A DNA stretch of 64,000 nt, taken from positions 620,001 to 684,000 of the forward strand of contig JABTUW010000003.1 in NCBI GenBank assembly GCA_015075185.1, in the 5' to 3' direction. Shown in pieces: positions 1 to 64,000 of this stretch. The translations under genes were made by a program, and so were the position numbers. This DNA is from Anaerolineales bacterium. GTDB lineage: Bacteria; Chloroflexota; Anaerolineae; 4572-78; J111. Position 1 is the stretch's first letter, and each line of letters starts with the position of its first letter. Under the pieces are notes generated by a model that ran no database searches, was not told the DNA's origin, and saw nothing but the letters and a program-made list of their open reading frames with translations.

Positions 1-563
1 TTAGGCGCGACCAGGGCCGAACCGGGTTTGGGCTGGGTGAGATCAAAGACGAAATCGCCGCCGGCGCGATTCTCGACAAGCAGGACGCCCTCCTCCGGGG
101 TGAGGCTAAAGGTTTGACCGGCTAGAATGTTACTGCCAGAGGTAATCCGAGCGGTGCTGGTCATGACGGTCCCAGTTGTCCCGGAGATAACTCCGGTGGA
201 AGCTGGAATGCATAAAATCTGGCCCGGTTCAATAAGATTTGGATCGCGAATAGGAGTGAAACCATCTGTGCCAACCGCTCCATTCGTGGCCTGAAAGATG
301 AGATTATAAGCGAACAGATTACCCAGAAACCTTTGGGCAATAGCACTGAGCGAGTCGCCCCGTTGAACGATGTAGGTTTGAGCACAAGCCGAAGGAGGAT
401 TATTCTCACCGGCACCCTGATTTGCACCCGTACCCTGTTGACTTTGGCCGGTGTTCTGTCCACTCTGTAAGTCAGGAGCAGCCAGGGCCAAACGCACCAG
501 GGAGACCAATAACAGGATCACCACCAGAATATTGAAAGTAACTTTAACTCTCTTCTCAACCAT
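1..563 (-). CDS. Secreted LysM-domain protein, partial (runs off the window)
   Basis: The reading frame is open from an ATG at 563 to the window edge with no stop, so at least 187 residues are present and the C-terminus is missing. Residues 1-28 form a signal peptide (charged MVEKR, then a hydrophobic stretch ending LALA|AP). A Gln/Gly/Asn-rich linker follows, then a LysM domain at about residues 63-120 (motifs YIVQRGDSLSAIAQRFLG and NLIEPGQILCIP). The part after about residue 125 is not recognised. LysM domains bind peptidoglycan or chitin-like glycans, so a cell-surface role is likely. An AGGAG site sits 7-8 bases before the ATG. The gene is divergent from the amidohydrolase gene at 627. 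Confidence 0.8.
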   Translation of the reverse strand, partial: MVEKRVKVTFNILVVILLLVSLVRLALAAPDLQSGQNTGQSQQGTGANQGAGENNPPSACAQTYIVQRGDSLSAIAQRFLGNLFAYNLIFQATNGAVGTDGFTPIRDPNLIEPGQILCIPASTGVISGTTGTVMTSTARITSGSNILAGQTFSLTPEEGVLLVENRAGGDFVFDLTQPKPGSALVAP

Positions 564-626
564 ATCGCACACTCCTTATCTCACTTTATTACCAGAAGTA
601 TCATCCCCCTCGATTATTATACTGAC

Positions 627-1817
627 ATGTTATCACAAACCTTGTATTTTGAGAATATCATTTTAATGACTGCCACCGGTCCGAAGGATGGCTCTCTTCG
701 TCTTAAGGGCGACAAGATTGCAGCGCTCAATAGCCCTCCTGGACAAAAGGACCGGATTATTGATGGCGGCGGGGGGCTGCTGATTCCTGGGCTGATCAAC
801 GCCCACGATCATTTGGAACTCAACACCTTCAAACGCCTGAAATACCGGGAGCGTTACACTCACTCCCGCCAATGGATTGAGGATATTGAGGCCCGGTTCG
901 AGACCGACCCCGATTTGACCGGTCCACGCCGCCAATCCCTGACCGACCGACTGCTAGTAGGGGCTTTGAAAAACTTACTCTGCGGAGTGACCACCGTTTG
1001 CCACCACAACCCGCTGCACAAACCGCTGCGGCATGATTATCCGGTTCGGGTCGTCAAGAACTATGGCTTTTGTCACTCCCTTTTTCGCGGTGATGATGTT
1101 GTGACCAGCTATCATCGCACCAAAGCCGGCGACCCCTGGATCATTCACCTGGCGGAAGGAATCGAGATTGAGGCAGAGGCTAAGACTGAGTTTGAGCAGT
1201 TGGTTCAGTTGGGCGTGTTGCAGCCAAACACAGTGCTGGTGCATGGGGTCGGTCTAACCTCGCCGCAGCGGCAGAGCTTAATTGAACGAGGCGGCGGGCT
1301 GATCTGGTGTCCCGGCTCCAATCATTTTTTGTTTGGCCAGACCGCCCGGGTGGGCGAATTGGCCGAGGCCGGCAAACTGGCTTTGGGCAGCGATTCCCGC
1401 TTGAGCGGCGAGTTTGACTTGCTGGCCGAATTGAAAGTGGCCCATCAGGCTGGACAATTATTACCTCAGGCTCTTTTCCGAGCAGTCACCGAGGATGCGG
1501 CCCGGATTCTGCGCTTGCGTGAGGTGGGGCTGGGCCGGGTTGCTGAAGGCGGAATGGCGGATTTAGTCTTGCTGCCGCCACCCATCCCGCCTGACCCGTT
1601 TGTCCGACTGCTCGAGGTGACCCGCGCTCAAATTGAGCTGGTCATGCTGGGAGGCCGGCCCCTGGTCGGCTCGCCCCGGCTGCAACCCGTCTTTGAAGCG
1701 ACAAAAACACAGTTTGTTCCGGTTTGCCTGGATGGGGTGGAGAAACTGATGTCCCAAAAACTGGCGATGCGGACCAAAAAGGCATCAGTGCAAGAGCCGG
1801 GATTGACGGTACAATAA
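627..1817 (+). CDS. Metal-dependent amidohydrolase (cytosine deaminase/chlorohydrolase-like)
   Basis: This 396-residue protein has the amidohydrolase plan: a small N-terminal beta part (ENIILMTATG, DGGGGLLIPGLINAHDH), an HxH-like metal motif (AHDHLEL, about residue 59), a histidine in LVHGVGL (about 205), the late aspartate in ALGSDSRLSGE (about 250) and a C-terminal return to the beta part (GRVAEGGMADLVLLP). Family members hydrolyse or deaminate ring amides and amidines; the substrate here cannot be read. No clear Shine-Dalgarno precedes the ATG. Its last 33 bases overlap the convergent gene ending at 1785. Confidence 0.8.
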   Translation: MLSQTLYFENIILMTATGPKDGSLRLKGDKIAALNSPPGQKDRIIDGGGGLLIPGLINAHDHLELNTFKRLKYRERYTHSRQWIEDIEARFETDPDLTGPRRQSLTDRLLVGALKNLLCGVTTVCHHNPLHKPLRHDYPVRVVKNYGFCHSLFRGDDVVTSYHRTKAGDPWIIHLAEGIEIEAEAKTEFEQLVQLGVLQPNTVLVHGVGLTSPQRQSLIERGGGLIWCPGSNHFLFGQTARVGELAEAGKLALGSDSRLSGEFDLLAELKVAHQAGQLLPQALFRAVTEDAARILRLREVGLGRVAEGGMADLVLLPPPIPPDPFVRLLEVTRAQIELVMLGGRPLVGSPRLQPVFEATKTQFVPVCLDGVEKLMSQKLAMRTKKASVQEPGLTVQ

Positions 1818-3014
1818 AAGTAGGGTCAGCCATGCTCCGTATAGGCGGGGATAAGCCAGCAGCATCCACCCGCCGTTTTGCCGGTCCGGCGGGTACGGGG
1901 CAAAGGGGATCAAGTAGAGACAAGCCGCGGCCAGAACGCCAAACCGGCTGAACCAGTCGAGGGCCGACCAATGGATGGCCAGCCAACTGAGGGGAATTAA
2001 CATCACCGTGTGGTGATACCCTTCGCCCAGCGGCGCAAAAATGACTCCCCAGGTGATCATTGCGGTCAGAGCCACGCTGGAGTCTCGGCAGGCCAGCCGA
2101 AAATTAGCCAGCAGGGTGAAAGCAGCCAGACCGATGAGAAAAGTTGGGGCGAGCCAGGGCAGGTTTATCACGGGCGACTGGCTCCAGGGCGGGGCAAAAA
2201 CAAACAGTTGGCAAAGGAGGCTGCGGGTGGTTTGATAAGCGGTAGCGCAAGTTGCGGCAGAGTTGTTGGTCTCGCCTAGAAGTTGTCCATACCTTTGCCA
2301 CAATGGAGGCGGAAACAAAGGGAGCGTGAGCAGTAAAACAGCGCCGGCAATCCCCACCGTCCAGGCAAGTATGCGCCAGCGTTTCTGCCAGGCGAGCAGG
2401 GGCAGCAGCGCCCAGCCGGCAGTTTTTAGAATTAAAGCTAGAGCCAGAGTCACACTCCCTAACGAGGGGGCAAATTTCAGGCCTGCTGCTTCCGCCAGGC
2501 CAATTTTAGACCATGCTGCCACGGCGATTGAGAGTAACAAAAAAATTAATAAATAAGCCTGGCCCAATTTAATGTTTTCCAGGGCGGGTTGGAACAGCAT
2601 CCCCAGCGAAGCCAGTAGAGCCAGCCGGGGTAGGTCAGGCTGAGGAGTAAAGGAGGCGGTGAGCAACGCCAGACCTCCCAGGAGCATCCCGGCATTGGCC
2701 AGCGTCCAGATCAGGCGGGCGGTTTCTATCGAGAAAAAACTCAACGGCCACAGCATCAGGCTGGTGGTGGGTGGGTTGGCATTATAAATATCGTCGGCTT
2801 GCTGGTGGCTGTCGGTTCTTACGAGCAAACGGAAATAGGCGGGGTCATAGACCTGGGCCGAGAACTGCCCGGCTCGGAGCAGTTGAGCGGCGCTGTAATA
2901 CGCACCAAAACCATGGGTCAGAGTTTGGCTGGCCGGATAGAGAGTTTGGGTAACAAACCAAAACGCAATGACAATTGTTGTCGTATAAATTCCGGCTTTT
3001 TTAATACCCGTCAT
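1785..3014 (-). CDS. GT87/DUF2029-like polyprenyl-sugar membrane glycosyltransferase
   Basis: This is a 409-residue polytopic membrane protein with about ten hydrophobic segments. The N-terminal helix, a periplasmic loop with YYSAAQLLRAGQ and VYDP, and the segment YNANPPTTSLMLWPLSFF match the GT87 (DUF2029) family, which moves sugars from polyprenyl phosphates to lipid or glycan acceptors on the outer face of the membrane. Donor and acceptor are unknown. The start at 3014 is the first ATG. The 3' end overlaps the convergent amidohydrolase by 33 bases. Confidence 0.75.
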   Translation of the reverse strand: MTGIKKAGIYTTTIVIAFWFVTQTLYPASQTLTHGFGAYYSAAQLLRAGQFSAQVYDPAYFRLLVRTDSHQQADDIYNANPPTTSLMLWPLSFFSIETARLIWTLANAGMLLGGLALLTASFTPQPDLPRLALLASLGMLFQPALENIKLGQAYLLIFLLLSIAVAAWSKIGLAEAAGLKFAPSLGSVTLALALILKTAGWALLPLLAWQKRWRILAWTVGIAGAVLLLTLPLFPPPLWQRYGQLLGETNNSAATCATAYQTTRSLLCQLFVFAPPWSQSPVINLPWLAPTFLIGLAAFTLLANFRLACRDSSVALTAMITWGVIFAPLGEGYHHTVMLIPLSWLAIHWSALDWFSRFGVLAAACLYLIPFAPYPPDRQNGGWMLLAYPRLYGAWLTLLLLYRQSRLLH

Positions 3015-3027
3015 CGTATCATTTTAT

Positions 3028-3061
3028 CTAATCTGTAAAATCTGTGTAATCTGTGGACTGT
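3028..3061 (+). repeat. Low-complexity mini-repeat (atctgtaaaatctgtgta type)
   Basis: Three imperfect copies of an AATCTGT(A/G) word lie head to tail in the 52-base gap between the divergent GT87-like and radical SAM genes. It is one of several short word-repeat families scattered through this window, in and between genes. Confidence 0.5.
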
Positions 3062-3066
3062 TCTTA

Positions 3067-4128
3067 ATGGCACGAACCTTTGGAATTGACGCTCTGAGGC
3101 GATATATTACCCTCAAAACACACCGTATCCACGCCCTGCCGGTCGCAATTTTGATGCCGCACAGCGGCTGCAACTGCCAATGCGTTATGTGCGACATCTG
3201 GAAAGGCAACGGCAACACCCAGCAACTAACCGAGGCGGACGTGCAATCCTTGTTGGCGTCGCTAAAAAAATTAGGGACGCAGTGGGTGGTCATGTCCGGC
3301 GGAGAAGCCCTGATGAACCCCAACCTGTTCCGCTTGAGCGACATTTTGCGGGCCAAGGGGATGAAAATTTCCATTCTCTCGACCGGCCTGCTGCTGAAAC
3401 GCTACGCCGGCCAGATTGTCGGCCAGACCGACGAAGTGATTGTCTCATTGGATGGTTCGGAAGCGGTGCATAACGCCATCCGCCGCATTCCCAACGCCTA
3501 CCAAAAGCTGCACGACGGAGTTCGCGCGGTTAAGGCGCTTGATCCGGCGTTCCCCATTTCGGCCCGCTGCGTCATCCAGCGTGGCAATTTTATGGACTGG
3601 CCCAACATCATTGACGCCGCTCACGAAATTGGCCTGGACCAGATCAGCTTCCTCCCCGCCGATGTTTCAAGTGAAGCCTTCAACCGCCCCGAATTGTGGG
3701 ACGAGCAGCGGACCGAGGAGGTCAAACTCGACGTCGGCCAACTGCCCCAGCTTAAAACTATCATCGAGAGTTTGATTACTCGTCACGCCGCCGATTTTGC
3801 CAGCCGCTACATCGCCGAATCGCCGGATAAAATCCGCCGGATTTACGATTACTACGCCGCCTTTTACGGCCTGGCCGACTTTCCGCCGGTGCGCTGCAAC
3901 GCTCCCTGGGTTTCGACTGTGGTCGAAGCGGATGGCACGGTGCGGCCCTGCTTTTTCCATCACGCTCTGGGGAATATTCGCCAGACGCCCCTGCCCGACT
4001 TGTTAAACAGTCCTTCGGCCATCGCCTTCCGCCAGAATTTAGATATGGATACCGACTCGATTTGCCGCAAATGTGTCTGTTCGCTGAATTTGCGCCCGAC
4101 GGTGAAGGTAGGAAATGGGAGTAGGTAG
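3067..4128 (+). CDS. Radical SAM protein with SPASM-type C-terminus
   Basis: This 353-residue enzyme carries the radical SAM cluster motif CNCQCVMCDIWK (CxxxCxxC, about residues 38-45), then MSGGEALMNPNL, the SAM-contacting GGE motif. The C-terminal part holds further cysteines (CNAPW, about 278; VRPCFFHH, about 296; DSICRKCVCSL, about 336-342) typical of SPASM/twitch extensions binding auxiliary Fe-S clusters. Such proteins modify peptides, lipids or sugars. It is followed after 59 bases by a second radical SAM gene and by two membrane sugar transferases on the same strand, so a role in surface glycan or lipid maturation is inferred. The substrate is unknown. Confidence 0.85.
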   Translation: MARTFGIDALRRYITLKTHRIHALPVAILMPHSGCNCQCVMCDIWKGNGNTQQLTEADVQSLLASLKKLGTQWVVMSGGEALMNPNLFRLSDILRAKGMKISILSTGLLLKRYAGQIVGQTDEVIVSLDGSEAVHNAIRRIPNAYQKLHDGVRAVKALDPAFPISARCVIQRGNFMDWPNIIDAAHEIGLDQISFLPADVSSEAFNRPELWDEQRTEEVKLDVGQLPQLKTIIESLITRHAADFASRYIAESPDKIRRIYDYYAAFYGLADFPPVRCNAPWVSTVVEADGTVRPCFFHHALGNIRQTPLPDLLNSPSAIAFRQNLDMDTDSICRKCVCSLNLRPTVKVGNGSR

Positions 4129-4180
4129 TAGAGAGCAGGCAGTAGGGTTTTTCTCCTTACTCCTTACTTCTTATTCAGGA
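4112..4180 (+). repeat. Mini-repeat with AGTAG / TTACTCCTTACT words
   Basis: The 3' end of the first radical SAM gene and the following gap consist of AGTAG-GTAG words and then TTACTCCTTACTTCTTA words, which are roughly complementary and could fold back. A related word set lies inside cbiB near 47,897-47,940. The repeat supplies the last residues of the upstream protein. Confidence 0.5.
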
Positions 4181-4187
4181 GTTGATT

Positions 4188-5600
4188 ATGCGTCACAAAA
4201 TTGTCCTTTACAACCCCCGCGCCGTCTTCTGGACGATGCCCCTGGCTTTGATTGCCCTGGCGTCGGCCCTGGATCGGGACAAATACGAAGTCGTCATCGT
4301 AGACGGCCGGCTGCACACCACCGAAACTTTGCTTAATCAGCTTGGCGACGCCCTCTGCCTGGGGGTGACTGTTTTGACCGGCGCGCCTTTGCGGGATGCC
4401 CTGGAAGTAACCCGCGCCGCTCGCGCCCGCCGGCCTGATTTGCCGGTGATCTGGGGCGGCTGGCATCCTTCTCTTTTCCCCGAAATGTGCGCCAGTGAAC
4501 CGGCCGTGACTGCCGCCGTGATCGGCCAGGGCGAGGAAACCTTTAGTGAAATTGTGGATCGCCTGGCAGCTAAAGAGACGCTTGATAATGTACCTGGCTG
4601 TGCCCTCAACCCTTCAGCCTCCGCCTCAGCCTCGCTTAATCCCCCCCGCCCTATGCGCGACATCAACACCTTTCCCCGGCACGACTACAGCTTCGTTCCG
4701 GTGGAGGATTATTTTAAGCTCAAGGGCCAGCGACAGCTTGACTATATTTCCTCGCAGGGCTGCCGCTTTCGCTGTAACTTCTGCGCCGACCCGGCGGTCT
4801 ATAACCGGGGCTGGTACGGCTACACCCCGGAGCGCATGGTCGGCGAAATTGCCGACCTGTGGCGGCGCTATCACTTCACCGACTTGAACCTGCAAGATGA
4901 AACTTATTTTACCCAGCAGAAACGGGTGGCTGCGGTGGCCGAGGGCTTTTTGCGCGAAGGGCTGCCATTTACCTGGACCGGCACGCTCCGGGCCGACCAG
5001 GGTCGCCGCATTGACGATACTACTTTTGCTCTGTGCAAACGTTCCGGTTTGCGCCGGGTCATGATTGGGATGGAGGCCGGCTCTCAAGAAACGATTGACC
5101 GGATTCAGAAAGACATCAAAGTCGAAGATATGTGGCTCACGGCGGAAAAACTCCTTCGCCACGACATCGGCGCGATTATTAATGTCATCGTCGGTTTTCC
5201 CGATGAGCCGCCGGAAAGCGTGGCCGAGTCGCTGCGGGTCGCCCGTGAGCTGCGGGCGATGAGTAGTCAATTCGAGTTGGCCGTCTTTTACTTCAAACCT
5301 TATCCCGGCAACCCCATCGCCGAGCGGCTCAGGGCGCAGAATTATCGCTTCCCGGTTTCCTTGGAGGAATGGGCCGATTTTGATTACATTGGCAGCGGCA
5401 ACGATTGGCTCAGCGAGGCTCAACAGCGCGAAATCGAACACTTCAAATTTTACCAGCGCTTTGCCTACAGCGGCAACCGCAGCCCTCTGCGCTGGCCGCT
5501 GCAAAAACTCTCCCGCTGGCGGGTCGAGCGGCGGGCCTACGCCCTGCCCCTTGAGCGGAAGCTGGTCGAGTGGCTCAAGCCGGCCCAGGCACTATCCTAA
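4188..5600 (+). CDS. B12-binding-domain radical SAM protein
   Basis: The protein is 470 residues from the ATG at 4188, which has AGGAG six bases upstream; a TTG two codons earlier is less likely. Residues 1-140 form a B12-binding-like Rossmann domain (VVIVDGRLH, PVIWGGWHPSLFPE, VIGQGEETFSEIVDRL). The radical SAM core starts at the cluster motif CRFRCNFC (about residues 198-205). Relatives act as methyltransferases or ring-forming enzymes on lipids, hopanoids and natural products; the substrate is not recognisable. An Ala/Ser low-complexity stretch (SASASASL, about 143-152) is encoded by a CCTC/GCCT word repeat. The gene is probably co-transcribed with the radical SAM gene upstream and the transferase downstream. 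Confidence 0.85.
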   Translation: MRHKIVLYNPRAVFWTMPLALIALASALDRDKYEVVIVDGRLHTTETLLNQLGDALCLGVTVLTGAPLRDALEVTRAARARRPDLPVIWGGWHPSLFPEMCASEPAVTAAVIGQGEETFSEIVDRLAAKETLDNVPGCALNPSASASASLNPPRPMRDINTFPRHDYSFVPVEDYFKLKGQRQLDYISSQGCRFRCNFCADPAVYNRGWYGYTPERMVGEIADLWRRYHFTDLNLQDETYFTQQKRVAAVAEGFLREGLPFTWTGTLRADQGRRIDDTTFALCKRSGLRRVMIGMEAGSQETIDRIQKDIKVEDMWLTAEKLLRHDIGAIINVIVGFPDEPPESVAESLRVARELRAMSSQFELAVFYFKPYPGNPIAERLRAQNYRFPVSLEEWADFDYIGSGNDWLSEAQQREIEHFKFYQRFAYSGNRSPLRWPLQKLSRWRVERRAYALPLERKLVEWLKPAQALS

Positions 5601-5605
5601 AACGT

Positions 5606-5686
5606 AATGCGTAAAATGTAATGAGCCTATATCGCACTTATCCTTCACGTTTTACGTTTTACGTTTTACGCTCCACGCCCTACCTC
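5606..5686 (+). repeat. Mini-repeat (CGTTTTACGTTTTACG) at a gene start
   Basis: GTAATGCGTAAAATGTAATG is followed 20 bases later by TCACGTTTTACGTTTTACGT, words that are near reverse complements of each other. The second half encodes the N-terminus of the GT39-like protein. A related AGCGTAAAGCGTAGAGCGTG stretch lies inside cobN at 41,365-41,392. Confidence 0.6.
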
Positions 5687-7387
5687 CTCTCCCTCATTCT
5701 CCTCCTCTACTTCTGGGCCATTAGTCTGACCAACCTCGACCGCTTTCCCAAAATCCACGAGGATGAGTCATGGCAGGCTGCGCCGGGTTATACTTTCTGG
5801 GCCGAGGGCCGCTTTGGCACGGACCTCTTTGCCGGATTTTACAGTATGGAGCGGCACTACTACGGCTTTATGCCTCTCTTTCCCATCCTGGTCGGCGGCG
5901 CGCTGCACCTGTTCGGGTTGGGACTTTTTCAGGCCCGGCTCATCCCCCTGGTGCTTATGACTCTCACCCTGACCCTGACCTATCGTCTCGGCGCCAAACT
6001 ATTTTCACCCTGGCATGGCACGCTCGCCGTCGCCATTTTAGCTACCTGGCGTATCGCCGGCCCCTTTCCTCACCTGGTCAGCGGCATCCCCCTGGCCGAT
6101 GTTGCCCGCATTGTCCGCTACGACAGCGCCGTGCCGGTGTTTGGTTTAGCGGCATTGCTGCTTCTGGTTCATATTCTGACCGCTGACCACCGAAGGCGAA
6201 GCTTCCCCTTGGGACCGGAGACTGGAAACCGGGAACGTATAAAATTCACCATTCAGAGCCAAAGGGCCCCTGTGGGCAATTCACCATTCACAATTCACCA
6301 TTTTTTCTTCATCGGCCTTCTCACTGGACTTGCCACTCTCAGCCACGTTTACGGGATTTTTTGGCTGCCGGCGCTGCTCCTGGCGGCGTTTTGGGTTTTG
6401 GGCTGGCGGATTGTCAAGCCGGCCCTTGTCGCCGTCTTCGGTTTCGGTCTGGCTTTAACACCCTGGCTTATTTTTGTTGCCTCCGCTTGGAGTGACTTTC
6501 TGGGACAAAATCGCAACTATGTCGGCCGCTTCGGCCTGCTGGATGGCCGCTTTTACCTCATCAATCTGCTCAATGAGGTTGAACGCTACGATCCGATCTT
6601 GAATGGCGCCAAACAATCCTTTGGGGCGTGGGTGTGGCTGGTTGGGGTGAGCTTGAGCTTAGCTTGGATAGTCGCCAACAGCCAACGCTTGCCGGCCCCC
6701 GGCCCCCGGCCCCCGGCCTCCGCTCTTTCGTTCCCCGCCATTTCAACCCGGATTTTAGTGGCCGTTTTAGCCATCCTGAGTGGTCAGTTTGCCCTGCTGC
6801 TCTCCTTCAAAACCTTCGGCTACCTGGCTACCCTCTGGCCGCTGTTTGCTCTGATTATTGCCGCTGGCTTTATTCATGCCTGGCAAGCGCCGACTCCCCG
6901 GTGCTGGTGGCGGCCTGTCCTCAGCCTGTTATTTCTTTTAGCCATGATTGAAGGTATTTTTACCCAGGCTCGCCTCCAACTTTTGGCTCAACCGATGACT
7001 CCATACCAAGTTTTTAGCCAAGCTGTTGCGGCTAAACTGCCGCCGCAGAGTCGAGTGCTGGGCTTGCAGCATTACTGGCTGGGCCTGGCCCAACACAACC
7101 AGGCTTATCATAGCATTTTGGTCCCTATTTTTTGGACTAATCCCCACTACGTGTCCCGGCCGCTTTCGTTTGCTCAAGCCCTGCAAACCGACCCGCCCCA
7201 AGTTATCTTGTTGGATCAAATCATGCTCGACTTTTTAACCGAAACGACCGCTCCCGATCACCCCTTGCAACAACTCGGCCTGGATATTTGGGCCTATTTG
7301 GCGGAGCGACAGGCCAGGCTGATCGGCCGGGTGGATGATGCCACCTATGGGCGGATGGAAATATACCAATTGACCGCCGACCACTGA
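5621..7387 (+). CDS. GT39/ArnT-like membrane glycosyltransferase
   Basis: This 588-residue polytopic membrane protein resembles the GT39/GT83 (PMT/ArnT) families: an early acidic motif after the first helix (FPKIHEDESW, about 43-52), then a periplasmic loop and HYYGFMPLFPILVGG, followed by many transmembrane helices and a soluble C-terminal part. These enzymes use polyprenyl-phosphate sugars outside the membrane. Two parts are encoded by mini-repeats: the first 20 or so residues (TTTTACG words, 5631-5686) and residues about 187-228 (GACCGCTGACC and TTCACCATTCAC words, 6178-6305). The annotated ATG may therefore not be the native start; the conserved fold begins near residue 22. Confidence 0.8.
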   Translation: MSLYRTYPSRFTFYVLRSTPYLLSLILLLYFWAISLTNLDRFPKIHEDESWQAAPGYTFWAEGRFGTDLFAGFYSMERHYYGFMPLFPILVGGALHLFGLGLFQARLIPLVLMTLTLTLTYRLGAKLFSPWHGTLAVAILATWRIAGPFPHLVSGIPLADVARIVRYDSAVPVFGLAALLLLVHILTADHRRRSFPLGPETGNRERIKFTIQSQRAPVGNSPFTIHHFFFIGLLTGLATLSHVYGIFWLPALLLAAFWVLGWRIVKPALVAVFGFGLALTPWLIFVASAWSDFLGQNRNYVGRFGLLDGRFYLINLLNEVERYDPILNGAKQSFGAWVWLVGVSLSLAWIVANSQRLPAPGPRPPASALSFPAISTRILVAVLAILSGQFALLLSFKTFGYLATLWPLFALIIAAGFIHAWQAPTPRCWWRPVLSLLFLLAMIEGIFTQARLQLLAQPMTPYQVFSQAVAAKLPPQSRVLGLQHYWLGLAQHNQAYHSILVPIFWTNPHYVSRPLSFAQALQTDPPQVILLDQIMLDFLTETTAPDHPLQQLGLDIWAYLAERQARLIGRVDDATYGRMEIYQLTADH

Positions 7388-7431
7388 CCGCTGAGTGCAA
7401 AGCCTCCCTTTGGAACCGCCGGAGCCTTGTC

Positions 7432-9525
7432 TTGAACTTAAAATCGAAAATCGAAAATACCCAGTGGGCACGCTGTCGAAAATCCAAAATCCAAGATTGG
7501 CTCCCCTGGTTGGCCCTGTCGCTGATCATTGTCGGCCAGCTCAACTACCTACCGGCTCGCCTCGACTTTTTGTACCAGCTTGGAGTCTTGGCTCAGGCAG
7601 ACGTGCAAGATGCGACTCGCCTGGCTTACGGAGCAGCCAGCTATAATTTGCTGGCCTGGGTTGAGCAAAATACGACTCCTAACACGACCCTGTTGCTGCT
7701 TACCACCAGTCCCCAGACCTACGGCGATCCGGTTTATGTCCTCTACCACCGCGCGCTCTATCATTTATACCCGCGCACCGTCTGGTGGGCTGCCCCGGTC
7801 CCTCCGACCCGCTACCCGGCCTGGTGGACCTTCACCGATTTGACCGAAGTCAATATTCTGGCCCTGGCCCAAAAATACTATGCCTCCGCCATTTTGGCCG
7901 ATGGCTTTACCCGGCCGCCCATCCCTGGCCAGGTTTTGGTTTTTGACGCCGACACCCAGCTTATTTTTATCAAAACCGGCGGCCAGAAACCGCTCACTTT
8001 TCAGCCCTCCGACGCTGCCCCATCCTTATCTCCATTCGGTCTGTTCCTGCGGGCTTTGGGAGCCATCCTCTCTATCTGGCTGTGGGGTGATGCCTTGTCC
8101 GGGGCAAACCGCAACGGAGGCGCTTCCTCCTGGCCTCGACGCCTGGCCGCGGGCTGGCTGCTGGGTTGTGGGCTGACTTCGCTGGCCGTGTTTATCTTGT
8201 TGTGGGCCGGCCTATCGCTGACAGTCGCCGTCAGCAGCCTGAGTTTGCTGGGCGGCTTACTCTGGCTCTATCTCCACTGGAAAAACTTTCACTCCCTCTC
8301 CCTGCCCCTCTGCTCTCCCCGTCTGGCGCTTCGCGCTGGCAGCCCCCTGCTTTCTTTTCCTCGCTTCCCCGCCTCTCTCTCTTCCCTCTTCCTTGCTCTG
8401 ATCCTGCTCCAGGTTGGCCTTGTCGCCTTCGCCGCCTGGGCCAGTCCTCTCGCCGATTGGGACGCCTGGGTCAATTGGGCCAGCAAGGCCAGGGCCATCT
8501 TTATTGATCAAACCCTCTCACCTGCTCTATATCACAACCTGGCCCGCCTGCCGACCAATCAGGATTATCCTTTAATGCTGCCCCTGGTCGAAGCCTGGTT
8601 TTACACTTGGCTGGGGCAAATCCACGAACCGGCGATTAATTTAATTTCACTCTTGTTTTATACTGCTTTACTGCTGCTCTTCTACCACGCCGCTCGTTTG
8701 CTCGTCTCACCCGCCGCTGCTGCCGGTTTTACCACACTCTTGGCAACTGTTCCCCGCCTGGAACGTCCCGCCTCCAGCGGCCTGGCCGATATACCTTTAG
8801 CGGCCTTAGTATTCTTATCATTCTTGTTATTATTTGAGATTTTCATAACTTGGCCTTCTGACAACCACTCTCGCACTCTCCTCCGCTCCCCCCGCCTGGC
8901 GCTCCGCGCTGGCAGTCTCCTGCTCGCTTTATCCCTCTCCACCGCCTTCCTCCCCTGGTTCAAAAACGAAGGCTGGTTGTGGTGGATAGGGATCACTCTT
9001 TCGCTGGGGGTGGGATTGGCGCTGCAAATCAGGCGAAAACACCTCTCACGGCATGAAGCTGTTGTTTGTTTTCTGCTTTATATCACCCCTACCCTGGCGC
9101 TACCCCTGCTGTGGCAGCTTTTTTTGATCCTGTTTGGGGCCTACCGTTTTACCTTTTTACCCTTGACTCTCGCCACTTTTTGGACTAATTTACCCCGGCT
9201 GCCGCTGATTGGCTGGCACATGCTCATCCGCTTGTTGAATCCTTACTGGAATTTTGTCTGGTTGTTTGCCGGTTTAATTCTTTTGAGCAGGAGGCAACGA
9301 ATTTTGTCGGCCCCCTTAGGTTGGCTGATTTTGCCGGGGTTGGGCTACTTGGGGGTTATCAGTATTTCTTTTGTGTTCAGCCGGTTTGACCCTTTTCTGG
9401 ATCATCTCAACAACTCCGCCGAGCGGCTCATCTTGCAGGCAACACCCTTGCTGGTCTGGTGGCTGCTGGGCCAAAGTGTGGCTGCCGGCTGGGTACGGGC
9501 AAAATCCGAAGAACTTTTGAAGTAA
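7432..9525 (+). CDS. Large polytopic membrane protein, probable glycosyltransferase
   Basis: This 697-residue protein has a long soluble N-terminal part (about 50-190) and about a dozen membrane helices. The motifs SPLADWDAWVNWASKA (about 339-354) and SSGLADIPLAALVF resemble GT39-like transferases of Chloroflexota, so polyprenyl-sugar transfer is the best guess. The TTG at 7432 lies in a mini-repeat (AAAATCGAAAATC words), and the first 20 or so residues look repeat-derived. Two further insertions encode the same peptide, SPRLALRAGS, at about residues 293 and 485. The gene overlaps nothing and precedes the PHP gene by five bases. Confidence 0.7.
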   Translation: MNLKSKIENTQWARCRKSKIQDWLPWLALSLIIVGQLNYLPARLDFLYQLGVLAQADVQDATRLAYGAASYNLLAWVEQNTTPNTTLLLLTTSPQTYGDPVYVLYHRALYHLYPRTVWWAAPVPPTRYPAWWTFTDLTEVNILALAQKYYASAILADGFTRPPIPGQVLVFDADTQLIFIKTGGQKPLTFQPSDAAPSLSPFGLFLRALGAILSIWLWGDALSGANRNGGASSWPRRLAAGWLLGCGLTSLAVFILLWAGLSLTVAVSSLSLLGGLLWLYLHWKNFHSLSLPLCSPRLALRAGSPLLSFPRFPASLSSLFLALILLQVGLVAFAAWASPLADWDAWVNWASKARAIFIDQTLSPALYHNLARLPTNQDYPLMLPLVEAWFYTWLGQIHEPAINLISLLFYTALLLLFYHAARLLVSPAAAAGFTTLLATVPRLERPASSGLADIPLAALVFLSFLLLFEIFITWPSDNHSRTLLRSPRLALRAGSLLLALSLSTAFLPWFKNEGWLWWIGITLSLGVGLALQIRRKHLSRHEAVVCFLLYITPTLALPLLWQLFLILFGAYRFTFLPLTLATFWTNLPRLPLIGWHMLIRLLNPYWNFVWLFAGLILLSRRQRILSAPLGWLILPGLGYLGVISISFVFSRFDPFLDHLNNSAERLILQATPLLVWWLLGQSVAAGWVRAKSEELLK

Positions 9526-9530
9526 GATCA

Positions 9531-10322
9531 ATGGACTTTCATTTCCACGACCTCCACGTTCATACCCGGCCTCATTCACCCGACGCTCACTGGCGGGCTA
9601 CGCTGCCGGCGATGCTCAAAACGGCGGCAAAAAACGGGGTCTGGACGGTGGGACTAGCTAATCACTATTTTCTGGATACAAATTTCAAGGCCTTTCAGAA
9701 TTTGCGTCAGGAAGTTGCCAAAAAAACGCCGCCGGGGATGGCTGTTTTAATCGGGGCGGAATTATGTGTGCTGGATACTGCCGGAACGATCAAACTGACC
9801 CCGGAAGAAGCAACACAACTCGATTTTGTTTTGGCCGGCCCGCATCACTTCAAACAGCGCTGGGTCGAGCGACCTCCGGCGGGCAGCGCCGCTGCTTTTG
9901 TGGCCCACCAGCACCAGGCGCTGCTCAACGCGGCCAAAAATCCGCTGGTGCATGGCCTGGCTCACCCCTGGGTTATTAGCATCCAAAATGCCTCAAGTCG
10001 CTGGGGCTTCACTCCCGCCGAGTTCTTGGCCGCCTGGACGGAAGATCACTTTGCTGAATTGGGCCAGGTCGCCAAAGATCACGGCACGGCTATTGAGATT
10101 GGGATGGGGATACACCTGATGGCTGAACATCAGGGCGAGGGGTTTTGGCAAAAATATGCCAGAGGCTTGCAGGCAGCCAGGACGGCCGGAGCTAAATTTT
10201 ACTTTGGCTCCGATGCCCACCACTTGTTTGTCATTGCCCGGCTGGATTGGCTGCAGCCGACGTTGACAAAACTGGGTTTCACCCCTCAGGACATCATCTC
10301 CCCGGAGGAATGGTTAAAATAA
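9531..10322 (+). CDS. PHP-domain phosphoesterase
   Basis: This 263-residue protein starts at the ATG at 9531; an in-frame upstream extension into the previous gene has no domain match. PHP metal motifs are in order: DLHVHTRPHS (residues 6-15), IGAELCVLD, LAGPHHF, HGLAHPW, IEIGMG and the closing GSDAHH motif. PHP proteins are trinuclear metal phosphoesterases such as histidinol phosphatase or 3',5'-nucleoside bisphosphate phosphatase. The exact substrate is unknown. It is the last gene of the radical SAM/glycosyltransferase run. Confidence 0.8.
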   Translation: MDFHFHDLHVHTRPHSPDAHWRATLPAMLKTAAKNGVWTVGLANHYFLDTNFKAFQNLRQEVAKKTPPGMAVLIGAELCVLDTAGTIKLTPEEATQLDFVLAGPHHFKQRWVERPPAGSAAAFVAHQHQALLNAAKNPLVHGLAHPWVISIQNASSRWGFTPAEFLAAWTEDHFAELGQVAKDHGTAIEIGMGIHLMAEHQGEGFWQKYARGLQAARTAGAKFYFGSDAHHLFVIARLDWLQPTLTKLGFTPQDIISPEEWLK

Positions 10323-10340
10323 CCCAGATGGCCAACCTGC

Positions 10341-10562
10341 TCAATCCTGAGTTACAATCACAGGATTTTCCTCTGCCCCTTCATCCTGGATTTCAGGATA
10401 ACGCCTCAACAGGTTGTACAGTTTTAGGAGTTCTGCGCGGAGGTGGAGCAGGTCCTCGCGATACAGCTTATCTTCCTGGATGAGGGACAACTCGATAACG
10501 CCGAGGGTTAGCGCCAGTTGATGCCTGATCGGTTCGGGTAATGGGTTATGAAGTCTGGACAT
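10341..10562 (-). CDS. Small protein of unknown function
   Basis: A 73-residue, largely helical, Leu/Glu-rich ORF reads LPEPIRHQLALTLGVIELS in its first third, which vaguely recalls the phosphoacceptor helix of histidine kinases. It lies downstream of, and on the same strand as, the hybrid histidine kinase ending at 10,773, with about 210 non-coding bases between. No strong ribosome site is visible. It may be a real small signalling protein or chance. Confidence 0.45.
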   Translation of the reverse strand: MSRLHNPLPEPIRHQLALTLGVIELSLIQEDKLYREDLLHLRAELLKLYNLLRRYPEIQDEGAEENPVIVTQD

Positions 10563-10679
10563 AGTGTTTTAAGGTGCTCAAGAAGCGTTTCGGGTACAAT
10601 CGTACCCCATCCTTATGATACACCAGCCAGGTTTGAATCCGGTTGGGAAATAGTAAGAAGGGAATAAAAAGAAAATAGG

Positions 10680-10770
10680 AATTTGGTTAGAGGCTTGCAG
10701 CCATCTGGTTTCAACCAGGTCATCTGGTTCCCAAACTCAGTGTGAGTACCAGATTGGGAGAGTCAACCAC
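10680..10770. repeat. Imperfect repeats and fold-back sequence downstream of the kinase
   Basis: CATCTGGTT occurs twice 21 bases apart (10,701-10,729), followed by TCCCAAACTCAGTGTGAGTACCAG. The second part resembles the GTTCC-AACTC palindrome family seen at 25,450-25,482. No T-tract is present, so it is not a clear intrinsic terminator. Confidence 0.35.
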
Positions 10771-10772
10771 TC

Positions 10773-12491
10773 CTAAGTTTGTTCCAGGGCCTTTTCTTCG
10801 ATATCTAACACTTCGCGCACCTTCTGGACCAGTCGCTGCGGGGAAAAAGGCTTCTGGAGAAAGGCGCTTCCCGTTTTGGGCAGGCCATAGCGAATGATGG
10901 TGCTGTCCGTATAGCCCGACATAAATAGCACCTTAATTTGAGGACGGGCAGCTCTGAGTTGTTCGGCCAAATTCGCGCCGCCCAATCGAGGCATGATCAT
11001 ATCGGTCAGGAGCAAATGGATTTCTTTTTTCGGCTGGCTCTGCGCCAGTTCAAGCGCTTCAAGGCCGTCGGCGGCTTCCAGCACGGTATAGCCTTGTTGG
11101 CGTAACGACTGCGCCGCCAGGTCGCGCACGGTAATTTCATCTTCGGCCAGCAGGATGGTTTCTGTGCCTTGAGCCAGGATGTTAATAGGTTCGGGCCTAA
11201 CCAGAGGCGTGGCGACACCCTCCACCTGTGGGAGATAAATCTTGAACGTTGTGCCTACGCCCACTTCGCTGTAGGCGCGGATATGGCCCCCATTCTGTTT
11301 GACAATGCCAAAGCAAGTTGCCAGACCCAGCCCTGTCCCTTTCCCAACCTCTTTCGTCGTAAAAAACGGTTCGAACAGGCGTGACTTGACTTCTTCGGTC
11401 ATCCCAACGCCGGTATCGCTGACTGCCAGAAGCACGTACTCGCCGGGAGTTACCTCGGCGTGCCGGCGGGCGTAGTCATGATCGAGGCTAACATTGGCTG
11501 TTTCGATGATGAGTTCACCCCCGTTGGGCATGGCGTCGCGGGCATTAACCACCAGGTTGAGTAAAACCTGCTCCAATTGGCCTGGATCGGCTTTGAGGGA
11601 GGCTAGGTCTGGCGCCAGGAGGGTGGTCAATTTGATGTCTTCGCTGATGAGACGGCGCAGCATCTTTTCGACGTTAAGGATCAAATCGTTCAAATTGAGT
11701 ATTCTGGGTTCGATGATCTGCCGGCGAGCGAAAGCCAGCAATTGGCGGGTGAGGTTGGCGGCGCGTTGGGCTGTTTTTTGAATACCCTCCAAATCAGGGT
11801 GGGCGGCATGGTCGGGGGGCAGGGTGTCCGCAGCCATAGCCGTATAGCCCATGATGGCCGTCAGCAAATTGTTAAAATCGTGGGCGACTCCCCCGGCCAG
11901 GCGGCCAATCGCCTCCATTTTTTGGACCTGGCGGAATTGCTGCTCCAATTCGTTCCGGAGCGCCTCCGCCCGCTTGCGCTCGTTGATCTCTGACCGGAGT
12001 TCATGAGCATAGATAACCGCCTGTTTGTAAGCGGCTTTAGCCCGCTTTTGTTCGGTGATGTCGCGGATGACCAGTATCTTGGCCGTGTGAGCCTGATAGG
12101 GAATCAGTTTTTCGCTAATTTCGATGGGGAAAACAACGCCGTCTTTTCTTAAGCCGACAGCCTCATAACGTTCTTGAGTTCCTGACAGCGTCTTCGTTAA
12201 AACTTGGTCTCGCGACTCCGGAGCGATCAGCTCCGACACCTGCTTGCCAATAAATTCCGGGAGTTCATAGCCAAATATCTCGGCCAACTTTGGGTTGGCT
12301 TCTAAAATCTGGCCCTGCTCGTGGACCGCCAGCCCTTCAAAAGTGGCTTCGGACCAGTGGCGAAACCGCTCATCACTTTCATGCCAGGCGGCATCTAACC
12401 GCTGGTAAGCAGCTTCTAATTGGGCCATTTGCTGGCGCAGGTCAGTCAATTCCTGGCTTAACTGGGCTTTAGTCTTCCGTTTATCCTTCAT
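10773..12491 (-). CDS. Hybrid sensor histidine kinase (coiled coil-PAS-HisKA-HATPase-REC)
   Basis: The protein is 572 residues from the ATG at 12,491, which has AAGGG upstream; an in-frame ATG at 12,614 adds 41 unstructured residues. A short coiled coil (residues 5-40) precedes a PAS domain (about 45-160), a second coiled coil, HisKA with the phosphoacceptor in [14 protein letters not shown], an HATPase domain ([30 protein letters not shown]) and a C-terminal receiver (LLAEDE, the acceptor Asp in [10 protein letters not shown], and FLQKPF). There is no membrane segment, so it senses a cytoplasmic signal. No separate response regulator lies next to it. Confidence 0.9.
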
Positions 12492-12829
12492 CGTGTTAGC
12501 CCTTACAAGGGAGAGGCATGTTCGGTTGTTAAGATAGCGGCTCGAAGAACCATCACCAAGATGGCGCAAAGTTATTGGCCGGCTTATGTCATTTTGCTGG
12601 TGAATAGGGGTCATCTCAACGCTAGGCTCCCCCTAAAGCTGGCCTTGAGAAAATCACCTGCTGACGTAGCTTTATTATTATAACCCTTTTCCGGGTAAAA
12701 TCTAGCCCCCCTTTATTCCTAACTAAAATGATCGTTTCGGGTAAATACGTAGGAGTCCAAAGTACACTTTGGACTCCTACTTTTAATCTTTCAAATCCAA
12801 TGCCCCAAAATTCTGCGCTTGGCCGAAGT
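12492..12829. other. Intergenic region with a perfect 15-bp palindrome
   Basis: This stretch separates two same-strand genes: the end of gcvP at 12,830 and the start of the kinase at 12,491. It contains an inverted repeat at 12,749-12,780 (GTAGGAGTCCAAAGT with its exact complement, 2-base centre). On the gcvP strand no T-run follows, so it may act as a 3' stabiliser or be a REP-like element rather than an intrinsic terminator. A promoter for the kinase gene should lie in 12,500-12,740, but no clear -35/-10 pair could be picked. Confidence 0.5.
12749..12780. repeat. Perfect palindrome, 15-bp arms
   Basis: The arms GTAGGAGTCCAAAGT and ACTTTGGACTCCTAC are exact reverse complements with only two bases between them. 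The palindrome stands between the kinase gene and the 3' end of gcvP. Confidence 0.75.
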
Positions 12830-15715
12830 TCAGGGGGCCTCGTAAGCCTCTACCGGCACGCAGACACAGAACAGATTGCGATCGCCATAAACGTTGTCAA
12901 TGCGCGAGACTGCGGGCCAGAATTTCGACGCCCTGACCCAAGGCGCTGGGAAAGCCGCCTGCTCCCGCGAGTAGGGCCGGTCCCACTGGTCCGAGGTCAC
13001 GATTGCGGCGGTGTGAGGGGCGTGTTTGAGCGGGTTGTTTTCCCGGTCTACCCGCCCCTCCTCGATGGCCCGAATCTCTTCACGAATGCTGATGAGCGCC
13101 TCGCAGAAACGATTCAGCTCTTCCAGCGACTCGCTTTCCGTCGGTTCAATCATCAGCGTTCCCGGCACCGGGAAGGACATTGTCGGCGCGTGGAAACCGT
13201 AATCCATCAGGCGTTTAGCCACATCTTCGGCCTCGACGCCGCTGGCCTCTTTGAGCGGGCGCAGGTCAATAATGCACTCGTGAGCCACGCGGCCGTTCAC
13301 GCCTTTATAGAGCACGGGATAGTATGGGTCGAGCCGGGCGGCGACATAGTTGGCATTGAGGATGGCAATTTTGGTTGCTTCAGTCAGGCCCGCCGCGCCC
13401 ATCATGGCAATGTAGGTATAGGAGATGGGCAAAATGCTGGCGCTGCCCCAGGGCGCCGCCGAGACAGCGCCCACTCCTTTTTTACCGCCTACCCCATACA
13501 CCACAACGTGATGCGGCAAAAATGGGACCAGGTGCGCTGCAACACAAATCGGACCCACGCCCGGCCCGCCGCCGCCGTGTGGGATGCAGAAGGTTTTGTG
13601 CAGATTCAGATGGCACACATCCGCGCCGATGTCGCCGGGGCGGCAGAGGCCCACCTGGGCGTTCATATTGGCCCCGTCCATATAGACCTGCCCGCCGTAC
13701 TCATGGATAATTCGGCAGATTTCCTTGATTTCGGCCTCAAAAACGCCGTGAGTGGAGGGGTAGGTGACCATCAGGGCGGCCAGGTGGTCGCCATGCTCTT
13801 CGGCTTTGCGGCGCAGGTCGGCCAGGTCAATATTGCCGTTGTGGTCACAGGCGACCACCACCACCTGCATCCCGGCCATAGCCGCGCTGGCCGGGTTCGT
13901 GCCATGCGCCGAACTGGGGATCAGGCAGATATTGCGCTGATCTTCACCCCGGTCGTGATGGTAAGCGCGGATCGTCAGCAGCCCGGTATACTCCCCCTGC
14001 GAACCGGCGTTGGGTTGCAGCGAGGTTGCGGCAAAGCCGGTAATTTCGGCCAGCCAGCCTTCCAGCCGCTCAAACATAATTTGATAGCCCTCGGCCTGGT
14101 CGAGGGGGGCAAACGGATGCAAATGGGCAAACTGGGGCCAAGTAATCGGCAGCATCTCGGCGGTGGCATTCAACTTCATGGTGCAGGACCCCAGCGGAAT
14201 CATGGAGTGGGTCAGCGATAGATCCCGCGCTTGCAGCCGGTGGATATAGCGCAGCATCTCGGTTTCGGAGTGGTAGCTGTTGAAAACGGCATGGGTCAAA
14301 AAGGCGCTTTGCCGTTGATGGGGGTCCGGGTAAGTTAAGTCTACTTGGGCGGCCAGCTCTTTCAGGGCAAGCTGACCCGGTTTAGCACCGTAGATCTCAA
14401 ACAACAGCTCTACATCATGGGCAAGGGTAAATTCGTCCAGGGAGATGCCCGTCGCTTCATCGTCATAAAGACGCAGGTTGACCTGGCGGGCCAGGGCCTC
14501 GTGGATCAATTGTTTGGGCGTGTGCGGACCGCCGCTGATTTTTAGCGTATCGAAGACCAGGCCATCGGCCACCGTGTAGCCCAACTGCCGCAGTCCGGCC
14601 GCCAGAGTTTCGGCCAGCAGCCGCACCGGCTGGGCAATGCGGGTTAAGCCGGCAGGACCGTGGTACACGGCATACATCGAGGCTATCACGGCCAGCAGTA
14701 CTTGAGCCGTGCAAATGTTGCTGGTAGCATGCTCCCGGCGAATGTGCTGCTCTCGCGTTTGCAGGGTCAGCCGGTAAGCCGGTTGGCCGGTCGCGTCTTT
14801 GGAGACCCCCGCCAACCGCCCCGGCATTTGCCGTTTGTAAGCGTCTTGGGTAGCCATAAAGGCCGCGTGCGGACCGCCGTAGCCCATCGGCACGCCAAAA
14901 CGCTGGCTGTTGCCGATGACGACATCGGCCCCAAACTCTCCGGGTGGGCGCAGCAAGGTCAGGGCCAACAGGTCACTGGCTACCACTACCAACGCCCCGG
15001 CAGCATGAGCCTTTTGGCAAAACGATTCATAATCCAAGATAGTTCCATCAGTAGTGGGGTATTGGACCAACACCCCGAAGGTCGGTTCGGCAAAGTCGTA
15101 CTGCTCGTGGTCGCCAACAATCACCTTAAACCCTAACGGCTCGGCCCGAGTCTGCACGACTTCAATGGTCTGGGGGTGGCAGCGTTCTGACACAAAGAAA
15201 ACGTTGGCCATAGACTTGCGGTCTTGAGCGCGGCGGCAGAGGGTCATCGCTTCGGCAGCGGCAGTCGCCTCATCCAACAGCGAGGCGTTGGCAATCTCCA
15301 TGCCGGTCAGGTCGCAGACCATTGTTTGAAAGTTGAGTAAGGCTTCCAGCCGCCCCTGGGAAATTTCGGCTTGATAAGGGGTGTATTGGGTATACCAGCC
15401 GGGATTTTCCAGGATATTTCGTTGAATTACCGGCGGGGTGAGACAACTGTAGTACCCCATGCCGATGAAGGAACGGTAGACTTTGTTTTTGGCAGCCAGA
15501 TTACGCCAGTCGGTCCGTGCCTCCAATTCACTCAGGGGATCGGGCAGGCAGAGGGGGCGATTCAGACGAATGTCTGCCGGCACAGTCTGGTCAATCAATT
15601 CGTCCAGGGAAGTGACTCCCAAAACTTCGAGCATCCGGGTCACTTTATCCCCCTGGGGGCCAAGGTGACGCCGGGCAAAGGTGTCGGTAGGTCTGAGTAA
15701 CTCTAAATGGTTCAT
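12830..15715 (-). CDS. gcvP: Glycine dehydrogenase (decarboxylating), P-protein
   Basis: This is the single-chain 961-residue P-protein of the glycine cleavage system. It binds PLP and decarboxylates glycine, passing the aminomethyl group to the lipoyl arm of GcvH. The PLP lysine lies in [15 protein letters not shown]. The early motifs FARRHLGPQ and GMGYY and the glycine-rich region GYGGPHAAF are as in the family, and length is normal. The start at 15,715 (MNHLEL) matches family N-termini and lies four bases after the gcvH stop; an upstream ATG would overlap gcvH. It is the last gene of the gcvT-gcvH-gcvP operon. Confidence 0.97.
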
Positions 15716-15719
15716 TCGT

Positions 15720-16103
15720 TCACTCGCTTTCAGCAACTTTAGCGTAATCGTCGCCACTGAGCAAACTAGCCCATTCGTCAGGATTTGAGGGCCTGATTTT
15801 AATCATCCAGCCGGCCCCATACGGGTCAGAGTTGATGACTTCCGGCGTATCCACCAGGGCGGTATTGATTTCGGCAATCTCACCGCTCAAAGGGATGTAG
15901 AGATCACTGGCGGCTTTAACCGACTCGACCACCCCAAAGATTTCGCCCCGCTTGAACGTGCTGCCGACCGCGGGCAGTTCGACGAAAACGACATCACTCA
16001 AACTGTCCTGGGCGTGGTCGGTGATGCCACAGGCATACAAGTCACCTTCTGGACGCGCCCACTCGTGGCTCTCCTGATATTTGGCGTTTGGATCAAGTTT
16101 CAT
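15720..16103 (-). CDS. gcvH: Glycine cleavage system H protein
   Basis: The 127-residue lipoyl carrier shuttles the methylamine intermediate between P- and T-proteins. The lipoylation lysine is in [12 protein letters not shown] (about residue 63), and the family motif YGAGWMIKI is near the C-terminus. An AGGAG-like site precedes the ATG. It lies between gcvT and gcvP in the operon. Confidence 0.97.
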
Positions 16104-16149
16104 TGAAAAATTCTCCTTTCAGTGTTGTTGGCTAAAAATTTATGAGCCG

Positions 16150-16203
16150 AAGAGGCGAGGCGACGATGACGTGAAGAATTTTTCGCCTCTTCGCCTCTTC
16201 GTT
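16150..16203. repeat. Fold-back mini-repeat (AAGAGGCGAGGCGA / CGCCTCTTCGCCTCTTCG)
   Basis: In the gcvT-gcvH gap the words GAAGAGGCGAGGCG and TCGCCTCTTCGCCTCTTC form an inverted repeat around about 20 bases. The same GCCTC/GAGGC word family recurs inside cobN, cobO and cobQ. Confidence 0.6.
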
Positions 16204-17316
16204 TCATTTTCGATAGGTTGGCGTGTAAAAAGGCCGTTTGACCACTACGGCGGCCTTGGATTTGTCGCGAATGACGATTTGGAGGGGTGTGCCTACTGCG
16301 GCGTGTTCGGGGGCGACAAAGGCGTGGCCGCAGTACTTGTCCACTGTGGGAGCGTACAGCCCGCTGACCACCGTGCCGGTGGGTTCGCCGCTGGCGGTTG
16401 TGACTGGATAATCCTGGCGCGGGACGCCTTTTTCGACCAGTTCAAAGCCGACTAACTTTTTGGCAACACCGTTTTCTTTTTGCGCCAGCAGAGCCGCTTT
16501 GCCGATAAACTCTTTGTCGAATTTGCAGACCCAGCCCAGGTTGGCCTCGATGGGAGTGATGCCGGCGCTGATTTCGTGGCCGTAGAGGGGAAAACCGGCC
16601 TCAAAGCGGAGGCTGTCGCGGGCGGCCAGACCCACGGGTTTGACCTCGATATCCTCGGCCGCGCCCGTATTCAAAATCGACTCCCACACCTGCACAGCAG
16701 CTTCAGCCGGGAAAAACAGTTCGACGCCATCCTCGCCGGTGTAGCCGGTGCGCCCGATGAGTGCTGAAACTCCGGCCAGCTCAGTTTCAACAGCGTTAAA
16801 GCGGGCTACGGTGGACATATCGGCTTTGATTAATTTCTGTAACAGCTCGATAGCGCGGGGACCTTGTAAGGCCACCATGTAAGTCTCAGCCGATACGTTG
16901 GTGACGGTGACGTTGTACCCCTGAGCGTGCTCTTGCAGCCATTGGAAATCTTTGTCCAGGTTTGAGGCATTGACCACCACAAACCACCGTCCGGCCAGTT
17001 TGTAAATAAAAACGTCGTCCACGATGCCGCCGTGCTCGTAACACATCAAGGCATAGTGGGCCTCGTTAGCCGCCATCAGCCGGACATCCCAGGTAACGAG
17101 GTGATTAAGATAAGTTTCGGCGTCGGGGCCGGTTACGGTGATCTGGCCCATGTGGTCAATGTCAAACAGGCCAGCCGAGCGACGGGTGAGGTGATGCTCC
17201 TCGATGGGGCCGGTGGGATATTGGACCGGCATCTCCCACCCGGCAAACGGGACCATCCGCCCGCCGTGGTCAACATGCCATTGGTAAAGGTTCGTGCGCC
17301 CTAGATTTTCGTTCAT
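16204..17316 (-). CDS. gcvT: Aminomethyltransferase (glycine cleavage T-protein)
   Basis: This 370-residue enzyme takes the aminomethyl group from GcvH and, with tetrahydrofolate, releases ammonia and 5,10-methylene-THF. Typical motifs are MVPFAGWEMPVQY (residues 21-33), the folate-binding GIVDDVFIY region and GYTGEDGVELF (about 193-203). Length is normal for the family. It is the first gene of the operon, directly behind the riboswitch and terminator at 17,352-17,611. Confidence 0.96.
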   Translation of the reverse strand: MNENLGRTNLYQWHVDHGGRMVPFAGWEMPVQYPTGPIEEHHLTRRSAGLFDIDHMGQITVTGPDAETYLNHLVTWDVRLMAANEAHYALMCYEHGGIVDDVFIYKLAGRWFVVVNASNLDKDFQWLQEHAQGYNVTVTNVSAETYMVALQGPRAIELLQKLIKADMSTVARFNAVETELAGVSALIGRTGYTGEDGVELFFPAEAAVQVWESILNTGAAEDIEVKPVGLAARDSLRFEAGFPLYGHEISAGITPIEANLGWVCKFDKEFIGKAALLAQKENGVAKKLVGFELVEKGVPRQDYPVTTASGEPTGTVVSGLYAPTVDKYCGHAFVAPEHAAVGTPLQIVIRDKSKAAVVVKRPFYTPTYRK

Positions 17317-17351
17317 TGGACTGTTTTCCTTCTTTAGGGACTGTTTTCAAA

Positions 17352-17384
17352 TAAAAACGGGCACTCTAAAAGTGTGCCCGTTTG
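17352..17384 (-). terminator. Intrinsic terminator between glycine riboswitch and gcvT
   Basis: Read on the minus strand, AACGGGCAC and GTGCCCGTT pair around a short A/T loop and are followed by TTTTATTTG. Its place between aptamer 2 and the gcvT start suits a transcription-attenuation switch in which glycine binding prevents termination. Confidence 0.8.
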
Positions 17385-17613
17385 CTCTGTCCTGTACCTG
17401 AGAGATTACCCCCTTCGGTGCGGCCTGCGCCGTCTCTCCAGAGATGCTGTCTGTGCCACGATCCCTTTGCCTGAGAGTTTCGGATGGAGCTTGGCTTGCT
17501 CCCCAACCTTGCCCCTTCGGCGACCCGCTTCGATTTTAGATTTTGGATTTGAGATTTTCGATTGTTTGACCAATCCAAAATCCAAAATCGTAAATCGTCG
17601 GGTTCTCTCCCGC
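17385..17613 (-). promoter_or_regulatory. Tandem glycine riboswitch upstream of gcvT
   Basis: Two aptamers follow each other on the minus strand. Aptamer 1 has P1 strands GGGAGAG (17,605-17,611) and CTCTCAGG (17,470-17,477), with the core CCGAAGGGGCAA between. Aptamer 2 has GGAGAGAC (17,432-17,439), CCGAAGGGGG and ATCTCTCAGGTACAGGACA (17,388-17,406). This is the classic cooperative glycine sensor; here it should switch on glycine degradation. Oddly, the P2 loop of aptamer 1 carries about 66 bases of mini-repeat (17,531-17,597). Confidence 0.93.
17531..17597. repeat. Mini-repeat hairpin inserted in P2 of glycine aptamer 1
   Basis: AT-rich words of the GATTTTGGATTT type fold back: 17,539-17,550 is the exact complement of 17,578-17,589. 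It is flanked by the P2 pair ACCCG (17,599-17,603) and CGGGT (17,523-17,527), so the insertion extends P2 without touching the conserved core. The same word family opens the gene at 7432 and lies inside cobN at 39,765-39,800. Confidence 0.75.
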
Positions 17614-17686
17614 AGCACGTCAATCAGCGGATTTTTAATTGTTAGCAACCATTACTTTTTGAGTGTAACACAGGGGAGGGGCTTTG

Positions 17687-20644
17687 TCAATCTACAATCG
17701 GATCAAGATTGCTAATTTTGGCCGCCGTTTGTTCAACCAGTTGTTCGATGTCTGTCGGCAGGAAAGGTTTGGAGAGCCAGGCCAGGCCGGATTTTTCCAG
17801 GAAGATGCGGGTGTCCATGTCAACGGTATTGCCGGTTATAAAGATGAAACGATTCGCCAGGAAGGGGAATTTCTCGATGGCTTTTTGGTAAAGGTGCGGG
17901 CCAAGGATGTCAGGCATAAGAACATCACACACGATCAGATCGTAGCTGTTCCTCTCAAGTTTTTGCAGGGCAGTTTGGCCGTCTGGCGCAGTTTCAATCG
18001 TATGACCTCGATGAGTAAAAATGAGCCGGAGTAAGTTCAAGAGGGCTGGCTCGTCGTCTATAGCTAAGATTCTGAGCGAACTGGAAAATGCCGGCGCTAC
18101 AGGTGCAGCCACTTCCGGGCTGGGAGCAGTCGCGACGGGTGGAGTTTGGATGGGTAGTTCAACATAAAAGGCAGCTCCGCCGGTGGCTACATTTTCAGCC
18201 CAAATGCGCCCTTTATGCTCGCTAATGATGCCAAAGCAAATGGATAGACCCAATCCCGTGCCCTCGCCAACCTGCTTGGTGCTAAAAAATGGGTCAAAGA
18301 TACGGCTGATATGATTGGGAGGAATCCCCGGCCCGTTATCGGTAAAACTTACCAGGATATGATTTTCCTCGCGTTGGGATTCGATGGTTAACAGGCGGGG
18401 GGATGGGATGGTGGCCAGGGCATGAATGGCGTTGGTGATTAAGTTAACAAAAACCTGCTCCAATTGGTGCGGGTCGGCCATAGTGGGCGGCAGTCCGGAA
18501 TCCAGTACGGTTTTAAGCTGGACGGCATTCGCCTGGAGCTGTGACGCTACCAGAGTCGTACTGCCGGTAATAATCTCGTTGAGGTCAACTTCTTGCGTCT
18601 CTAGCTCAAAGCGGCGAGCAAAGGTCAGCAAATCACGGACAATTAATCTGGCCCGCTGGGCTTGGCGGAAAATGACATTCAGATCAGCCTGTGTTTCGGC
18701 CGGCAAATCGCTCTGCTGCAAGAGGCTGGAATAGCCAATAATGCTCGTCAGCGGATTGTTCAGTTCATGGGCCACCCCGGCCACCAGTTTGCCAATCGCG
18801 GATAGTTTCTCGGTTTGCTGGAGCTGCTGCTCTAGCTCGCGGCGATGGGTAATATCGCGGGCAATACCGTGAATACTGACCGGCCGGCGACCCTCCCGCC
18901 GAACCCGAAGAGTCACTTCTAACAGGATTTCACGTTTGTCTTTTCCCGCAATTGCGAGTTCAAAGGGAGCAAGGAACTCGGTCGAAGCCAGATGGGCCTT
19001 GAGCAATTGATAAAGCGCGGGAAGTTGCTGCGCCGAGATAAATTGAGTGATCGGCGCGCCAATCACTTCCTCAAGCTGATAACCGCTTGTTTTTAAAATA
19101 ACTTTGTTGGCGCTGCTAATCCTGAAATTACTGTCCAGAGTAAAGATAAAATCATTGGCATTATCAAAAAGGTCACGATAGTTGGCCTCGGCCGCGCGGA
19201 TTTCGGTAAACAGACGAGCATTTTCCAGAGCAACGGCCAGTTCGGCGGCAATCGCGTTAAAGAGGCGCAAATCTTCATGATCAAAGGCATTAACGCGCGG
19301 GCTTTCGGCAGTAAGAACCGCCACAACCCGATTATTGGATAACACCGGCACACAAATCTCAGCCTGAGTATCGGGCATTAATTCGTAATAGTGACTGGCT
19401 TCACGCACGTTGGGCAGCAATAAGGATTTGCCATGGCGCAGTACCCAACCGGCAGCACTGCCGTGCAGGGGAATAACCGGCTCGCCGTGGTCAAAGTTAA
19501 ACCCAATGGTCGCCGGATGGGCCACAACCCTATCCCCTTCGGCTGCCGGGAGAAAAAAGCCCAGCCGCTCGATACCCAGGGTTCGGTGCAGCGCGCCAAT
19601 GGTGCCGCTGATGACCCGGTCAAAATCCAGGCTGGAAGCTGCAGCCACCATCACTTCTTGCAGAACTTTAGCTTCAGCCAGGCGGCGGGTTGCCTCGTGA
19701 TATAGGCGGGCATGCTCGATGGCTACGGCTGCCTGGGCGGCCATTGTCTCAAGCAGGCGTAGGGCTGTAACCGTAAGCTTCTCTGTACTGTGCGCCCGGC
19801 CTACTTCTACCAGGCCAATTGTCTGGCGGCGATAAATCAAAGGGATGAGAAAAAGCGCCTGGACTTGAAGGTTTTCCAACCAGGCCAGTTCTTCCCCCTG
19901 GGCGGTACCGGTTTCGAGTATGCCGGGAGCCTGCGCCGCCAAAGCGGAATAGGGAAACGAACTTTTGGTCAGGGGACGCACCAGTTGTTCCAGACGTTTC
20001 CCCCCCGACCTGACATAACTCTGTATGGTACGGAGTTGGTTTTCTTCTTTTTCCCAGTAAGAAATCAGGCATAGATCGGCCTTAAACGCCTCCACCATTT
20101 GCCGGCTGACCGCATCTAATACAGTTTCCAGGGCCAAGTCCGAGGTGATGATGGCCATGGACTCAAATAACAAAGCTTGTTCTTCGGATCGCTGGCGAGT
20201 TTCGGCCAGCAGCCGGGCGTTTTCAATTGCCAGGGCCGCGTGATCGGCGATAACGCTGAGCAGCTTTAACCCGTTATCACTCAGATAATCCGGGTTCATA
20301 TTCATCAACTCGATCACCCCGATGGTGTGACCGTTGGCTCGCAGTGGAACGCACATAATCGAGTGAGTCTGAAAGCCGCTGCGTTCGTCAAAGTTTTTGT
20401 AAAAACGGACATCATGGTTGACATCAGGGATGAGCGCCGGTTTTTCGTGAGCCATCACCCAACCCACCACCCCCTTGCCGGCTGGCAAACTCAAGCCGCG
20501 AACCGCATCAGCCCCGGCCCCTACCGCCGCTCGAATCACAATTTCCTGGCCCGAAGGTTCCAGCAAAGCGACCGATCCCGCCTCTGCTTCAAATATTTCG
20601 TTGGTGCGCGTGATAACCTGACTTAGAACCTCTTGCAAATCCAT
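17687..20644 (-). CDS. Multi-GAF hybrid sensor histidine kinase
   Basis: This 985-residue cytoplasmic kinase has three GAF domains in tandem (about 1-150, 165-310 and 335-480), a PAS domain (about 490-610), HisKA with the acceptor in GVAHELNNPLTSIIGY (about 637-652), HATPase (NLITNAIHAL, DNGPGIP, GEGTGLGLSI) and a C-terminal receiver (LAIDDEPALL, acceptor Asp in LIVCDVLMPD, WLSKPFLP). GAF domains usually bind cyclic nucleotides, haem or small ligands. The ATG at 20,644 begins directly at the first GAF helix, so a longer N-terminus is not needed. No partner regulator is adjacent. Confidence 0.9.
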   Translation of the reverse strand: MDLQEVLSQVITRTNEIFEAEAGSVALLEPSGQEIVIRAAVGAGADAVRGLSLPAGKGVVGWVMAHEKPALIPDVNHDVRFYKNFDERSGFQTHSIMCVPLRANGHTIGVIELMNMNPDYLSDNGLKLLSVIADHAALAIENARLLAETRQRSEEQALLFESMAIITSDLALETVLDAVSRQMVEAFKADLCLISYWEKEENQLRTIQSYVRSGGKRLEQLVRPLTKSSFPYSALAAQAPGILETGTAQGEELAWLENLQVQALFLIPLIYRRQTIGLVEVGRAHSTEKLTVTALRLLETMAAQAAVAIEHARLYHEATRRLAEAKVLQEVMVAAASSLDFDRVISGTIGALHRTLGIERLGFFLPAAEGDRVVAHPATIGFNFDHGEPVIPLHGSAAGWVLRHGKSLLLPNVREASHYYELMPDTQAEICVPVLSNNRVVAVLTAESPRVNAFDHEDLRLFNAIAAELAVALENARLFTEIRAAEANYRDLFDNANDFIFTLDSNFRISSANKVILKTSGYQLEEVIGAPITQFISAQQLPALYQLLKAHLASTEFLAPFELAIAGKDKREILLEVTLRVRREGRRPVSIHGIARDITHRRELEQQLQQTEKLSAIGKLVAGVAHELNNPLTSIIGYSSLLQQSDLPAETQADLNVIFRQAQRARLIVRDLLTFARRFELETQEVDLNEIITGSTTLVASQLQANAVQLKTVLDSGLPPTMADPHQLEQVFVNLITNAIHALATIPSPRLLTIESQREENHILVSFTDNGPGIPPNHISRIFDPFFSTKQVGEGTGLGLSICFGIISEHKGRIWAENVATGGAAFYVELPIQTPPVATAPSPEVAAPVAPAFSSSLRILAIDDEPALLNLLRLIFTHRGHTIETAPDGQTALQKLERNSYDLIVCDVLMPDILGPHLYQKAIEKFPFLANRFIFITGNTVDMDTRIFLEKSGLAWLSKPFLPTDIEQLVEQTAAKISNLDPIVD

Positions 20645-20903
20645 CCATCAATCTCCATCTTAATAAATTGTAACAAAAGTCATATTCCAACGCAATAAGC
20701 CTTTGTTCCCCCTAAAGATGAATCAATCGAGTCAATTTTTAGTTTTTATTGATTTAGTGATATATTCAGCAAAGAAGCGAATCAGCGAGCCTGCGCCTAA
20801 CAAAGGTTAGATGTTATTGGGAATAATTTTTTTCGATAAACTGGATGGGCTTGCCGCCTCGCTGCTTCACTGACTTGTTGAATCCGGGAAAGGTGGTAGG
20901 GCT

Positions 20904-22268
20904 ATGAGCTACGATTTGGTTATTAAAAATGGAAGAATTATTACGGCTGGCGAGGATTTTGTAGGTGACGTGGCCATTGCCGGGGAAAGTATTGCTGCCC
21001 TCGGCCAGCAACTCAGCGGCAGCCGGGAAATTGACGCCAGCGGTTTGTATGTCATCCCCGGTGCGGTGGATGGGCATGTCCATTTGCAAATGCCGATTGC
21101 CGATATTGTCACCGCGGATAGCTTTGAGCAGGGTACGATTGCCGCTGCTTGTGGCGGAGTCACCAGCATTATTGATTTTGTTGAACCGGGCAAAGGACAG
21201 GATTTGGTGGAGGCCCTGGAGTGGCGGCGGACCGAAGCCGATGGGCATGTGGTCATTGATTACGGCCTGCACATGACCTTGCTCGACGCCGATCCCTTGA
21301 TTCTGGCCCAGGTGTCTGAGGCTTACGACCAGGGCTGCGCTACCTTTAAACTTTACACGGCTTATCCTCATTTTTATCTGACCGACGATGAACTCTACCG
21401 GGCGTTGCGCGCGGTGGCTGAAGCGGGTGGGCTGGCGGTCGTCCACGCCGAAAACTACCCGGTGATTACCGAGGTTTGGAAACGTCTATTGGCCGAAGGT
21501 AAAGTTGAAACCAAATGGCATCCCTACAGCCGGCCGGCTGTGACCGAGGCCGAGGCGGTCAACCGGGTTCTCTCCATTGCTCACCTCGTGGGAGCGCCCA
21601 CGCTCATCTTTCACCTTTCCTGCGGTGAGGCTGCCCGCGAAGTGGCTTATGCTAAAGAGCGGGGCTGGGCTGCCTTTGGCGAAACTTGTCCCCAATATCT
21701 AACCCTGACCGACGATATTTACGAACGGGAAGACATGCCGGGAACCTGGTTTATTTGCCAGCCGCCTATTCGCGGCAGTGCCCAGGCTGCCGCGCTGTGG
21801 CAGTCGCTGGCCACGGGTAGTATTGACATTATCTCTACGGACCACTGCCCCTTCTCGGCTGAGGTGAAAAAGTACGGTGAGCAGAATTTTACCTTGACCC
21901 CTGGAGGAGTCGCTGGCATCGAAACCCGCCTGGCGTTAGTGCACAACTTTGGGGTGCTGGCCGGCTATCTCACCTTAAATCGTTGGGTCGAGGCTTGCTG
22001 CACCTTGCCCGCCGATTTGCACGGCATGACCCGCAAAGGCCACCTTATTCCCGGTTATGATGCCGATATTGTTCTCTTTGACCCGCGTAAAGAAATTACC
22101 TATAGCGCCGAAATGCTCCATTCCAATATTAGTTATACGCCCTATGCCGGGATAACCGTCAAAGGGGCGCCGGTCACGACGATTAGCCGGGGCGAGGTTA
22201 TTGTGGAGGACGGTCAATTCACCGGGACGCGCGGGCGAGGGCAGTTTTTAAAACGAAGATACGAGTAA
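20904..22268 (+). CDS. Dihydropyrimidinase / hydantoinase-like hydrolase
   Basis: This 454-residue cyclic amidohydrolase carries the metal motif GAVDGHVHLQM (about residues 55-63), the carbamylated lysine region ATFKLYTAYP (about 149), HAENYP (about 183), HLSCGEA (about 235) and the closing ISTDHCPF aspartate (about 312). It should open cyclic diamides such as dihydrouracil or hydantoins, in pyrimidine breakdown. AAGGTGG lies upstream of the ATG. It stands alone between the GAF kinase (divergent) and the RsbU gene; about 100 bases and a promoter separate it from the latter. Confidence 0.88.
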   Translation: MSYDLVIKNGRIITAGEDFVGDVAIAGESIAALGQQLSGSREIDASGLYVIPGAVDGHVHLQMPIADIVTADSFEQGTIAAACGGVTSIIDFVEPGKGQDLVEALEWRRTEADGHVVIDYGLHMTLLDADPLILAQVSEAYDQGCATFKLYTAYPHFYLTDDELYRALRAVAEAGGLAVVHAENYPVITEVWKRLLAEGKVETKWHPYSRPAVTEAEAVNRVLSIAHLVGAPTLIFHLSCGEAAREVAYAKERGWAAFGETCPQYLTLTDDIYEREDMPGTWFICQPPIRGSAQAAALWQSLATGSIDIISTDHCPFSAEVKKYGEQNFTLTPGGVAGIETRLALVHNFGVLAGYLTLNRWVEACCTLPADLHGMTRKGHLIPGYDADIVLFDPRKEITYSAEMLHSNISYTPYAGITVKGAPVTTISRGEVIVEDGQFTGTRGRGQFLKRRYE

Positions 22269-22314
22269 AGTTTCCGGCTTTCTCTGCGTCTTCCCGCCTT
22301 TGCGTTAAATATTC

Positions 22315-22364
22315 CGTAACGATTGCCGTAACGACTTGGCAACATCGTGATGGTAAAATAAAAT
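22315..22364 (+). promoter_or_regulatory. CGTAACG direct repeat and promoter before the RsbU gene
   Basis: Two identical CGTAACG heptamers start at 22,315 and 22,327, exactly 12 bases apart. Three bases after the second lies TTGGCA (22,336-22,341), then 17 bases and TAAAAT (22,359-22,364), a plausible sigma-70-type -35/-10 pair. The ATG is 21 bases further on. Heptamers with this spacing fit a dimeric response regulator touching polymerase at -35. The same pair recurs at 54,882-54,900. Confidence 0.6.
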
Positions 22365-22384
22365 CAGGATAACAGTAAATCGCT

Positions 22385-24028
22385 ATGCTGAGTCGTATCT
22401 GGCAAGTTATCTGGGGACGCCCAGAACCAAAAACAGAGCCAGGGCTGCCCTCGTTGCCAGTTCAGCCGGTGTTACACCCGGCAGTAACCTCCTTTGAAAT
22501 TGCCCCAGGCGACCCGCTGCTTGATTTTTTCCAGCATAATTCGGAGGCGGTTGAACTGGCCAAGCTGAACCTTGACTCTCCGGCGTTGCAGGCGCTTCGT
22601 GCGGCCGGGGTGCAGTTGGTGGCCCCCCTGGTGGGCCAGGGTGAACTGATTGGCCTGCTCAACCTCGGCAAACGCCGGAGCGAGCAGGATTACTCTATTT
22701 ACGACCACAAGTTGTTGGAGAGTCTGGCCTCCCAGGCCGCCCCGGCCGTTCGCGTTGCCCAACTGATCCGCCAACAGCAGCGTGAGGCGCAGAGTCGGGA
22801 GCGTTTTGAGCAGGAGTTGCGGGTGGCCCGGCTCATCCAACAAACCCTTTTGCCCAAGGAGGTGCCCCATCTGCCCGGCTGGCAGATAGCCGCTTTTTAC
22901 CAACCGGCGCGGGCTGTCGGCGGCGATTTTTACGATTTTCTGACCTTCCCGGATGGCCTGGTCGGACTTATCATTGGCGATGTAACCGATAAAGGTGTGC
23001 CGGCGGCCCTGGTAATGGCTACGACTCGCAGTATTCTGCGCGCTGCCGCCGAGGTCCTGGTCTATCCGGGCCAGGTCCTGGCCCGAGCCAATGAACTGCT
23101 CCACGCCGACATTCCGCCCAAGATGTTTGTTACCTGCCTCTACGCTCTCCTCGACCCGGTCAGCGGGCGGCTGCGCTACGCCAACGCAGGCCACGATTTA
23201 CCTTACCGGCGTCAGGTCAACGGTGTTGAAGAACTGCGAGCAACAGGAATGCCGTTGGGCTTGATGTCTGGGATGCGTTACGAGGAAAAAGAGACCGTTC
23301 TGGCTCCGGGAGAAACGATGTTACTTTATAGTGATGGGATCATCGAAGCCCATAATCCTCGCCACGAAATGTTTGGCTTCCCGCGCCTGCGGGCGCTTCT
23401 GGCCGGGCATGGGGGTGGGGTGGGCTTGATTGATTATTTAATGACCCAATTGGCTGAATTTACCGGCCTCGGTTGGGAACAAGAAGATGATGTGACGATG
23501 GTTATTTTGCAGCGTGTCCCGCCGCCTACCATTGCCCAGATTCAGTCCCAGGCGCGCCAGGTGAATGCCCGAACCACCCTGCCCTGGCGTACCTTAGCCG
23601 AATTGTCGCTGCCCAGCGAGGTCGGCAATGAGCGTGAAGCAATGCGCCGGGTGAGCCAGGCCGTGCAGGGGTTATCTTTAGCCAGTTCTACCCTGGAAAG
23701 ACTAAAAACAGCCGTGGCTGAAGCCACGATGAATGCGATTGAGCACGGCAACAAAAACCGGCCTGAGCTGCCGGTGTTCATCCAGGTCCAGGCCTCACCC
23801 CAGGCGCTCTTGGTACGCATCACCGACCAGGGGGGCGGCCAACCCATCCCCGAGCCAGAAGCGCCTGATTTGGAGGCAAAACTGGCCGGCTTACAAACAC
23901 CGCGCGGATGGGGGCTGTTTTTGATTAAAAACCTTATGGATGAAATGTATGTCATCAGCGATGATACTCATCACACCGTTGAATTAATTCTTTATCTGGA
24001 GGCCGAAAAAAATGTCAGCCAAACCTAG
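22385..24028 (+). CDS. GAF-SpoIIE phosphatase-HATPase (RsbU/RsbW-type) protein
   Basis: The 547-residue protein joins a divergent GAF-like domain (about 40-135), a coiled linker, a PP2C-type SpoIIE phosphatase domain (about 150-380, with VGGDFYDFL, GDVTDKGVPAAL and LLYSDGIIEAHN as metal-binding motifs) and a C-terminal HATPase of the RsbW anti-sigma kinase type (VAEATMNAIEHGN, ITDQGGG, GWGLFLIKNLMDE). One chain could thus dephosphorylate and also phosphorylate STAS antagonists. Its stop overlaps the next gene by 17 bases, which encodes just such a STAS protein. Confidence 0.92.
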   Translation: MLSRIWQVIWGRPEPKTEPGLPSLPVQPVLHPAVTSFEIAPGDPLLDFFQHNSEAVELAKLNLDSPALQALRAAGVQLVAPLVGQGELIGLLNLGKRRSEQDYSIYDHKLLESLASQAAPAVRVAQLIRQQQREAQSRERFEQELRVARLIQQTLLPKEVPHLPGWQIAAFYQPARAVGGDFYDFLTFPDGLVGLIIGDVTDKGVPAALVMATTRSILRAAAEVLVYPGQVLARANELLHADIPPKMFVTCLYALLDPVSGRLRYANAGHDLPYRRQVNGVEELRATGMPLGLMSGMRYEEKETVLAPGETMLLYSDGIIEAHNPRHEMFGFPRLRALLAGHGGGVGLIDYLMTQLAEFTGLGWEQEDDVTMVILQRVPPPTIAQIQSQARQVNARTTLPWRTLAELSLPSEVGNEREAMRRVSQAVQGLSLASSTLERLKTAVAEATMNAIEHGNKNRPELPVFIQVQASPQALLVRITDQGGGQPIPEPEAPDLEAKLAGLQTPRGWGLFLIKNLMDEMYVISDDTHHTVELILYLEAEKNVSQT

Positions 24029-24368
24029 TAATGTCAGAGTCCGTCACCAGGGTAGCATTTCGATTGTTGACTTGCAGGGGGAAATTAATGCTACCCTGGA
24101 AGAAGCATTAAAGAGCGCCTACGCCGAAGCCATTGCGCCAAATCCGAGCGCCATTTTACTTAATCTGAGCGATGTGGAGTATATTACCAGTACTGGGATG
24201 GCTGTCCTGGTCGGGCTACTGGCCCAGGCGCACCAGGCCAATCGTCGTCTGGCGGCATGTGGCTTAAATGAGCATTATCGCGAAGTTTTTCAAATCACAC
24301 GGATTACAGATTTTATGGAAATTTTTCCTGATGAGGCCACTGCCTTAAATCAGTTGGTGAGGAGCTAA
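24012..24368 (+). CDS. STAS-domain anti-sigma-factor antagonist
   Basis: This 118-residue single STAS domain has the phosphorylatable site in LSDVEYITSTGMAVL (about residues 53-67), as in SpoIIAA/RsbV. It should switch partners with the HATPase domain of the upstream protein. The start lies inside the 3' end of the phosphatase gene, indicating translational coupling. Confidence 0.92.
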   Translation: MSAKPSNVRVRHQGSISIVDLQGEINATLEEALKSAYAEAIAPNPSAILLNLSDVEYITSTGMAVLVGLLAQAHQANRRLAACGLNEHYREVFQITRITDFMEIFPDEATALNQLVRS

Positions 24369-24376
24369 GAACAACG

Positions 24377-24724
24377 ATGTCTCAAGCTAAAGTCGTAATG
24401 GCCGGCCGGCAGATAAATGCCCAGATAAGCGCTATTGACATTCAAGGTGAGGTAACCGCTACGGCCGAAGATATGCTCATGGAAGCGTACAATCAGATTG
24501 GCACGGCGCGGACCATTATCCTGAATTTCAGCGGGTTAGAGTATATGAACAGCAGCGGGATTGGCTTACTGGTGACGCTGCTCATCCGGGCTAATCGCCA
24601 GGGACAGCATCTGGTCGCCGTCAACATGAGCGAACATTACCGCCATATTTTTGATTTGACCGGCTTGAATCAGGCTATTGCCATTTATGATACCGAAGCC
24701 AATGCGCTGGCTGAAATAAGTTAA
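24377..24724 (+). CDS. Second STAS-domain anti-sigma-factor antagonist
   Basis: The 115-residue paralogue of the preceding gene follows after eight bases. Its site reads LEYMNSSGIGLL, again with Ser at the phosphorylation position. Two different antagonists behind one phosphatase/kinase suggest graded or branched partner switching. The target sigma factor is not in this window. Confidence 0.92.
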   Translation: MSQAKVVMAGRQINAQISAIDIQGEVTATAEDMLMEAYNQIGTARTIILNFSGLEYMNSSGIGLLVTLLIRANRQGQHLVAVNMSEHYRHIFDLTGLNQAIAIYDTEANALAEIS

Positions 24725-24745
24725 ATAAGCAGAGGGGACAGGCTT

Positions 24746-25441
24746 GTGGGTGGATTGACACGCCAACAGATTGAGCAACGGATTACGGTACAGGGTCGCC
24801 AACTGGATTTGGCCGGGGCAGATTTGAGCGGCCTGGATTTATCCGGGTTGGATTTAAGCGGAGCTAATCTGGCGGGGGCAAACATGGCCCAAGTTGCCTT
24901 GCGTGACACTCAACTCCGCGACGTCAACTTGAACCAGGCTAACCTGCAACATGCTAACGTTAGCGAGGCCAATCTCAGCGGGGCGATGCTGAAAGGCGCG
25001 AACCTGAGCGGAGCCAATTTGAGCGAAGCTTATTTGCTCCGGGCAAATCTGACTCACGCCGATTTGGCCGCGGCGAACCTGGCCAAAGCCAAACTGGATG
25101 AAGCTGACTTAACCGCCGCTAACCTCGAGCACGCCAACCTTGATCGGGCCTACCTGGTGCGAACTAACTTGAGCCAGGCCAGCCTGAGCCAGGCTAATTT
25201 GGCCGGGGCCAACCTTAAGAATGCCAACCTGGCTGGGGCAAATCTGGCTAATACCATCCTGACCGAGGCGTTTTTGGAGAGCGCCAGCCTGAATGGCGCT
25301 AACTTACATCAGTCCAAGCTGACCGGGGCAACCTTTACCAAAGCAATTTACGATAACGAAACCCGGTGGCCTGCCGGCTTTGATCCGGGGGCTGCCGGAG
25401 CAGTCATCAAAAAGAAGAAGTGGCTGGGCTTGTTTGGCTGA
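24746..25441 (+). CDS. Pentapeptide-repeat protein
   Basis: This 231-residue protein consists of about 35 A(D/N)LxX repeats, forming a right-handed four-sided beta helix, and ends in a short tail with YDNETRWPAGFDP and a Lys-rich KKKKWLGLFG. The GTG start has AGAGGGG upstream. Pentapeptide proteins act as scaffolds or DNA mimics; no function can be assigned. Its position between STAS genes and the DAC fusion suggests it belongs to the same operon. Confidence 0.9.
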   Translation: MGGLTRQQIEQRITVQGRQLDLAGADLSGLDLSGLDLSGANLAGANMAQVALRDTQLRDVNLNQANLQHANVSEANLSGAMLKGANLSGANLSEAYLLRANLTHADLAAANLAKAKLDEADLTAANLEHANLDRAYLVRTNLSQASLSQANLAGANLKNANLAGANLANTILTEAFLESASLNGANLHQSKLTGATFTKAIYDNETRWPAGFDPGAAGAVIKKKKWLGLFG

Positions 25442-25449
25442 GCAGTTCA

Positions 25450-25482
25450 ATCTCGTTCCTGAACTCAGTTTAGGAACGAGAT
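25450..25482. repeat. Perfect 11-bp-arm palindrome next to a start codon
   Basis: ATCTCGTTCCT and AGGAACGAGAT are exact complements with an 11-base loop. No T-run follows, so it is not a terminator. The 3' arm holds the only Shine-Dalgarno-like sequence (AGGAACGAG) in front of the ATG at 25,485, so the hairpin could hide that site. Confidence 0.65.
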
Positions 25483-25484
25483 GA

Positions 25485-28451
25485 ATGAGCTTGACGCGGT
25501 TGTGGAAAAATGAAATGGACGAGCAGGCCAAGAATTTAAATCAGGTCTTGCTGGCGGCAATGGATACCTACGCCGAACGCACCTGTTTTCAGGTAAAACG
25601 GGATAAGGGGTATCAAAATATTTCCTACCGGCGCTTTCAGGCGCTGACATTCCGCCTCGCCCGCTTTCTCCAGAGCCACCATATCTCCAATGGCGAGCGG
25701 GTCGCTATTGCTACCCATAACTGCCTGGAGTGGATGGTCGTCTACATGGCTACTCTCCTGGCTGGTGGGGTAGCCGTACCTCTCCGCCCCTCGGTTGCGC
25801 CGGATAGATTTCGTTTTACCCTTCAAGACTCTGGAGCCAGCCTGGTCGTTTTGGCCGATGAGCAGCTCCTGCGCGACATCACGGCCCTGCTGACCAGCAC
25901 CGATAATCCTTTTCCCCATTTAAAGACTATTCTGATGGTGAACGAACTGCCGGAAACAGCCTTCCCCACAGTTTTGCTGAGCCAAATTCTGACTGAAGCG
26001 GAGTTGTTGTCTGAGGAACAAGAGGCGCTGCGTCTGTATGCGCTCAGCACTCCCCCTGAAACCCTGGCGGCTATTTATTACACGGCCGGCGGCACCGACC
26101 GGCCTAAGGGGGCTGTCTTTGATCACTACCGGCTTTTAGCCAGTATGCGCCATTTGCGCGGGTTGAACCTCGATGAGGATGAGTTAGGCTTTACGGTTGT
26201 GCCCTGGGGGTTTGCCGCCAGCCTGTCCGTGGCGCTCCACTATTTTATATCGGGGGTAGCCAATGTAATTGCCGGAGGCGAAGAGTCTGTCCCGGAGGTG
26301 ATGCAGCAGACCAGTCCAACGGTGAGCCTCAATATGCCTTACTTCCTGGAACGTTTTTACGAGGAAGTGATGGAGATGGTGGCGCAGATGCCCGAAGCCA
26401 GCCGCGAAGTCTTTCAGTGGGCGGTGGCCAAAGGCCGCGAGTTCCACGCCGCCGGCCCGGCCGCCTCGGCCGAACTGCGTGAAGAGTATGCCCGGGCCGA
26501 CATGACTTTTTTCAGCAGTATTCGCGGGCAGATTGGCGGGCGTCTGCGCCGTTTCTACTCGACCGGCGCGCCGTTATCCCGAAACTTGGCCGGTTTCTTT
26601 GAAGCCATCGGCCTGCCTGTCCTGGAAGTTTACAACCTGACGGAAGCCGGCGGCTTCCCGGCTATCAGCCGTCTCGATGCTTACCGGCTTGGTTCCTGCG
26701 GTCAGGTCGCGCCCGGTTTTGAAATCAGGATTGCCGACGACGGCGAAGTGCTGGTCCGGGGGAATTCGCTGATGAACGAGTATTGGGGCTGGCCCACGGA
26801 GACCCAACAGGTGCTCGACGCCGACGGCTGGCTCCATACCGGCGACCTGGGCTATTTTGACCGGGATGGCTACCTTTTCCTGACCGGGCGCAAGAACCCG
26901 GTCATTGTTCTTTCGACCGGCCGCAAAGTAATGCCGGCTGCCGTCGAAGAGATGCTGATGGCCCATCCAATTATTACCGAAGCTGTGGTCTTTGGTGAAG
27001 GCCGGCCTTACGTGTCGGCCCTGCTGGTGCCTGATTTGGAAGTGCTGGTCGAGCATCTCCAGCCGGATGAGGCCCAGGAAAATGAAGACCTGCTGACCGT
27101 AGGGCCGCCCACGACCACCCTCAAATGGTTCTGGCAGCAGGATAATGAAGCCGGGGAACCGGTCAATACCACCGCCCACCCTCGGGTCAAGGCTTTGTTT
27201 GATAGTGTGGTGGTGCAGGTTAACAGCCGGCTGGACCGCTGGGCCAGGATTGAAAATTACAGCCTGTACGACCAGGCTTACAGCGAGGCTGCCAATGAGC
27301 TGGCCCGCCTGCGGCTGCACGAGCGCCATAATCTGGCTGAACGCTATGCTGCCCAGGTCAAGTCCATGTATCCGCCTGCCCCACAACTGATGGAAAAGGA
27401 AATTACCCAGGTTCACGTCAACCCGGAACGGATGCGCGAACTGCTGGAAAAGGAGAGCATGCTCGATGCCTGGCTGGCCGATGCTGGCATTGAGTTTCTG
27501 TTCAACCTGGCCCGGACCAAGCAAATTGATGCTCCCTCGATGGTCCATATTTGCGATGTAGCCGCCAGTATTGCCCAGATGGAGAACGAGGCCAAGCCGC
27601 TCTCGACGGCCTTAATTGTGGGCGACCCGGCCCGGATCAACCGCATCTTGACCCGCAGCGAAATTCGGCTGCTGCGCTGGGATCACATTCGCCGCATGCG
27701 CAATATTTTGATTACCCTGGCCAAAATGGTGGATGGGCTGGTGCTGGGTTACGTGGTAGATAAGCACGGCTATGTGCGGGGTATTCGCAAGCTGAAATTG
27801 GACGAGCCGCTGGATGATCCGGCCAATATGCTGCTCGGTCCGCAGTTTCGCCGCCACGCCACTATCTCGCGGCTGTGTGATGCCGTCGTCTTTTTTGTCC
27901 CGGCCCCGGGCCGGCAGGTCCGCGTGTTTGCCGAGGGGCAACTGGTGGGCCGCTATTCCAACGGTGACTGGTCGCCGGAAAGCATGACCCATGTGAGCCA
28001 GGTACTCGCCCAATTAGCCAAGCGGCGGGATTATGATTTGGCCCTGATCCGGCGGGTGCTGCGCTGCGCGTTCCAAATGTCGGAGGAAAACCTGGGCGCG
28101 ATCTTTTTGCTGGGCGAGGCCAATGTGATTATGGAACATTCCGATGCCCCGGAAATCAGCTCCTTTGCCGCCATTGTCAGCGCCGACGTGCAGCAGTTGA
28201 CCGACCGCGAGCTGATTAATTTTGCCAAGCAGGATGGGGCGACGGTGATTGACGTGCAGGGCCAATTTCGCGGCTGCATGGTCCTGCTCCGGCCCAATGC
28301 TAACACCCAGGCCGATATCGGCCTGGGCAAAGGCGCGCGCCACAGCAGCGCCGCCAAAATGAGCGCCGAAGCCCAATGCCTGGCCATCACTGTCTCCCAG
28401 GATGGCCCGATTACCCTCTACGACTGCGGCCGGCGTATCTTGTCCTTGTAA
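25485..28451 (+). CDS. Acyl-adenylating (AMP-binding) enzyme fused to a diadenylate cyclase (DAC) domain
   Basis: The 988-residue protein has two ATP-using parts. Residues about 10-510 are an acyl-CoA synthetase-like AMP-binding domain: variant P-loop YYTAGGTDRPKGA (about 197-209), YNLTEAGG, WLHTGDLGYFDRDGYL (about 447-462) and TGRKN. Residues about 510-690 are a helical linker. Residues about 690-830 may be a sensor domain (GLVLGYVVDKHGYVRGI). Residues about 850-985 match DAC/DisA_N domains: LGAIFLLGE, LINFAKQDGATVID (DGA about 916), GKGARHSSAAKMSAEA (RHR motif as RHS, about 952) and ITVSQDGPITLY. The expected product is c-di-AMP, if active. An alternative ATG lies at 25,515. The 3' end overlaps a convergent gene by 34 bases. 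Confidence 0.85.
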   Translation: MSLTRLWKNEMDEQAKNLNQVLLAAMDTYAERTCFQVKRDKGYQNISYRRFQALTFRLARFLQSHHISNGERVAIATHNCLEWMVVYMATLLAGGVAVPLRPSVAPDRFRFTLQDSGASLVVLADEQLLRDITALLTSTDNPFPHLKTILMVNELPETAFPTVLLSQILTEAELLSEEQEALRLYALSTPPETLAAIYYTAGGTDRPKGAVFDHYRLLASMRHLRGLNLDEDELGFTVVPWGFAASLSVALHYFISGVANVIAGGEESVPEVMQQTSPTVSLNMPYFLERFYEEVMEMVAQMPEASREVFQWAVAKGREFHAAGPAASAELREEYARADMTFFSSIRGQIGGRLRRFYSTGAPLSRNLAGFFEAIGLPVLEVYNLTEAGGFPAISRLDAYRLGSCGQVAPGFEIRIADDGEVLVRGNSLMNEYWGWPTETQQVLDADGWLHTGDLGYFDRDGYLFLTGRKNPVIVLSTGRKVMPAAVEEMLMAHPIITEAVVFGEGRPYVSALLVPDLEVLVEHLQPDEAQENEDLLTVGPPTTTLKWFWQQDNEAGEPVNTTAHPRVKALFDSVVVQVNSRLDRWARIENYSLYDQAYSEAANELARLRLHERHNLAERYAAQVKSMYPPAPQLMEKEITQVHVNPERMRELLEKESMLDAWLADAGIEFLFNLARTKQIDAPSMVHICDVAASIAQMENEAKPLSTALIVGDPARINRILTRSEIRLLRWDHIRRMRNILITLAKMVDGLVLGYVVDKHGYVRGIRKLKLDEPLDDPANMLLGPQFRRHATISRLCDAVVFFVPAPGRQVRVFAEGQLVGRYSNGDWSPESMTHVSQVLAQLAKRRDYDLALIRRVLRCAFQMSEENLGAIFLLGEANVIMEHSDAPEISSFAAIVSADVQQLTDRELINFAKQDGATVIDVQGQFRGCMVLLRPNANTQADIGLGKGARHSSAAKMSAEAQCLAITVSQDGPITLYDCGRRILSL

Positions 28452-30808
28452 CTAACCCCTACCATAGCGATCAGCATAATCAGGGCCAGCCCCATCCCCA
28501 CCTGAAAAGACCAGGGCCGATATTCGAAGTGGATCGTATGCTCCCCGGCCGGGACAAACACGGCCCGGCCCAGGTAATCGGCCCGGTAAATGGGGGTGGG
28601 CTGCCCGTCAACGGTAGCCTCCCAGCCGGGGAAAAAAGTATCCAGCAGCACCAGGTAGCCGTCGGCGGACAGGCTGGCTTCAATTTCTAGCTGCTGCGGA
28701 TTTTCGGCGACAATTTCCGCTGCACTGGCCGCCAGCGTGGTGAGGGGGGGCAGGGTGGGGGGAGTCTCTTCCGGCTTGCTCTCTAAGACCACCGTCTGCC
28801 TGGGGTCGAGGGTGCGGCGTTGAAAATAGGCCAGCGCCTCGGCCGGACTGGCGGCCAGGACCGCTGCATGCACCACAAATGCTCGCGGTAAAGGCTCTTT
28901 GTTTTCGTAGACATAGGAGTGGGCGTCGTTGTAAACCAGGGGATAGGTGGCGGCCACGTCCGCGCCCATTTGCCCCTCGGTCAGCAAGTAGCGCACCGCC
29001 AGCACCTGGATGGCCTGCACCGGGTCGGCTTCGTCCAGAAAGTTCTCGTAACGGGCCAGCTTTAAAGGCGAACTGTAGCCGCTGGCGCTGTGGACCCTGT
29101 AGGCCGAGGGAAAATACTGGCCCAGGTTGCGCGTTGCTTCGTCCTCGCCGCTGACACCCAGGGGAAAGACCCGCGCCGCGCCGACATGTTCCAGCACATA
29201 GCGCGCCCCGCCCGACAATGCCTGCCAGCGCTCCTCCGGTCTGACCGGGTTAATCGCCGTCCCGCCGGCCAGGAGCAGGTCGAGGCTGGCCGCCAGGAGG
29301 ATCAAGTCGGTAAATGTTGGCTCACTGATGCGCCGCGTGGTCCACAGCCACAACAGGACTGACGCGGCGACGAGGTTGGCCAGCAACAAAAAAGCCGGCG
29401 TGTTCAGGCCAAAAGCCCAGCGCAGCAGCAGGCGCTCCTGGTAAATAGGGTTGGGCGTTAATGCTTTGCTCAAAAAGGCGCTGGTTAATTGGCCGTAAGA
29501 GCCGTCGAGCTGGCTGCTCCAATTCAACAAATCGCCGCTGAAACCCCCAATTAAGATCAATCCCAGGCCGAGTAGTAGTCCCCCGCCTAAAAGAATCGCC
29601 AGCGCCCGCCGGGATAAACCCTTTTCAAGCAGCAAGTCCAGGCCAAATCCGGCCAGCACGGCCAGGGCCAGGGTGACGACCATCAACCAGCGGGCCGGGA
29701 TGCGGAACAGGTCGAAACCGGGAAGATATTGGATGACGTAGCGGTAGAGCGGGGTGTGGTCGCCCAGCGCCAGCACTCCGGCGCTGACGAGGAGCAGGAT
29801 AAAAAAAGGTTGGTCAGGCCGCCGCCATGCCCGCAAACCTATCGCCGCCAGCAGCAGCGGCATGAAGCCCACATAAGTAAAAACCTCTTGAAAAGGGTCG
29901 CCCCCCTTAAAGCCAATCACATTATTGCCAAAAGCACTGGGGAGGAGCAGGTTGAGCCACATCAGCGGGTGGAGCGAGTTCTCTGTCAGCAATTCCAGCC
30001 CGCGGGCTTGCGAGCGCAAGGTAAATTGCAGGAGTTCACTGCTTGGCAGGAGCTGCGGCGCGGCCAACAGCATGCCGGTGACTATTGCCGCCACCACCAG
30101 GAGTCCGGTCTGGAGCGCATAACGGAGATTGCGCCGCCGGGGTGGGGGGCCGGCCAGGAAATCTACTGCCAGCCGGTACAGTCCATATCCGGCCACCGTA
30201 ACCAGGGTGTAAAAAATAATCTGCGAATGGGCGGTCAAGGTTTGCAGAGCCAGCGGCAGACCCGCCAGCAGGGCGGCCAGCCAACTACGCTGCCGGGTGG
30301 CCTGAATCACGGCGTATAGAGCGAGCGGCAGCCAGACCGCCCCAGTCATAATGTTCACGTTGGAGACCTGGGCCATCAAAAAGCCGCCGAAGCCAAAAAC
30401 TAGGCCGGAAAGAGTCGCCGCCCCCTGGCTCAGCCGCAGGGAGCGGGCCAGGATATAGGTAAAAAGTGCAGCCAGGGGGAAGTGCAGCAGGATAAACAGG
30501 GAGAGTTCGAGTGATGGCGAAAGCGGGCTTAGGAACAGGGCGCGCAGCGGGTAAAGCACCCCGATCTGGGGTTCGGCCAGCATGGGCATGCCCGCCTGCC
30601 GGTAGGGGTCCCACAACGGGACTCGCCCGGCCAGCCACTCGTTGGCCATAAAAATGTGGCCGGGATAATGAATCCAGCTTATATCGGTACGATACAGCGT
30701 TTGGCCGCCAAAAATGATTTCGGGAAAAGCTAAAAAAGGGAGGATCAGGTAAAGGCTAAGAGTCCACAGCGGCGGGCGCCAGGAGGTCGGATTAGAAATA
30801 TTAGGCAA
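28418..30808 (-). CDS. YfhO-family large membrane protein, probable glycosyltransferase
   Basis: This 796-residue protein has about a dozen membrane helices. The early loop reads GGQTLYRTDISWIHYPGHIF and VPLWDPYRQAGMPML, the family's acidic and WxP-type signature (as in YfhO and related GT-C proteins). A C-terminal soluble part follows (about 560-770; LVLLDTFFPGWEATVDG and VFVPAGEHTIHFEYRPWSF are typical), ending in one last helix. YfhO proteins are linked to glycosylation of lipoteichoic acids or surface lipids. The start codon appears to be TTG at 30,808, with no strong ribosome site, so it is uncertain. Confidence 0.8.
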   Translation of the reverse strand: MPNISNPTSWRPPLWTLSLYLILPFLAFPEIIFGGQTLYRTDISWIHYPGHIFMANEWLAGRVPLWDPYRQAGMPMLAEPQIGVLYPLRALFLSPLSPSLELSLFILLHFPLAALFTYILARSLRLSQGAATLSGLVFGFGGFLMAQVSNVNIMTGAVWLPLALYAVIQATRQRSWLAALLAGLPLALQTLTAHSQIIFYTLVTVAGYGLYRLAVDFLAGPPPRRRNLRYALQTGLLVVAAIVTGMLLAAPQLLPSSELLQFTLRSQARGLELLTENSLHPLMWLNLLLPSAFGNNVIGFKGGDPFQEVFTYVGFMPLLLAAIGLRAWRRPDQPFFILLLVSAGVLALGDHTPLYRYVIQYLPGFDLFRIPARWLMVVTLALAVLAGFGLDLLLEKGLSRRALAILLGGGLLLGLGLILIGGFSGDLLNWSSQLDGSYGQLTSAFLSKALTPNPIYQERLLLRWAFGLNTPAFLLLANLVAASVLLWLWTTRRISEPTFTDLILLAASLDLLLAGGTAINPVRPEERWQALSGGARYVLEHVGAARVFPLGVSGEDEATRNLGQYFPSAYRVHSASGYSSPLKLARYENFLDEADPVQAIQVLAVRYLLTEGQMGADVAATYPLVYNDAHSYVYENKEPLPRAFVVHAAVLAASPAEALAYFQRRTLDPRQTVVLESKPEETPPTLPPLTTLAASAAEIVAENPQQLEIEASLSADGYLVLLDTFFPGWEATVDGQPTPIYRADYLGRAVFVPAGEHTIHFEYRPWSFQVGMGLALIMLIAMVGVSYKDKIRRPQS

Positions 30809-31189
30809 ATTGACTCGCTCGGTCGTAAAAAGTTAGGCCGATTGTAACACGGGGTCGGACAAGTTGCCAACTTGCCGGAGGCACAGAACGGATCCGGCTC
30901 ATATTTTAACCCAAGTTGCTACCTTTCGCCGCAGACATCCTGAGTAGCCTTGAAAAGGCGTATCGAAGGGTATCTGCGGCGAAAAATCACCCTTCGATAC
31001 GCGCTTACGCGCACTCAGGATGATTTTCCGCCTGTAGGTGGCAACTTGTGTTATTTTAGGTATATTCCGGTAGGGGCGTAATGCCTTGCGCCCTTACTCC
31101 TAAAAATTGGGTAGGAACATAATATTGTTGCAGATTGGTTGAGAGTGAGGTACAATTAAAAATGTCAGAATAAAAAGGAGAAATTCGCT
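30809..31189. other. Intergenic region filled by palindromic repeats
   Basis: This stretch separates the divergent YfhO-like and lspA genes. It holds a GGACAAGTTGCCAACTTGCC palindrome (30,857-30,876) and a large inverted repeat (30,912-31,048) made of two opposed REP-like units. The lspA promoter should lie in 31,060-31,180; no confident -35/-10 pair was identified. Confidence 0.55.
30912..31048. repeat. Inverted pair of REP-like elements
   Basis: Two units of the form ATCCTGAGT-[hairpin]-TATCGAAGGGT face each other. The first has the inner hairpin GCCTTGAAAAGGC, the second CGCGCTTACGCGC. Outer flanks CAAGTTGC and GCAACTTG also pair. A nearly identical copy of the second unit lies at 57,393-57,441. 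Confidence 0.7.
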
Positions 31190-31723
31190 ATTACTCGTTG
31201 GTCAACCCTCAAAAAGCGTTCCGCCTTACCGACCATTCTTGGGATAGCGGCAGTTGTCTTTGCCCTGGATCAGCTTACCAAGTATTGGGTCGTCCAAAAC
31301 ATCCCTGAGCAAAGCTCGTGGAGTTTCTTCCCGGCCTTAGCCAAAATTTTTCAATTTACCTTTCTCAGAAATACCGGCGCAGCTTTTGGCATGTTTCCCC
31401 AACTCGGCGGTGTTTTTATGGTTATCGCCGTCGTGGTCATCGCCTCGATTGTCATCTTTTACCACCACCTGCCCACCTATAATTTCTGGGTACGGCTGAG
31501 CCTGGGGCTGCAATTGGGCGGTGCGCTCGGCAATCTGGTGGACCGCATCAACCGGGGCTTTGTGGTAGATTTTGTGGATATTGGCTTTTGGCCCATCTTT
31601 AACCTGGCCGACTTATCCATTGTGCTCGGGGTGGCGATTTTAGCCTATTTTCTGTGGAGTGAAGAACAATCTTTGGAGCAGGTCGAAAAATCTTCCAACC
31701 TGCCCGAGGGAGGCAATCTATGA
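31190..31723 (+). CDS. lspA: Lipoprotein signal peptidase (signal peptidase II)
   Basis: The frame encodes a 177-residue four-helix membrane protease: ALDQLTKYWVV in the first part, LRNTGAAFGMF, then the catalytic aspartates in NLVDRINRGFVVDF and FNLADLSIV. It removes signal peptides from prolipoproteins such as the one encoded at 54,976. No ATG, GTG or TTG is in frame between the upstream stop (31,157) and the first conserved residues. AAGGAG (31,175-31,180) stands nine bases before an ATT at 31,190, so initiation at ATT is proposed. The next ATG, at 31,391, would remove the DQ motif. Confidence 0.88.
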   Translation: MTRWSTLKKRSALPTILGIAAVVFALDQLTKYWVVQNIPEQSSWSFFPALAKIFQFTFLRNTGAAFGMFPQLGGVFMVIAVVVIASIVIFYHHLPTYNFWVRLSLGLQLGGALGNLVDRINRGFVVDFVDIGFWPIFNLADLSIVLGVAILAYFLWSEEQSLEQVEKSSNLPEGGNL

Positions 31724-31995
31724 GCCATCCGGCTGACCGAGCTTCTTTGCGCCAAACTGTTTTACATAAGCTGACCGCATACAGTCAAAAAGCCGCGGAA
31801 CTGGGCCGGCGGGTGCGCCAGTTGGTTTTCGGCTTTCGCCTGCGCTCCACGGCCCATATTGACCGCTGGGCCTTGCCGGTTAAACTGCTGCACGATCATC
31901 GCATTTTGCAGCGCCGCCGGGCCTTCAAACAGGCCGGTGGCTCTCACTCCAGCATGGCCACGCACGCCCTGGAAAAAGCCCGCCAGCACAAGTAG
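31720..31995 (+). CDS. Small basic protein of unknown function
   Basis: This 91-residue, Arg/His-rich ORF starts with ATGA overlapping the lspA stop, which suggests translational coupling. It has no signal peptide or membrane helix; the pattern LGRRVRQLVFGFRLRST suggests an amphipathic basic helix. No family is recognised. A repeat-rich gap of 80 bases separates it from rluD. Confidence 0.55.
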   Translation: MSHPADRASLRQTVLHKLTAYSQKAAELGRRVRQLVFGFRLRSTAHIDRWALPVKLLHDHRILQRRRAFKQAGGSHSSMATHALEKARQHK

Positions 31996-31999
31996 CAAG

Positions 32000-32070
32000 T
32001 GGCAGGTTGCAGGTTGTTCCAGAGCAAACGGGGGTTCGTCTTGTGCAACCTGTAACTTGTAACGTGCAAC
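32000..32070. repeat. Mini-repeat (GCAGGTTGCAGGTTG / CAACCTGTAACTTGTAAC)
   Basis: Tandem GGTTGCA words are followed 35 bases later by near-complementary CAACCTGTAAC words. A closely related stretch (ACCTGTAACCTGTAACCTGC) lies in frame inside cobN at 40,003-40,033. Confidence 0.6.
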
Positions 32071-32076
32071 CGTTTT

Positions 32077-33003
32077 ATGTCTCCAGCACAGCCCCTTTAC
32101 CTACAAGTTGACCAACCCGCCGCACGCCTGGATCAATGGCTGGCCCAAGCCATCCCCCAGCTTTCCCGCTCACAATTGCAGAAATTGATTCGCCAGGGCC
32201 AGGTCTTGGTCGCCGGCCGGCCGGTCCGACCCAGTGCCGCCCTTCAACCCGGCGATGTCGTCACCGTTCACCTGCCCGCGCCCGAACCGGCTGCTCTCCA
32301 GCCGGAGACGACGCCGCTCGACGTTGTCTATGAGGATGACGATCTGGTCGTGATCAACAAGCCGGCGGGAATGGTCGTCCATCCGGCGCAGGGACACAGC
32401 CGCGGCACCCTGGTCAATGCCCTGCTGGCCCGCTACCCGGATTTGGCCGGCCTGGCGGAAGATGACTCCGGCGCAGCCGACCGGCCCGGCATCGTTCACC
32501 GGCTGGACCGGGATACTTCCGGGCTGATGATCGTCGCCCGCACTCCGGCGGCACTGCGCCGCTTGCAGCAGCAGTTCAAAGCCCGAACCGTCGAGAAGAT
32601 TTACCTGGCCCTGGTCTTTGGCCGGCCCGAAGCCGCCGAAGGCATCATTGACGTTCCCCTGGGACGTGACCCCCGCTTTCGCCAGAAAATCGCCCCCCGG
32701 TCCGACGGAAAACCTGCCCGGACCCACTACCGGGTCATCGAGGATTTTGGCGCTTACAGCCTGCTGGAAATCGGCCTGGAAACGGGCCGGACCCACCAGA
32801 TCCGGGTTCACCTGGCCTGGCTCAAATGCCCGGTAGTCGGCGATACGGTTTACGGCCGCAAAAAGAACGTCCTCGGCCTGAAGCGGCAGTTTCTCCACGC
32901 CTGGCGGCTCGCCTTCCAGCACCCCCGCACGGGTGAAACCATCCAGTTGGAAGCGCCGCTCGATCCTCATTTGCAGGCTGTTTTGGGGCAGCTCAGGAGA
33001 TAG
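32077..33003 (+). CDS. rluD: Large-subunit rRNA pseudouridine synthase (RluD family)
   Basis: The 308-residue enzyme has an N-terminal S4 RNA-binding domain (about 12-70, RLDQWLAQAIPQLSRSQLQKL) and a catalytic domain with HRLDRDTSGLMIVA (about 144-157), where the Asp is the nucleophile. VNKPAGMVVHP and GRTHQIRVHLAWL are also RluA/RluD hallmarks. It isomerises uridines in 23S rRNA helix 69 or a related site. lspA-rluD adjacency is common in bacteria. Confidence 0.92.
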   Translation: MSPAQPLYLQVDQPAARLDQWLAQAIPQLSRSQLQKLIRQGQVLVAGRPVRPSAALQPGDVVTVHLPAPEPAALQPETTPLDVVYEDDDLVVINKPAGMVVHPAQGHSRGTLVNALLARYPDLAGLAEDDSGAADRPGIVHRLDRDTSGLMIVARTPAALRRLQQQFKARTVEKIYLALVFGRPEAAEGIIDVPLGRDPRFRQKIAPRSDGKPARTHYRVIEDFGAYSLLEIGLETGRTHQIRVHLAWLKCPVVGDTVYGRKKNVLGLKRQFLHAWRLAFQHPRTGETIQLEAPLDPHLQAVLGQLRR

Positions 33004-33082
33004 GTGGGCGACAAAAAAGCTCACTTCGTTGCTCTTGTTTTCCCAAATTTCAAATTCGTTTCCAAAAAAGGAAAAATTAGGA

Positions 33083-33124
33083 TATAATGGGATGAAGTTT
33101 CGGTCCTAAAATTTTCAGAACCGA
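33083..33124 (+). promoter_or_regulatory. Probable -10 element and fold-back leader before the accessory pair
   Basis: TATAAT occurs at 33,083-33,088, with TTCCAA 17 bases upstream as a weak -35. An imperfect hairpin (TTCGGTCC with GAACCGAA) follows at 33,098-33,124. The first gene of the membrane protein/DUF6414-like pair starts about 80 bases further on. Confidence 0.4.
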
Positions 33125-33206
33125 AGGGTTAGTCTACTTATGGTTGGGCGGCATATCCACCTCATCGAAGGTAACTCATCGCATATAATCTAAGAAAGAG
33201 AGTGTG

Positions 33207-33713
33207 ATGCAACTCGATTGGGATTCGCTGGGGAAATTGGATGTAATTTTTGGCCTTGCTGGGGGGGTAGTCCTCGTCTTCTCTACATTACGCTGGATAG
33301 CACGACGCCTGAAGTCAAGTCGTACCCCCAAGTTTCTCGCTTGGGCAATTATTGGGGATGAGGACGAAGAGGCTCTTGTTGCTACTTTGATAGGCTTGGC
33401 CAAGCTAACTATCGCGGCGGCTATCTGGGCAATTATTGGGGCTATTATTGGAGTAACTCTTGTCAGCATTGTAACGTTAATAGTAATGGGAATGGGTAGC
33501 CAAGTTAGCGGGACAACAACTGCAGTAATGCAGAATGCTATTCTGGGTGCTATAGTTGGCGCTATTTTCAGGGCAATCATCTGGCCTATTTTCTCATTTG
33601 CTCGAAGAAACTGGCAGAAACGTAAAGAATCTTATAGAGCAAGACACAATGACTTTATAAAACAGAAACAACGAGTTGAGTCTAAAATCACCAGGACAAA
33701 AAGCAATGACTAA
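33207..33713 (+). CDS. Small membrane protein, accessory island
   Basis: This 168-residue protein has one N-terminal helix (about 10-28), a long hydrophobic hairpin (about 57-97, rich in Ala/Ile/Gly) and another helix (about 110-133), followed by a basic, Lys/Arg-rich cytosolic tail. No family is recognised. A GTG one codon earlier is a possible start. The gene is more A+T-rich than its neighbours and overlaps the next by eight bases, so the two form one unit, probably acquired by transfer. Confidence 0.65.
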   Translation: MQLDWDSLGKLDVIFGLAGGVVLVFSTLRWIARRLKSSRTPKFLAWAIIGDEDEEALVATLIGLAKLTIAAAIWAIIGAIIGVTLVSIVTLIVMGMGSQVSGTTTAVMQNAILGAIVGAIFRAIIWPIFSFARRNWQKRKESYRARHNDFIKQKQRVESKITRTKSND

Positions 33714-34719
33714 GATCAAAGATTTCATTTATCTCGATGTAGAACGACTCTATTCCTTATATTCACAAGTATTCGAAGGTGTCGCTGACCGAATTATTCA
33801 ATCGTACATAGACTCACTGCAACAGACTGATTCCTCAAAAAGAGTGCCATTCCTACAGGAAAGTGATATCAAGACAAAAGTCGTAGAAGTAAGCCGGCGA
33901 ACAGAAAACAAGTTTCTCTATGATTATATGTATAACCAACTTGAAGAGAGAATAAGTGGTGCGATAGTAGAGGCAACGAGTGTCACACGAGACAATTACC
34001 ATGAGCAACTTATTGACACATTTGCCATCAAGGTTGTGGGTACTGCCGAGATTGAAGACTTCCAGCGTACAAAAGAAATAACCGACCAGTTTAACTTGCT
34101 AGGCGCTGCTATGCACTACATTTCTAGTTTCAATTCGGAAGAAGCACGGGCTAGAGAAAAGCAGATTGAGGAACTTGAATATCGGGTTGAAATCTCAAAA
34201 GATAAGAACGCCAAGAGTCGGGCCGAAAAGGCTCTTGAAATTGCTTTACAGGGCTTACGTCAAAGCCAAAGAGATGAAGCTCTAGCCCGAGGGCTCGGTT
34301 TCAATCGAGAGTATCTTCAATATCTTTCTATCCTTGTCGATACGTTTTATCCAGAGCGGTTCGATGTCACCATAGTTCCCTCACATTCTACTGGTAACAT
34401 CGCTTTCCGTGGTGTTCTTGATAAGAAATGGTTGAGGGTGCATCCTAATTTCTTACGCTCACTCTATAGCGGCAAGGCGTTGAACTGGACGATGATTGGT
34501 CAGATAACTCGTTTTCCTGATCCCGTAGAAAAAAATGATACGATAGAAGGAAGCCAGGAGACGATTGAGCAATCATTACGGGATGCTTATTTGACTATGA
34601 CGCGTCAGGTCTATGAGATCGAAAAGACCTTTACCGTTAGCAAAATCAGTACTGAACTAATCGTCTCACCACTTGCAATTTATCGGGAGAGCTTGCTACC
34701 CGCTTTGGAGGCCAAGTAG
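33706..34719 (+). CDS. DUF6414-like protein
   Basis: The protein is 337 residues from the ATG at 33,706. It begins IKDFIYLDVERLYSLYSQ, a pattern I associate with the DUF6414 family, found near mobile and defence genes. The middle holds a charged helical or coiled-coil segment (about 150-200, EEARAREKQIEELEYR), and the C-terminal part has an alpha/beta pattern (FDVTIVP, IAFRGVLDKKWLRV). No catalytic motif is evident and no membrane helix is present. With the overlapping membrane protein gene it may make a two-part sensor/effector. The family name is from memory and needs a profile search. Confidence 0.6.
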   Translation: MTKIKDFIYLDVERLYSLYSQVFEGVADRIIQSYIDSLQQTDSSKRVPFLQESDIKTKVVEVSRRTENKFLYDYMYNQLEERISGAIVEATSVTRDNYHEQLIDTFAIKVVGTAEIEDFQRTKEITDQFNLLGAAMHYISSFNSEEARAREKQIEELEYRVEISKDKNAKSRAEKALEIALQGLRQSQRDEALARGLGFNREYLQYLSILVDTFYPERFDVTIVPSHSTGNIAFRGVLDKKWLRVHPNFLRSLYSGKALNWTMIGQITRFPDPVEKNDTIEGSQETIEQSLRDAYLTMTRQVYEIEKTFTVSKISTELIVSPLAIYRESLLPALEAK

Positions 34720-34914
34720 TAGAGGAACAATGACAGCCTTCCACAGGGAAGCTGCCTACCGATGAAGTACAGTGTCAAGTAGCAGAACCTTAAAATTGTA
34801 AAATAGGCTTGGGTTTAGAGCGAAAAAAGAGACAGCCTGAACTTAGCCCACCTCAAACGAGAGTTTGGGAGAGACAATTCGACGTTATTAGGCTAGTTCA
34901 ACGACTGACCATGC

Positions 34915-36126
34915 TCAGGTCTGATCAGTCGTGGAAGGCGGCAAGCAGTAGGTGACCGTGCCGTAAGGCACGCGCTCCAGTTCCCGCCCCAGTTGGAGGC
35001 GATCCAAGTGCTGGCGAGCAAATTCGCTGGCCTTGAGGCCGAGGGTGGTCTTGACCCGCAGTTGACGACCCCAGGTGATGAAATAGCGGGCCACTTGTTG
35101 GGGTTCAGCCCGACGATCAGCAACTTTGGCGGTCAGGACGTGCCAGATGATGACCAGCAGTTTGCGGGCGATGGCGACAATAGCTTTTTCTCGACCGATG
35201 TGATAAGCCAGGTGCTCGAATTGTTCTTGCCAATGCTGGTCATAACGCACGGCGGTCCAGGCCGCTTCGATGAGAACCCGACGCAGTTCTTTGCGGCCTT
35301 GTTTGGTAATCCCACCGGTGCGGTGGGTTAAACCTGACGAGTGGACCTTCGCCCCCAGCCCGGCGTAGCCGACCAGCTTTTTGGCGGTGGGAAAGCGTTC
35401 AATCTCGCCGATGGCACTGAGAATGGTCATCGCTGTAATCAAGCCGATGCCTGGCAGTTGCAGGAGATAGGGCGTCAGATCGGCCCAAGGTTCAGCCAGG
35501 CTTAAACGGTTGATCTCGGTTTCGACTTCGCTGATCAAGGGGTCTAGCTGATCCAACAGGATCAGGTCCTGGCGCAGTCTGAGCTTTTCCGAGGAGGTCA
35601 GACCCAGCCCTAGCCACCAGGCGCGGTTGGCTGCCCCAAACAGCTTCCCGCCTGGTGGCACCAGGTGATGGCGGTGCAGCAGACTTTGCAATTGATTTTT
35701 AATTCGGGTTTGTTGGCTAATCAAGCGTTGACGATGATGGATCAACGCCCGCAGTTCGCGGACGTACTCAGGGGGCACCCAGATGGTCGGGATCATGCCC
35801 ACAGCCAGCAGCTTGGCCAGGGTCATCGTGTCTTTCTTGTCGGTTTTGACCACCGCTGCGGCGATCAACTTGACCTGCGGGGGATGGCAGACCACGACGC
35901 GAGCCACGAGCGGTTCAAGGAGATCGTGCAGATACCAGGCATTGGTCGTTGCTTCCAGGACCACCTCGTCGGTCGGGCGCAGGTGTTTCCTGGCCCAGCC
36001 CTCGAACTCGGCCAGGCTGACTTTGCGCGGCGGCAAGACCATCTCCTGGTAAGCGTTGACCGCGCCCACCATCACGTAATGTTTGTGGACATCCAGACCC
36101 ACGAAACGCTTTTGAGAATTGATCAT
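34915..36126 (-). CDS. IS110-family transposase
   Basis: The 403-residue enzyme has an N-terminal RuvC-like DEDD domain (VGLDVHKHYVMVGAV with the first Asp at about 11; the Glu in VVLEATTNAWYL at about 60; KTDKKDTMTLAKLL at about 95-108) and a C-terminal Tnp domain with LPGIGLITAMTILSAIG and GLTHRTGGITKQGRKELRRVL, whose Ser/Gly-rich active-site region is typical of Transposase_20. IS110 recombinases use a bridge RNA to choose donor and target. The gene is full length and looks intact. Confidence 0.93.
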   Translation of the reverse strand: MINSQKRFVGLDVHKHYVMVGAVNAYQEMVLPPRKVSLAEFEGWARKHLRPTDEVVLEATTNAWYLHDLLEPLVARVVVCHPPQVKLIAAAVVKTDKKDTMTLAKLLAVGMIPTIWVPPEYVRELRALIHHRQRLISQQTRIKNQLQSLLHRHHLVPPGGKLFGAANRAWWLGLGLTSSEKLRLRQDLILLDQLDPLISEVETEINRLSLAEPWADLTPYLLQLPGIGLITAMTILSAIGEIERFPTAKKLVGYAGLGAKVHSSGLTHRTGGITKQGRKELRRVLIEAAWTAVRYDQHWQEQFEHLAYHIGREKAIVAIARKLLVIIWHVLTAKVADRRAEPQQVARYFITWGRQLRVKTTLGLKASEFARQHLDRLQLGRELERVPYGTVTYCLPPSTTDQT

Positions 36127-36139
36127 TATTTCCTCCTGC

Positions 36140-36400
36140 GATTATCAGGCCGCTTGACCGAGCGGCACGGTGAAACGTGTCTTTTGGGGCTGAAATGCGT
36201 TGCACACACCGATCCGAGCTTGACCCAAGAAGCGGGCCTTCTCATGTGAATCAATTCGGGCGGGCTAGCTCAAACAACAACGCGGGCTTAAAATATCCCA
36301 TAGGCGGCTCCGAGCCAGCCCGACACCGCACGTTTCAGCTCGGTGTCCCCGCCCTATTCACAACGTAGGGTAAGGATACCGAATAACACACGTTTCTGTA
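36140..36400 (-). ncRNA. Candidate IS110 bridge RNA region
   Basis: Members of the IS110 group carry a structured bridge RNA in the non-coding end upstream of the transposase. Here that region, read on the minus strand, contains several hairpins: GACACCG with CGGTGTC, GGCT with AGCC, and GCCGCTCGGTCAAGCGGC (36,149-36,166) just before the transposase. No coding sequence is seen in it. Guide loops cannot be assigned without a second copy. Confidence 0.4.
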
Positions 36401-36597
36401 AAGTTATTTTCCCGATTGTCGTCGGATGTCTATCTTTAGACATATTAACAACAACTCATCAGACTGTGTAAAAACGTATGGCGGGGTTGGTTGTACAATC
36501 GGCATCGGTTGTGCAATCCATAGCCGCCCAAGTTATAGTCGGCTGGGATATCAGGCTACACCGGTCCAGACCCGTCCCGTTCAATACGGAGGTTATT

Positions 36598-37479
36598 TTG
36601 GCTGTCACTCCCAGAGTCGTCACAAAACTCGAAGCAGATGAACCAACCCTCAAACTGGCAGTGCTCATTGACGCTGATAATGCCCAGGCCACAATTATCG
36701 AGGGACTGCTCGCCGAAATCGCCACGTTTGGTGAGGCGACCGTGAAGCGGATTTATGGCGACTTTACCTCGCCCGCCAGTGGGCAGTGGAAAAAGGTCCT
36801 CCAAACGCATGCCATTAAACCCATTCAGCAATTCGCCAATACGACCGGGAAAAACGCGACGGATAGTACGCTCATTATTGATGCGATGGACCTGCTCTAC
36901 ACCCGTCGTTTCGACGGTTTTTGTCTGGTCTCAAGCGATAGCGACTTTACCGGGCTGGCGCTCCGGATCAGAGAAGAAGGCTTAATCGTGTTGGGCTTTG
37001 GCGAACAAAAAACACCGGAAGCGTTTCGGAATGCGTGCCATAAGTTTATCTTCACCGAAGTCCTTCGTCCTGTATCACCCCAAAAGAGTTCAGCCAGCAC
37101 GACCCATCCGCCTGCCGCGCAAACACCGCAGCCAATTTCAGCAACGTCAGGAGAGCCGGAATCAGCGCAAAAGCCGTCATCCCCGGCGGTTCCGAGAAAG
37201 TTCATCCTCAACGCCCTGGGGAGTACTCAAGGGGATGATGAGGGGTGGGTCCATCTCGGCGCGTTTGGCAGCTATCTAACCAAAATCAAGCCTGATTTCG
37301 ACCCACGTCTCTATGGTTTCAAGAAATTAAGTGACTTGTTGAAGGCAATGGGGGATGACCTTGAGATCAAAGAACGAAAGACCAAAGGCTCATCAGCAAA
37401 GTCACTCTACGTTCGTCGCCGGACAGCAGCATCAAAGGCCGCTGGTCCACCCCGTCAGCCACCCACCAAATCCCAGTAG
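36598..37479 (+). CDS. NYN-domain (PIN-like) RNase with C-terminal LOTUS/OST-HTH domain
   Basis: This is a 293-residue protein from a TTG at 36,598, which has GGAGG five bases upstream; an in-frame ATG at 36,478 would add 40 residues crossing the leader. The NYN domain (about 15-155) shows acidic motifs LAVLIDADNAQ, NATDSTLIIDAMDLLY and CLVSSDSDFTGLA. After a Pro/Ser-rich linker, a LOTUS-like winged helix follows (about 205-265, GWVHLGAFGSYLTKIKPDF). Such proteins bind or cut structured RNA. It lies beside the IS110 element. Confidence 0.85.
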   Translation: MAVTPRVVTKLEADEPTLKLAVLIDADNAQATIIEGLLAEIATFGEATVKRIYGDFTSPASGQWKKVLQTHAIKPIQQFANTTGKNATDSTLIIDAMDLLYTRRFDGFCLVSSDSDFTGLALRIREEGLIVLGFGEQKTPEAFRNACHKFIFTEVLRPVSPQKSSASTTHPPAAQTPQPISATSGEPESAQKPSSPAVPRKFILNALGSTQGDDEGWVHLGAFGSYLTKIKPDFDPRLYGFKKLSDLLKAMGDDLEIKERKTKGSSAKSLYVRRRTAASKAAGPPRQPPTKSQ

Positions 37480-37532
37480 CCGACCTGCTCCCCAAAAAAA
37501 GAATATTCCTGACCTCAACCACAACTGACCGT

Positions 37533-38036
37533 TTAAAGCGTCTTCGCTGTTCGGACCATCTTCGGATCGGCGATGACCCTCCCGCCGCGCACCGTGGCCC
37601 CGATCACCATACCAGCGCTGACCAGAACCAAATTTTTGATGATATATTGGCCTTCCAGGGTTGGCGCATATGGGACAGCGGTAAAAACTTCGCCGGGAAA
37701 TAAAAAGATGGGGGTAATGGTACCCAGCATTTGCATAAACAACAGTAGCAATGTGGCCCGCATAAACAGTCCGGTGATTAACCCTAGCCCAATCAGACAT
37801 TCCCACCCGGCCAGGAGTGGGATCGAGACAGTAGCGGGTAGCAGGCCAAAGGTCAGCAGGTCAAGGGTCCGGGTAGCCAAATCCTGGGCCGGGCTGAGGC
37901 CCGGAAAAAATTTAAGCACACCAAACCAGAAAAATACCACCCCTAAACTAATTCGTAACAATGTCACTCCAAATCGGGCCATCCACTCGGTAATGCGTCC
38001 GTCAATCCGGTCGAATTCCTGGTAGAGTTTATACAT
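37533..38036 (-). CDS. DoxX-family membrane protein
   Basis: The 167-residue protein has four membrane helices, including LLRISLGVVFFWFGVLKFFPG and LLAGWECLIGLGLITG, as in DoxX/SURF4-like proteins. Family members are linked to thiosulfate:quinone oxidoreductase or oxidative stress; the role here is unknown. The ATG at 38,036 has AAGGGG upstream and is preferred over an earlier ATG at 38,099. Confidence 0.8.
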   Translation of the reverse strand: MYKLYQEFDRIDGRITEWMARFGVTLLRISLGVVFFWFGVLKFFPGLSPAQDLATRTLDLLTFGLLPATVSIPLLAGWECLIGLGLITGLFMRATLLLLFMQMLGTITPIFLFPGEVFTAVPYAPTLEGQYIIKNLVLVSAGMVIGATVRGGRVIADPKMVRTAKTL

Positions 38037-38071
38037 ATTTACCCCTTCAATGTTCTGTATACTGTCTTTGC

Positions 38072-38200
38072 ACTTTGACCCTATCGGCTTGATGTTCACC
38101 GCAGAGGCGCAGAGTTCACAGAGTTTTTTATTAATTTCTCAGCGTTCTCTGTGTCTCTGCGGTAAACTTCTTGGCTAAACATCAAAAGTGCAAACATATG
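38072..38200. repeat. Long imperfect inverted repeat (CACCGCAGAGGCGCAGAG type)
   Basis: TTGCACTTT, GATGTT and CACCGCAGAGGCGCAGAG on one side face CTCTGTGTCTCTGCGGTAAA, ACATC and AAAGTGCAAA on the other, around a 30-base centre. A single-arm relative (CTCTGCGTCTTCCCGCCTTTGCG) is at 22,282-22,304. Confidence 0.65.
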
Positions 38201-38295
38201 GTTTTTCAGATGAATACTTAGCCATTTTATTTTGGTCGAGCTGCCGCTAGAGGTTGAGCAGGCATTAGTGGCTGTGTAAAGTTGAGCAGAGTTTT

Positions 38296-38357
38296 TGCCA
38301 CGAATGACACGAATTTTTCACTAAAAGATTTTCGTGTTAATTCGTGCAATTCGTGGC
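38296..38357. repeat. Inverted repeat (CCACGAATGACACGAA type)
   Basis: GCCACGAATGACACGAATTT and TTCGTGTTAATTCGTGCAATTCGTGGC pair around a short centre. This is another member of the fold-back mini-repeat class. Confidence 0.65.
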
Positions 38358-38403
38358 GGAAAATTATGTGTGGTTCCGGCTCGGCCGGAGTAGGGAAAAA
38401 AAT

Positions 38404-41400
38404 TTAACCCTCTCGCCCCTCCAAATCCCCATCTACCTCCAAATAAATCTGCCGCAGCCGCTCCAGCGTGTCCGGGTCCGGCGCGGCCCACATACCGCGC
38501 TGGGCCGCTTCGAGCAGCCGCTCGCTGATGCTTTGCAGCGCCCAGGGGTTGCTCTGGCGGAAAAATTCCTGCATCGTTGGGTCGAGGGCGTAACTCTGGG
38601 CGGTCTGTTCGTACATCCAATCCTCGACCACCTGGGCGGTGGCGTCGTAGCCAAAGAGATAATCCACGGTCGCGGCCAGTTCCAACGCGCCTTTATAGCC
38701 GTGGCGCTGGATGCTGGCAATCCACTTGGGATTGACCACCCGGCTGCGGAAAACCCGGTGCGCTTCCTGCTGCAAGGTGCGGACCTCGGCCCGCTCCGGA
38801 TTGCTGTTATCGCCAAAGTAGCTCTTGGGGTTGCGGCCGTTCAGGGCGCGGATGGTGGCAATCATGCCGCCGTGATACTGCAGGTAGTCGTCGCTGTCAA
38901 AAATATCGTGCTCGCGGTTGTCCTGATTTTTGACCGCGACCTGCACTCCGCTCAACACCGTTTTGAACTCCTCGCGGGCGTCATCCCCGTAGACCTGCTG
39001 CCCGTAAGCATAGCCGCCCCAATTGACGTAAGCTTGGGCCAGATCGCTTTCGTCTTGCCAGTTTTGGGCGTGGATCAGCGGCAAAATGCCCGCCCCATAG
39101 GCCCCCGGCTTGCTGCCAAAGAGACGGAACAGCGCCCGGCGCTCGGCTTCGGCGTCATTCCGTCCGGCGGCGATTTGCGCCGCCAGATCGTGCAGGTAGT
39201 GCTTGCGGACAAAGTTCTGGTCGGTCGGTTCATCCAGGCTCGCCACCAGTTGGACGGCCTTGTCCATCAACTCGATCAACTGGGGAAAGGCGTCGCGGAA
39301 AAAGCCGCTGATGCGCATGAGTACGTCCACGCGCGGCCGGCCCAGTTCGGCCAGGGGGATGACTGCCACATCCACCACCCGCCGGCTTTCGGTTTGCCAG
39401 ACGGGCCGGACGCCCAACAGGGCCAGGCATTGGGCAATGTCGTCGCCGTGGGTGCGCATGGCGCTCGTCCCCCAGATGCTCAAGCCGACGCTTTCCGGGA
39501 ATTCCTGCTCCTCGGCCTGGTAGCGGGCAATCAACTCGTCGGCCAGTTGGCTGCCGACCCGCCAGGCAGCCTGGCTGGGAATAGCCTGCGGGTCAACGGC
39601 GTAGAAGTTGCGGCCCGTCGGCAAAATATGGGCCATGCCCCGCGTCGGCGCGCCGGCGGGACCTGCCGGAATGTAGCGGCCATCCAGCGCAGCCAGCAGG
39701 TTATCTATTTCTTCGTCGTTGCGGCGAATGAGCGGGACGAGGGTCTGGCAGACAAAAGTCAAGACATTTATGATTTTGGATTTACGATTTACGACATCGT
39801 ACCCTTTGGGTATTTCTGACATTTCGTCAGCTGGATGTGGTGCGTAATTGGGCTGTGGGATGCCGAGAACAGAGGCAATGGCTGCATCAATTTCGGAGGT
39901 AGCAAAGTTGGCGGCTTCCAGGTGTTGCAGCAGGCACAGACTCAACTCGTCAATCAATTCAATAACATCAGCCTGGGTGGCGCAAGCTCGAGCTATTTCT
40001 CCAACCTGTAACCTGTAACCTGCAACATGCAACCGTTTCCCTCGATTTTCCAGCAGCTCATCCAGATCAAACCCCAGCCAGGCGGCGATTTCGGCCCGCA
40101 GGCTGGGAATATCGCCGTTGGGAATGCGGGTCAGGGCGCGAATGAGGCTGCATAGTTGCTCACCCTCCGGGATATGGCCGAGGATGTGCAGGCCATCCCG
40201 AATTTGCAGGCTGCCCAGTTCGCATAGATAGCCATCTATATCCTCCAAAAGATGTGAAAAATCGGTCGCATTCATCTCGGCCAAGGTCAGGGGCGTGCCG
40301 TCATCGGTGTAGGAGCCGTCCCATTCGTGGGCATGGTCGCCGTGATCCACAAAACGCATCATCTCGGCGATGTCTTTATCCAGATTAGCTTTCTGCATCA
40401 ACTGCCAGATTTGCTGCTGGATGAGGGGCAGCTTGGCCGGGTCCATCTGCTCCACCTGGTAGTACTCGTCCACCAGTTGGGTCAGCAGGGCCACCTCGCC
40501 GTAAACGTCGGCGCTGGTCATGGGCGGGATCATATGATCCACAATGGCGGCGTGGGCGCGGCGCTTGGCCTGAGCACCCTCGCCGGGATTGTTAATGATA
40601 AAGGGATAGATCAAGGGCAGGTCAGCCAGAAAAGCGTCGGGGAAGCAGTCCAGGCTCAAGCCGACGCCTTTGCCCGGCAGCCATTCCAGGGTGCCGTGCT
40701 TGCCCATGTGGACCATCGCATCCGCGCCCCAGCCGCCTTCGTTTTGCGGCGTAACCAGCCACTTGTAGAGGGCATAGTAGTTGTGGGTCGGCGGCAGTTC
40801 CGGGGTGTGATAAATGGCGTCGGGGTCCATATTGTAGCCGCGCGGTGGCTGCAGGGCGACAAAAACATTGCCTAAATCCAGGCCGGCCAGGGCAATGTGA
40901 CTCCCCTCACCTCTGCCCCCTGAGGGAGAGGTGAGGTAGTGGACGTAGGCTTCGCCGGGGGGGGCCTGCCACTGCTGCTGCATGCGGGTCTGTTGGTGGC
41001 CGGTCAGTTCATTAAACCAATGCGTGTAGGTGGGAAGCGGAACTCGTCCGGCGGCGCGGGCGAGCTGGCTTTCGGTCAGCCGCTCGACATCGTAGGAGCA
41101 GCGATCAATCACCTCGTGCAGCAGAGCATCCCCGCTTTCCGGAATATTTTTTATGACATAGCCGGCAGCCTGCATCCGCTCAAACAAGCGCATCAGCGAC
41201 GCGGGCGTATCCAAGCCAACCGCATTGCCGATCCGGTCGGCTTTGCCGGGCGAGTTGGTCAGCATAAACACAATCCGCTTGTCGGCGTTGGGCTTACGGC
41301 GCAGGGCAGCAAAACGCAGCGCCAGCTTGGCCACCGCCTCCACCCGATCGGGAATGGGGACGTAGCGTGAAGCGTAAAGCGTAGAGCGTGAAGGATTATC

Positions 41401-43095
41401 ACAAGTACAACTTGGGTCGGAACAACAACCTGACCCGTTCTTTGCTTCCTCATTACCCCGCTTCACCTGCCCCCGAATGGGGGTCGCCTCTTCGCCTCCT
41501 CGCGTCCCTACATCCCCCTTAAAGCTGATCGGCACGGTGATGATCCGACCATCAAACTCCGGCAGAGCGACGTTCATCGCCACGTCGAGCGGACGCAGGC
41601 CGCGCTGGCTGAGCCGCCACTCTTCCTCACTCATACTACTGCTGATCGCTTGCAGCACCGGCACGCCGAGGGTTTCCAGCGCCTCCACGTTCCAGCCCGC
41701 GCTGGTCGGTCCATCGGGATTGACGCCGCCCATGGCGAAGGAGATGGTAGAGATGACAACATCTACCAGAAGGTGGCCGTCATTGTTGTAGAAATATTGA
41801 AAGGCGGCAGGAGACGAGGACTCGTGAGGCGAGGAGAGGGATAAATCCTCGCCGCCTCGCCTCTGCCCCTCCTCGCCTCTTTCTTTGAGCGAGGTGGTGA
41901 AAACCGGCAAAGCCTGCCCGCCGTTAGCTTCGATGGCCTCAACGAGCGCGTCAATAAAATCGGTATTGCCGCTGAGCCAATGGCTGCGGTAGAAGAGGAT
42001 GCCGATGGTGGGAGAAGAGAGAGGATGGTGGATGGAGGATAGTGGATAGTGAGTTTGTATTTGATCCCTCTCTATCTTCCTTCTACTATCTGCTGTCTTT
42101 TTATATACGCCATGCCTCGGCTGCTCGGCCGGCTGATCGAAGCCCCAGCCGCCGGCCAGCAGGTGATCGGCCAGAAAGTAGAGCATCTGGCGCATGTTGT
42201 CCACCCCGCCAAAGTGCAGGTATTGGTAAACGTCGTGAATGACTGGAACCGGGACATTGCTGTGGGCGGTCAACTCCGGGTCAAGGCCCTCCGTGCCGGG
42301 AACGCAAATAAGGTCTTTACCCAGGCGATGGGCGACCTGAACCAGCCGGTCGAAGCCATGCATAAACCCCTGCCGTCCGCCCAATGAGCGCAGCACAATC
42401 ACCTGGGCGACGGGCAGTTCGGTGCGAATAAACTCCTCCACATGAGCGGTTGTGGGCAAGGTGCTCAGATTAAGGCCGCGGACTTCGGGAAAATCAGGCG
42501 GCAAATCGGCGACCGCCCGGCTGAGGGTCAAGAGATCGGTGTCGGCGTGGGTGAGAAAGAGGATTTGGGACTCATGCAGCGCCAGGATCGTCTCCTCTTG
42601 AGGCGAGGAAGCGAGGTCGCGAGGTCGCGAGGAAAATTTTGCCTCCTCGCCTCCTCGCCTCTTCGTCTCTTCACCCCCATCCCAGGCAAAGCCATTGAAA
42701 ACATGGTTAGCCAGCGCCGGCGGCGGCGGTAAGTAACGGTCGGCGGTTAGCATAGCCTCAATGTAATCAAAGATCGCCAGGATCAGCCGGTCAGAGTTGA
42801 CGGAGTGGAACCAGATGGGCCGGCCGTCGAAAAGCAGCAGGGCGACATTGGCCAGGGCGCACGGCCCCAAACAACCGGCGTGGTTGAGATGAACCCGGTT
42901 GCGCAGCTTGCGCCGTTCCCATTCGGTGTAGTACAGATCGTGGGGCACCGGGGCAAAGCCGCGTTCGGTGTGGCCGCAGCAGCAGCCGTTTTCGCAGACA
43001 AAAAGCTGCCCGCGGTTGCGGGGGACATTGATCGGTTTGCCGTCGGGCCGGACGACATGGTTCCGCTCCCGGCGAGAAGATTTGGGGTCTGACAT
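38404..43095 (-). CDS. cobN: CobN-type cobaltochelatase with N-terminal 2Fe-2S domain and in-frame repeat insertions
   Basis: The 1563-residue protein starts with a thioredoxin-like 2Fe-2S domain (about 25-110, CENGCCCGHTERG and HLNHAGCLGPCAL), then the CobN/BchH metal-chelatase body with VVISTISFAMGG, MVHMGKHGTLEWLPGKG and YFGDNSNPERAEVRTL. CobN inserts cobalt into the corrin ring using ATP with CobS/CobT-like partners, none of which is here. Family members are usually about 1250-1300 residues. The excess comes from the Fe-S domain and at least seven low-complexity insertions, near residues 140-167, 327-365, 400-430, 528-580, 718-733, 1015-1037 and 1088-1110. The frame stays open throughout. 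It is the last gene of the operon. Confidence 0.92.
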   Translation of the reverse strand: MSDPKSSRRERNHVVRPDGKPINVPRNRGQLFVCENGCCCGHTERGFAPVPHDLYYTEWERRKLRNRVHLNHAGCLGPCALANVALLLFDGRPIWFHSVNSDRLILAIFDYIEAMLTADRYLPPPPALANHVFNGFAWDGGEETKRRGGEEAKFSSRPRDLASSPQEETILALHESQILFLTHADTDLLTLSRAVADLPPDFPEVRGLNLSTLPTTAHVEEFIRTELPVAQVIVLRSLGGRQGFMHGFDRLVQVAHRLGKDLICVPGTEGLDPELTAHSNVPVPVIHDVYQYLHFGGVDNMRQMLYFLADHLLAGGWGFDQPAEQPRHGVYKKTADSRRKIERDQIQTHYPLSSIHHPLSSPTIGILFYRSHWLSGNTDFIDALVEAIEANGGQALPVFTTSLKERGEEGQRRGGEDLSLSSPHESSSPAAFQYFYNNDGHLLVDVVISTISFAMGGVNPDGPTSAGWNVEALETLGVPVLQAISSSMSEEEWRLSQRGLRPLDVAMNVALPEFDGRIITVPISFKGDVGTRGGEEATPIRGQVKRGNEEAKNGSGCCSDPSCTCDNPSRSTLYASRYVPIPDRVEAVAKLALRFAALRRKPNADKRIVFMLTNSPGKADRIGNAVGLDTPASLMRLFERMQAAGYVIKNIPESGDALLHEVIDRCSYDVERLTESQLARAAGRVPLPTYTHWFNELTGHQQTRMQQQWQAPPGEAYVHYLTSPSGGRGEGSHIALAGLDLGNVFVALQPPRGYNMDPDAIYHTPELPPTHNYYALYKWLVTPQNEGGWGADAMVHMGKHGTLEWLPGKGVGLSLDCFPDAFLADLPLIYPFIINNPGEGAQAKRRAHAAIVDHMIPPMTSADVYGEVALLTQLVDEYYQVEQMDPAKLPLIQQQIWQLMQKANLDKDIAEMMRFVDHGDHAHEWDGSYTDDGTPLTLAEMNATDFSHLLEDIDGYLCELGSLQIRDGLHILGHIPEGEQLCSLIRALTRIPNGDIPSLRAEIAAWLGFDLDELLENRGKRLHVAGYRLQVGEIARACATQADVIELIDELSLCLLQHLEAANFATSEIDAAIASVLGIPQPNYAPHPADEMSEIPKGYDVVNRKSKIINVLTFVCQTLVPLIRRNDEEIDNLLAALDGRYIPAGPAGAPTRGMAHILPTGRNFYAVDPQAIPSQAAWRVGSQLADELIARYQAEEQEFPESVGLSIWGTSAMRTHGDDIAQCLALLGVRPVWQTESRRVVDVAVIPLAELGRPRVDVLMRISGFFRDAFPQLIELMDKAVQLVASLDEPTDQNFVRKHYLHDLAAQIAAGRNDAEAERRALFRLFGSKPGAYGAGILPLIHAQNWQDESDLAQAYVNWGGYAYGQQVYGDDAREEFKTVLSGVQVAVKNQDNREHDIFDSDDYLQYHGGMIATIRALNGRNPKSYFGDNSNPERAEVRTLQQEAHRVFRSRVVNPKWIASIQRHGYKGALELAATVDYLFGYDATAQVVEDWMYEQTAQSYALDPTMQEFFRQSNPWALQSISERLLEAAQRGMWAAPDPDTLERLRQIYLEVDGDLEGREG
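40903..40936. repeat. In-frame hairpin repeat inside cobN
   Basis: CTCACCTCT and AGAGGTGAG form a perfect 9-bp stem around a short loop, inside the coding sequence (peptide TSPSGGRGEG, about residues 720-731). Confidence 0.65.
41355..41510. repeat. Composite mini-repeat insertion inside cobN
   Basis: AGCGTAAAGCGTAGAGCGTG words, a Cys-coding stretch and GAGGCGAAGAGG-type words lie side by side and encode about 50 residues (528-580) that break the CobN fold. CCSDPSCTC within it is unusual for a spacer. Confidence 0.55.
42005..42115. repeat. Mini-repeat insertion inside cobN (GGATAGTGGATAGTG type)
   Basis: GGATGGTGGATGGAGGATAG and TATCTTCCTTCTACTATCTG words encode about 38 residues (327-365, including HYPLSSIHHPLSS). 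Confidence 0.6.
42595..42675. repeat. Mini-repeat insertion inside cobN (GAGGTCGCGAGG / CCTCCTCGCCTCCTCG)
   Basis: GCGAGGTCGCGAGGTCGCGA and GCCTCCTCGCCTCCTCGCCT lie about 15 bases apart in opposite sense. They encode a Glu/Gly/Arg-rich spacer at residues 140-167, between the Fe-S domain and the chelatase body. Confidence 0.65.
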
Positions 43096-43123
43096 AGTTG
43101 AGTTCTTTCAAAAATCGGAATAA

Positions 43124-44191
43124 TTAATATTCAATGCCCGCCTGCGCCCGGATGCCTTGCCCCTTGAGCGGATGTTTGATCTCGCGCATCTCCGTGACCA
43201 GGTCGGCGTAATCAATCAACACCTGGGGGGCATAACGGCCGGTGATAATCAAGTGCAGCATGGGCGGTTTATTCGCTTTCAGCCACTCGATTACGGCGGC
43301 GCTGTCGAGCCAGCCGTAGTGCAGGGGATAGGTGAACTCATCCAGAATAAGCAGGTTGTAGTTGCCGCTGATAATCCGCTCCTGGGCAATCTGCCAGCCG
43401 TGCCTGGCTCTGGCCTCGGTTTCGTCCATGTCGTGGCTGGTCCAGGTCCAGCCGTCGCCAGTGGAAATCCAGTCAATGCTGCCCATCTGCTCGGCTGCCT
43501 TGATCTCGCCGAAGCGGGCATTTTCGTTTTTGAGAAACTGTAGAACGCCAATTCGCATCTTGCGGCCCCAAGCCCGGGTCATCACTCCCAGCGCCGCCGT
43601 TGTTTTGCCCTTGCCGTTGCCGGTATTGACAATCACCAGCCCTTTTTTCTTTTTGGCTCGCCGCGCCGCCGTCCGAACGGCTTCGGCGGAGGGTTGGAAG
43701 GCTGGAGGATTGGAGGGTTGGGCGGTTCTGTTTGTTTCATTGACCTGCTCCTCGCCGCCTTGCTTCTTCGCCTCCTTTTCGCCTCGCGTCCTCGCGTCCT
43801 CGCGTCCTCGCTCGCCCCGCACTTCCGGGGCATAACCCGGCTCCTGTCCGGCCGGATATAAACGGTGAAAAATAAACTCCTCGACCGGCTGGCCGCCCAG
43901 AATATGTTCCTGGTAAATTCGTTCCAGCTTGGCCTCATCCATATGGTGGTACCAGATACCTTCAGGATAGACCACCACTACCGGGCCGCCGCTGCAAATG
44001 CCCAGGCAGTCGGCCATACTGCATTTGACCCGCTCCGGGTTGCTCAATTTGTTGAGGCCGTACTCCCGGTTCAACTCGCTGAAACGCCGGTGCAGCCGCT
44101 CGCCGGCTTCCGGTTCGGCGCAGTTGCCGTGGATGCAGATAAACACGTGCCGGCCATAGGCTCGTGACGACGGAGGCATTGTTTCAGACAT
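43124..44191 (-). CDS. cobO: Cob(I)alamin adenosyltransferase (CobO type) with N-terminal 2Fe-2S domain
   Basis: The 355-residue protein has a 2Fe-2S thioredoxin-like domain (about 12-110, [27 protein letters not shown]), a charged repeat-derived linker (about 120-168, [18 protein letters not shown]) and a CobO/BtuR domain (about 180-355) with the P-loop [14 protein letters not shown] (about 189-202). It transfers adenosine from ATP to cob(I)alamin or precursors. The Fe-S domain might supply electrons to reduce Co(II); this is inference. CobN carries a similar N-terminal domain. Gaps to cobN and btuD are 28 and 34 bases. Confidence 0.92.
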
Positions 44192-44225
44192 TCGCTTTCT
44201 CCTTTGACTGGTTTTCAGAACTCAA

Positions 44226-45005
44226 TCAAACCACGCTCAACGCCCACTGCTGATGGAATGGGTCGCGGTACAGTTGGGCCTGCACCCCAAAAACCTCTTT
44301 GAGCAGGGTGGGATTGAGCACCGCTTCGGTTGGCCCGTCGGCGTGGATGCGACCCTGGTGCAAGACCACCAGCCGCGGGCAATAACGCGCAGCCAAGGCC
44401 AGGTCGTGGATGGCGATTACCACCGCCAGATTTTGCTCAGCAGCCAGGCTGCGGACAAAGTTCAGCAGCTTGAGCTGGTGATGGATATCCAAATTGGACG
44501 AGGGTTCGTCGAGGAGCAGTATTTTGGGTTGTTGCACCAGCGCCCGGGCCACCAACACGCGTTGCCTTTCCCCGGCCGATAATTTATTCAAGGGGCGCTG
44601 CCGCAGCTCCCACAAATCGGTCTGCTGCAGCACCTGCTCCACTATCGCCACATCCTGCGGATTGTACGGGGCAAACCACCCTCGATGGGGAAAGCGCCCC
44701 AGCTTTAGGATTTGCGTCACCGTATAAGGCCAGGCCAGCTTCGATACCTGCTCAACCAAGGCGATCTGGCGGGCCATTTGGCGGGTAGAGAGATGTTGCA
44801 GGTTTTGACCGTTTAACTCAACCCACCCCGACCCGGGTTTCAGGGTTCCGTTCATCATCCGCAGCAGGGTGCTTTTGCCGACGCCGTTGGCCCCCAACAA
44901 CGCGACTATCTGCCCCGCTTTGATTTCCAGAGAGATGTTATGCAAAATGGGGTGATTGTTATAACCAAAGTCAAGTTGATGAAGCTTTAACATGCTTGGC
45001 CTCAT
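44226..45005 (-). CDS. btuD: Cobalamin/iron-complex ABC transporter ATP-binding protein
   Basis: This 259-residue ATPase has Walker A GANGVGKSTLL (about 34-44), signature LSAGERQRVLVARAL (about 141-155), Walker B ILLLDEPSSNLD (about 161-172) and the switch His in AIHDLALA. Start ATG and permease stop share ATGA, so the genes are translationally coupled. Context in the cobalamin operon points to corrinoid import rather than siderophores. Confidence 0.92.
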   Translation of the reverse strand: MRPSMLKLHQLDFGYNNHPILHNISLEIKAGQIVALLGANGVGKSTLLRMMNGTLKPGSGWVELNGQNLQHLSTRQMARQIALVEQVSKLAWPYTVTQILKLGRFPHRGWFAPYNPQDVAIVEQVLQQTDLWELRQRPLNKLSAGERQRVLVARALVQQPKILLLDEPSSNLDIHHQLKLLNFVRSLAAEQNLAVVIAIHDLALAARYCPRLVVLHQGRIHADGPTEAVLNPTLLKEVFGVQAQLYRDPFHQQWALSVV

Positions 45006-46021
45006 TCCAGAAGCGCCTGGCGGCGAGTATACAGTAGAAACAGAAAAAAGGGCGCTCCCAGCAGGGCTGTCAAAACGCCGATAGGAACCTCTACCGGCGC
45101 TAAAACCAAGCGAGCCGCGTCGTCGGCCAGGACCAGCAAAAACGCCCCCAGCAAAGCGCTGGCCGGCAGGAGACGCCGGTGAGTCGGCCCAAAGATGAGA
45201 CGGGCGGCGTGCGGCGCTATCAGTCCCACGAAACCGATAATGCCGCTGCTAGCTACCGCCGCTGCTGTGAGCAGGGCACTGCTGCCCACGATCAACAGGC
45301 GCGCCCAAGACACATTCAGCCCCATTCCCTGAGCCGTTTCCTCACCAAAGCCGAGCAAATCGAGCGGCCGGCTCAACAACAGCAGCAGCGCCCAGCCGGC
45401 CAGCATATACGGCCAGACTGCCTGCAACTGCGGCCAGCTTCGCCCGGCAAAGCCCCCCAACAGCCAGAAAAAGGTCACATTTAAGGTTTCGTCATTGAGC
45501 GTCATTAAAAATGAAACGGCGGCTGAAAAAAATGAACTCAGCGCCGTGCCGGTCAACAGCAGGGTCACAATGGGTGTGACCCCATTGTAACCGGCGACGA
45601 GATAAACCAGGGCCACTGCACCCAGCGCACCTACAAAAGCGGCCAGGGCAACCGGCCCAAAGCCGCCAAAGCTAACCTTCGAGCTAAAAAAGATAGCCAG
45701 GGTTGCTCCCAGGGCTGCCCCCGCCGAAGCTCCAATCACAAACGGGTCGGCCAGTGGGTTGCGAAATAGACCCTGAAAGGCGGCGCCGGCCATACCCAAA
45801 CTGCTCCCTACCGCTACGACCAGCAGTACCCTGGCCAGCCTGAAATTCCAGACAATGGCCTGATCCGGGCCAGCCAGCGGCTCCTGGCTGGGAAATAAAT
45901 TGGCGCTGATTACGGCCAAAACTCGCTGAGGCGGGATTGAAACCGGCCCCAGCCCTACGCTGACAATGACAGTAATGAAGAGCAAGCCCAACAACAGCAG
46001 AAAGAGCAATTTGGTTTGCAT
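45002..46021 (-). CDS. btuC: FecCD/BtuC-family permease
   Basis: The 339-residue membrane protein has about ten helices. The motifs LARVLLVVAVGSSLGMAGA, PLADPFVIGASAGAALGA and GFVGLIAPHAARLIFG are typical of the BtuC/FecCD permease family. It forms the channel for corrinoid uptake with BtuD and the binding protein encoded directly upstream (six-base gap). Confidence 0.93.
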   Translation of the reverse strand: MQTKLLFLLLLGLLFITVIVSVGLGPVSIPPQRVLAVISANLFPSQEPLAGPDQAIVWNFRLARVLLVVAVGSSLGMAGAAFQGLFRNPLADPFVIGASAGAALGATLAIFFSSKVSFGGFGPVALAAFVGALGAVALVYLVAGYNGVTPIVTLLLTGTALSSFFSAAVSFLMTLNDETLNVTFFWLLGGFAGRSWPQLQAVWPYMLAGWALLLLLSRPLDLLGFGEETAQGMGLNVSWARLLIVGSSALLTAAAVASSGIIGFVGLIAPHAARLIFGPTHRRLLPASALLGAFLLVLADDAARLVLAPVEVPIGVLTALLGAPFFLFLLYTRRQALLE

Positions 46022-46027
46022 CGCGAC

Positions 46028-47224
46028 TTACTCAACCGGCAGGTCAGGGTAGAGAGCCTTGATGATCTCCCGCAGGCCCAGGACGACCCGCGAGCTGGGG
46101 CGGGAGATGAGATCGTTACTCAGCAGGTGAATTTGTCCATTTTTGACCGCGTCAATTTCCGACCAGCCGGGCCGGACAGCCAGGGCTGACGGAGTCAAAT
46201 TCTCGCCGTTGTACTCGCTGCTCAAAATAACAGCCGGATTGCGGGCAATCACTTCCTCCGGACTGATCTCTGGAAAATCCTGCTCGATATCGGCAAAAAT
46301 GTTGCGTCCCCCAGCCAGGGTAATCAACTGGCCGATAAAGGTGTTTGGGCCGGCGGTGAGCAGTGGCTCCGACCAGACTTCGTAAAAGACGGTGGGCCGG
46401 TCACGTATCGGGATTGGCTCAATTTTGGCCCTGAGAGCCGCGATTTCCTGCTGAATCTGCAAATTCAGAACATCTGATCGGCTTTGAACATCGCAAATCT
46501 GGCCAATCCAGTCAATGGTGCGGTAGACATCGGCCAGCCCGGTCGAATTGACGGCAAATACGGTCAGGCCGTTGCCGGCTAGCGCCTCGATAACCGGCTG
46601 TTGGTGCTCGTCGTGGGCCAGTACCAAATCCGGCTCCAGAGCCAGAATAGTTTCCAGGCTGATGGTCTCAACCGTCATACCTCCAATTATTGTCTTTGCC
46701 TGTGCTTCCGGCGGAAAAGTATCATACTGAGTTACCCCAACCACCCGTTCGCCCAATCCCAGGGCAAAGAGGATTTCGGTGTTGGAGGGCAGCAGAGACA
46801 CAATCCGCTGGGGGGAGGCGGCAATCGTTACCTCGCGCCCCAGCCCATCCATGAGCGTCAAGGGGAACTCCGTCTTTTTGGGTGCTCCGGCAGGCGTTTG
46901 GCCGGCCAGAAGGGTGGGCACGTTTTCTGGGCTGGCGATGCACAATTTCCAGCCCGGCTCAACCAGGTGAGGGTTGGCAATGTAGGCAAATGAAGTATCT
47001 TCGCCATGCTTTTGATTGGTCGCCTCAACAATTGCCGGAAAAGCAGCGATGTCGCCATAATATTTGTCGGCCAGTTTGCTCAACCAATCGTCAGCCTGGA
47101 CGATGGCTTCGGTCATGCAGTCCACCGTTTGCAGGGCTGGCCGGGCCAGGGCGGCTGCCGCATCGGGCCATAGTAAAAATACAATGCTGAAAGTAAGAGC
47201 CAAGCTTGGGATCATTTTTTTCAT
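46028..47224 (-). CDS. btuF: Corrinoid-binding protein (BtuF-like) with LysM-like N-terminal domain
   Basis: The 398-residue exported protein has a signal peptide (about 1-27), then a LysM-like region (about 35-97, DDWLSKLADKYYGD and NPHLVEPGWKLCIAS), then a class III periplasmic-binding domain (about 118-398, PQRIVSLLPSNTEILFALG, VGVTQYDTFP, LALEPDLVLAHDEH). The LysM part could anchor it to the cell wall, replacing a lipid anchor. ATG overlaps the cbiB stop as ATGA. Confidence 0.88.
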   Translation of the reverse strand: MKKMIPSLALTFSIVFLLWPDAAAALARPALQTVDCMTEAIVQADDWLSKLADKYYGDIAAFPAIVEATNQKHGEDTSFAYIANPHLVEPGWKLCIASPENVPTLLAGQTPAGAPKKTEFPLTLMDGLGREVTIAASPQRIVSLLPSNTEILFALGLGERVVGVTQYDTFPPEAQAKTIIGGMTVETISLETILALEPDLVLAHDEHQQPVIEALAGNGLTVFAVNSTGLADVYRTIDWIGQICDVQSRSDVLNLQIQQEIAALRAKIEPIPIRDRPTVFYEVWSEPLLTAGPNTFIGQLITLAGGRNIFADIEQDFPEISPEEVIARNPAVILSSEYNGENLTPSALAVRPGWSEIDAVKNGQIHLLSNDLISRPSSRVVLGLREIIKALYPDLPVE

Positions 47225-48195
47225 AAAATAAATCGTCTCTTTCTGGTAAGGTCAAGCGTAACCAGTACGGCCACGAACACGCCTAATGCCGCTGCCGTAT
47301 CGGCTACTCGGACGGCGCGCCGGATGGCCTCCACTTCCAATGGTTCCTGCCCACCTTCCAATTGATAGACGCCGCGCTTGTCCAGCGTTACCCCCAACGC
47401 CCCAGCCATTGCGCTCATGGTCCAGCCGGAGTTGGGGCTGGCGGTTCGATGGTGCTGGCCCAGCATCGTGTGGGCTGCCACGTGGGCGCTCTCGCCCACC
47501 AGCCCAGCAGCAAGAACCAACAACCAGCCGGTCAAGCGGGCCGGCAGCCAGTTGAGCAGGTCGTCCAGGCGAGCCGGAAACTTGCCCAACTGCTCAAACT
47601 CCGGGGTGCGATAGCCCCACATGGCATCGGCGGTATTGATAAAGCGATAAGCCCAGGCCCCGGCCAGGCCGCCGTCGGCATAGGCCAGCAAAGGCGCGGT
47701 CAGGCTGTCAGTCAAATTCTCGGCCAGCGACTCGATGGCCGCCCCGGCTACCTCGGCGGTGCTCAAATCACTGGTGTTACGGCTGACCAGATGCCATCTC
47801 AACCGTCGCTGCGCCTCCGGCAAATCTTCTCGCTCCAACGCCTCTGCCACGCTGATGACTGCCCGGCGCAGGTTGCGGTAGGCGAAGACAGGCTTAAGGA
47901 GGAGGGAAGTAAGGAGTAAGGAGTAGGAAGTAGGCAGTATTCTTAAAGCTCTTCCTTTCATCTTTCGTCTTTCGTTAGATCGAGGACGGAAGAGGATTTG
48001 CCAGGGTAGGGCAAAAAGCAGCGTTCCTGCCAGTGTCCAGCCGGCCCCAAACCAAAAGCGGCAGCGTGAAGGCGCCAACCGGCGACCCCAATTTAGCCAC
48101 CTACCCATAAGCAGCAGTGGATGAAAGCGGTTCGGCGGATCGCCAAAAGTCAGGTCTATCATAAGGGCGAATAGAATAATAACTGCTCGTGTCAT
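47221..48195 (-). CDS. cbiB: Adenosylcobinamide-phosphate synthase
   Basis: This 324-residue membrane protein attaches aminopropanol (phosphate) to adenosylcobyric acid. DLTFGDPPNRFHPLLLMGR (about 13-31) and the late GHNxxxPxxxG-like region HHRTASPNSGWTMSAMAGALGV identify CbiB/CobD. An in-frame repeat (47,895-48,000, residues about 65-100) adds a charged then Leu/Ser-rich stretch (LPTSYSLLLTSLLL). Confidence 0.92.
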   Translation of the reverse strand: MTRAVIILFALMIDLTFGDPPNRFHPLLLMGRWLNWGRRLAPSRCRFWFGAGWTLAGTLLFALPWQILFRPRSNERRKMKGRALRILPTSYSLLLTSLLLKPVFAYRNLRRAVISVAEALEREDLPEAQRRLRWHLVSRNTSDLSTAEVAGAAIESLAENLTDSLTAPLLAYADGGLAGAWAYRFINTADAMWGYRTPEFEQLGKFPARLDDLLNWLPARLTGWLLVLAAGLVGESAHVAAHTMLGQHHRTASPNSGWTMSAMAGALGVTLDKRGVYQLEGGQEPLEVEAIRRAVRVADTAAALGVFVAVLVTLDLTRKRRFIL

Positions 48196-48234
48196 TGTTC
48201 AAGAATGAGGAATGAGGGATGAAGACGGAAAGAT
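48196..48234. repeat. Mini-repeat (GAATGAGGAATGAGGGATGA) between cobQ and cbiB
   Basis: The short gap consists of GAATGAGG/GGGATGA words followed by ATTCATCCTTCATCC, which is nearly complementary and enters the end of cobQ. The same word family occurs in cbiA at 50,862-50,900. Confidence 0.55.
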
Positions 48235-49758
48235 TCATCCTTCATCCTTTCCCCAGATGATCTGTCGCAACGCCTCTATATCCAGATGCGCCCGGACGTG
48301 GTCCGCCAGGCGGTTGTAGGCCAGGTGGCGGTCGAACGGCTGACCGCGGCCCTGCCAGCCTAAACTGGCCAGCCAGGCATGGCGCAGAGCGTCGTTATCA
48401 AACAGGCCGTGCAAGTACGTGCCCCAGACGCAGCCGCCTGCCGCTAAAGCGCCGTCGGCATGCCGGTTGTCAGGAGGGCCAATGTGACTCAGGCAGGGTA
48501 CAGCCGGGTCAAGAAGTCTGCTCCGGCCCATGTGGATTTCATAACCCCGAATAGGAGCGCCGCGCAGTGCGGCCAGGGGTCCGGTCTCGGCCTGTAAGGT
48601 GGCCTGCACCTGAACCGTGCGCTTATCCCCGGCAAAGACTGTCTCCACCGGCAGCAGCCCCAATCCCGCGGCCGCAGCGCCCGGCTCCGCTTCCACCCCA
48701 TCCGGGTCCAGCAGCGACTGCCCCAGCATCTGGTAGCCGCCACAGATACCCACCACCGCCGTGCCCTCTTGGGCCAGGGCCACAATTTGCTCAGCCAGCC
48801 CGGTCCGGCGCAGCCAGGCCAGGTCGGCCAGGGTCATTTTGCTGCCGGGCAGGATGACGGCCGCCGGTTGACCGAGGTCGTCCAGTCGCTCGACAAAGCG
48901 CACCCGGACCCCCGGCTCCGCCGCCAGCGGGTCAAAGTCATCAAAATTAGAAATACGGGGCAGGCGAATTACGGCAATATCCACCGCTTCCCACCTCCTC
49001 GCTTCCTCGCTTCCCCACTTCCCCGCTTCCTCCAACGCCACCGAATCCTCCTCTGCCACGCCAATCCCCGGCAGAAAGGGAATGACCCCTAAGGTGGGGG
49101 TGTTGAAGGCTCGCTCTTGCAGCAGCGCCAGGCCGTCGCCCAACAGGCTGACATCTCCCCTGAATTTGTTGATGACGAAGCCTTTGACAAGGGCGCGTTC
49201 CTCCGGCTCCAGCAGCACCATCGTCCCGACCAGCGCGGCGAAGACACCGCCGCGGTCAATATCCCCAACCAGCACTACCGGCGACCGGGCGTGTCGCGCG
49301 ACCCGCATATTGACAATATCGCCCTCTTTTAAATTAATTTCAGCCGGGCTGCCGGCCCCTTCGATGATCACCAGGTCAGTCCTGGCCCGCAGCCGTTCCA
49401 GGGCTGCCGTCACGTGTGGCCACAGCGTAGACTTCAGGCTCAGCCAATTGGCGGCTTCAAGGTGGGTGTGATGGCGGCCGTTCAGCACCACCTGGCTGCG
49501 CTGGTTGTCTTCGGGTTTGAGCAGAACCGGGTTCATATCTACATGAGCGGGCAGACCGGCAGCTTCAGCCTGGGCCATGGTGGCCCGGCCAATTTCGTGG
49601 CCTTCAGGCGTAACCCCGGCGTTGAGGGCCATGTTTTGCGCCTTAAAAGGAGCGACCCGGTAGCCCTCCTGGGCAAAAATGCGGCATAACGCCGTGACCA
49701 GAATTGACTTGCCGGCGTTGGAGTGAGTACCCATAATCATCAAGGTTTTAGCGGTCAT
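48235..49758 (-). CDS. cobQ: Cobyric acid synthase
   Basis: The protein is 507 residues from the ATG at 49,758, with AGGAG 11 bases upstream; a GTG four codons earlier sits too close to that site. The N-terminal dethiobiotin synthetase-like ATPase (MGTHSNAGKSILVTALCR) precedes a class I glutamine amidotransferase domain with the nucleophile in VVGICGGYQMLGQ. It amidates four side chains of adenosylcobyrinic diamide. A repeat at 48,985-49,035 inserts a short Glu/Trp-rich spacer (about residues 241-258). Confidence 0.94.
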   Translation of the reverse strand: MTAKTLMIMGTHSNAGKSILVTALCRIFAQEGYRVAPFKAQNMALNAGVTPEGHEIGRATMAQAEAAGLPAHVDMNPVLLKPEDNQRSQVVLNGRHHTHLEAANWLSLKSTLWPHVTAALERLRARTDLVIIEGAGSPAEINLKEGDIVNMRVARHARSPVVLVGDIDRGGVFAALVGTMVLLEPEERALVKGFVINKFRGDVSLLGDGLALLQERAFNTPTLGVIPFLPGIGVAEEDSVALEEAGKWGSEEARRWEAVDIAVIRLPRISNFDDFDPLAAEPGVRVRFVERLDDLGQPAAVILPGSKMTLADLAWLRRTGLAEQIVALAQEGTAVVGICGGYQMLGQSLLDPDGVEAEPGAAAAGLGLLPVETVFAGDKRTVQVQATLQAETGPLAALRGAPIRGYEIHMGRSRLLDPAVPCLSHIGPPDNRHADGALAAGGCVWGTYLHGLFDNDALRHAWLASLGWQGRGQPFDRHLAYNRLADHVRAHLDIEALRQIIWGKDEG

Positions 49759-49762
49759 CGGT

Positions 49763-50686
49763 TTAGTCACTCCTGGTCATAGCCGGGTAGGGCAAGTTAT
49801 CAACTTGTCCTACAAGATGATAGCCCCCGCCGATTAGTTGGGTCTGGATAATTGTCCCGGCGAAGCGATTAGCCAGCCAGCGGGCCGGGTCAGCTAAATC
49901 TGTGTGAGCCGGGTACAGCAACCCCACCACACTGCCGCTGTGGGCGCGCACCAGCCCCAATGCGCCGGTGTCCTTGGCCCACGATTTCGCTTGCTCCAAA
50001 AGCGGGCTGGCACTGACGCTCTGGTAGCTCGTGGCGCTTAAGGTCGTGGCTGCCCCAATCGCGGCCGGGTCGGCCTCGCTCAATCCCTGCAGCAGCAAAT
50101 CGAGCGCCGCCTGGGTAGTTGCGGCCAGGCGACGCACCCCGGCCAGGTCGAGCTGGGCGTTGTAGGCCAGGGTATCAACGGTATGGCCGGGATCAAGCAT
50201 GAGCAAGGGCAGGGCCGGCGGCGTCCCCAACATACAGAACTGGCTGCTGCCCCGGTAGGCTAACAGCGCCAGGCCGTTAAACATTGTGCTGTCCGATGGC
50301 TCGATCTGGCAGGCCAGCCGGGCCAGTTCTGCCGTTGTTAGGGAGTGACCCAAAACATAAGCCACCCCAACCATCACCCCGATCACGTCCGCAGTGCTGG
50401 AAGCCATACCGCGTCCCGGCGGCAGTTGGCTGGATAGCGACACCCTGGCTCCCAGATTGGGCCGGCCCAGTGTATCGAGGACTAACCGGGCAGCCCGGCG
50501 CGATTTGAGGCAGTGGCCTGAACCGTTGAGCAGGTGAATGACCGGCTCCGTTTGCAGCTCAACCGTGATCCGGCTGTAAAGAGGGATGGGGCAGGAGACC
50601 AGCACCGGCTCGGCCCACTCGGCCAGCCAGCCCTGGATCAACTCGCCGCAGGTGCCGGGCATGGCAATGGTGACAGAACTTTTCAC
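49763..50686 (-). CDS. pduX: L-threonine kinase (GHMP family)
   Basis: PduX makes L-threonine O-3-phosphate, the precursor of the aminopropanol linker of cobalamin. The GTG start at 50,686 shares GTGA with the cbiA stop, has GAGGGAAG upstream and gives 307 residues beginning at the conserved PGTCGELIQGWL. The GHMP ATP motif is LPPGRGMASSTADV (about 89-102). The C-terminal HLVGQVDNLPYP is encoded by a palindromic repeat (49,787-49,815). Confidence 0.9.
   Translation of the reverse strand: MKSSVTIAMPGTCGELIQGWLAEWAEPVLVSCPIPLYSRITVELQTEPVIHLLNGSGHCLKSRRAARLVLDTLGRPNLGARVSLSSQLPPGRGMASSTADVIGVMVGVAYVLGHSLTTAELARLACQIEPSDSTMFNGLALLAYRGSSQFCMLGTPPALPLLMLDPGHTVDTLAYNAQLDLAGVRRLAATTQAALDLLLQGLSEADPAAIGAATTLSATSYQSVSASPLLEQAKSWAKDTGALGLVRAHSGSVVGLLYPAHTDLADPARWLANRFAGTIIQTQLIGGGYHLVGQVDNLPYPAMTRSD
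49787..49815. repeat. Palindrome GTAGGGCAAGTT-ATC-AACTTGTCCTAC at the end of pduX
   Basis: The arms pair with one mismatch around three bases and encode the last part of PduX. A relative (GGACAAGTTGCCAACTTGCC) is at 30,857-30,876. Confidence 0.65.
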
Positions 50687-52227
50687 CGGGCTTCCCTCAT
50701 TTCCAGCCACTGCCGGCAGGCCCGGACAAAGTTAGGAGCGAGCTGCAGGTTATGGGCAAAATGCAGATGCACGTAAGAGGCAATCAGGTTGTGGTGAGTA
50801 TAGCCTTCGGGTTTGCCTTCGCTCTCGCCCTGGCGGGACCGAATCTGCCAGGCGGGGGTTATGAAGGATGAAGGATGAGGGATGAAGGATGAATTGCCAG
50901 ATATTTCATCCTTCCGCCTTCCGCCTTCCGCCTTCCGCGAGCGTTCCCAGGTACTCCAATGGAATTCGTGGCCGCGGGTAGTAACACCGGGAGGCAGCAA
51001 AAAATTGCCGCCGGGCGACTCGACCAGGCGGTAGCCCAGGCTGACCAGGCGTGGCTGCATCCGGGTAATGCCCGGCACCAGGCCCACTAATGAATGAGTC
51101 CGGCCTTCAAGGTCAATAATCGCTTCGGTCAAATACATAAAACCGCCGCACTCGGCGTAGATCGGGATCCCGGCGGCATGGGCCTGACGCAGCACCGCTA
51201 GCAGAGAACCGTTTGCGGCTAATTGGGCCGCATACAGCTCTGGAAAGCCGCCCCCAAAATAGAGACCGGCTGTGCCGGGAGGTAGATCCTGGTCTTGCTG
51301 CGGGCTGAAAAAGACAATTTCTGCCCCATTCGCCTTTAAAAGCGACAAATTATCTTCATAGTAAAAACTGAAAGCCGCATCACGCGCAACAGCGATAACG
51401 ATTTTGGACTGCCCCTTTGGGCGTGGACTGCCCTTCTGGGCATGGATTTTCGATTTATTACTCTGCTCGAAAACCGCAACTGAATTCACGGGTTTTTCAT
51501 TAACAAGGGTAGAAGAAAAAGGCGTTTCCGTCTTCTGCCTTCCGCTTTGCGCTTTTGCCAGGATTTGCTCGATGTCGAAATACTGTTCAATCAAATCGGC
51601 GGTACGAGCGATGAAGCCGGTGAGTTCGCCGCGTTCGTCGGTGGGAACCAGTCCGAGGTGGCGCTCCGGGATATGCAGGTCGGTATTTTTAGGCAGCCAG
51701 CCCACGACCGGCTTGCCGGTCACTGCCTCAATCACCTGTTTGACTCCCCGGTAGTGACTTTCAGAGCCGCAGCGGTTGAGGATAAAACCGGCCAGCTTCA
51801 AAGCCGGGTCAAAGCGCGTATAGCCCAAAGCCGCTGCCCCCGCCGAACGAGCCATTTTGCCGACATCAATCACCAGCAGCACCGGCGCGTCCAGCAGCTT
51901 GGCAATTTGGGCAGTGCTGCCTTCCTCGTCGGTGTAACTGAAACCGTCAAAAACTCCCATGACCCCCTCGATGACGGCGATGTCAGCCGTTTCAGCCGCT
52001 TTTAAGTAGAGTTCCAGGGCGCGGTCCGGGGGGACCATCCAGGTGTCAATATTGCGGCAGGGCTGGCCGGCAGCCAGAGTGTGATAGGTCGGGTCAATGT
52101 AATCAGGGCCGGCCTTGAAAGGCTGCACCCGCAGGCCGCGCCGCCGCAAGGCCGCAATCAACCCCAGGGTAATCGTGGTTTTGCCTACGCCCGAACTAAC
52201 ACCGGCAATCAAAATTTGGGCAGTCAT
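50683..52227 (-). CDS. cbiA: Cobyrinic acid a,c-diamide synthase
   Basis: The 514-residue enzyme amidates the a and c side chains of the corrin ring. It has the ATPase motif GVSSGVGKTTITLGL (about 8-22), PFKAGPDYIDP, and a glutaminase domain with YAECGGFMYL. Repeat-derived insertions sit at about residues 226-274 (51,405-51,550) and 427-459 (50,850-50,945; GGRRKDE, FIPHPSSFITP). Without them the length matches the family. The start overlaps the cobT stop by one base. Confidence 0.94.
   Translation of the reverse strand: MTAQILIAGVSSGVGKTTITLGLIAALRRRGLRVQPFKAGPDYIDPTYHTLAAGQPCRNIDTWMVPPDRALELYLKAAETADIAVIEGVMGVFDGFSYTDEEGSTAQIAKLLDAPVLLVIDVGKMARSAGAAALGYTRFDPALKLAGFILNRCGSESHYRGVKQVIEAVTGKPVVGWLPKNTDLHIPERHLGLVPTDERGELTGFIARTADLIEQYFDIEQILAKAQSGRQKTETPFSSTLVNEKPVNSVAVFEQSNKSKIHAQKGSPRPKGQSKIVIAVARDAAFSFYYEDNLSLLKANGAEIVFFSPQQDQDLPPGTAGLYFGGGFPELYAAQLAANGSLLAVLRQAHAAGIPIYAECGGFMYLTEAIIDLEGRTHSLVGLVPGITRMQPRLVSLGYRLVESPGGNFLLPPGVTTRGHEFHWSTWERSRKAEGGRRKDEISGNSSFIPHPSSFITPAWQIRSRQGESEGKPEGYTHHNLIASYVHLHFAHNLQLAPNFVRACRQWLEMREAR
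50850..50945. repeat. Mini-repeat insertion inside cbiA (GGATGAAGGATGAGGGATGA, CTTCCGCCTTCCGCC)
   Basis: Two word families stand side by side and remain in frame, encoding a Lys/Arg/Glu stretch and a Pro/Ser stretch in the glutaminase domain. Confidence 0.65.
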
Positions 52228-53276
52228 TATTCTTTATTGCTGACATTGGCGCTGCTAAAGGTCGCCATTTCATTCAGGATGGCCATGGCCGAGGCGACAA
52301 CCGGCATGGCCAGGGCTGCGCCGGTGCCTTCGCCCAGGCGCAGGTCCAGTTGAAAAATGGGCTGCAAGTCCAGATGCTCTTGCATCAGGCGATGGCCCGG
52401 TTCCACCGAACGGTGCGCCGCGATCATATAGTGGCGGCTAAGGGGGGCGAGCGCAGCGGCAATCATCGCCCCGGCCGTGGAAATAAAGCCATCCACCAGC
52501 ACCGGGATACGGCGGGCAGCCGCGCCCAAGATGACCCCGGCAATGGCCCCAATTTCAAAGCCGCCGGCTTTAGCCAGTACGTCCAGCCCATCCTGAGGAT
52601 CGGGCCGGTTGACTGCCAGCGCCCGTTCGACTACGGCGATCTTGTGCCGCCGGGTGGCTTCGTCAATACCGGTGCCCCGGCCCGTTACCTCGGCGACAGC
52701 GGCCCCGGTAAAAACAGCGCAGATGGCGCTGGAGGGAGTGGTGTTGCCAATGCCCATATCGCCGGTGCCGACCAGGTGCAGGCCGCGCTCGTACTCGCGG
52801 GTTACAGCAGCGAGGCCGGCCTCAATCGCCTCAATCGCCTGGGCGCGAGTCATGGCCGGACCCTGGCTGACATTGGCCGTACCATAGCCCACTTTGCGGC
52901 TGATTAGGTCAGGGTGGGCAGGTAGGTCAGCCGCCACCCCGGCATCGAGAACCACCACCCGCGCGCCGGCCTGGCGGGCCAGGACATTGATAGCCGCGCC
53001 GCCGTTCAAAAAATTTAAGACCATTTGCGGCGTCACTGCTGCCGGATAGGCGCTGACGCCTTCGGCTGTCACACCGTGATCTCCGGCGGCGACAATGATG
53101 GCCCTTTCGGTTAGGGGTGGGTCGAGGCGGCCCGTAATCCCGGCCAGTTGGATAGAGAGCGACTCCAGCCGCCCCAGCGAACCGGCCGGCTTGGTCAGCT
53201 CAGCCTGACGTTCGCGGGCAGCAGCCATACTTTTTTCATCAAGTGGGGCAATTGCGGCGATGGTTTGTTCTAGCAT
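52227..53276 (-). CDS. cobT: Nicotinate-nucleotide-dimethylbenzimidazole phosphoribosyltransferase
   Basis: This 349-residue enzyme activates the lower base of cobalamin as alpha-ribazole phosphate. TKPAGSLGRLE (about 29-39), VAAGDHGVTAEGVSAYP (about 66-82), GDMGIGNTTPSSA and the late Glu near LGEGTGAALA are family hallmarks. AAGGAG stands nine bases before the ATG. A mini-repeat inverted pair (GGATTAGG/CCTAATCC) lies in the 100-base gap to the upstream gene. Confidence 0.95.
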   Translation of the reverse strand: MLEQTIAAIAPLDEKSMAAARERQAELTKPAGSLGRLESLSIQLAGITGRLDPPLTERAIIVAAGDHGVTAEGVSAYPAAVTPQMVLNFLNGGAAINVLARQAGARVVVLDAGVAADLPAHPDLISRKVGYGTANVSQGPAMTRAQAIEAIEAGLAAVTREYERGLHLVGTGDMGIGNTTPSSAICAVFTGAAVAEVTGRGTGIDEATRRHKIAVVERALAVNRPDPQDGLDVLAKAGGFEIGAIAGVILGAAARRIPVLVDGFISTAGAMIAAALAPLSRHYMIAAHRSVEPGHRLMQEHLDLQPIFQLDLRLGEGTGAALAMPVVASAMAILNEMATFSSANVSNKE

Positions 53277-53309
53277 GTCGGATACTCCTTAACATAGACA
53301 ATTCTTTGG

Positions 53310-53370
53310 GCCAAGATTTGGGGATTAGGGGATTTTTTATGCATATACTTAATCTCCTAATCCCGGCAGA
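53310..53370. repeat. Inverted mini-repeat (GGGGATTAGGGGATT / AATCTCCTAATCCC)
   Basis: GGATTAGGGGATT and AATCTCCTAATCC pair, with one mismatch, around about 17 bases in the cobT leader. It could fold in the transcript between the decarboxylase and cobT genes. Confidence 0.55.
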
Positions 53371-53379
53371 TTTTTCTTG

Positions 53380-54483
53380 TCAGCTATGCCGCAGAGTGAC
53401 GATCGCGGCAACCAAGCGTTCATTTTCCTCTGGCCGGCGGGCCGCGATGCGGACATGCTGCGGCAGTCCAAAGGAAGCACAATCTCTGACCTGCACCCCT
53501 TGGCTCAGGAGCTGTTGGCGAAAAGCCGCTGCATTTTCGACGGCAACCAGGGTATAAGTCGTGTCGGTGGGCAGAACTGCATACCTCAACTCGGTTAACC
53601 TGGCCCACAATCCTACGGCGTGCCGGCGCAGACAGTCCAGGCTTTGCTGCCGCCAGGCCAAAACCGGCTCTTGCAGCGCTGCCACCCCGGCAACCTGGGC
53701 CAGGGCATTGACGCTCCAGGTCGGCTGGGCCGCCCTCAGGGCGGTAATAACGGTTGGTGCGGCCAGAACATAGCCCAGGCGCAAACCGGCCAGAGCTTGA
53801 TCTTTGGTCAGCGAGCGGAGGATGATCAGGTTATCGCCTTCAGCCCAACCAGCCAGGGGCGTTGGTGCGGCGGCAAAATAGCGATACGACTCATCTAGTA
53901 CCCACCAGGCCTGTTGGGCAGGATCGGCAGCACGCAGGTGAGCCAGTTCGGCGGCGCTCCACTGCTGGCCCGTCGGGTTGTTAGGATTGCACAACCAGAT
54001 GCCGTCAGGCTGCCAGCGTCGAACAGCGGCGGCGATGGCTTCGGCGTCGAAACGGGACTCTGGACTGGCTGGACGAGTCTCGATGACCTCGCCGCCCAGC
54101 AGGCGAATGGCATGGCCATACTGTCCAAAGGTGGGCGCTGCAATCAAGTGGCGGCTGCCCGGCTCAACCAGGGCCAGGGCGAGCAGGTGAATCAACTCCG
54201 TCGCGCCATTGCCCGGCAGAATCCGATCCATGGTGGTTTGATCGGCAGCCGCAATGGCAGCGCGTAAAGCCAGGCAGTCACGGTCAGGATAATGGGCCAG
54301 TGTGGCGGGGTCAAGCGCCGCCTGCACCGCCGCCAGAACCGCCGGATGCGGCCCGTAGGGGTTGCTGTTGGCGCTCAAATCAATAACTTCCGTCGGGGGC
54401 AAGCCCAGGCGGGCCAATTCACCGTAATCGCGCGCACCATGTACAACCGGGGACAGAGTTGCTAGTTTTGAGTGTAATCTCAT
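53380..54483 (-). CDS. cobD: L-threonine-O-3-phosphate decarboxylase (CobD/CobC-like, class I aminotransferase fold)
   Basis: The 367-residue PLP protein has IDLSANSNPYGPHP near the start, WLCNPNNPTGQQW (about 167-179) and the PLP lysine in RSLTKDQALAGLRLGY. It should give aminopropanol phosphate for CbiB. Histidinol-phosphate aminotransferase is the main alternative, but the place behind the cobalamin riboswitch and beside pduX favours the decarboxylase. In-frame ATGs at 54,504 and 54,489 are alternative starts; none has a clear ribosome site. Confidence 0.88.
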   Translation of the reverse strand: MRLHSKLATLSPVVHGARDYGELARLGLPPTEVIDLSANSNPYGPHPAVLAAVQAALDPATLAHYPDRDCLALRAAIAAADQTTMDRILPGNGATELIHLLALALVEPGSRHLIAAPTFGQYGHAIRLLGGEVIETRPASPESRFDAEAIAAAVRRWQPDGIWLCNPNNPTGQQWSAAELAHLRAADPAQQAWWVLDESYRYFAAAPTPLAGWAEGDNLIILRSLTKDQALAGLRLGYVLAAPTVITALRAAQPTWSVNALAQVAGVAALQEPVLAWRQQSLDCLRRHAVGLWARLTELRYAVLPTDTTYTLVAVENAAAFRQQLLSQGVQVRDCASFGLPQHVRIAARRPEENERLVAAIVTLRHS

Positions 54484-54511
54484 AACCATCCGGCAAGGCT
54501 GCATTTTCTGG

Positions 54512-54541
54512 AAAAAACAAAACCCGCCGAGTGGCGGGTTA
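54512..54541 (-). terminator. Intrinsic terminator of the cobalamin leader
   Basis: On the minus strand AACCCGCC-ACTC-GGCGGGTT is followed by TTGTTTTTT. It lies between the riboswitch and the first gene, fitting premature termination when B12 is bound. Confidence 0.88.
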
Positions 54542-54545
54542 AAGG

Positions 54546-54812
54546 CAGATGAGAGTCATTGACTCTGGTTCCGGCCCCCTATTCCGCGTAGGTGGCAGCC
54601 AAAGTAACGTAGCGGCAGGTGGTCGGGCTTACTAATTGTCAATAGTGAATTGCCAATTGTTAATTGTTAATGAATAATAGTCTTTCATTAACAACGGTTA
54701 ATTGACCATTGACCATTAATTATTATTTACCGTTGCGGGACAGCGCCGGACTGAAACCGGTCTTTCCCTGCGCCGAGGCGCGCCCAAGACATCCGGGCCG
54801 TTGGGCACCGCT
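54546..54812 (-). promoter_or_regulatory. Cobalamin riboswitch controlling the B12 operon
   Basis: Read on the minus strand, the element shows GGTGCCC, GGGAAAGACCGG, the box CCGGCGCTGTCCCGCAACGG and GTAAGCCCGACCACCTGCC, the conserved parts of the B12 aptamer, followed by the terminator. Between CAACGGTAA and GTAAGCCCG there is an AT-rich fold-back repeat of about 95 bases instead of a short hairpin. Confidence 0.92.
54632..54728. repeat. Mini-repeat hairpin inserted in the cobalamin riboswitch
   Basis: AATTGTTAATTGTTAAT and ATTGACCATTGACCATT words fold back; GTTAATGAA (54,666-54,674) pairs exactly with TTCATTAAC (54,684-54,692). The insertion lies in a peripheral variable arm. Similar TTCACCATTCACAATTCACC words occur inside the gene at 5621 (6245-6305). 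Confidence 0.7.
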
Positions 54813-54881
54813 ACAGCTATTTAATTGAGGTTAGACAATAACATAAGAGGGAGGGCTTGTCAAATTGCTCGCGTTTCATGT

Positions 54882-54907
54882 CGTAACGCTTCTCGTAACG
54901 ATTGACA
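54882..54907 (+). promoter_or_regulatory. CGTAACG direct repeat and -35 before the lipoprotein gene
   Basis: CGTAACG starts at 54,882 and again at 54,894, the same 12-base spacing as at 22,315-22,333. TTGACA follows at 54,902-54,907; the -10 is less clear (TTAAAT near 54,920). The gene starts at 54,976. Confidence 0.55.
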
Positions 54908-54975
54908 GACAATGATGTAGTTAAATCAGAGTAGTTGACGGCCAACCATTCTATCTTTCCACGGAGAGCAAGACA

Positions 54976-57363
54976 ATGACAGGGAACAACAAATTACCGC
55001 GCCGCGCTCAGCGGCTGATCCTGATCTGGGTAATGGGCCTCCTGGCCCTGAGTTTTATGGCTTGTAACATGGAGACGGTTACCAGCCTGCTGGCGACACC
55101 CACACCGACCCCAACTAATACCGCAACTGCGACCTCAACCCCGACCTCGACATCAACCCCGACCGCGACCCCAACGGCGACGGCCACTGCCACGCCTACT
55201 CCGCTCAGACCGGCTCATGCCACCGCCACGGCTGAAGCTCATGCCGTCGAGACAGTCATTGCCGAGGCTGCCGCCCGCTCGACCCAGGCGGCTGTTGAAG
55301 CGACAGCCATTGTTAGAGCCGAGGCGACAATGACTGCTCAAGCGGTTGCGGTCATGAGCACAGCCGCCAGCAATGCCGTCGTATCGTTAGAGGACAATTT
55401 TAACTCTAACGTTAACGGCTGGCTGGTCGGCGAATCTTCTGACAGCTATGCCCAGGGGGAGACCCAAATCGTTGACGGCGTCCTGCGCCGCTCCATGACC
55501 TCGAAGCGGGATGTCGCCTGGCGGGTCTATCCTCTGCAGTTTTCAGCCAAGGACTTTTGGCTGGAAGTGGAGGCGACCATTGTCACAACCTCTGCCGGGG
55601 CGGGCCAGGCCAGTATTGCTTTGACCTTTCGTGAGGATGCCAACGGTAATTATTACAATGTTGAGTTTTCTAATGACGGCGCCTACCGGGTGGGCTTATT
55701 CCAGGATGGCGAGTGGCAGGTGGTGAAGGCCTGGCGGTACGACCCGCTGATCAAGATCCAGGAAGACCGGCCGACTACCTTTGCTGTTCTGGCTTACGCC
55801 AATAATTTTACTTTCTACGTCAACGGCCAGCCTTTGCCGACCGTGACCGATGATTCCCTGGCGGAAGCCGGCAATATCGGCCTATCTATGAGCCTGTACC
55901 AGGCAAATCAAACCCTAACGGTGGATTTCGACAATTTGCAGGTTAAAGAAATTCCTGGCGTCGAAACCTCTGTCGCCCAGATTAAAGCCACTGCTACCGC
56001 CAGAGTGAAGGACGTGGCCGCCACGCAGGTGGCAGTTACCGCTACGGCTGCCGCCCAGGCGACGGCGGTGGCCGAGGCTGTTGTTTCCTTTGAGGATGAT
56101 TTCAGTTCAAATCTGAATGGTTGGGAAGTAGGTAAGACGACAGACGAGTATGCCGAGCAGGTGGATCAAGTTATTGATGGGGTTTATCGCCGCTCCATCA
56201 CCTCTCTGCAAGATGTGGTCTCGTACCGGGATGTGCCCAGATACACAGCCCAGGACTTTGTGCTCAGCATAGACGCCGCCCTGGTGGAAAGCTCAGCCCA
56301 GCCGGGCGATGCCTCGGTTGAGATCACCTTCCGCGAGGACAGGAACGGCAATTACTACAGTCTCGAATTTGCCAACGATAATACCTACCGGCTCGCCAAG
56401 TATCAGGATGACGAGTGGCAGAGCCTGTACAATTGGACTCCCAGCCCGACCACCTTGTTAGCCCCCGGCGTGACCAACACCTTTACACTGGTAGTCAAAG
56501 GCTCGGAGATGACCGTCTATGCCGATGACCGATTATTAACCACCCTGACCGATACGAGTCTGGCGGGGCCTGGCAAATTCCGTCTTGGGCTGAACTTATA
56601 TGAAGCTGATGAAACCCTGACGGTTGACTTTGATAACCTGCTTATCAAAGAGATTCCCAGCCGGGACAAATCTCTAGCCCAAATTCAAGCCACTGCTACG
56701 GCCAGAGCAGAGGCTGCGGCGATGGCCGCGGTCGCGCCAACGGCTACGGCTGCTGCTGAGGCGACGGCCATCGCCAGCGCCGAGGTTGTCTTTGAAGATG
56801 ACTTTAGCGCCAACACCCACGATTGGGAAGAGGGCGAGGAGTCGGATGACTTAAGCGAAGGGGTGGATGAGGTTGTTGACGGCGTTTACCGCCGCTCGAT
56901 CACCTCTAAAGACGATGTTGTCTCGCGCAATGCGATCCCTGATCTCTCTCTGAAGAACTTTATTCTGACTGTCGAGGCGACGCTGGTTGATACTTCGGCT
57001 GAAGCGGGCGATGCCACGGTCGAGCTGATCTTCCGCGAGGACCGGTTGGGCAATTATTACGATCTCGAATTTGCCAACGACGGGACATACCGGCTCAATT
57101 TACTGCAAAAAGATGAATGGGAAACTATCTATGACTGGGACGTCAGCGATGCCATCCGGTTGGATAAAGGGGTGGCCAATACGTTTACCCTCATGGTCAA
57201 AGACTCCGAGTTTACCATCTATGTCAACGACCAATATTTGAACACCATCAGCGACGATTCCCTGCCCGAAGCCGGCGAAATCAGCCTTGCCGTCGGTCTT
57301 TACGGCGCAGACCAGACCTCGACGGTTGAATTTGATAATCTGGTGGTTAAAGAACTGCCTTAA
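54976..57363 (+). CDS. Lipoprotein with three repeated concanavalin-like domains
   Basis: The 795-residue protein has a lipoprotein signal (LLALSFMAC, Cys about 30), a Thr/Pro-rich linker (about 41-75) and an Ala/Thr-rich helix. Three homologous domains of about 190 residues follow (about 135-335, 365-555, 590-795), each with DNFNSNVNGW/DDFSSNLNGW-like openings, (V/I)(V)DGVxRRS, FREDxNGNYYxxEF and VDFDNLxxKEIP. The fold is probably a laminin-G/DUF1080-like beta sandwich that binds glycans. Ala/Thr-rich linkers join them. AGAGCAAG lies before the ATG. Confidence 0.8.
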   Translation: MTGNNKLPRRAQRLILIWVMGLLALSFMACNMETVTSLLATPTPTPTNTATATSTPTSTSTPTATPTATATATPTPLRPAHATATAEAHAVETVIAEAAARSTQAAVEATAIVRAEATMTAQAVAVMSTAASNAVVSLEDNFNSNVNGWLVGESSDSYAQGETQIVDGVLRRSMTSKRDVAWRVYPLQFSAKDFWLEVEATIVTTSAGAGQASIALTFREDANGNYYNVEFSNDGAYRVGLFQDGEWQVVKAWRYDPLIKIQEDRPTTFAVLAYANNFTFYVNGQPLPTVTDDSLAEAGNIGLSMSLYQANQTLTVDFDNLQVKEIPGVETSVAQIKATATARVKDVAATQVAVTATAAAQATAVAEAVVSFEDDFSSNLNGWEVGKTTDEYAEQVDQVIDGVYRRSITSLQDVVSYRDVPRYTAQDFVLSIDAALVESSAQPGDASVEITFREDRNGNYYSLEFANDNTYRLAKYQDDEWQSLYNWTPSPTTLLAPGVTNTFTLVVKGSEMTVYADDRLLTTLTDTSLAGPGKFRLGLNLYEADETLTVDFDNLLIKEIPSRDKSLAQIQATATARAEAAAMAAVAPTATAAAEATAIASAEVVFEDDFSANTHDWEEGEESDDLSEGVDEVVDGVYRRSITSKDDVVSRNAIPDLSLKNFILTVEATLVDTSAEAGDATVELIFREDRLGNYYDLEFANDGTYRLNLLQKDEWETIYDWDVSDAIRLDKGVANTFTLMVKDSEFTIYVNDQYLNTISDDSLPEAGEISLAVGLYGADQTSTVEFDNLVVKELP

Positions 57364-57392
57364 ATTACCCAGTTGAAGGATGTCTCGGCAGT

Positions 57393-57441
57393 GAAAAATC
57401 ATCCTGAGTGCGCGTAAGCGCGTATCGAGGGGTGATTTTTC
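57393..57441. repeat. REP-like palindromic element
   Basis: AAAAATCATCCTGAGTG-CGCGTAAGCGCG-TATCGAGGGGTGATTTTT is nearly identical to the reverse complement of the second unit at 30,986-31,030. It lies in the 3' region of the lipoprotein gene. Confidence 0.7.
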
Positions 57442-57463
57442 GCCTGCAACTGGCAACTTCCAC

Positions 57464-57497
57464 ACGCCGCGAGGGTTGTTCTCTCGCGGCGTTTTTG
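57464..57497 (+). terminator. Intrinsic terminator after the lipoprotein gene
   Basis: ACGCCGCGAG and CTCGCGGCGT form a 10-bp stem around about nine bases, followed by TTTTTG. Confidence 0.88.
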
Positions 57498-57554
57498 TTG
57501 GTAAGGGAACTATGGTAGAATTAGGCCAGATATCATCATCTCTGGCGTGCGGCA

Positions 57555-58418
57555 ATGACCACCAATTATGACCTGTCAAAAATTCGGCTCCTTTTGATTG
57601 ATGGTTTCTCCGAAGCAGAGCTGCGTGACTTCTGTTTCGATACACCTGAGTTTCGGCCCGTTCACCATGAGTTGGCCGATCTTACCGGTAGAGCCGCTAT
57701 TGTCCGCCACCTCCTGGAGTTTGCCGAACGCCGGGAACTTTTTGATCTGTTACTGGCATGGGCGAAGGCGAATAACCCGGCGAAGTATGCCAAATACCAG
57801 TCCTATACGGATCCTGTCACTCCAAGCGCCAGCGGGGAATCCCCTCAGACTCCGCCCGACCGAATAACCCTCATCACACCCTTTCCCCTGGAACTGGTCC
57901 GCGTCCCGGCCGGTGAATTTCTGATGGGCAGTGATCCAGCCAAAGATAAAAATGCCAGAAAAGATGAACAGCCGCAACACCGCGTCTATGTCTCTGAGTT
58001 TTACATTGGCAAATATCCCGTGACCAATGAGCAATACGCCGTGTTTGTCAAAGCAGCGAAACATCCGATGCCATACCATTGGAAAGAATCCAGAATCCCT
58101 TCCGGCAAGGAAAATCATCCGGTTGTATACGTTTCTTGGGATGACGCTACAGCTTTTTGCCAATGGTTGAACCAAACCGACGGCCGTTCTTTCCGTTTGC
58201 CGACCGAAGCTGAATGGGAGAAAGCGGTGCGAGGGGTGGATGAACGGATTTATCCTTGGGGCAATGAATGGGATAAAAGCAAACTGAATAGTAAGGAGGG
58301 CGGACTGGATGATACGACACCAGTGAGTAGTTACTCGCCCGGCGGCGATAGTCCTTACGGCGTGGCGGACATGGCTGGCAATGTCTGGGAGTGGTGTGCT
58401 GATGGGATACAACACTGA
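57555..58418 (+). CDS. EAD-FGE-sulfatase protein, 5' part of a frameshifted gene
   Basis: Residues 1-80 resemble an effector-associated domain, a death-like helical adaptor (LLLIDGFSEAELRDFCFD, IVRHLLEFAERRELFDLLL). From about 105 a formylglycine-generating-enzyme/C-type-lectin domain begins (LVRVPAGEFLMGSD, YIGKYPVTNEQYAVF, SWDDATAFCQWLN, FRLPTEAEWEKAVRG, DMAGNVWEWCAD) and then hits a stop at 58,418. The rest of the domain continues in another frame from about 58,405. Such fusions occur in bacterial conflict systems, with the FGE part used for recognition rather than catalysis. Confidence 0.8.
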   Translation: MTTNYDLSKIRLLLIDGFSEAELRDFCFDTPEFRPVHHELADLTGRAAIVRHLLEFAERRELFDLLLAWAKANNPAKYAKYQSYTDPVTPSASGESPQTPPDRITLITPFPLELVRVPAGEFLMGSDPAKDKNARKDEQPQHRVYVSEFYIGKYPVTNEQYAVFVKAAKHPMPYHWKESRIPSGKENHPVVYVSWDDATAFCQWLNQTDGRSFRLPTEAEWEKAVRGVDERIYPWGNEWDKSKLNSKEGGLDDTTPVSSYSPGGDSPYGVADMAGNVWEWCADGIQH

Positions 58419-58632
58419 GGAATATCAACGCTGCATCCAAACTGTAATTAAGGATCCGCAAGGATCAAAGCGAGGTTCTAGCCGCGTGCTGCGCGGTGGC
58501 GCGTTCGCTAGTGTTGCCTTGTGGGTGCGCTGTGCTGCCCGTGTCAGGAGCAACTGGGGCTACAGGATCAGAAACTTTGGTTTGCGTGTAGTGTTGGGCG
58601 GCCTTTTCTCGTCTGAAACACCGAACCACTGA
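58381..58632 (+). pseudogene. 3' part of the frameshifted EAD-FGE gene, with a variable-region-like end
   Basis: In this frame the domain continues as YNTEEYQRCIQ and RVLRGGAFASVALWVRCAAR...NFGLRVVLGG, exactly the missing end of the FGE/C-type-lectin fold. The break is at 58,400-58,410, where GCTGATGGGATAC stands in place of an expected sequence coding ADWY. The RCAAR cysteine is kept, but the second FGE active-site cysteine is not seen. Codons at the ligand-facing positions end mostly in C or T (GCT, AGT, GTT, GCC, GTC, AGC, GGC, TAC, ATC, AAC), as produced by adenine-directed retro-mutagenesis of AAC/AAT codons. Confidence 0.7.
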
Positions 58633-58767
58633 AAATGCTGTAGTCGCTGAAAAAGCTCAGTGAAATCAGTGCAAATCAGCAGCCTCAGTGATTCAAACCC
58701 GAATTGACGGCTTAATTGCTTTCAGTTATACTGTTAATCAGATAAACAGAAAATCAGGGAAAGTCAA

Positions 58768-59031
58768 ATGGTTGATACCATAACCCTACAAATGGCCCAA
58801 CGGGGCGTGTTGATCCTGCCCAAAACTCTGCGCGAAAATTATAACCTTCAACCCGGCGATAGTTTCACCCTGCTTGACCTGGGGGGAGTATTTGTGCTCA
58901 GCCCGCGCCGCTCCGAGATTGATGCTTTGGCCGACCGCCTGACCCAAACGCTCACCCAACAGGGTGAAAGTGTAGAGAGCATGCTGCAAGCGCTACGTGA
59001 GGAGCGAGAGCGGTATGCCGGAGAAAGTTAG
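58768..59031 (+). CDS. AbrB/SpoVT-type antitoxin
   Basis: The 87-residue protein has an N-terminal swapped-hairpin DNA-binding domain (TLQMAQRGVLILPKTLRENYNLQPGDSF, in parts) and a helical C-terminal tail likely to clamp the toxin. It overlaps the PIN gene by 17 bases. AbrB-PIN (VapBC-like) pairs repress their own transcription. Confidence 0.85.
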   Translation: MVDTITLQMAQRGVLILPKTLRENYNLQPGDSFTLLDLGGVFVLSPRRSEIDALADRLTQTLTQQGESVESMLQALREERERYAGES

Positions 59032-59461
59032 AGTTTTTCTCGATACGAGCGCCCTGTTTGCCGGTATCTGGTCAGCCGAAGGTGGCGCTCGGATGATTCT
59101 CAAGTTGGGCGAGGCCGAAGCCGTTAAGGTGCTGGTCAGCTCACAGATGCTTAGTGAAATCGAAAATGTGCTGCGGCGCAAAGCGCCGGCCTCTCTGGGG
59201 CTGTTGGCTGTGTTGTTGGACCGGAGTGGTGTCGAAGTTGCACCTTCACCCCCGCCAGAAATCATCCAACAAAGCGAAGCCGTGACCGGTCATGCCAGTG
59301 ATGCTTATGTGCTGGCTGCGGCCTGGCTGGCCAAAGTAGATTATTTAGTAACCCTTGATCGCCAGCATTTTCTGGACAATCCGGCTGTACGAACGGTTAC
59401 TCCATTTCCCATCGGCACACCTGGCGACTTTCTCGCCTGGTATCGGGCCAGATTGAGTTAA
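59015..59461 (+). CDS. PIN-domain ribonuclease toxin (VapC-like)
   Basis: This 148-residue PIN domain has the first Asp in VFLDTSALFAG (about 10), a Glu in SEIENVLRR (about 50) and late acidic residues in HASDAYVLAAAW (about 97) and VTLDRQHF. It should cut RNA and be neutralised by the AbrB-type partner. GGAG is 10 bases before the ATG at 59,015; an earlier in-frame ATG at 58,997 is less likely. Confidence 0.87.
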   Translation: MPEKVRVFLDTSALFAGIWSAEGGARMILKLGEAEAVKVLVSSQMLSEIENVLRRKAPASLGLLAVLLDRSGVEVAPSPPPEIIQQSEAVTGHASDAYVLAAAWLAKVDYLVTLDRQHFLDNPAVRTVTPFPIGTPGDFLAWYRARLS

Positions 59462-59483
59462 GCGAATAAGGAGAGCTTGCTGA

Positions 59484-60824
59484 ATGACTCAAATCCACGA
59501 TTTACGCTCATTCATCCAGGTTCTGGAAGAAGCCGGGCAGCTCGTCCGCATCAAACAGCCGGTCAGTTTGGTCCATGAGCTGGCCGATGTCGCCGCCACA
59601 TTGGAGCGCAGCGGCGGGGGCGCGCCGCTCTTTGAAAATGTAACCGGCAGTTCGTGGCCCATTTTTGCCAGCGGCGTCGCCAACCAGAAACGGGCGGCAC
59701 TGGCCCTGGGCTGCGCTGAAAAGGAAGTGACCGAGGTCATGGGCCGGGTGCTGGACCCCAGGAACGGGATTCAGCCGGTGCGGGTCGAACGGGCCAAGTG
59801 GCAGGTCAATGTGCAGACCGGCGACAGCCTGGATGTGCGGGAACTGCCGATTCCGACCCACTCGCGGGGCGACGGCGGGGCTTTTATCACCGGCGGGGTG
59901 ATTGTCAGCAAAGACCCGCTCTCGGGGCGGGGCAACCTGTCCTATAATCGCATGTTGTGTACCGGTCCGCGCAACTTTGGCTTTAACCTCAATGAATGGC
60001 GGCACGTGCGCGCCTTTATGGAGAGCCGCCCGGACCCGGCCGCGCCGTTCCCGGTCGCCGTGGCCATTGGGCTGGACCCGGCGATTATGATCGGCGCTGG
60101 TGTTCGTACTGACGAAGATGAACTGACCATCGCCGGGGCGATTCGCGGCCAGGGGGTGCCGGTCAGCCGGGGAGTGACGGTAGACGTGGACATTCCGGCC
60201 GAGGCTGAAATTGTGATTGAGGGCTATGTTCATCCCGCTGAAAAGAAAGGCGAGGGGCCGTTGGCCGAATTTCACGGTTATTACGGCGAAATCTGGGAAA
60301 GCCCTACGTTTGAAGTGACCGCTGTCTGCTGGCGCGACAAGCCGATCTTCCAGACGATTATCCCCGGCTGGTACGAGCACATTTACATTGGCAATGTCTT
60401 GCCCAGAGAACCGTTACTGCTGCGCTTTTTGCGCCACATCAGCCAGGAGGTGGCCGTGCATATTCCACCCTACAGCAACGGCTTTTCCGCAATTGTGCAG
60501 CTCAAAAAGAGCAATCCTGGCCAGCCCAAAAATGTGGCCCTGGCAGCGATGACTGCCCACATCAACATCAAGCAGGTGATTGTGGTGGACCCGGATGTGA
60601 ATATTTATGATCCGGCGGATGTGCTGTGGGCGCTGACCAACCGGGTGGATTGGAGCCAGGATACTTTCACCGTGCCCCATGCGCAGGGCCACGAGATGGA
60701 CCCGACGGCAGACGCGCGCGGCATCCATACCAAAATTGGCATTGATGCGACCTATAAACGAGAGCGCCGCGAATACGGCGAACGAGTTAATTATGCCGGA
60801 GTGGACGTGAGCAGATACGTCTAA
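59484..60824 (+). CDS. UbiD-family prenylated-FMN decarboxylase
   Basis: The 446-residue protein follows the UbiD plan: DLRSFIQVLEEAGQLVRI at the start, the prFMN-binding middle (NLSYNRMLCTGPRNFGFNLN), the E-x-x-x-E catalytic part around GEGPLAEFHGYYGE and the C-terminal DPDVNIYDPADVLWAL. UbiD enzymes decarboxylate aromatic or alpha,beta-unsaturated acids using prenylated FMN made by UbiX; neither UbiX nor quinone genes are here, so the substrate is open. Confidence 0.92.
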   Translation: MTQIHDLRSFIQVLEEAGQLVRIKQPVSLVHELADVAATLERSGGGAPLFENVTGSSWPIFASGVANQKRAALALGCAEKEVTEVMGRVLDPRNGIQPVRVERAKWQVNVQTGDSLDVRELPIPTHSRGDGGAFITGGVIVSKDPLSGRGNLSYNRMLCTGPRNFGFNLNEWRHVRAFMESRPDPAAPFPVAVAIGLDPAIMIGAGVRTDEDELTIAGAIRGQGVPVSRGVTVDVDIPAEAEIVIEGYVHPAEKKGEGPLAEFHGYYGEIWESPTFEVTAVCWRDKPIFQTIIPGWYEHIYIGNVLPREPLLLRFLRHISQEVAVHIPPYSNGFSAIVQLKKSNPGQPKNVALAAMTAHINIKQVIVVDPDVNIYDPADVLWALTNRVDWSQDTFTVPHAQGHEMDPTADARGIHTKIGIDATYKRERREYGERVNYAGVDVSRYV

Positions 60825-60833
60825 AATATCGTC

Positions 60834-60871
60834 GACCGCAGACCGTTGAACACTGGCAGCGGTCTGCGGTC
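60834..60871. repeat. Inverted mini-repeat GACCGCAGACCG / CGGTCTGCGGTC
   Basis: Twelve-base arms pair perfectly around 14 bases, directly after ubiD, followed by more GGTCGGCGGTCAG words. Single-arm relatives lie at 6178-6190 and 7370-7396. Confidence 0.7.
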
Positions 60872-60889
60872 GGCGGTCAGCACGCAATA

Positions 60890-60922
60890 AAAAATCCCCT
60901 GCACTCTGAGGGGATTTTTTTT
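60890..60922. terminator. Bidirectional terminator between ubiD and khpA
   Basis: AAAAATCCCCT and AGGGGATTTTTTT pair around GCACTCTG. T-runs are present on both strands, so it can end both convergent genes. Confidence 0.88.
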
Positions 60923-60940
60923 GATTTTGACACGTCAGTT

Positions 60941-61177
60941 TCAGACAATTTCCAGGTTGACCCTTTTGCCATCTTTCGCGGCGCTGGTGCGCAGTAGCGT
61001 TCGCATCGCGTTGGCGACCCGACCCTCTTTCCCAATGATCCGACCCATATCATCAGGATCGACGCTGAGTTCAAGGACAATCATGGAAGCACCTTCCACC
61101 TCTTCAACTCGGACCTGCTCGGAGTTATTAACAACAGCACGTGCCATTTGGAGCGTTAGATCTTTTAGTTGTCCCAT
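60941..61177 (-). CDS. khpA: KH-domain RNA-binding protein (KhpA/YlqC family)
   Basis: The 78-residue single KH domain has the GxxG loop in DPDDMGRIIGKEGRVANAMR (about 40-59). KhpA binds RNA, often with KhpB, and affects cell division in Gram-positive bacteria. It usually lies beside rpsP; here it stands alone. A GGAGGTT-like site precedes the ATG. Confidence 0.92.
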   Translation of the reverse strand: MGQLKDLTLQMARAVVNNSEQVRVEEVEGASMIVLELSVDPDDMGRIIGKEGRVANAMRTLLRTSAAKDGKRVNLEIV

Positions 61178-61481
61178 TTTTCGAACCTCCCAATTCGAAA
61201 GAGTAAAAAATAACCAGTAAACGAAAGTATATCAGGTTTGAGGGTTTGGGTCAATATAAGCCGTCTCCCCCAATAGTACTAAGCAAAACTCAGGATTTCT
61301 TTCACAAGTGGAGAGGGTCGGCCACCACTTTATGAGTCGAAGTTGCTGATTGAGAGGATTACTGCCATCTCCTCATCTTCTTCGTTCTATCTTGGTTTTG
61401 CTTTTTCCTTACGGATAGGTATATCATACCGCAATGATTTGTCAAAATATCTCTTTTAAAATTCAAGGGAAATCTTGATTT
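61178..61481. other. Intergenic region, no gene recognised
   Basis: Between divergent khpA and the oxidoreductase gene lie about 300 A+T-rich bases. TTGTCA at 61,439 is a possible -35 for the oxidoreductase gene but has no well-spaced -10. No repeat or RNA is recognised. Confidence 0.4.
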
Positions 61482-62564
61482 ATGAGTCAATCTTTAATAA
61501 AAGTGGGCGTGGTAGGAGCAGGCATCGGCCGCCATCATCTTGCGGCCTACCGTGCGCTGCCCCATGCAGTTGAAATTGTGGCGCTCTGTGATGTAAATGA
61601 GGCCCGGCTCAACGAAATTGGGACAATGTATAATGTTCCTCGCTACTTTACCGATTATAACGAACTTTTTGCTTCGGGCGAGATTGAGGCGGTGAGCGTT
61701 TGCCTGCCCAACAGTTTGCACGCGCCTGTGTCTATCGCCGCCCTGGAAGCCGGGCTGCACGTGTTGTGTGAGAAACCTTTGGCCGAAAGTTTGGCATCCA
61801 GCTATAAGATTGCTGAGGCGGTCGCGCGAGCGCCGGGCAAATTTATGATTTGTTTCAATCGCCGCTACCGGCTGGATGTGCAGTGGATGAAACAAGTTTT
61901 GCGGCAAGGGCTGCTGGGCCGAGTTTATCAGGTGAAGGCGGGCTGGGTGCGGGAGACTGGCATTCCCGGCTGGGGCGGCTGGTTTCTGAATAAGACCATT
62001 GCCGGCGGGGGTCCCTTAATTGATTTGGGCGTCCACATGCTTGATGCGGTCCTGTGGCTTCTGGATTACCCGGCGCCGCTGACCGTCAGCGGGGTAGTTG
62101 AGGCCAACTTTGGCCCACGCCAGGCTAAAACCTGGCAGGCGCCCCTGACTCCAGTGCCTTATACCGTCGAGGACTCCGCCACAGCCTTCATTCGCTTGGC
62201 CGGGGATGTCACCCTGAGCTTAGAAACTAGTTGGGCCTCACATGCTAAGCCGGGAATGGATGATTTCTTTATTACCCTGATGGGAACCGAGGGCAGCATC
62301 GAATTGTATGTAGCCAACTACGCCACCGAAAATACGCTGACCTTTTATACCGAAATCGGGGGAAAGCCTGTAGTAACCCGGCCTGCGGTTAAAATCTCTC
62401 GTTCTGACCACGAATATGCTATTACCGAGTTTGTCCGCTGCATTCGGGAGGACAGCGTACCCACAGCTACGGTAGACCAGGGGCTGACCTTGATGAAAAT
62501 CATCGAGGCAATCTATCAATCTGCCGAAGCCAAGCGGGAGGTAATCCTGACTCAGGATGGGTGA
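61482..62564 (+). CDS. Gfo/Idh/MocA-family oxidoreductase
   Basis: The 360-residue protein has an N-terminal NAD(P)-binding Rossmann fold (VGVVGAGIGRHHLAAYRAL, residues 8-26), SVCLPNSLHAPVSIAAL and the EKP motif (VLCEKPLAES, about 94-103), then the C-terminal beta-sheet domain with GGPLIDLGVHMLDAVLWLL. Family members oxidise or reduce sugars and inositols; the substrate is unknown. It is a single gene. Confidence 0.9.
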   Translation: MSQSLIKVGVVGAGIGRHHLAAYRALPHAVEIVALCDVNEARLNEIGTMYNVPRYFTDYNELFASGEIEAVSVCLPNSLHAPVSIAALEAGLHVLCEKPLAESLASSYKIAEAVARAPGKFMICFNRRYRLDVQWMKQVLRQGLLGRVYQVKAGWVRETGIPGWGGWFLNKTIAGGGPLIDLGVHMLDAVLWLLDYPAPLTVSGVVEANFGPRQAKTWQAPLTPVPYTVEDSATAFIRLAGDVTLSLETSWASHAKPGMDDFFITLMGTEGSIELYVANYATENTLTFYTEIGGKPVVTRPAVKISRSDHEYAITEFVRCIREDSVPTATVDQGLTLMKIIEAIYQSAEAKREVILTQDG

Positions 62565-62582
62565 GCCTGAGTGAAAAATTAC

Positions 62583-63467
62583 TTACACCTGGGGCGATGC
62601 ACCGGAGTCCAGGCGCAGTGCTGGCAATGAAGGGTGCGTATCTTCCAGGTCGGTATTGGGGGAGGGCAGAGCTTCACTGGAAACTTGAATGATAATCGCG
62701 GTGATATTGTCGGGGCCGCCGGAGGCGTTGGCGCTATCAATCAGTTGCCTAGCCGCTGCCAGGGGCGATGCGGCCTGTTGGAGTACTTCTTTTATTTCAG
62801 GCCCGGTCACTTCACCCCACAAACCATCACTGCACAAAATCACCACATCGCCGTCCTGAAGCTTCTCGCTGGAGATATGAATATCCACATCGCTGCCTTG
62901 CCCCAAGGCTTGATAAAGAACATTGCGGCGCGGATGAGTCAAAGCCTCTTCTTCGGTAATTTTACCCACTTCAACCAGGCGCTGGACCAAAGAATGGTCT
63001 TTGCTCAATTGGCGTAGCTCATTATCGCGTAATAAATAGACCCGCGAATCGCCCACATTCATGGCCACCAGGGTGTCGCCATAGAGGACGGCCGCGACCA
63101 CCGTTGTCCCGCCGCCCTCGGTCGCGCTCAGAACCTGGCTGTTGGCTTTTTCAATAGCATTGGTCAAAGCTTCAGTTATAGCTTCAACAGAATTGGTCTC
63201 TTCCAGCGATGTAACGCTGGCGTAATATTCGGAGTTGACCGTTTCAATGGTTACGGCAGAAGCAACTTCGCCCTTCTGATGCCCACCCATCCCATCGGCT
63301 AAAACATACAGATGACCTTTATTGGCCAGAGTCCCCGCATCGGCATCCAGGGGCAATTTATAGGCATCTTCGTTATGATCACGAATCATGCCTGTATTGG
63401 TTAGCCCGGCATAATGAAAATAGAGCACCGGTTTTGCGTCTGCATTTATTGATCTATTCTCAGGCAA
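62583..63467 (-). CDS. PP2C-family serine/threonine phosphatase
   Basis: The 294-residue cytoplasmic enzyme has the metal motifs MIRDHNEDAY (about 28-37), VLADGMGGHQKGEVAS (about 56-71), LCSDGLWGEV (about 214) and GGPDNITAII (about 253). It is like Stp/PrpC, which reverses Hanks-type kinases. No kinase gene lies in the window. It converges on the oxidoreductase with an 18-base gap. Confidence 0.93.
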   Translation of the reverse strand: MPENRSINADAKPVLYFHYAGLTNTGMIRDHNEDAYKLPLDADAGTLANKGHLYVLADGMGGHQKGEVASAVTIETVNSEYYASVTSLEETNSVEAITEALTNAIEKANSQVLSATEGGGTTVVAAVLYGDTLVAMNVGDSRVYLLRDNELRQLSKDHSLVQRLVEVGKITEEEALTHPRRNVLYQALGQGSDVDIHISSEKLQDGDVVILCSDGLWGEVTGPEIKEVLQQAASPLAAARQLIDSANASGGPDNITAIIIQVSSEALPSPNTDLEDTHPSLPALRLDSGASPQV

Positions 63468-63810
63468 CGCTTGCTGCCTCCTTAGATTGAGGTTATCGCC
63501 CAGAGTTGATCCGGGTCAAGCGATGTTATGAAAAAGGTAGCGCTAACTGCTGCTATTATAATCCTTTTTAGGCGAAATTTCCAGCCAAAGTTGTGGTTTA
63601 ACGCTGCCTGACAGTTCGATTTTCACAATCTGATTCCCAATCCTATAGACACTTGCCCTATGTTAGACTATAATACAAGTGCTAAGCCAAAAAAGCAAGG
63701 CTTTTAAAAAGTTGTAACTGCTCAGGTGTGACTCACTGCTTCGGTTAAAGGGTGTCGCACCTGGCGGCCTGAGCAGCAACTAAAAATTTTGTCAGTGAGG
63801 AGATTAAAAC
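63468..63810. other. Intergenic region with a long hairpin leader
   Basis: Promoters for the phosphatase (minus) and the last gene (plus) must lie here. TATAAT occurs at 63,669-63,674 on the plus strand without a good -35 at 17 bases. A long hairpin (63,711-63,780) follows. Confidence 0.45.
63711..63780 (+). ncRNA. Structured leader hairpin before the last gene
   Basis: GTTG and CTGCTCAGG (63,711-63,726) pair with CCTGAGCAG and CAAC (63,768-63,780), enclosing about 40 bases with an inner GGTG/CACC pair. No T-run follows, so it may be a leader or attenuator structure rather than a terminator. No known riboswitch class is recognised. Confidence 0.35.
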
Positions 63811-64000
63811 ATGAAAAACATATCCAAGTTGCCTCCATTGCCCCGCCGCACGGTCAAGTACGTGGTCAATCCTGAGGAGATGAATGAGGATGCGGCGCGA
63901 GGTATGCTTAGCAATCCGGTTTATGTGGGAGTTCCGCCCTATAATCGGGTCGTTTCTGATGAAGCTTGGATTCGTGCTGCCGTTAAATTGATTGAAGAAG
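63811..64000 (+). CDS. Unknown protein, 5' part only
   Basis: An ATG with GAGGAG eight bases upstream opens a frame that runs to the window edge (63 residues; KLPPLPRRTVKYVVNPEEMN at the start). It has no signal peptide or helix and no family is recognised from this part. Confidence 0.7.
   Translation, partial: MKNISKLPPLPRRTVKYVVNPEEMNEDAARGMLSNPVYVGVPPYNRVVSDEAWIRAAVKLIEE

Follow-up and report, generated by a model that had tools for sequence, protein, structure and literature searches.

Diadenylate cyclase (DAC) domains are known in arrangements with varied N-terminal domains, and the input signals of most c-di-AMP cyclases are poorly known. Among the closest described systems, DacZ (also CdaZ) consists of one DAC domain and a pyruvate-kinase-C-like N-terminus (DACZ_N, DacZ_P), DisA carries a helix-hairpin-helix DNA-binding part, CdaA/DacA (with CdaR) carries N-terminal membrane helices, and the DACNV-DAC proteins join a predicted sensor to a DAC domain. 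For DisA and CdaA, a head-to-head arrangement of DAC domains has been established as a requirement (PMC8573169).

The window, a stretch of 64,000 nucleotides from a genome of an Anaerolineales bacterium, carries a DAC domain in another setting. As the original prediction had claimed, an AMP-binding (ANL) domain and a C-terminal DAC domain lie in one open reading frame. Pfam matched the former with 175.3 bits and the latter, at residues 863-982, with 49.1 bits (E 5e-13; the cut-off is 27), a significant match within the stretch of residues 850-985 where a DAC domain had been predicted. The gene and its ANL part are laid out as follows.

25485..28451, + strand: fusion gene, 988 aa; predicted pseudo-acyl-CoA-synthetase (ANL) domain, linker and tandem DAC module
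25515, + strand: alternative start, M11, 30 nt downstream, giving 978 aa; equals the start used in the sister species L033
25563..26786, + strand: AMP-binding (ANL) core, residues 27-434; PF00501, 175.3 bits, cut-off 29.9
26082..26111, + strand: degenerate A3 phosphate-binding loop TAGGTDRPKG, residues 200-209; canonical form TSGTTGxPKG
26901..27380, + strand: ANL C-terminal subdomain, residues about 473-632; AMP-binding_C_3 match at 473-519
27300..27329, + strand: A10 region LARLRLHERH, residues 606-615; catalytic Lys absent, where ordinary synthetases have LTPTLKxKR

An AGGA precedes position 25485, upstream of the start of the longer frame; the fusion may instead start at 25515, judging from the equivalent methionine in L033. 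The AMP-binding_C_3 match in the C-terminal ANL subdomain reaches 47.6 bits, and the subdomain is broken by a variable, low-confidence stretch at about residues 528-564. The AlphaFold2 model of the whole chain, built with homologues, has a pLDDT of 82.1 and a pTM of 0.76, and that of the last 349 residues a pLDDT of 85.8 and a pTM of 0.84. Structure prediction recovered both expected folds: the N-terminal part is an acyl-CoA synthetase fold (Z about 42.9, VIA-align), and the C-terminal unit is a DAC fold, matching DisA (9y4s) with Z 16.2 over 131 residues at 2.6 Å and the other DAC structures listed with Z 12 or more.

Compared to the described cyclases, the fusion shows the following likenesses and differences. 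First, DacZ/CdaZ is the closest DAC found by profile, sharing the GAIFxxGD and G(A/T)RHxxAA signatures and having RHx, not RHR. However, DacZ has its single DAC domain behind the pyruvate-kinase-C-like part, while the fusion has two DAC units and the ANL domain; in Pfam scans DACZ_N, DacZ_P and PK_C were absent from the window protein and from all members matched by A1, a profile built on the last 349 residues of the window protein, and present in the Chloroflexota DacZ-like protein L120. Second, DisA shares the DAC fold and a similar VS..xITLY end; unlike DisA, the fusion has no helix-hairpin-helix DNA-binding part, places its DAC at the extreme C-terminus and has RHS for RHR. Third, CdaA also shares the DAC fold, but where CdaA has membrane helices the fusion carries the ANL domain followed by its first DAC-like unit (Pfam, AlphaFold2, hhalign). 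Other Anaerolineae DAC proteins (L126:581-2710, − strand, and L127:1102-3222, + strand; 709 and 706 aa, among DAC proteins of about 700-790 aa) appear by eye to be single chains in which a canonical membrane CdaA is linked to a repeat region of CdaR/YbbR type.

Fourth, the DACNV-DAC proteins likewise have an N-terminal domain followed by a DAC with SQDG and RHL, RHV or RHR. Their DACNV domain, however, gives no alignment with the fusion's first DAC-like unit (0.5% in profile comparison); identification of that unit as Pfam DACNV was not supported, and DACNV was matched in 1 of 20 members, at E 0.21. The DACNV-DAC proteins L090, L091, L092, L093 and L095 have RHL or RHV (RHR in one) together with SQDG, and for L090 the Pfam DAC model falls short of E 1 despite DGA and RH, so DAC surveys based on Pfam undercount. 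In the literature searched, most subscription papers being outside its scope, no published ANL-DAC fusion or tandem DAC was found, and both a pseudo-acyl-CoA-synthetase input and a tandem DAC are provisionally taken as undescribed there.

The architecture is not confined to one genome. Full-length homologues came from a search of 298 genomes of the class, for which the whole protein was the query, and from a scan of genome contigs, for which the query was its last 127 residues. In all, at least 22 distinct fusion homologues are spread over three phyla, mostly of 945-1034 aa and with identical domain order; Pfam DAC was matched in 20 of 20 homologues. Of the 25 genomes in the order to which the window belongs (Chloroflexota, Anaerolineae), A1 matched 13, and some of these carry two or three copies. 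It also matched 2 of 350 genomes of a phylum-wide draw (one being the window's own genome) and, at full strength, 4 of 148 genomes in the class that includes the Thermoanaerobaculia member. The fusion is present in two Dadabacteria genomes as well. That assembly or gene calling fused two neighbouring genes is refuted by the homologues: ten contigs and an estimated contamination of 7.35% speak for it, but many independent genomes, in more than one phylum, have the same junction, on which ground a chimaeric metagenome-assembled genome was rejected as well, and a single AlphaFold model spans both parts with good confidence. Two fusion copies, L037:3637-4685 and L035:6795-8384, are disrupted or truncated in their ANL part (with split frames, or only 529 aa long), which reflects either relaxed constraint there or assembly errors.

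The tree of the C-terminal module has a midpoint root only, which falls on the far outlier L050. In it, the members from Acidobacteriota and Dadabacteria nest within Chloroflexota (support 91/85 and 97/97), and this nesting suggests transfer out of Chloroflexota. The mean share of the majority residue is 0.76-0.77 in the DAC module versus 0.59 in the ANL part, so selection weighs on the cyclase end. A module without ANL also exists, as a 348-aa protein on a Chloroflexota contig with its ATG at L050:7336, overlapping an upstream open frame of another register; since the module can stand alone, the functional core is formed by the C-terminal 350 residues, with the ANL domain as an accessory. The free-standing gene (L050, 7336-8384) lies between lspA and a rluD-like gene (5921-6448 and 8384-9295), and the window has an lspA-rluD pair (31391-31723 and 32077-33003) 3 kb downstream of the fusion, a likeness that is possibly due to chance. 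Outside the window's order, a 111-aa frame at G026:C31:15293-15604, with 55% identity to residues 883-986, is either a lone C-terminal DAC fragment or a contig-edge piece.

Compared to long-chain acyl-CoA synthetases, the ANL domain shares fold and domain order, and several fusion members have an LTPSMKxxR end that resembles theirs, but the A3, A5 and A10 motifs are degenerate. None of the 22 distinct fusion proteins with a readable A3 loop has TSGTTG, the A5 Tyr-Gly is changed to YS, YN or YA in all members, and the A10 lysine is variable or lost across the family; the A7 Gly-Asp is retained. As controls, 19 ordinary acyl-CoA synthetases of the same class, retrieved by the same search, had TSGTT in 19/19 (the full TSGTTG in 18, TSGTTS in the remaining one), YG in 19/19 and the A10 lysine in all 18 that reach that region. 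The window protein has neither the A3 TSGTTGxPK nor the A10 lysine of active synthetases. Because the ANL fold and A7 Gly-Asp are retained while A3, A5 and A10 are degenerate, the domain reads as a pseudo-enzyme with a kept pocket; on these motifs it is probably a ligand sensor and no longer an enzyme.

The original prediction had offered two interpretations of the joined domains, a coupling of fatty-acid activation to c-di-AMP signalling or an adenylating part used as a sensor. While the architecture and the DAC assignment held, the coupling found no support, given the A3 loop broken in every fusion homologue and the A10 lysine replaced in the window protein, and the sensor alternative is the better fit. 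A true bifunctional enzyme, in which the ANL domain makes acyl-CoA or acyl-AMP, the DAC makes c-di-AMP and activation is thereby coupled to signalling, could draw on the complete ANL fold, on A7 and on those members in which the A10 lysine is kept or conservatively replaced; with A3 and A5 altered throughout the family, it is improbable. The loss of catalytic motifs from the AMP-binding domain goes beyond the original prediction, as does a divergent DAC-like unit that spans roughly residues 699-831 and precedes the DAC domain in the C-terminal module.

27423..27578, + strand: helical start of the C-terminal module, residues 647-698
27579..27977, + strand: first, divergent DAC-like unit, residues about 699-831; hhalign to the DacZ DAC
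28038..28448, + strand: second DAC domain, residues 852-988; PF02457, DisA fold match, hhalign to DacZ
28233..28241, + strand: DGA motif, residues 917-919; invariant
28332..28349, + strand: GARHSS, residues 950-955, in place of GTRHR
28392..28406, + strand: VSQDG, residues 970-974

The second unit aligns to the DacZ DAC in hhalign with 98.8% probability, a score of 101.4 and 29% identity. The first unit aligns to the same DAC over nearly its whole length (92%, E 6e-7, score 46.8, the best of 100 column-shuffled profiles reaching 20.2) and to the second unit with a score of 30.2 versus a shuffled best of 23.0. Against canonical CdaA profiles it scored 27.8, where the shuffled best was 21.7 and an unrelated ANL piece scored 25.7, a weak result that was not counted as proof; the clear result came from the DacZ profiles. 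In comparisons with PDB folds by VIA-align, in which the second DAC filled the list, it drew weak matches to unrelated chains only (Z ≤ 4.4), an outcome that speaks neither for nor against a DAC fold. In the model of the A1 region, its elements run E69 H76 H100 E115 E124 H147 E162 E172 E180, the same order as in the second unit (E233 H240 H268 E280 E288 H312 E327 E337 E344). It has an invariant D750-G751 at the DGA position and is missing the RH motif (GPQFRRHA). Because of the DacZ and second-unit alignments and the matching element order, the first unit is called a divergent DAC copy, and support for this is good but not final.

Two tandem DAC-like units per chain, one with a degenerate site, also raise the prospect of a different product, an asymmetric pair (DG only versus DGA/RHS) within one chain adenylating something other than a second ATP, such as another nucleotide or a ligand bound to the ANL domain. 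A dimer of dimers is an equally good arrangement for the tandem, and the changed-product reading seems very improbable. We know of no precedent for such DAC pairing.

The DAC motifs lie where the original prediction had put them, at D917-G918-A919, R952-H953-S954 and VSQDG 970-974. Across the aligned homologues there is no variation at D917, G918, A919, R952, H953 or D973, and DGA, R952 and H953 are also found in the free-standing L050 protein. The third residue is serine in the aligned fusion homologues, so that the RHS of the window protein is common to them, and threonine (RHT) in L050; the canonical RHR of DisA, CdaA, CdaS and CdaM is not present in the window protein. Replacing RHR by AAA abolishes activity in MtbDisA, CdaS and CdaM (PMC3328451, PMC4568413, PMC13022847); since all three mutants are triple replacements, they do not give the role of the third residue. 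DacZ-type proteins have RHA (L120), RHT (L123) or RHH (L125, annotated as DacZ, on a Haladaptatus plasmid). In vitro, the DacZ protein of Haloferax volcanii produces c-di-AMP, while the archaeal RHx was read from the Haladaptatus protein, and a D-to-A change in the DGA of H. volcanii DacZ relieves its overexpression toxicity (PMC6741144). The original prediction had taken RHS as a reason to doubt activity. The third residue does differ, yet the doubt is weakened because RHx variants are normal in DacZ-type proteins, and RHS is weak evidence against activity; from its motifs, the second DAC unit is likely a c-di-AMP cyclase. Because the third residue varies in DacZ-type proteins, annotation that requires RHR may miss cyclases. 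Two Chloroflexota DacZ-like proteins with a PK_C-like N-terminus, L120:964-1911 (+ strand) and L123, have GLGARHAAAA and GLGARHTVAA in place of GTRHR.

A whole-genome search with a DAC model found only two DAC genes in the 9.4-Mb host genome, the fusion and the following one.

G000:C4:902401: ordinary CdaA-like DAC gene of the host, 323 aa

Given this gene, c-di-AMP supply does not need the fusion, which counts against the cyclase reading. It also favours a receptor, in which the tandem DAC would bind ATP or c-di-AMP without synthesis and act with the degenerate ANL domain as a nucleotide-controlled scaffold. The change of GTRH to GARH with RHR not intact, and the loss of the RH motif from the first DAC unit, point the same way; the DGA, R952 and H953 invariant in all homologues, L050 included, and the missing third arginine of DacZ-type proteins speak against it. 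On balance a receptor without synthesis is unlikely, though it deserves more weight than a changed product or a working bifunctional enzyme.

The preferred reading is a multidomain c-di-AMP synthase under the control of a pseudo-acyl-CoA-synthetase sensor, to which we assign a probability of roughly 55%. The ANL domain descends from a long-chain acyl-CoA synthetase; its phosphate-binding loop is lost, and in many members so is the catalytic lysine. Its pocket would most likely bind an acyl chain, acyl-AMP, CoA or an adenine nucleotide without finishing the reaction. A ligand-driven conformational change would then be relayed through the variable linker, so that the ANL ligand would control how active the second DAC unit is or how it assembles. 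With its DGA and RHx, and facing the same domain of a partner, the second unit would make c-di-AMP from two ATP. The first DAC unit probably regulates the second or sets assembly; it may pair with the second within the chain and keep it inactive, or it may build the oligomer. A more novel version is put forward tentatively: a catalytically dead acyl-CoA synthetase, serving as fatty-acyl or energy sensor, would set the output of a pseudosymmetric tandem diadenylate cyclase, possibly with intrachain DAC pairing.

If the preferred reading is true, a metabolic enzyme has been recast as a second-messenger sensor, and lipid metabolism, through an acyl ligand, acyl-AMP, CoA or nucleotide, has a direct input into c-di-AMP signalling, by which lipid or energy status may become a second-messenger signal. 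The tandem module would also bear on whether two DAC domains pair within one chain.

In the window, the fusion is the last of five tightly spaced genes on the same strand, the other four being the following.

22385..24028, + strand: GAF - SpoIIE phosphatase - HATPase protein, first gene of the apparent operon
24012..24368, + strand: STAS-domain protein (Pfam)
24377..24724, + strand: second STAS-domain protein (Pfam)
24746..25441, + strand: pentapeptide-repeat protein (Pfam)

The five-gene order is conserved in the sister species L033 only, and a conserved operon was rejected, neighbour order being kept within the genus only. Elsewhere, too, the genes next to the fusion are often regulators. 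A SpoIIE gene lies upstream of the fusion in the window and L033, in L038 (response-regulator-SpoIIE) and in L039 (MASE3-PAS-SpoIIE). Ser/Thr kinases adjoin it in L034, L036 and L052, a histidine kinase in L047 and sigma-54 activators in L048 and L049, and other fusion loci have unrelated neighbours (RNA polymerase, FtsX, radical SAM). Signalling genes are abundant in the fusion-bearing genomes; because these hold 11-21 SpoIIE matches each, the three SpoIIE neighbours are no more than suggestive. Just past the operon, on the opposite strand (17687-20644, − strand), the window encodes a protein with three GAF domains, a PAS domain, a histidine kinase and a receiver.
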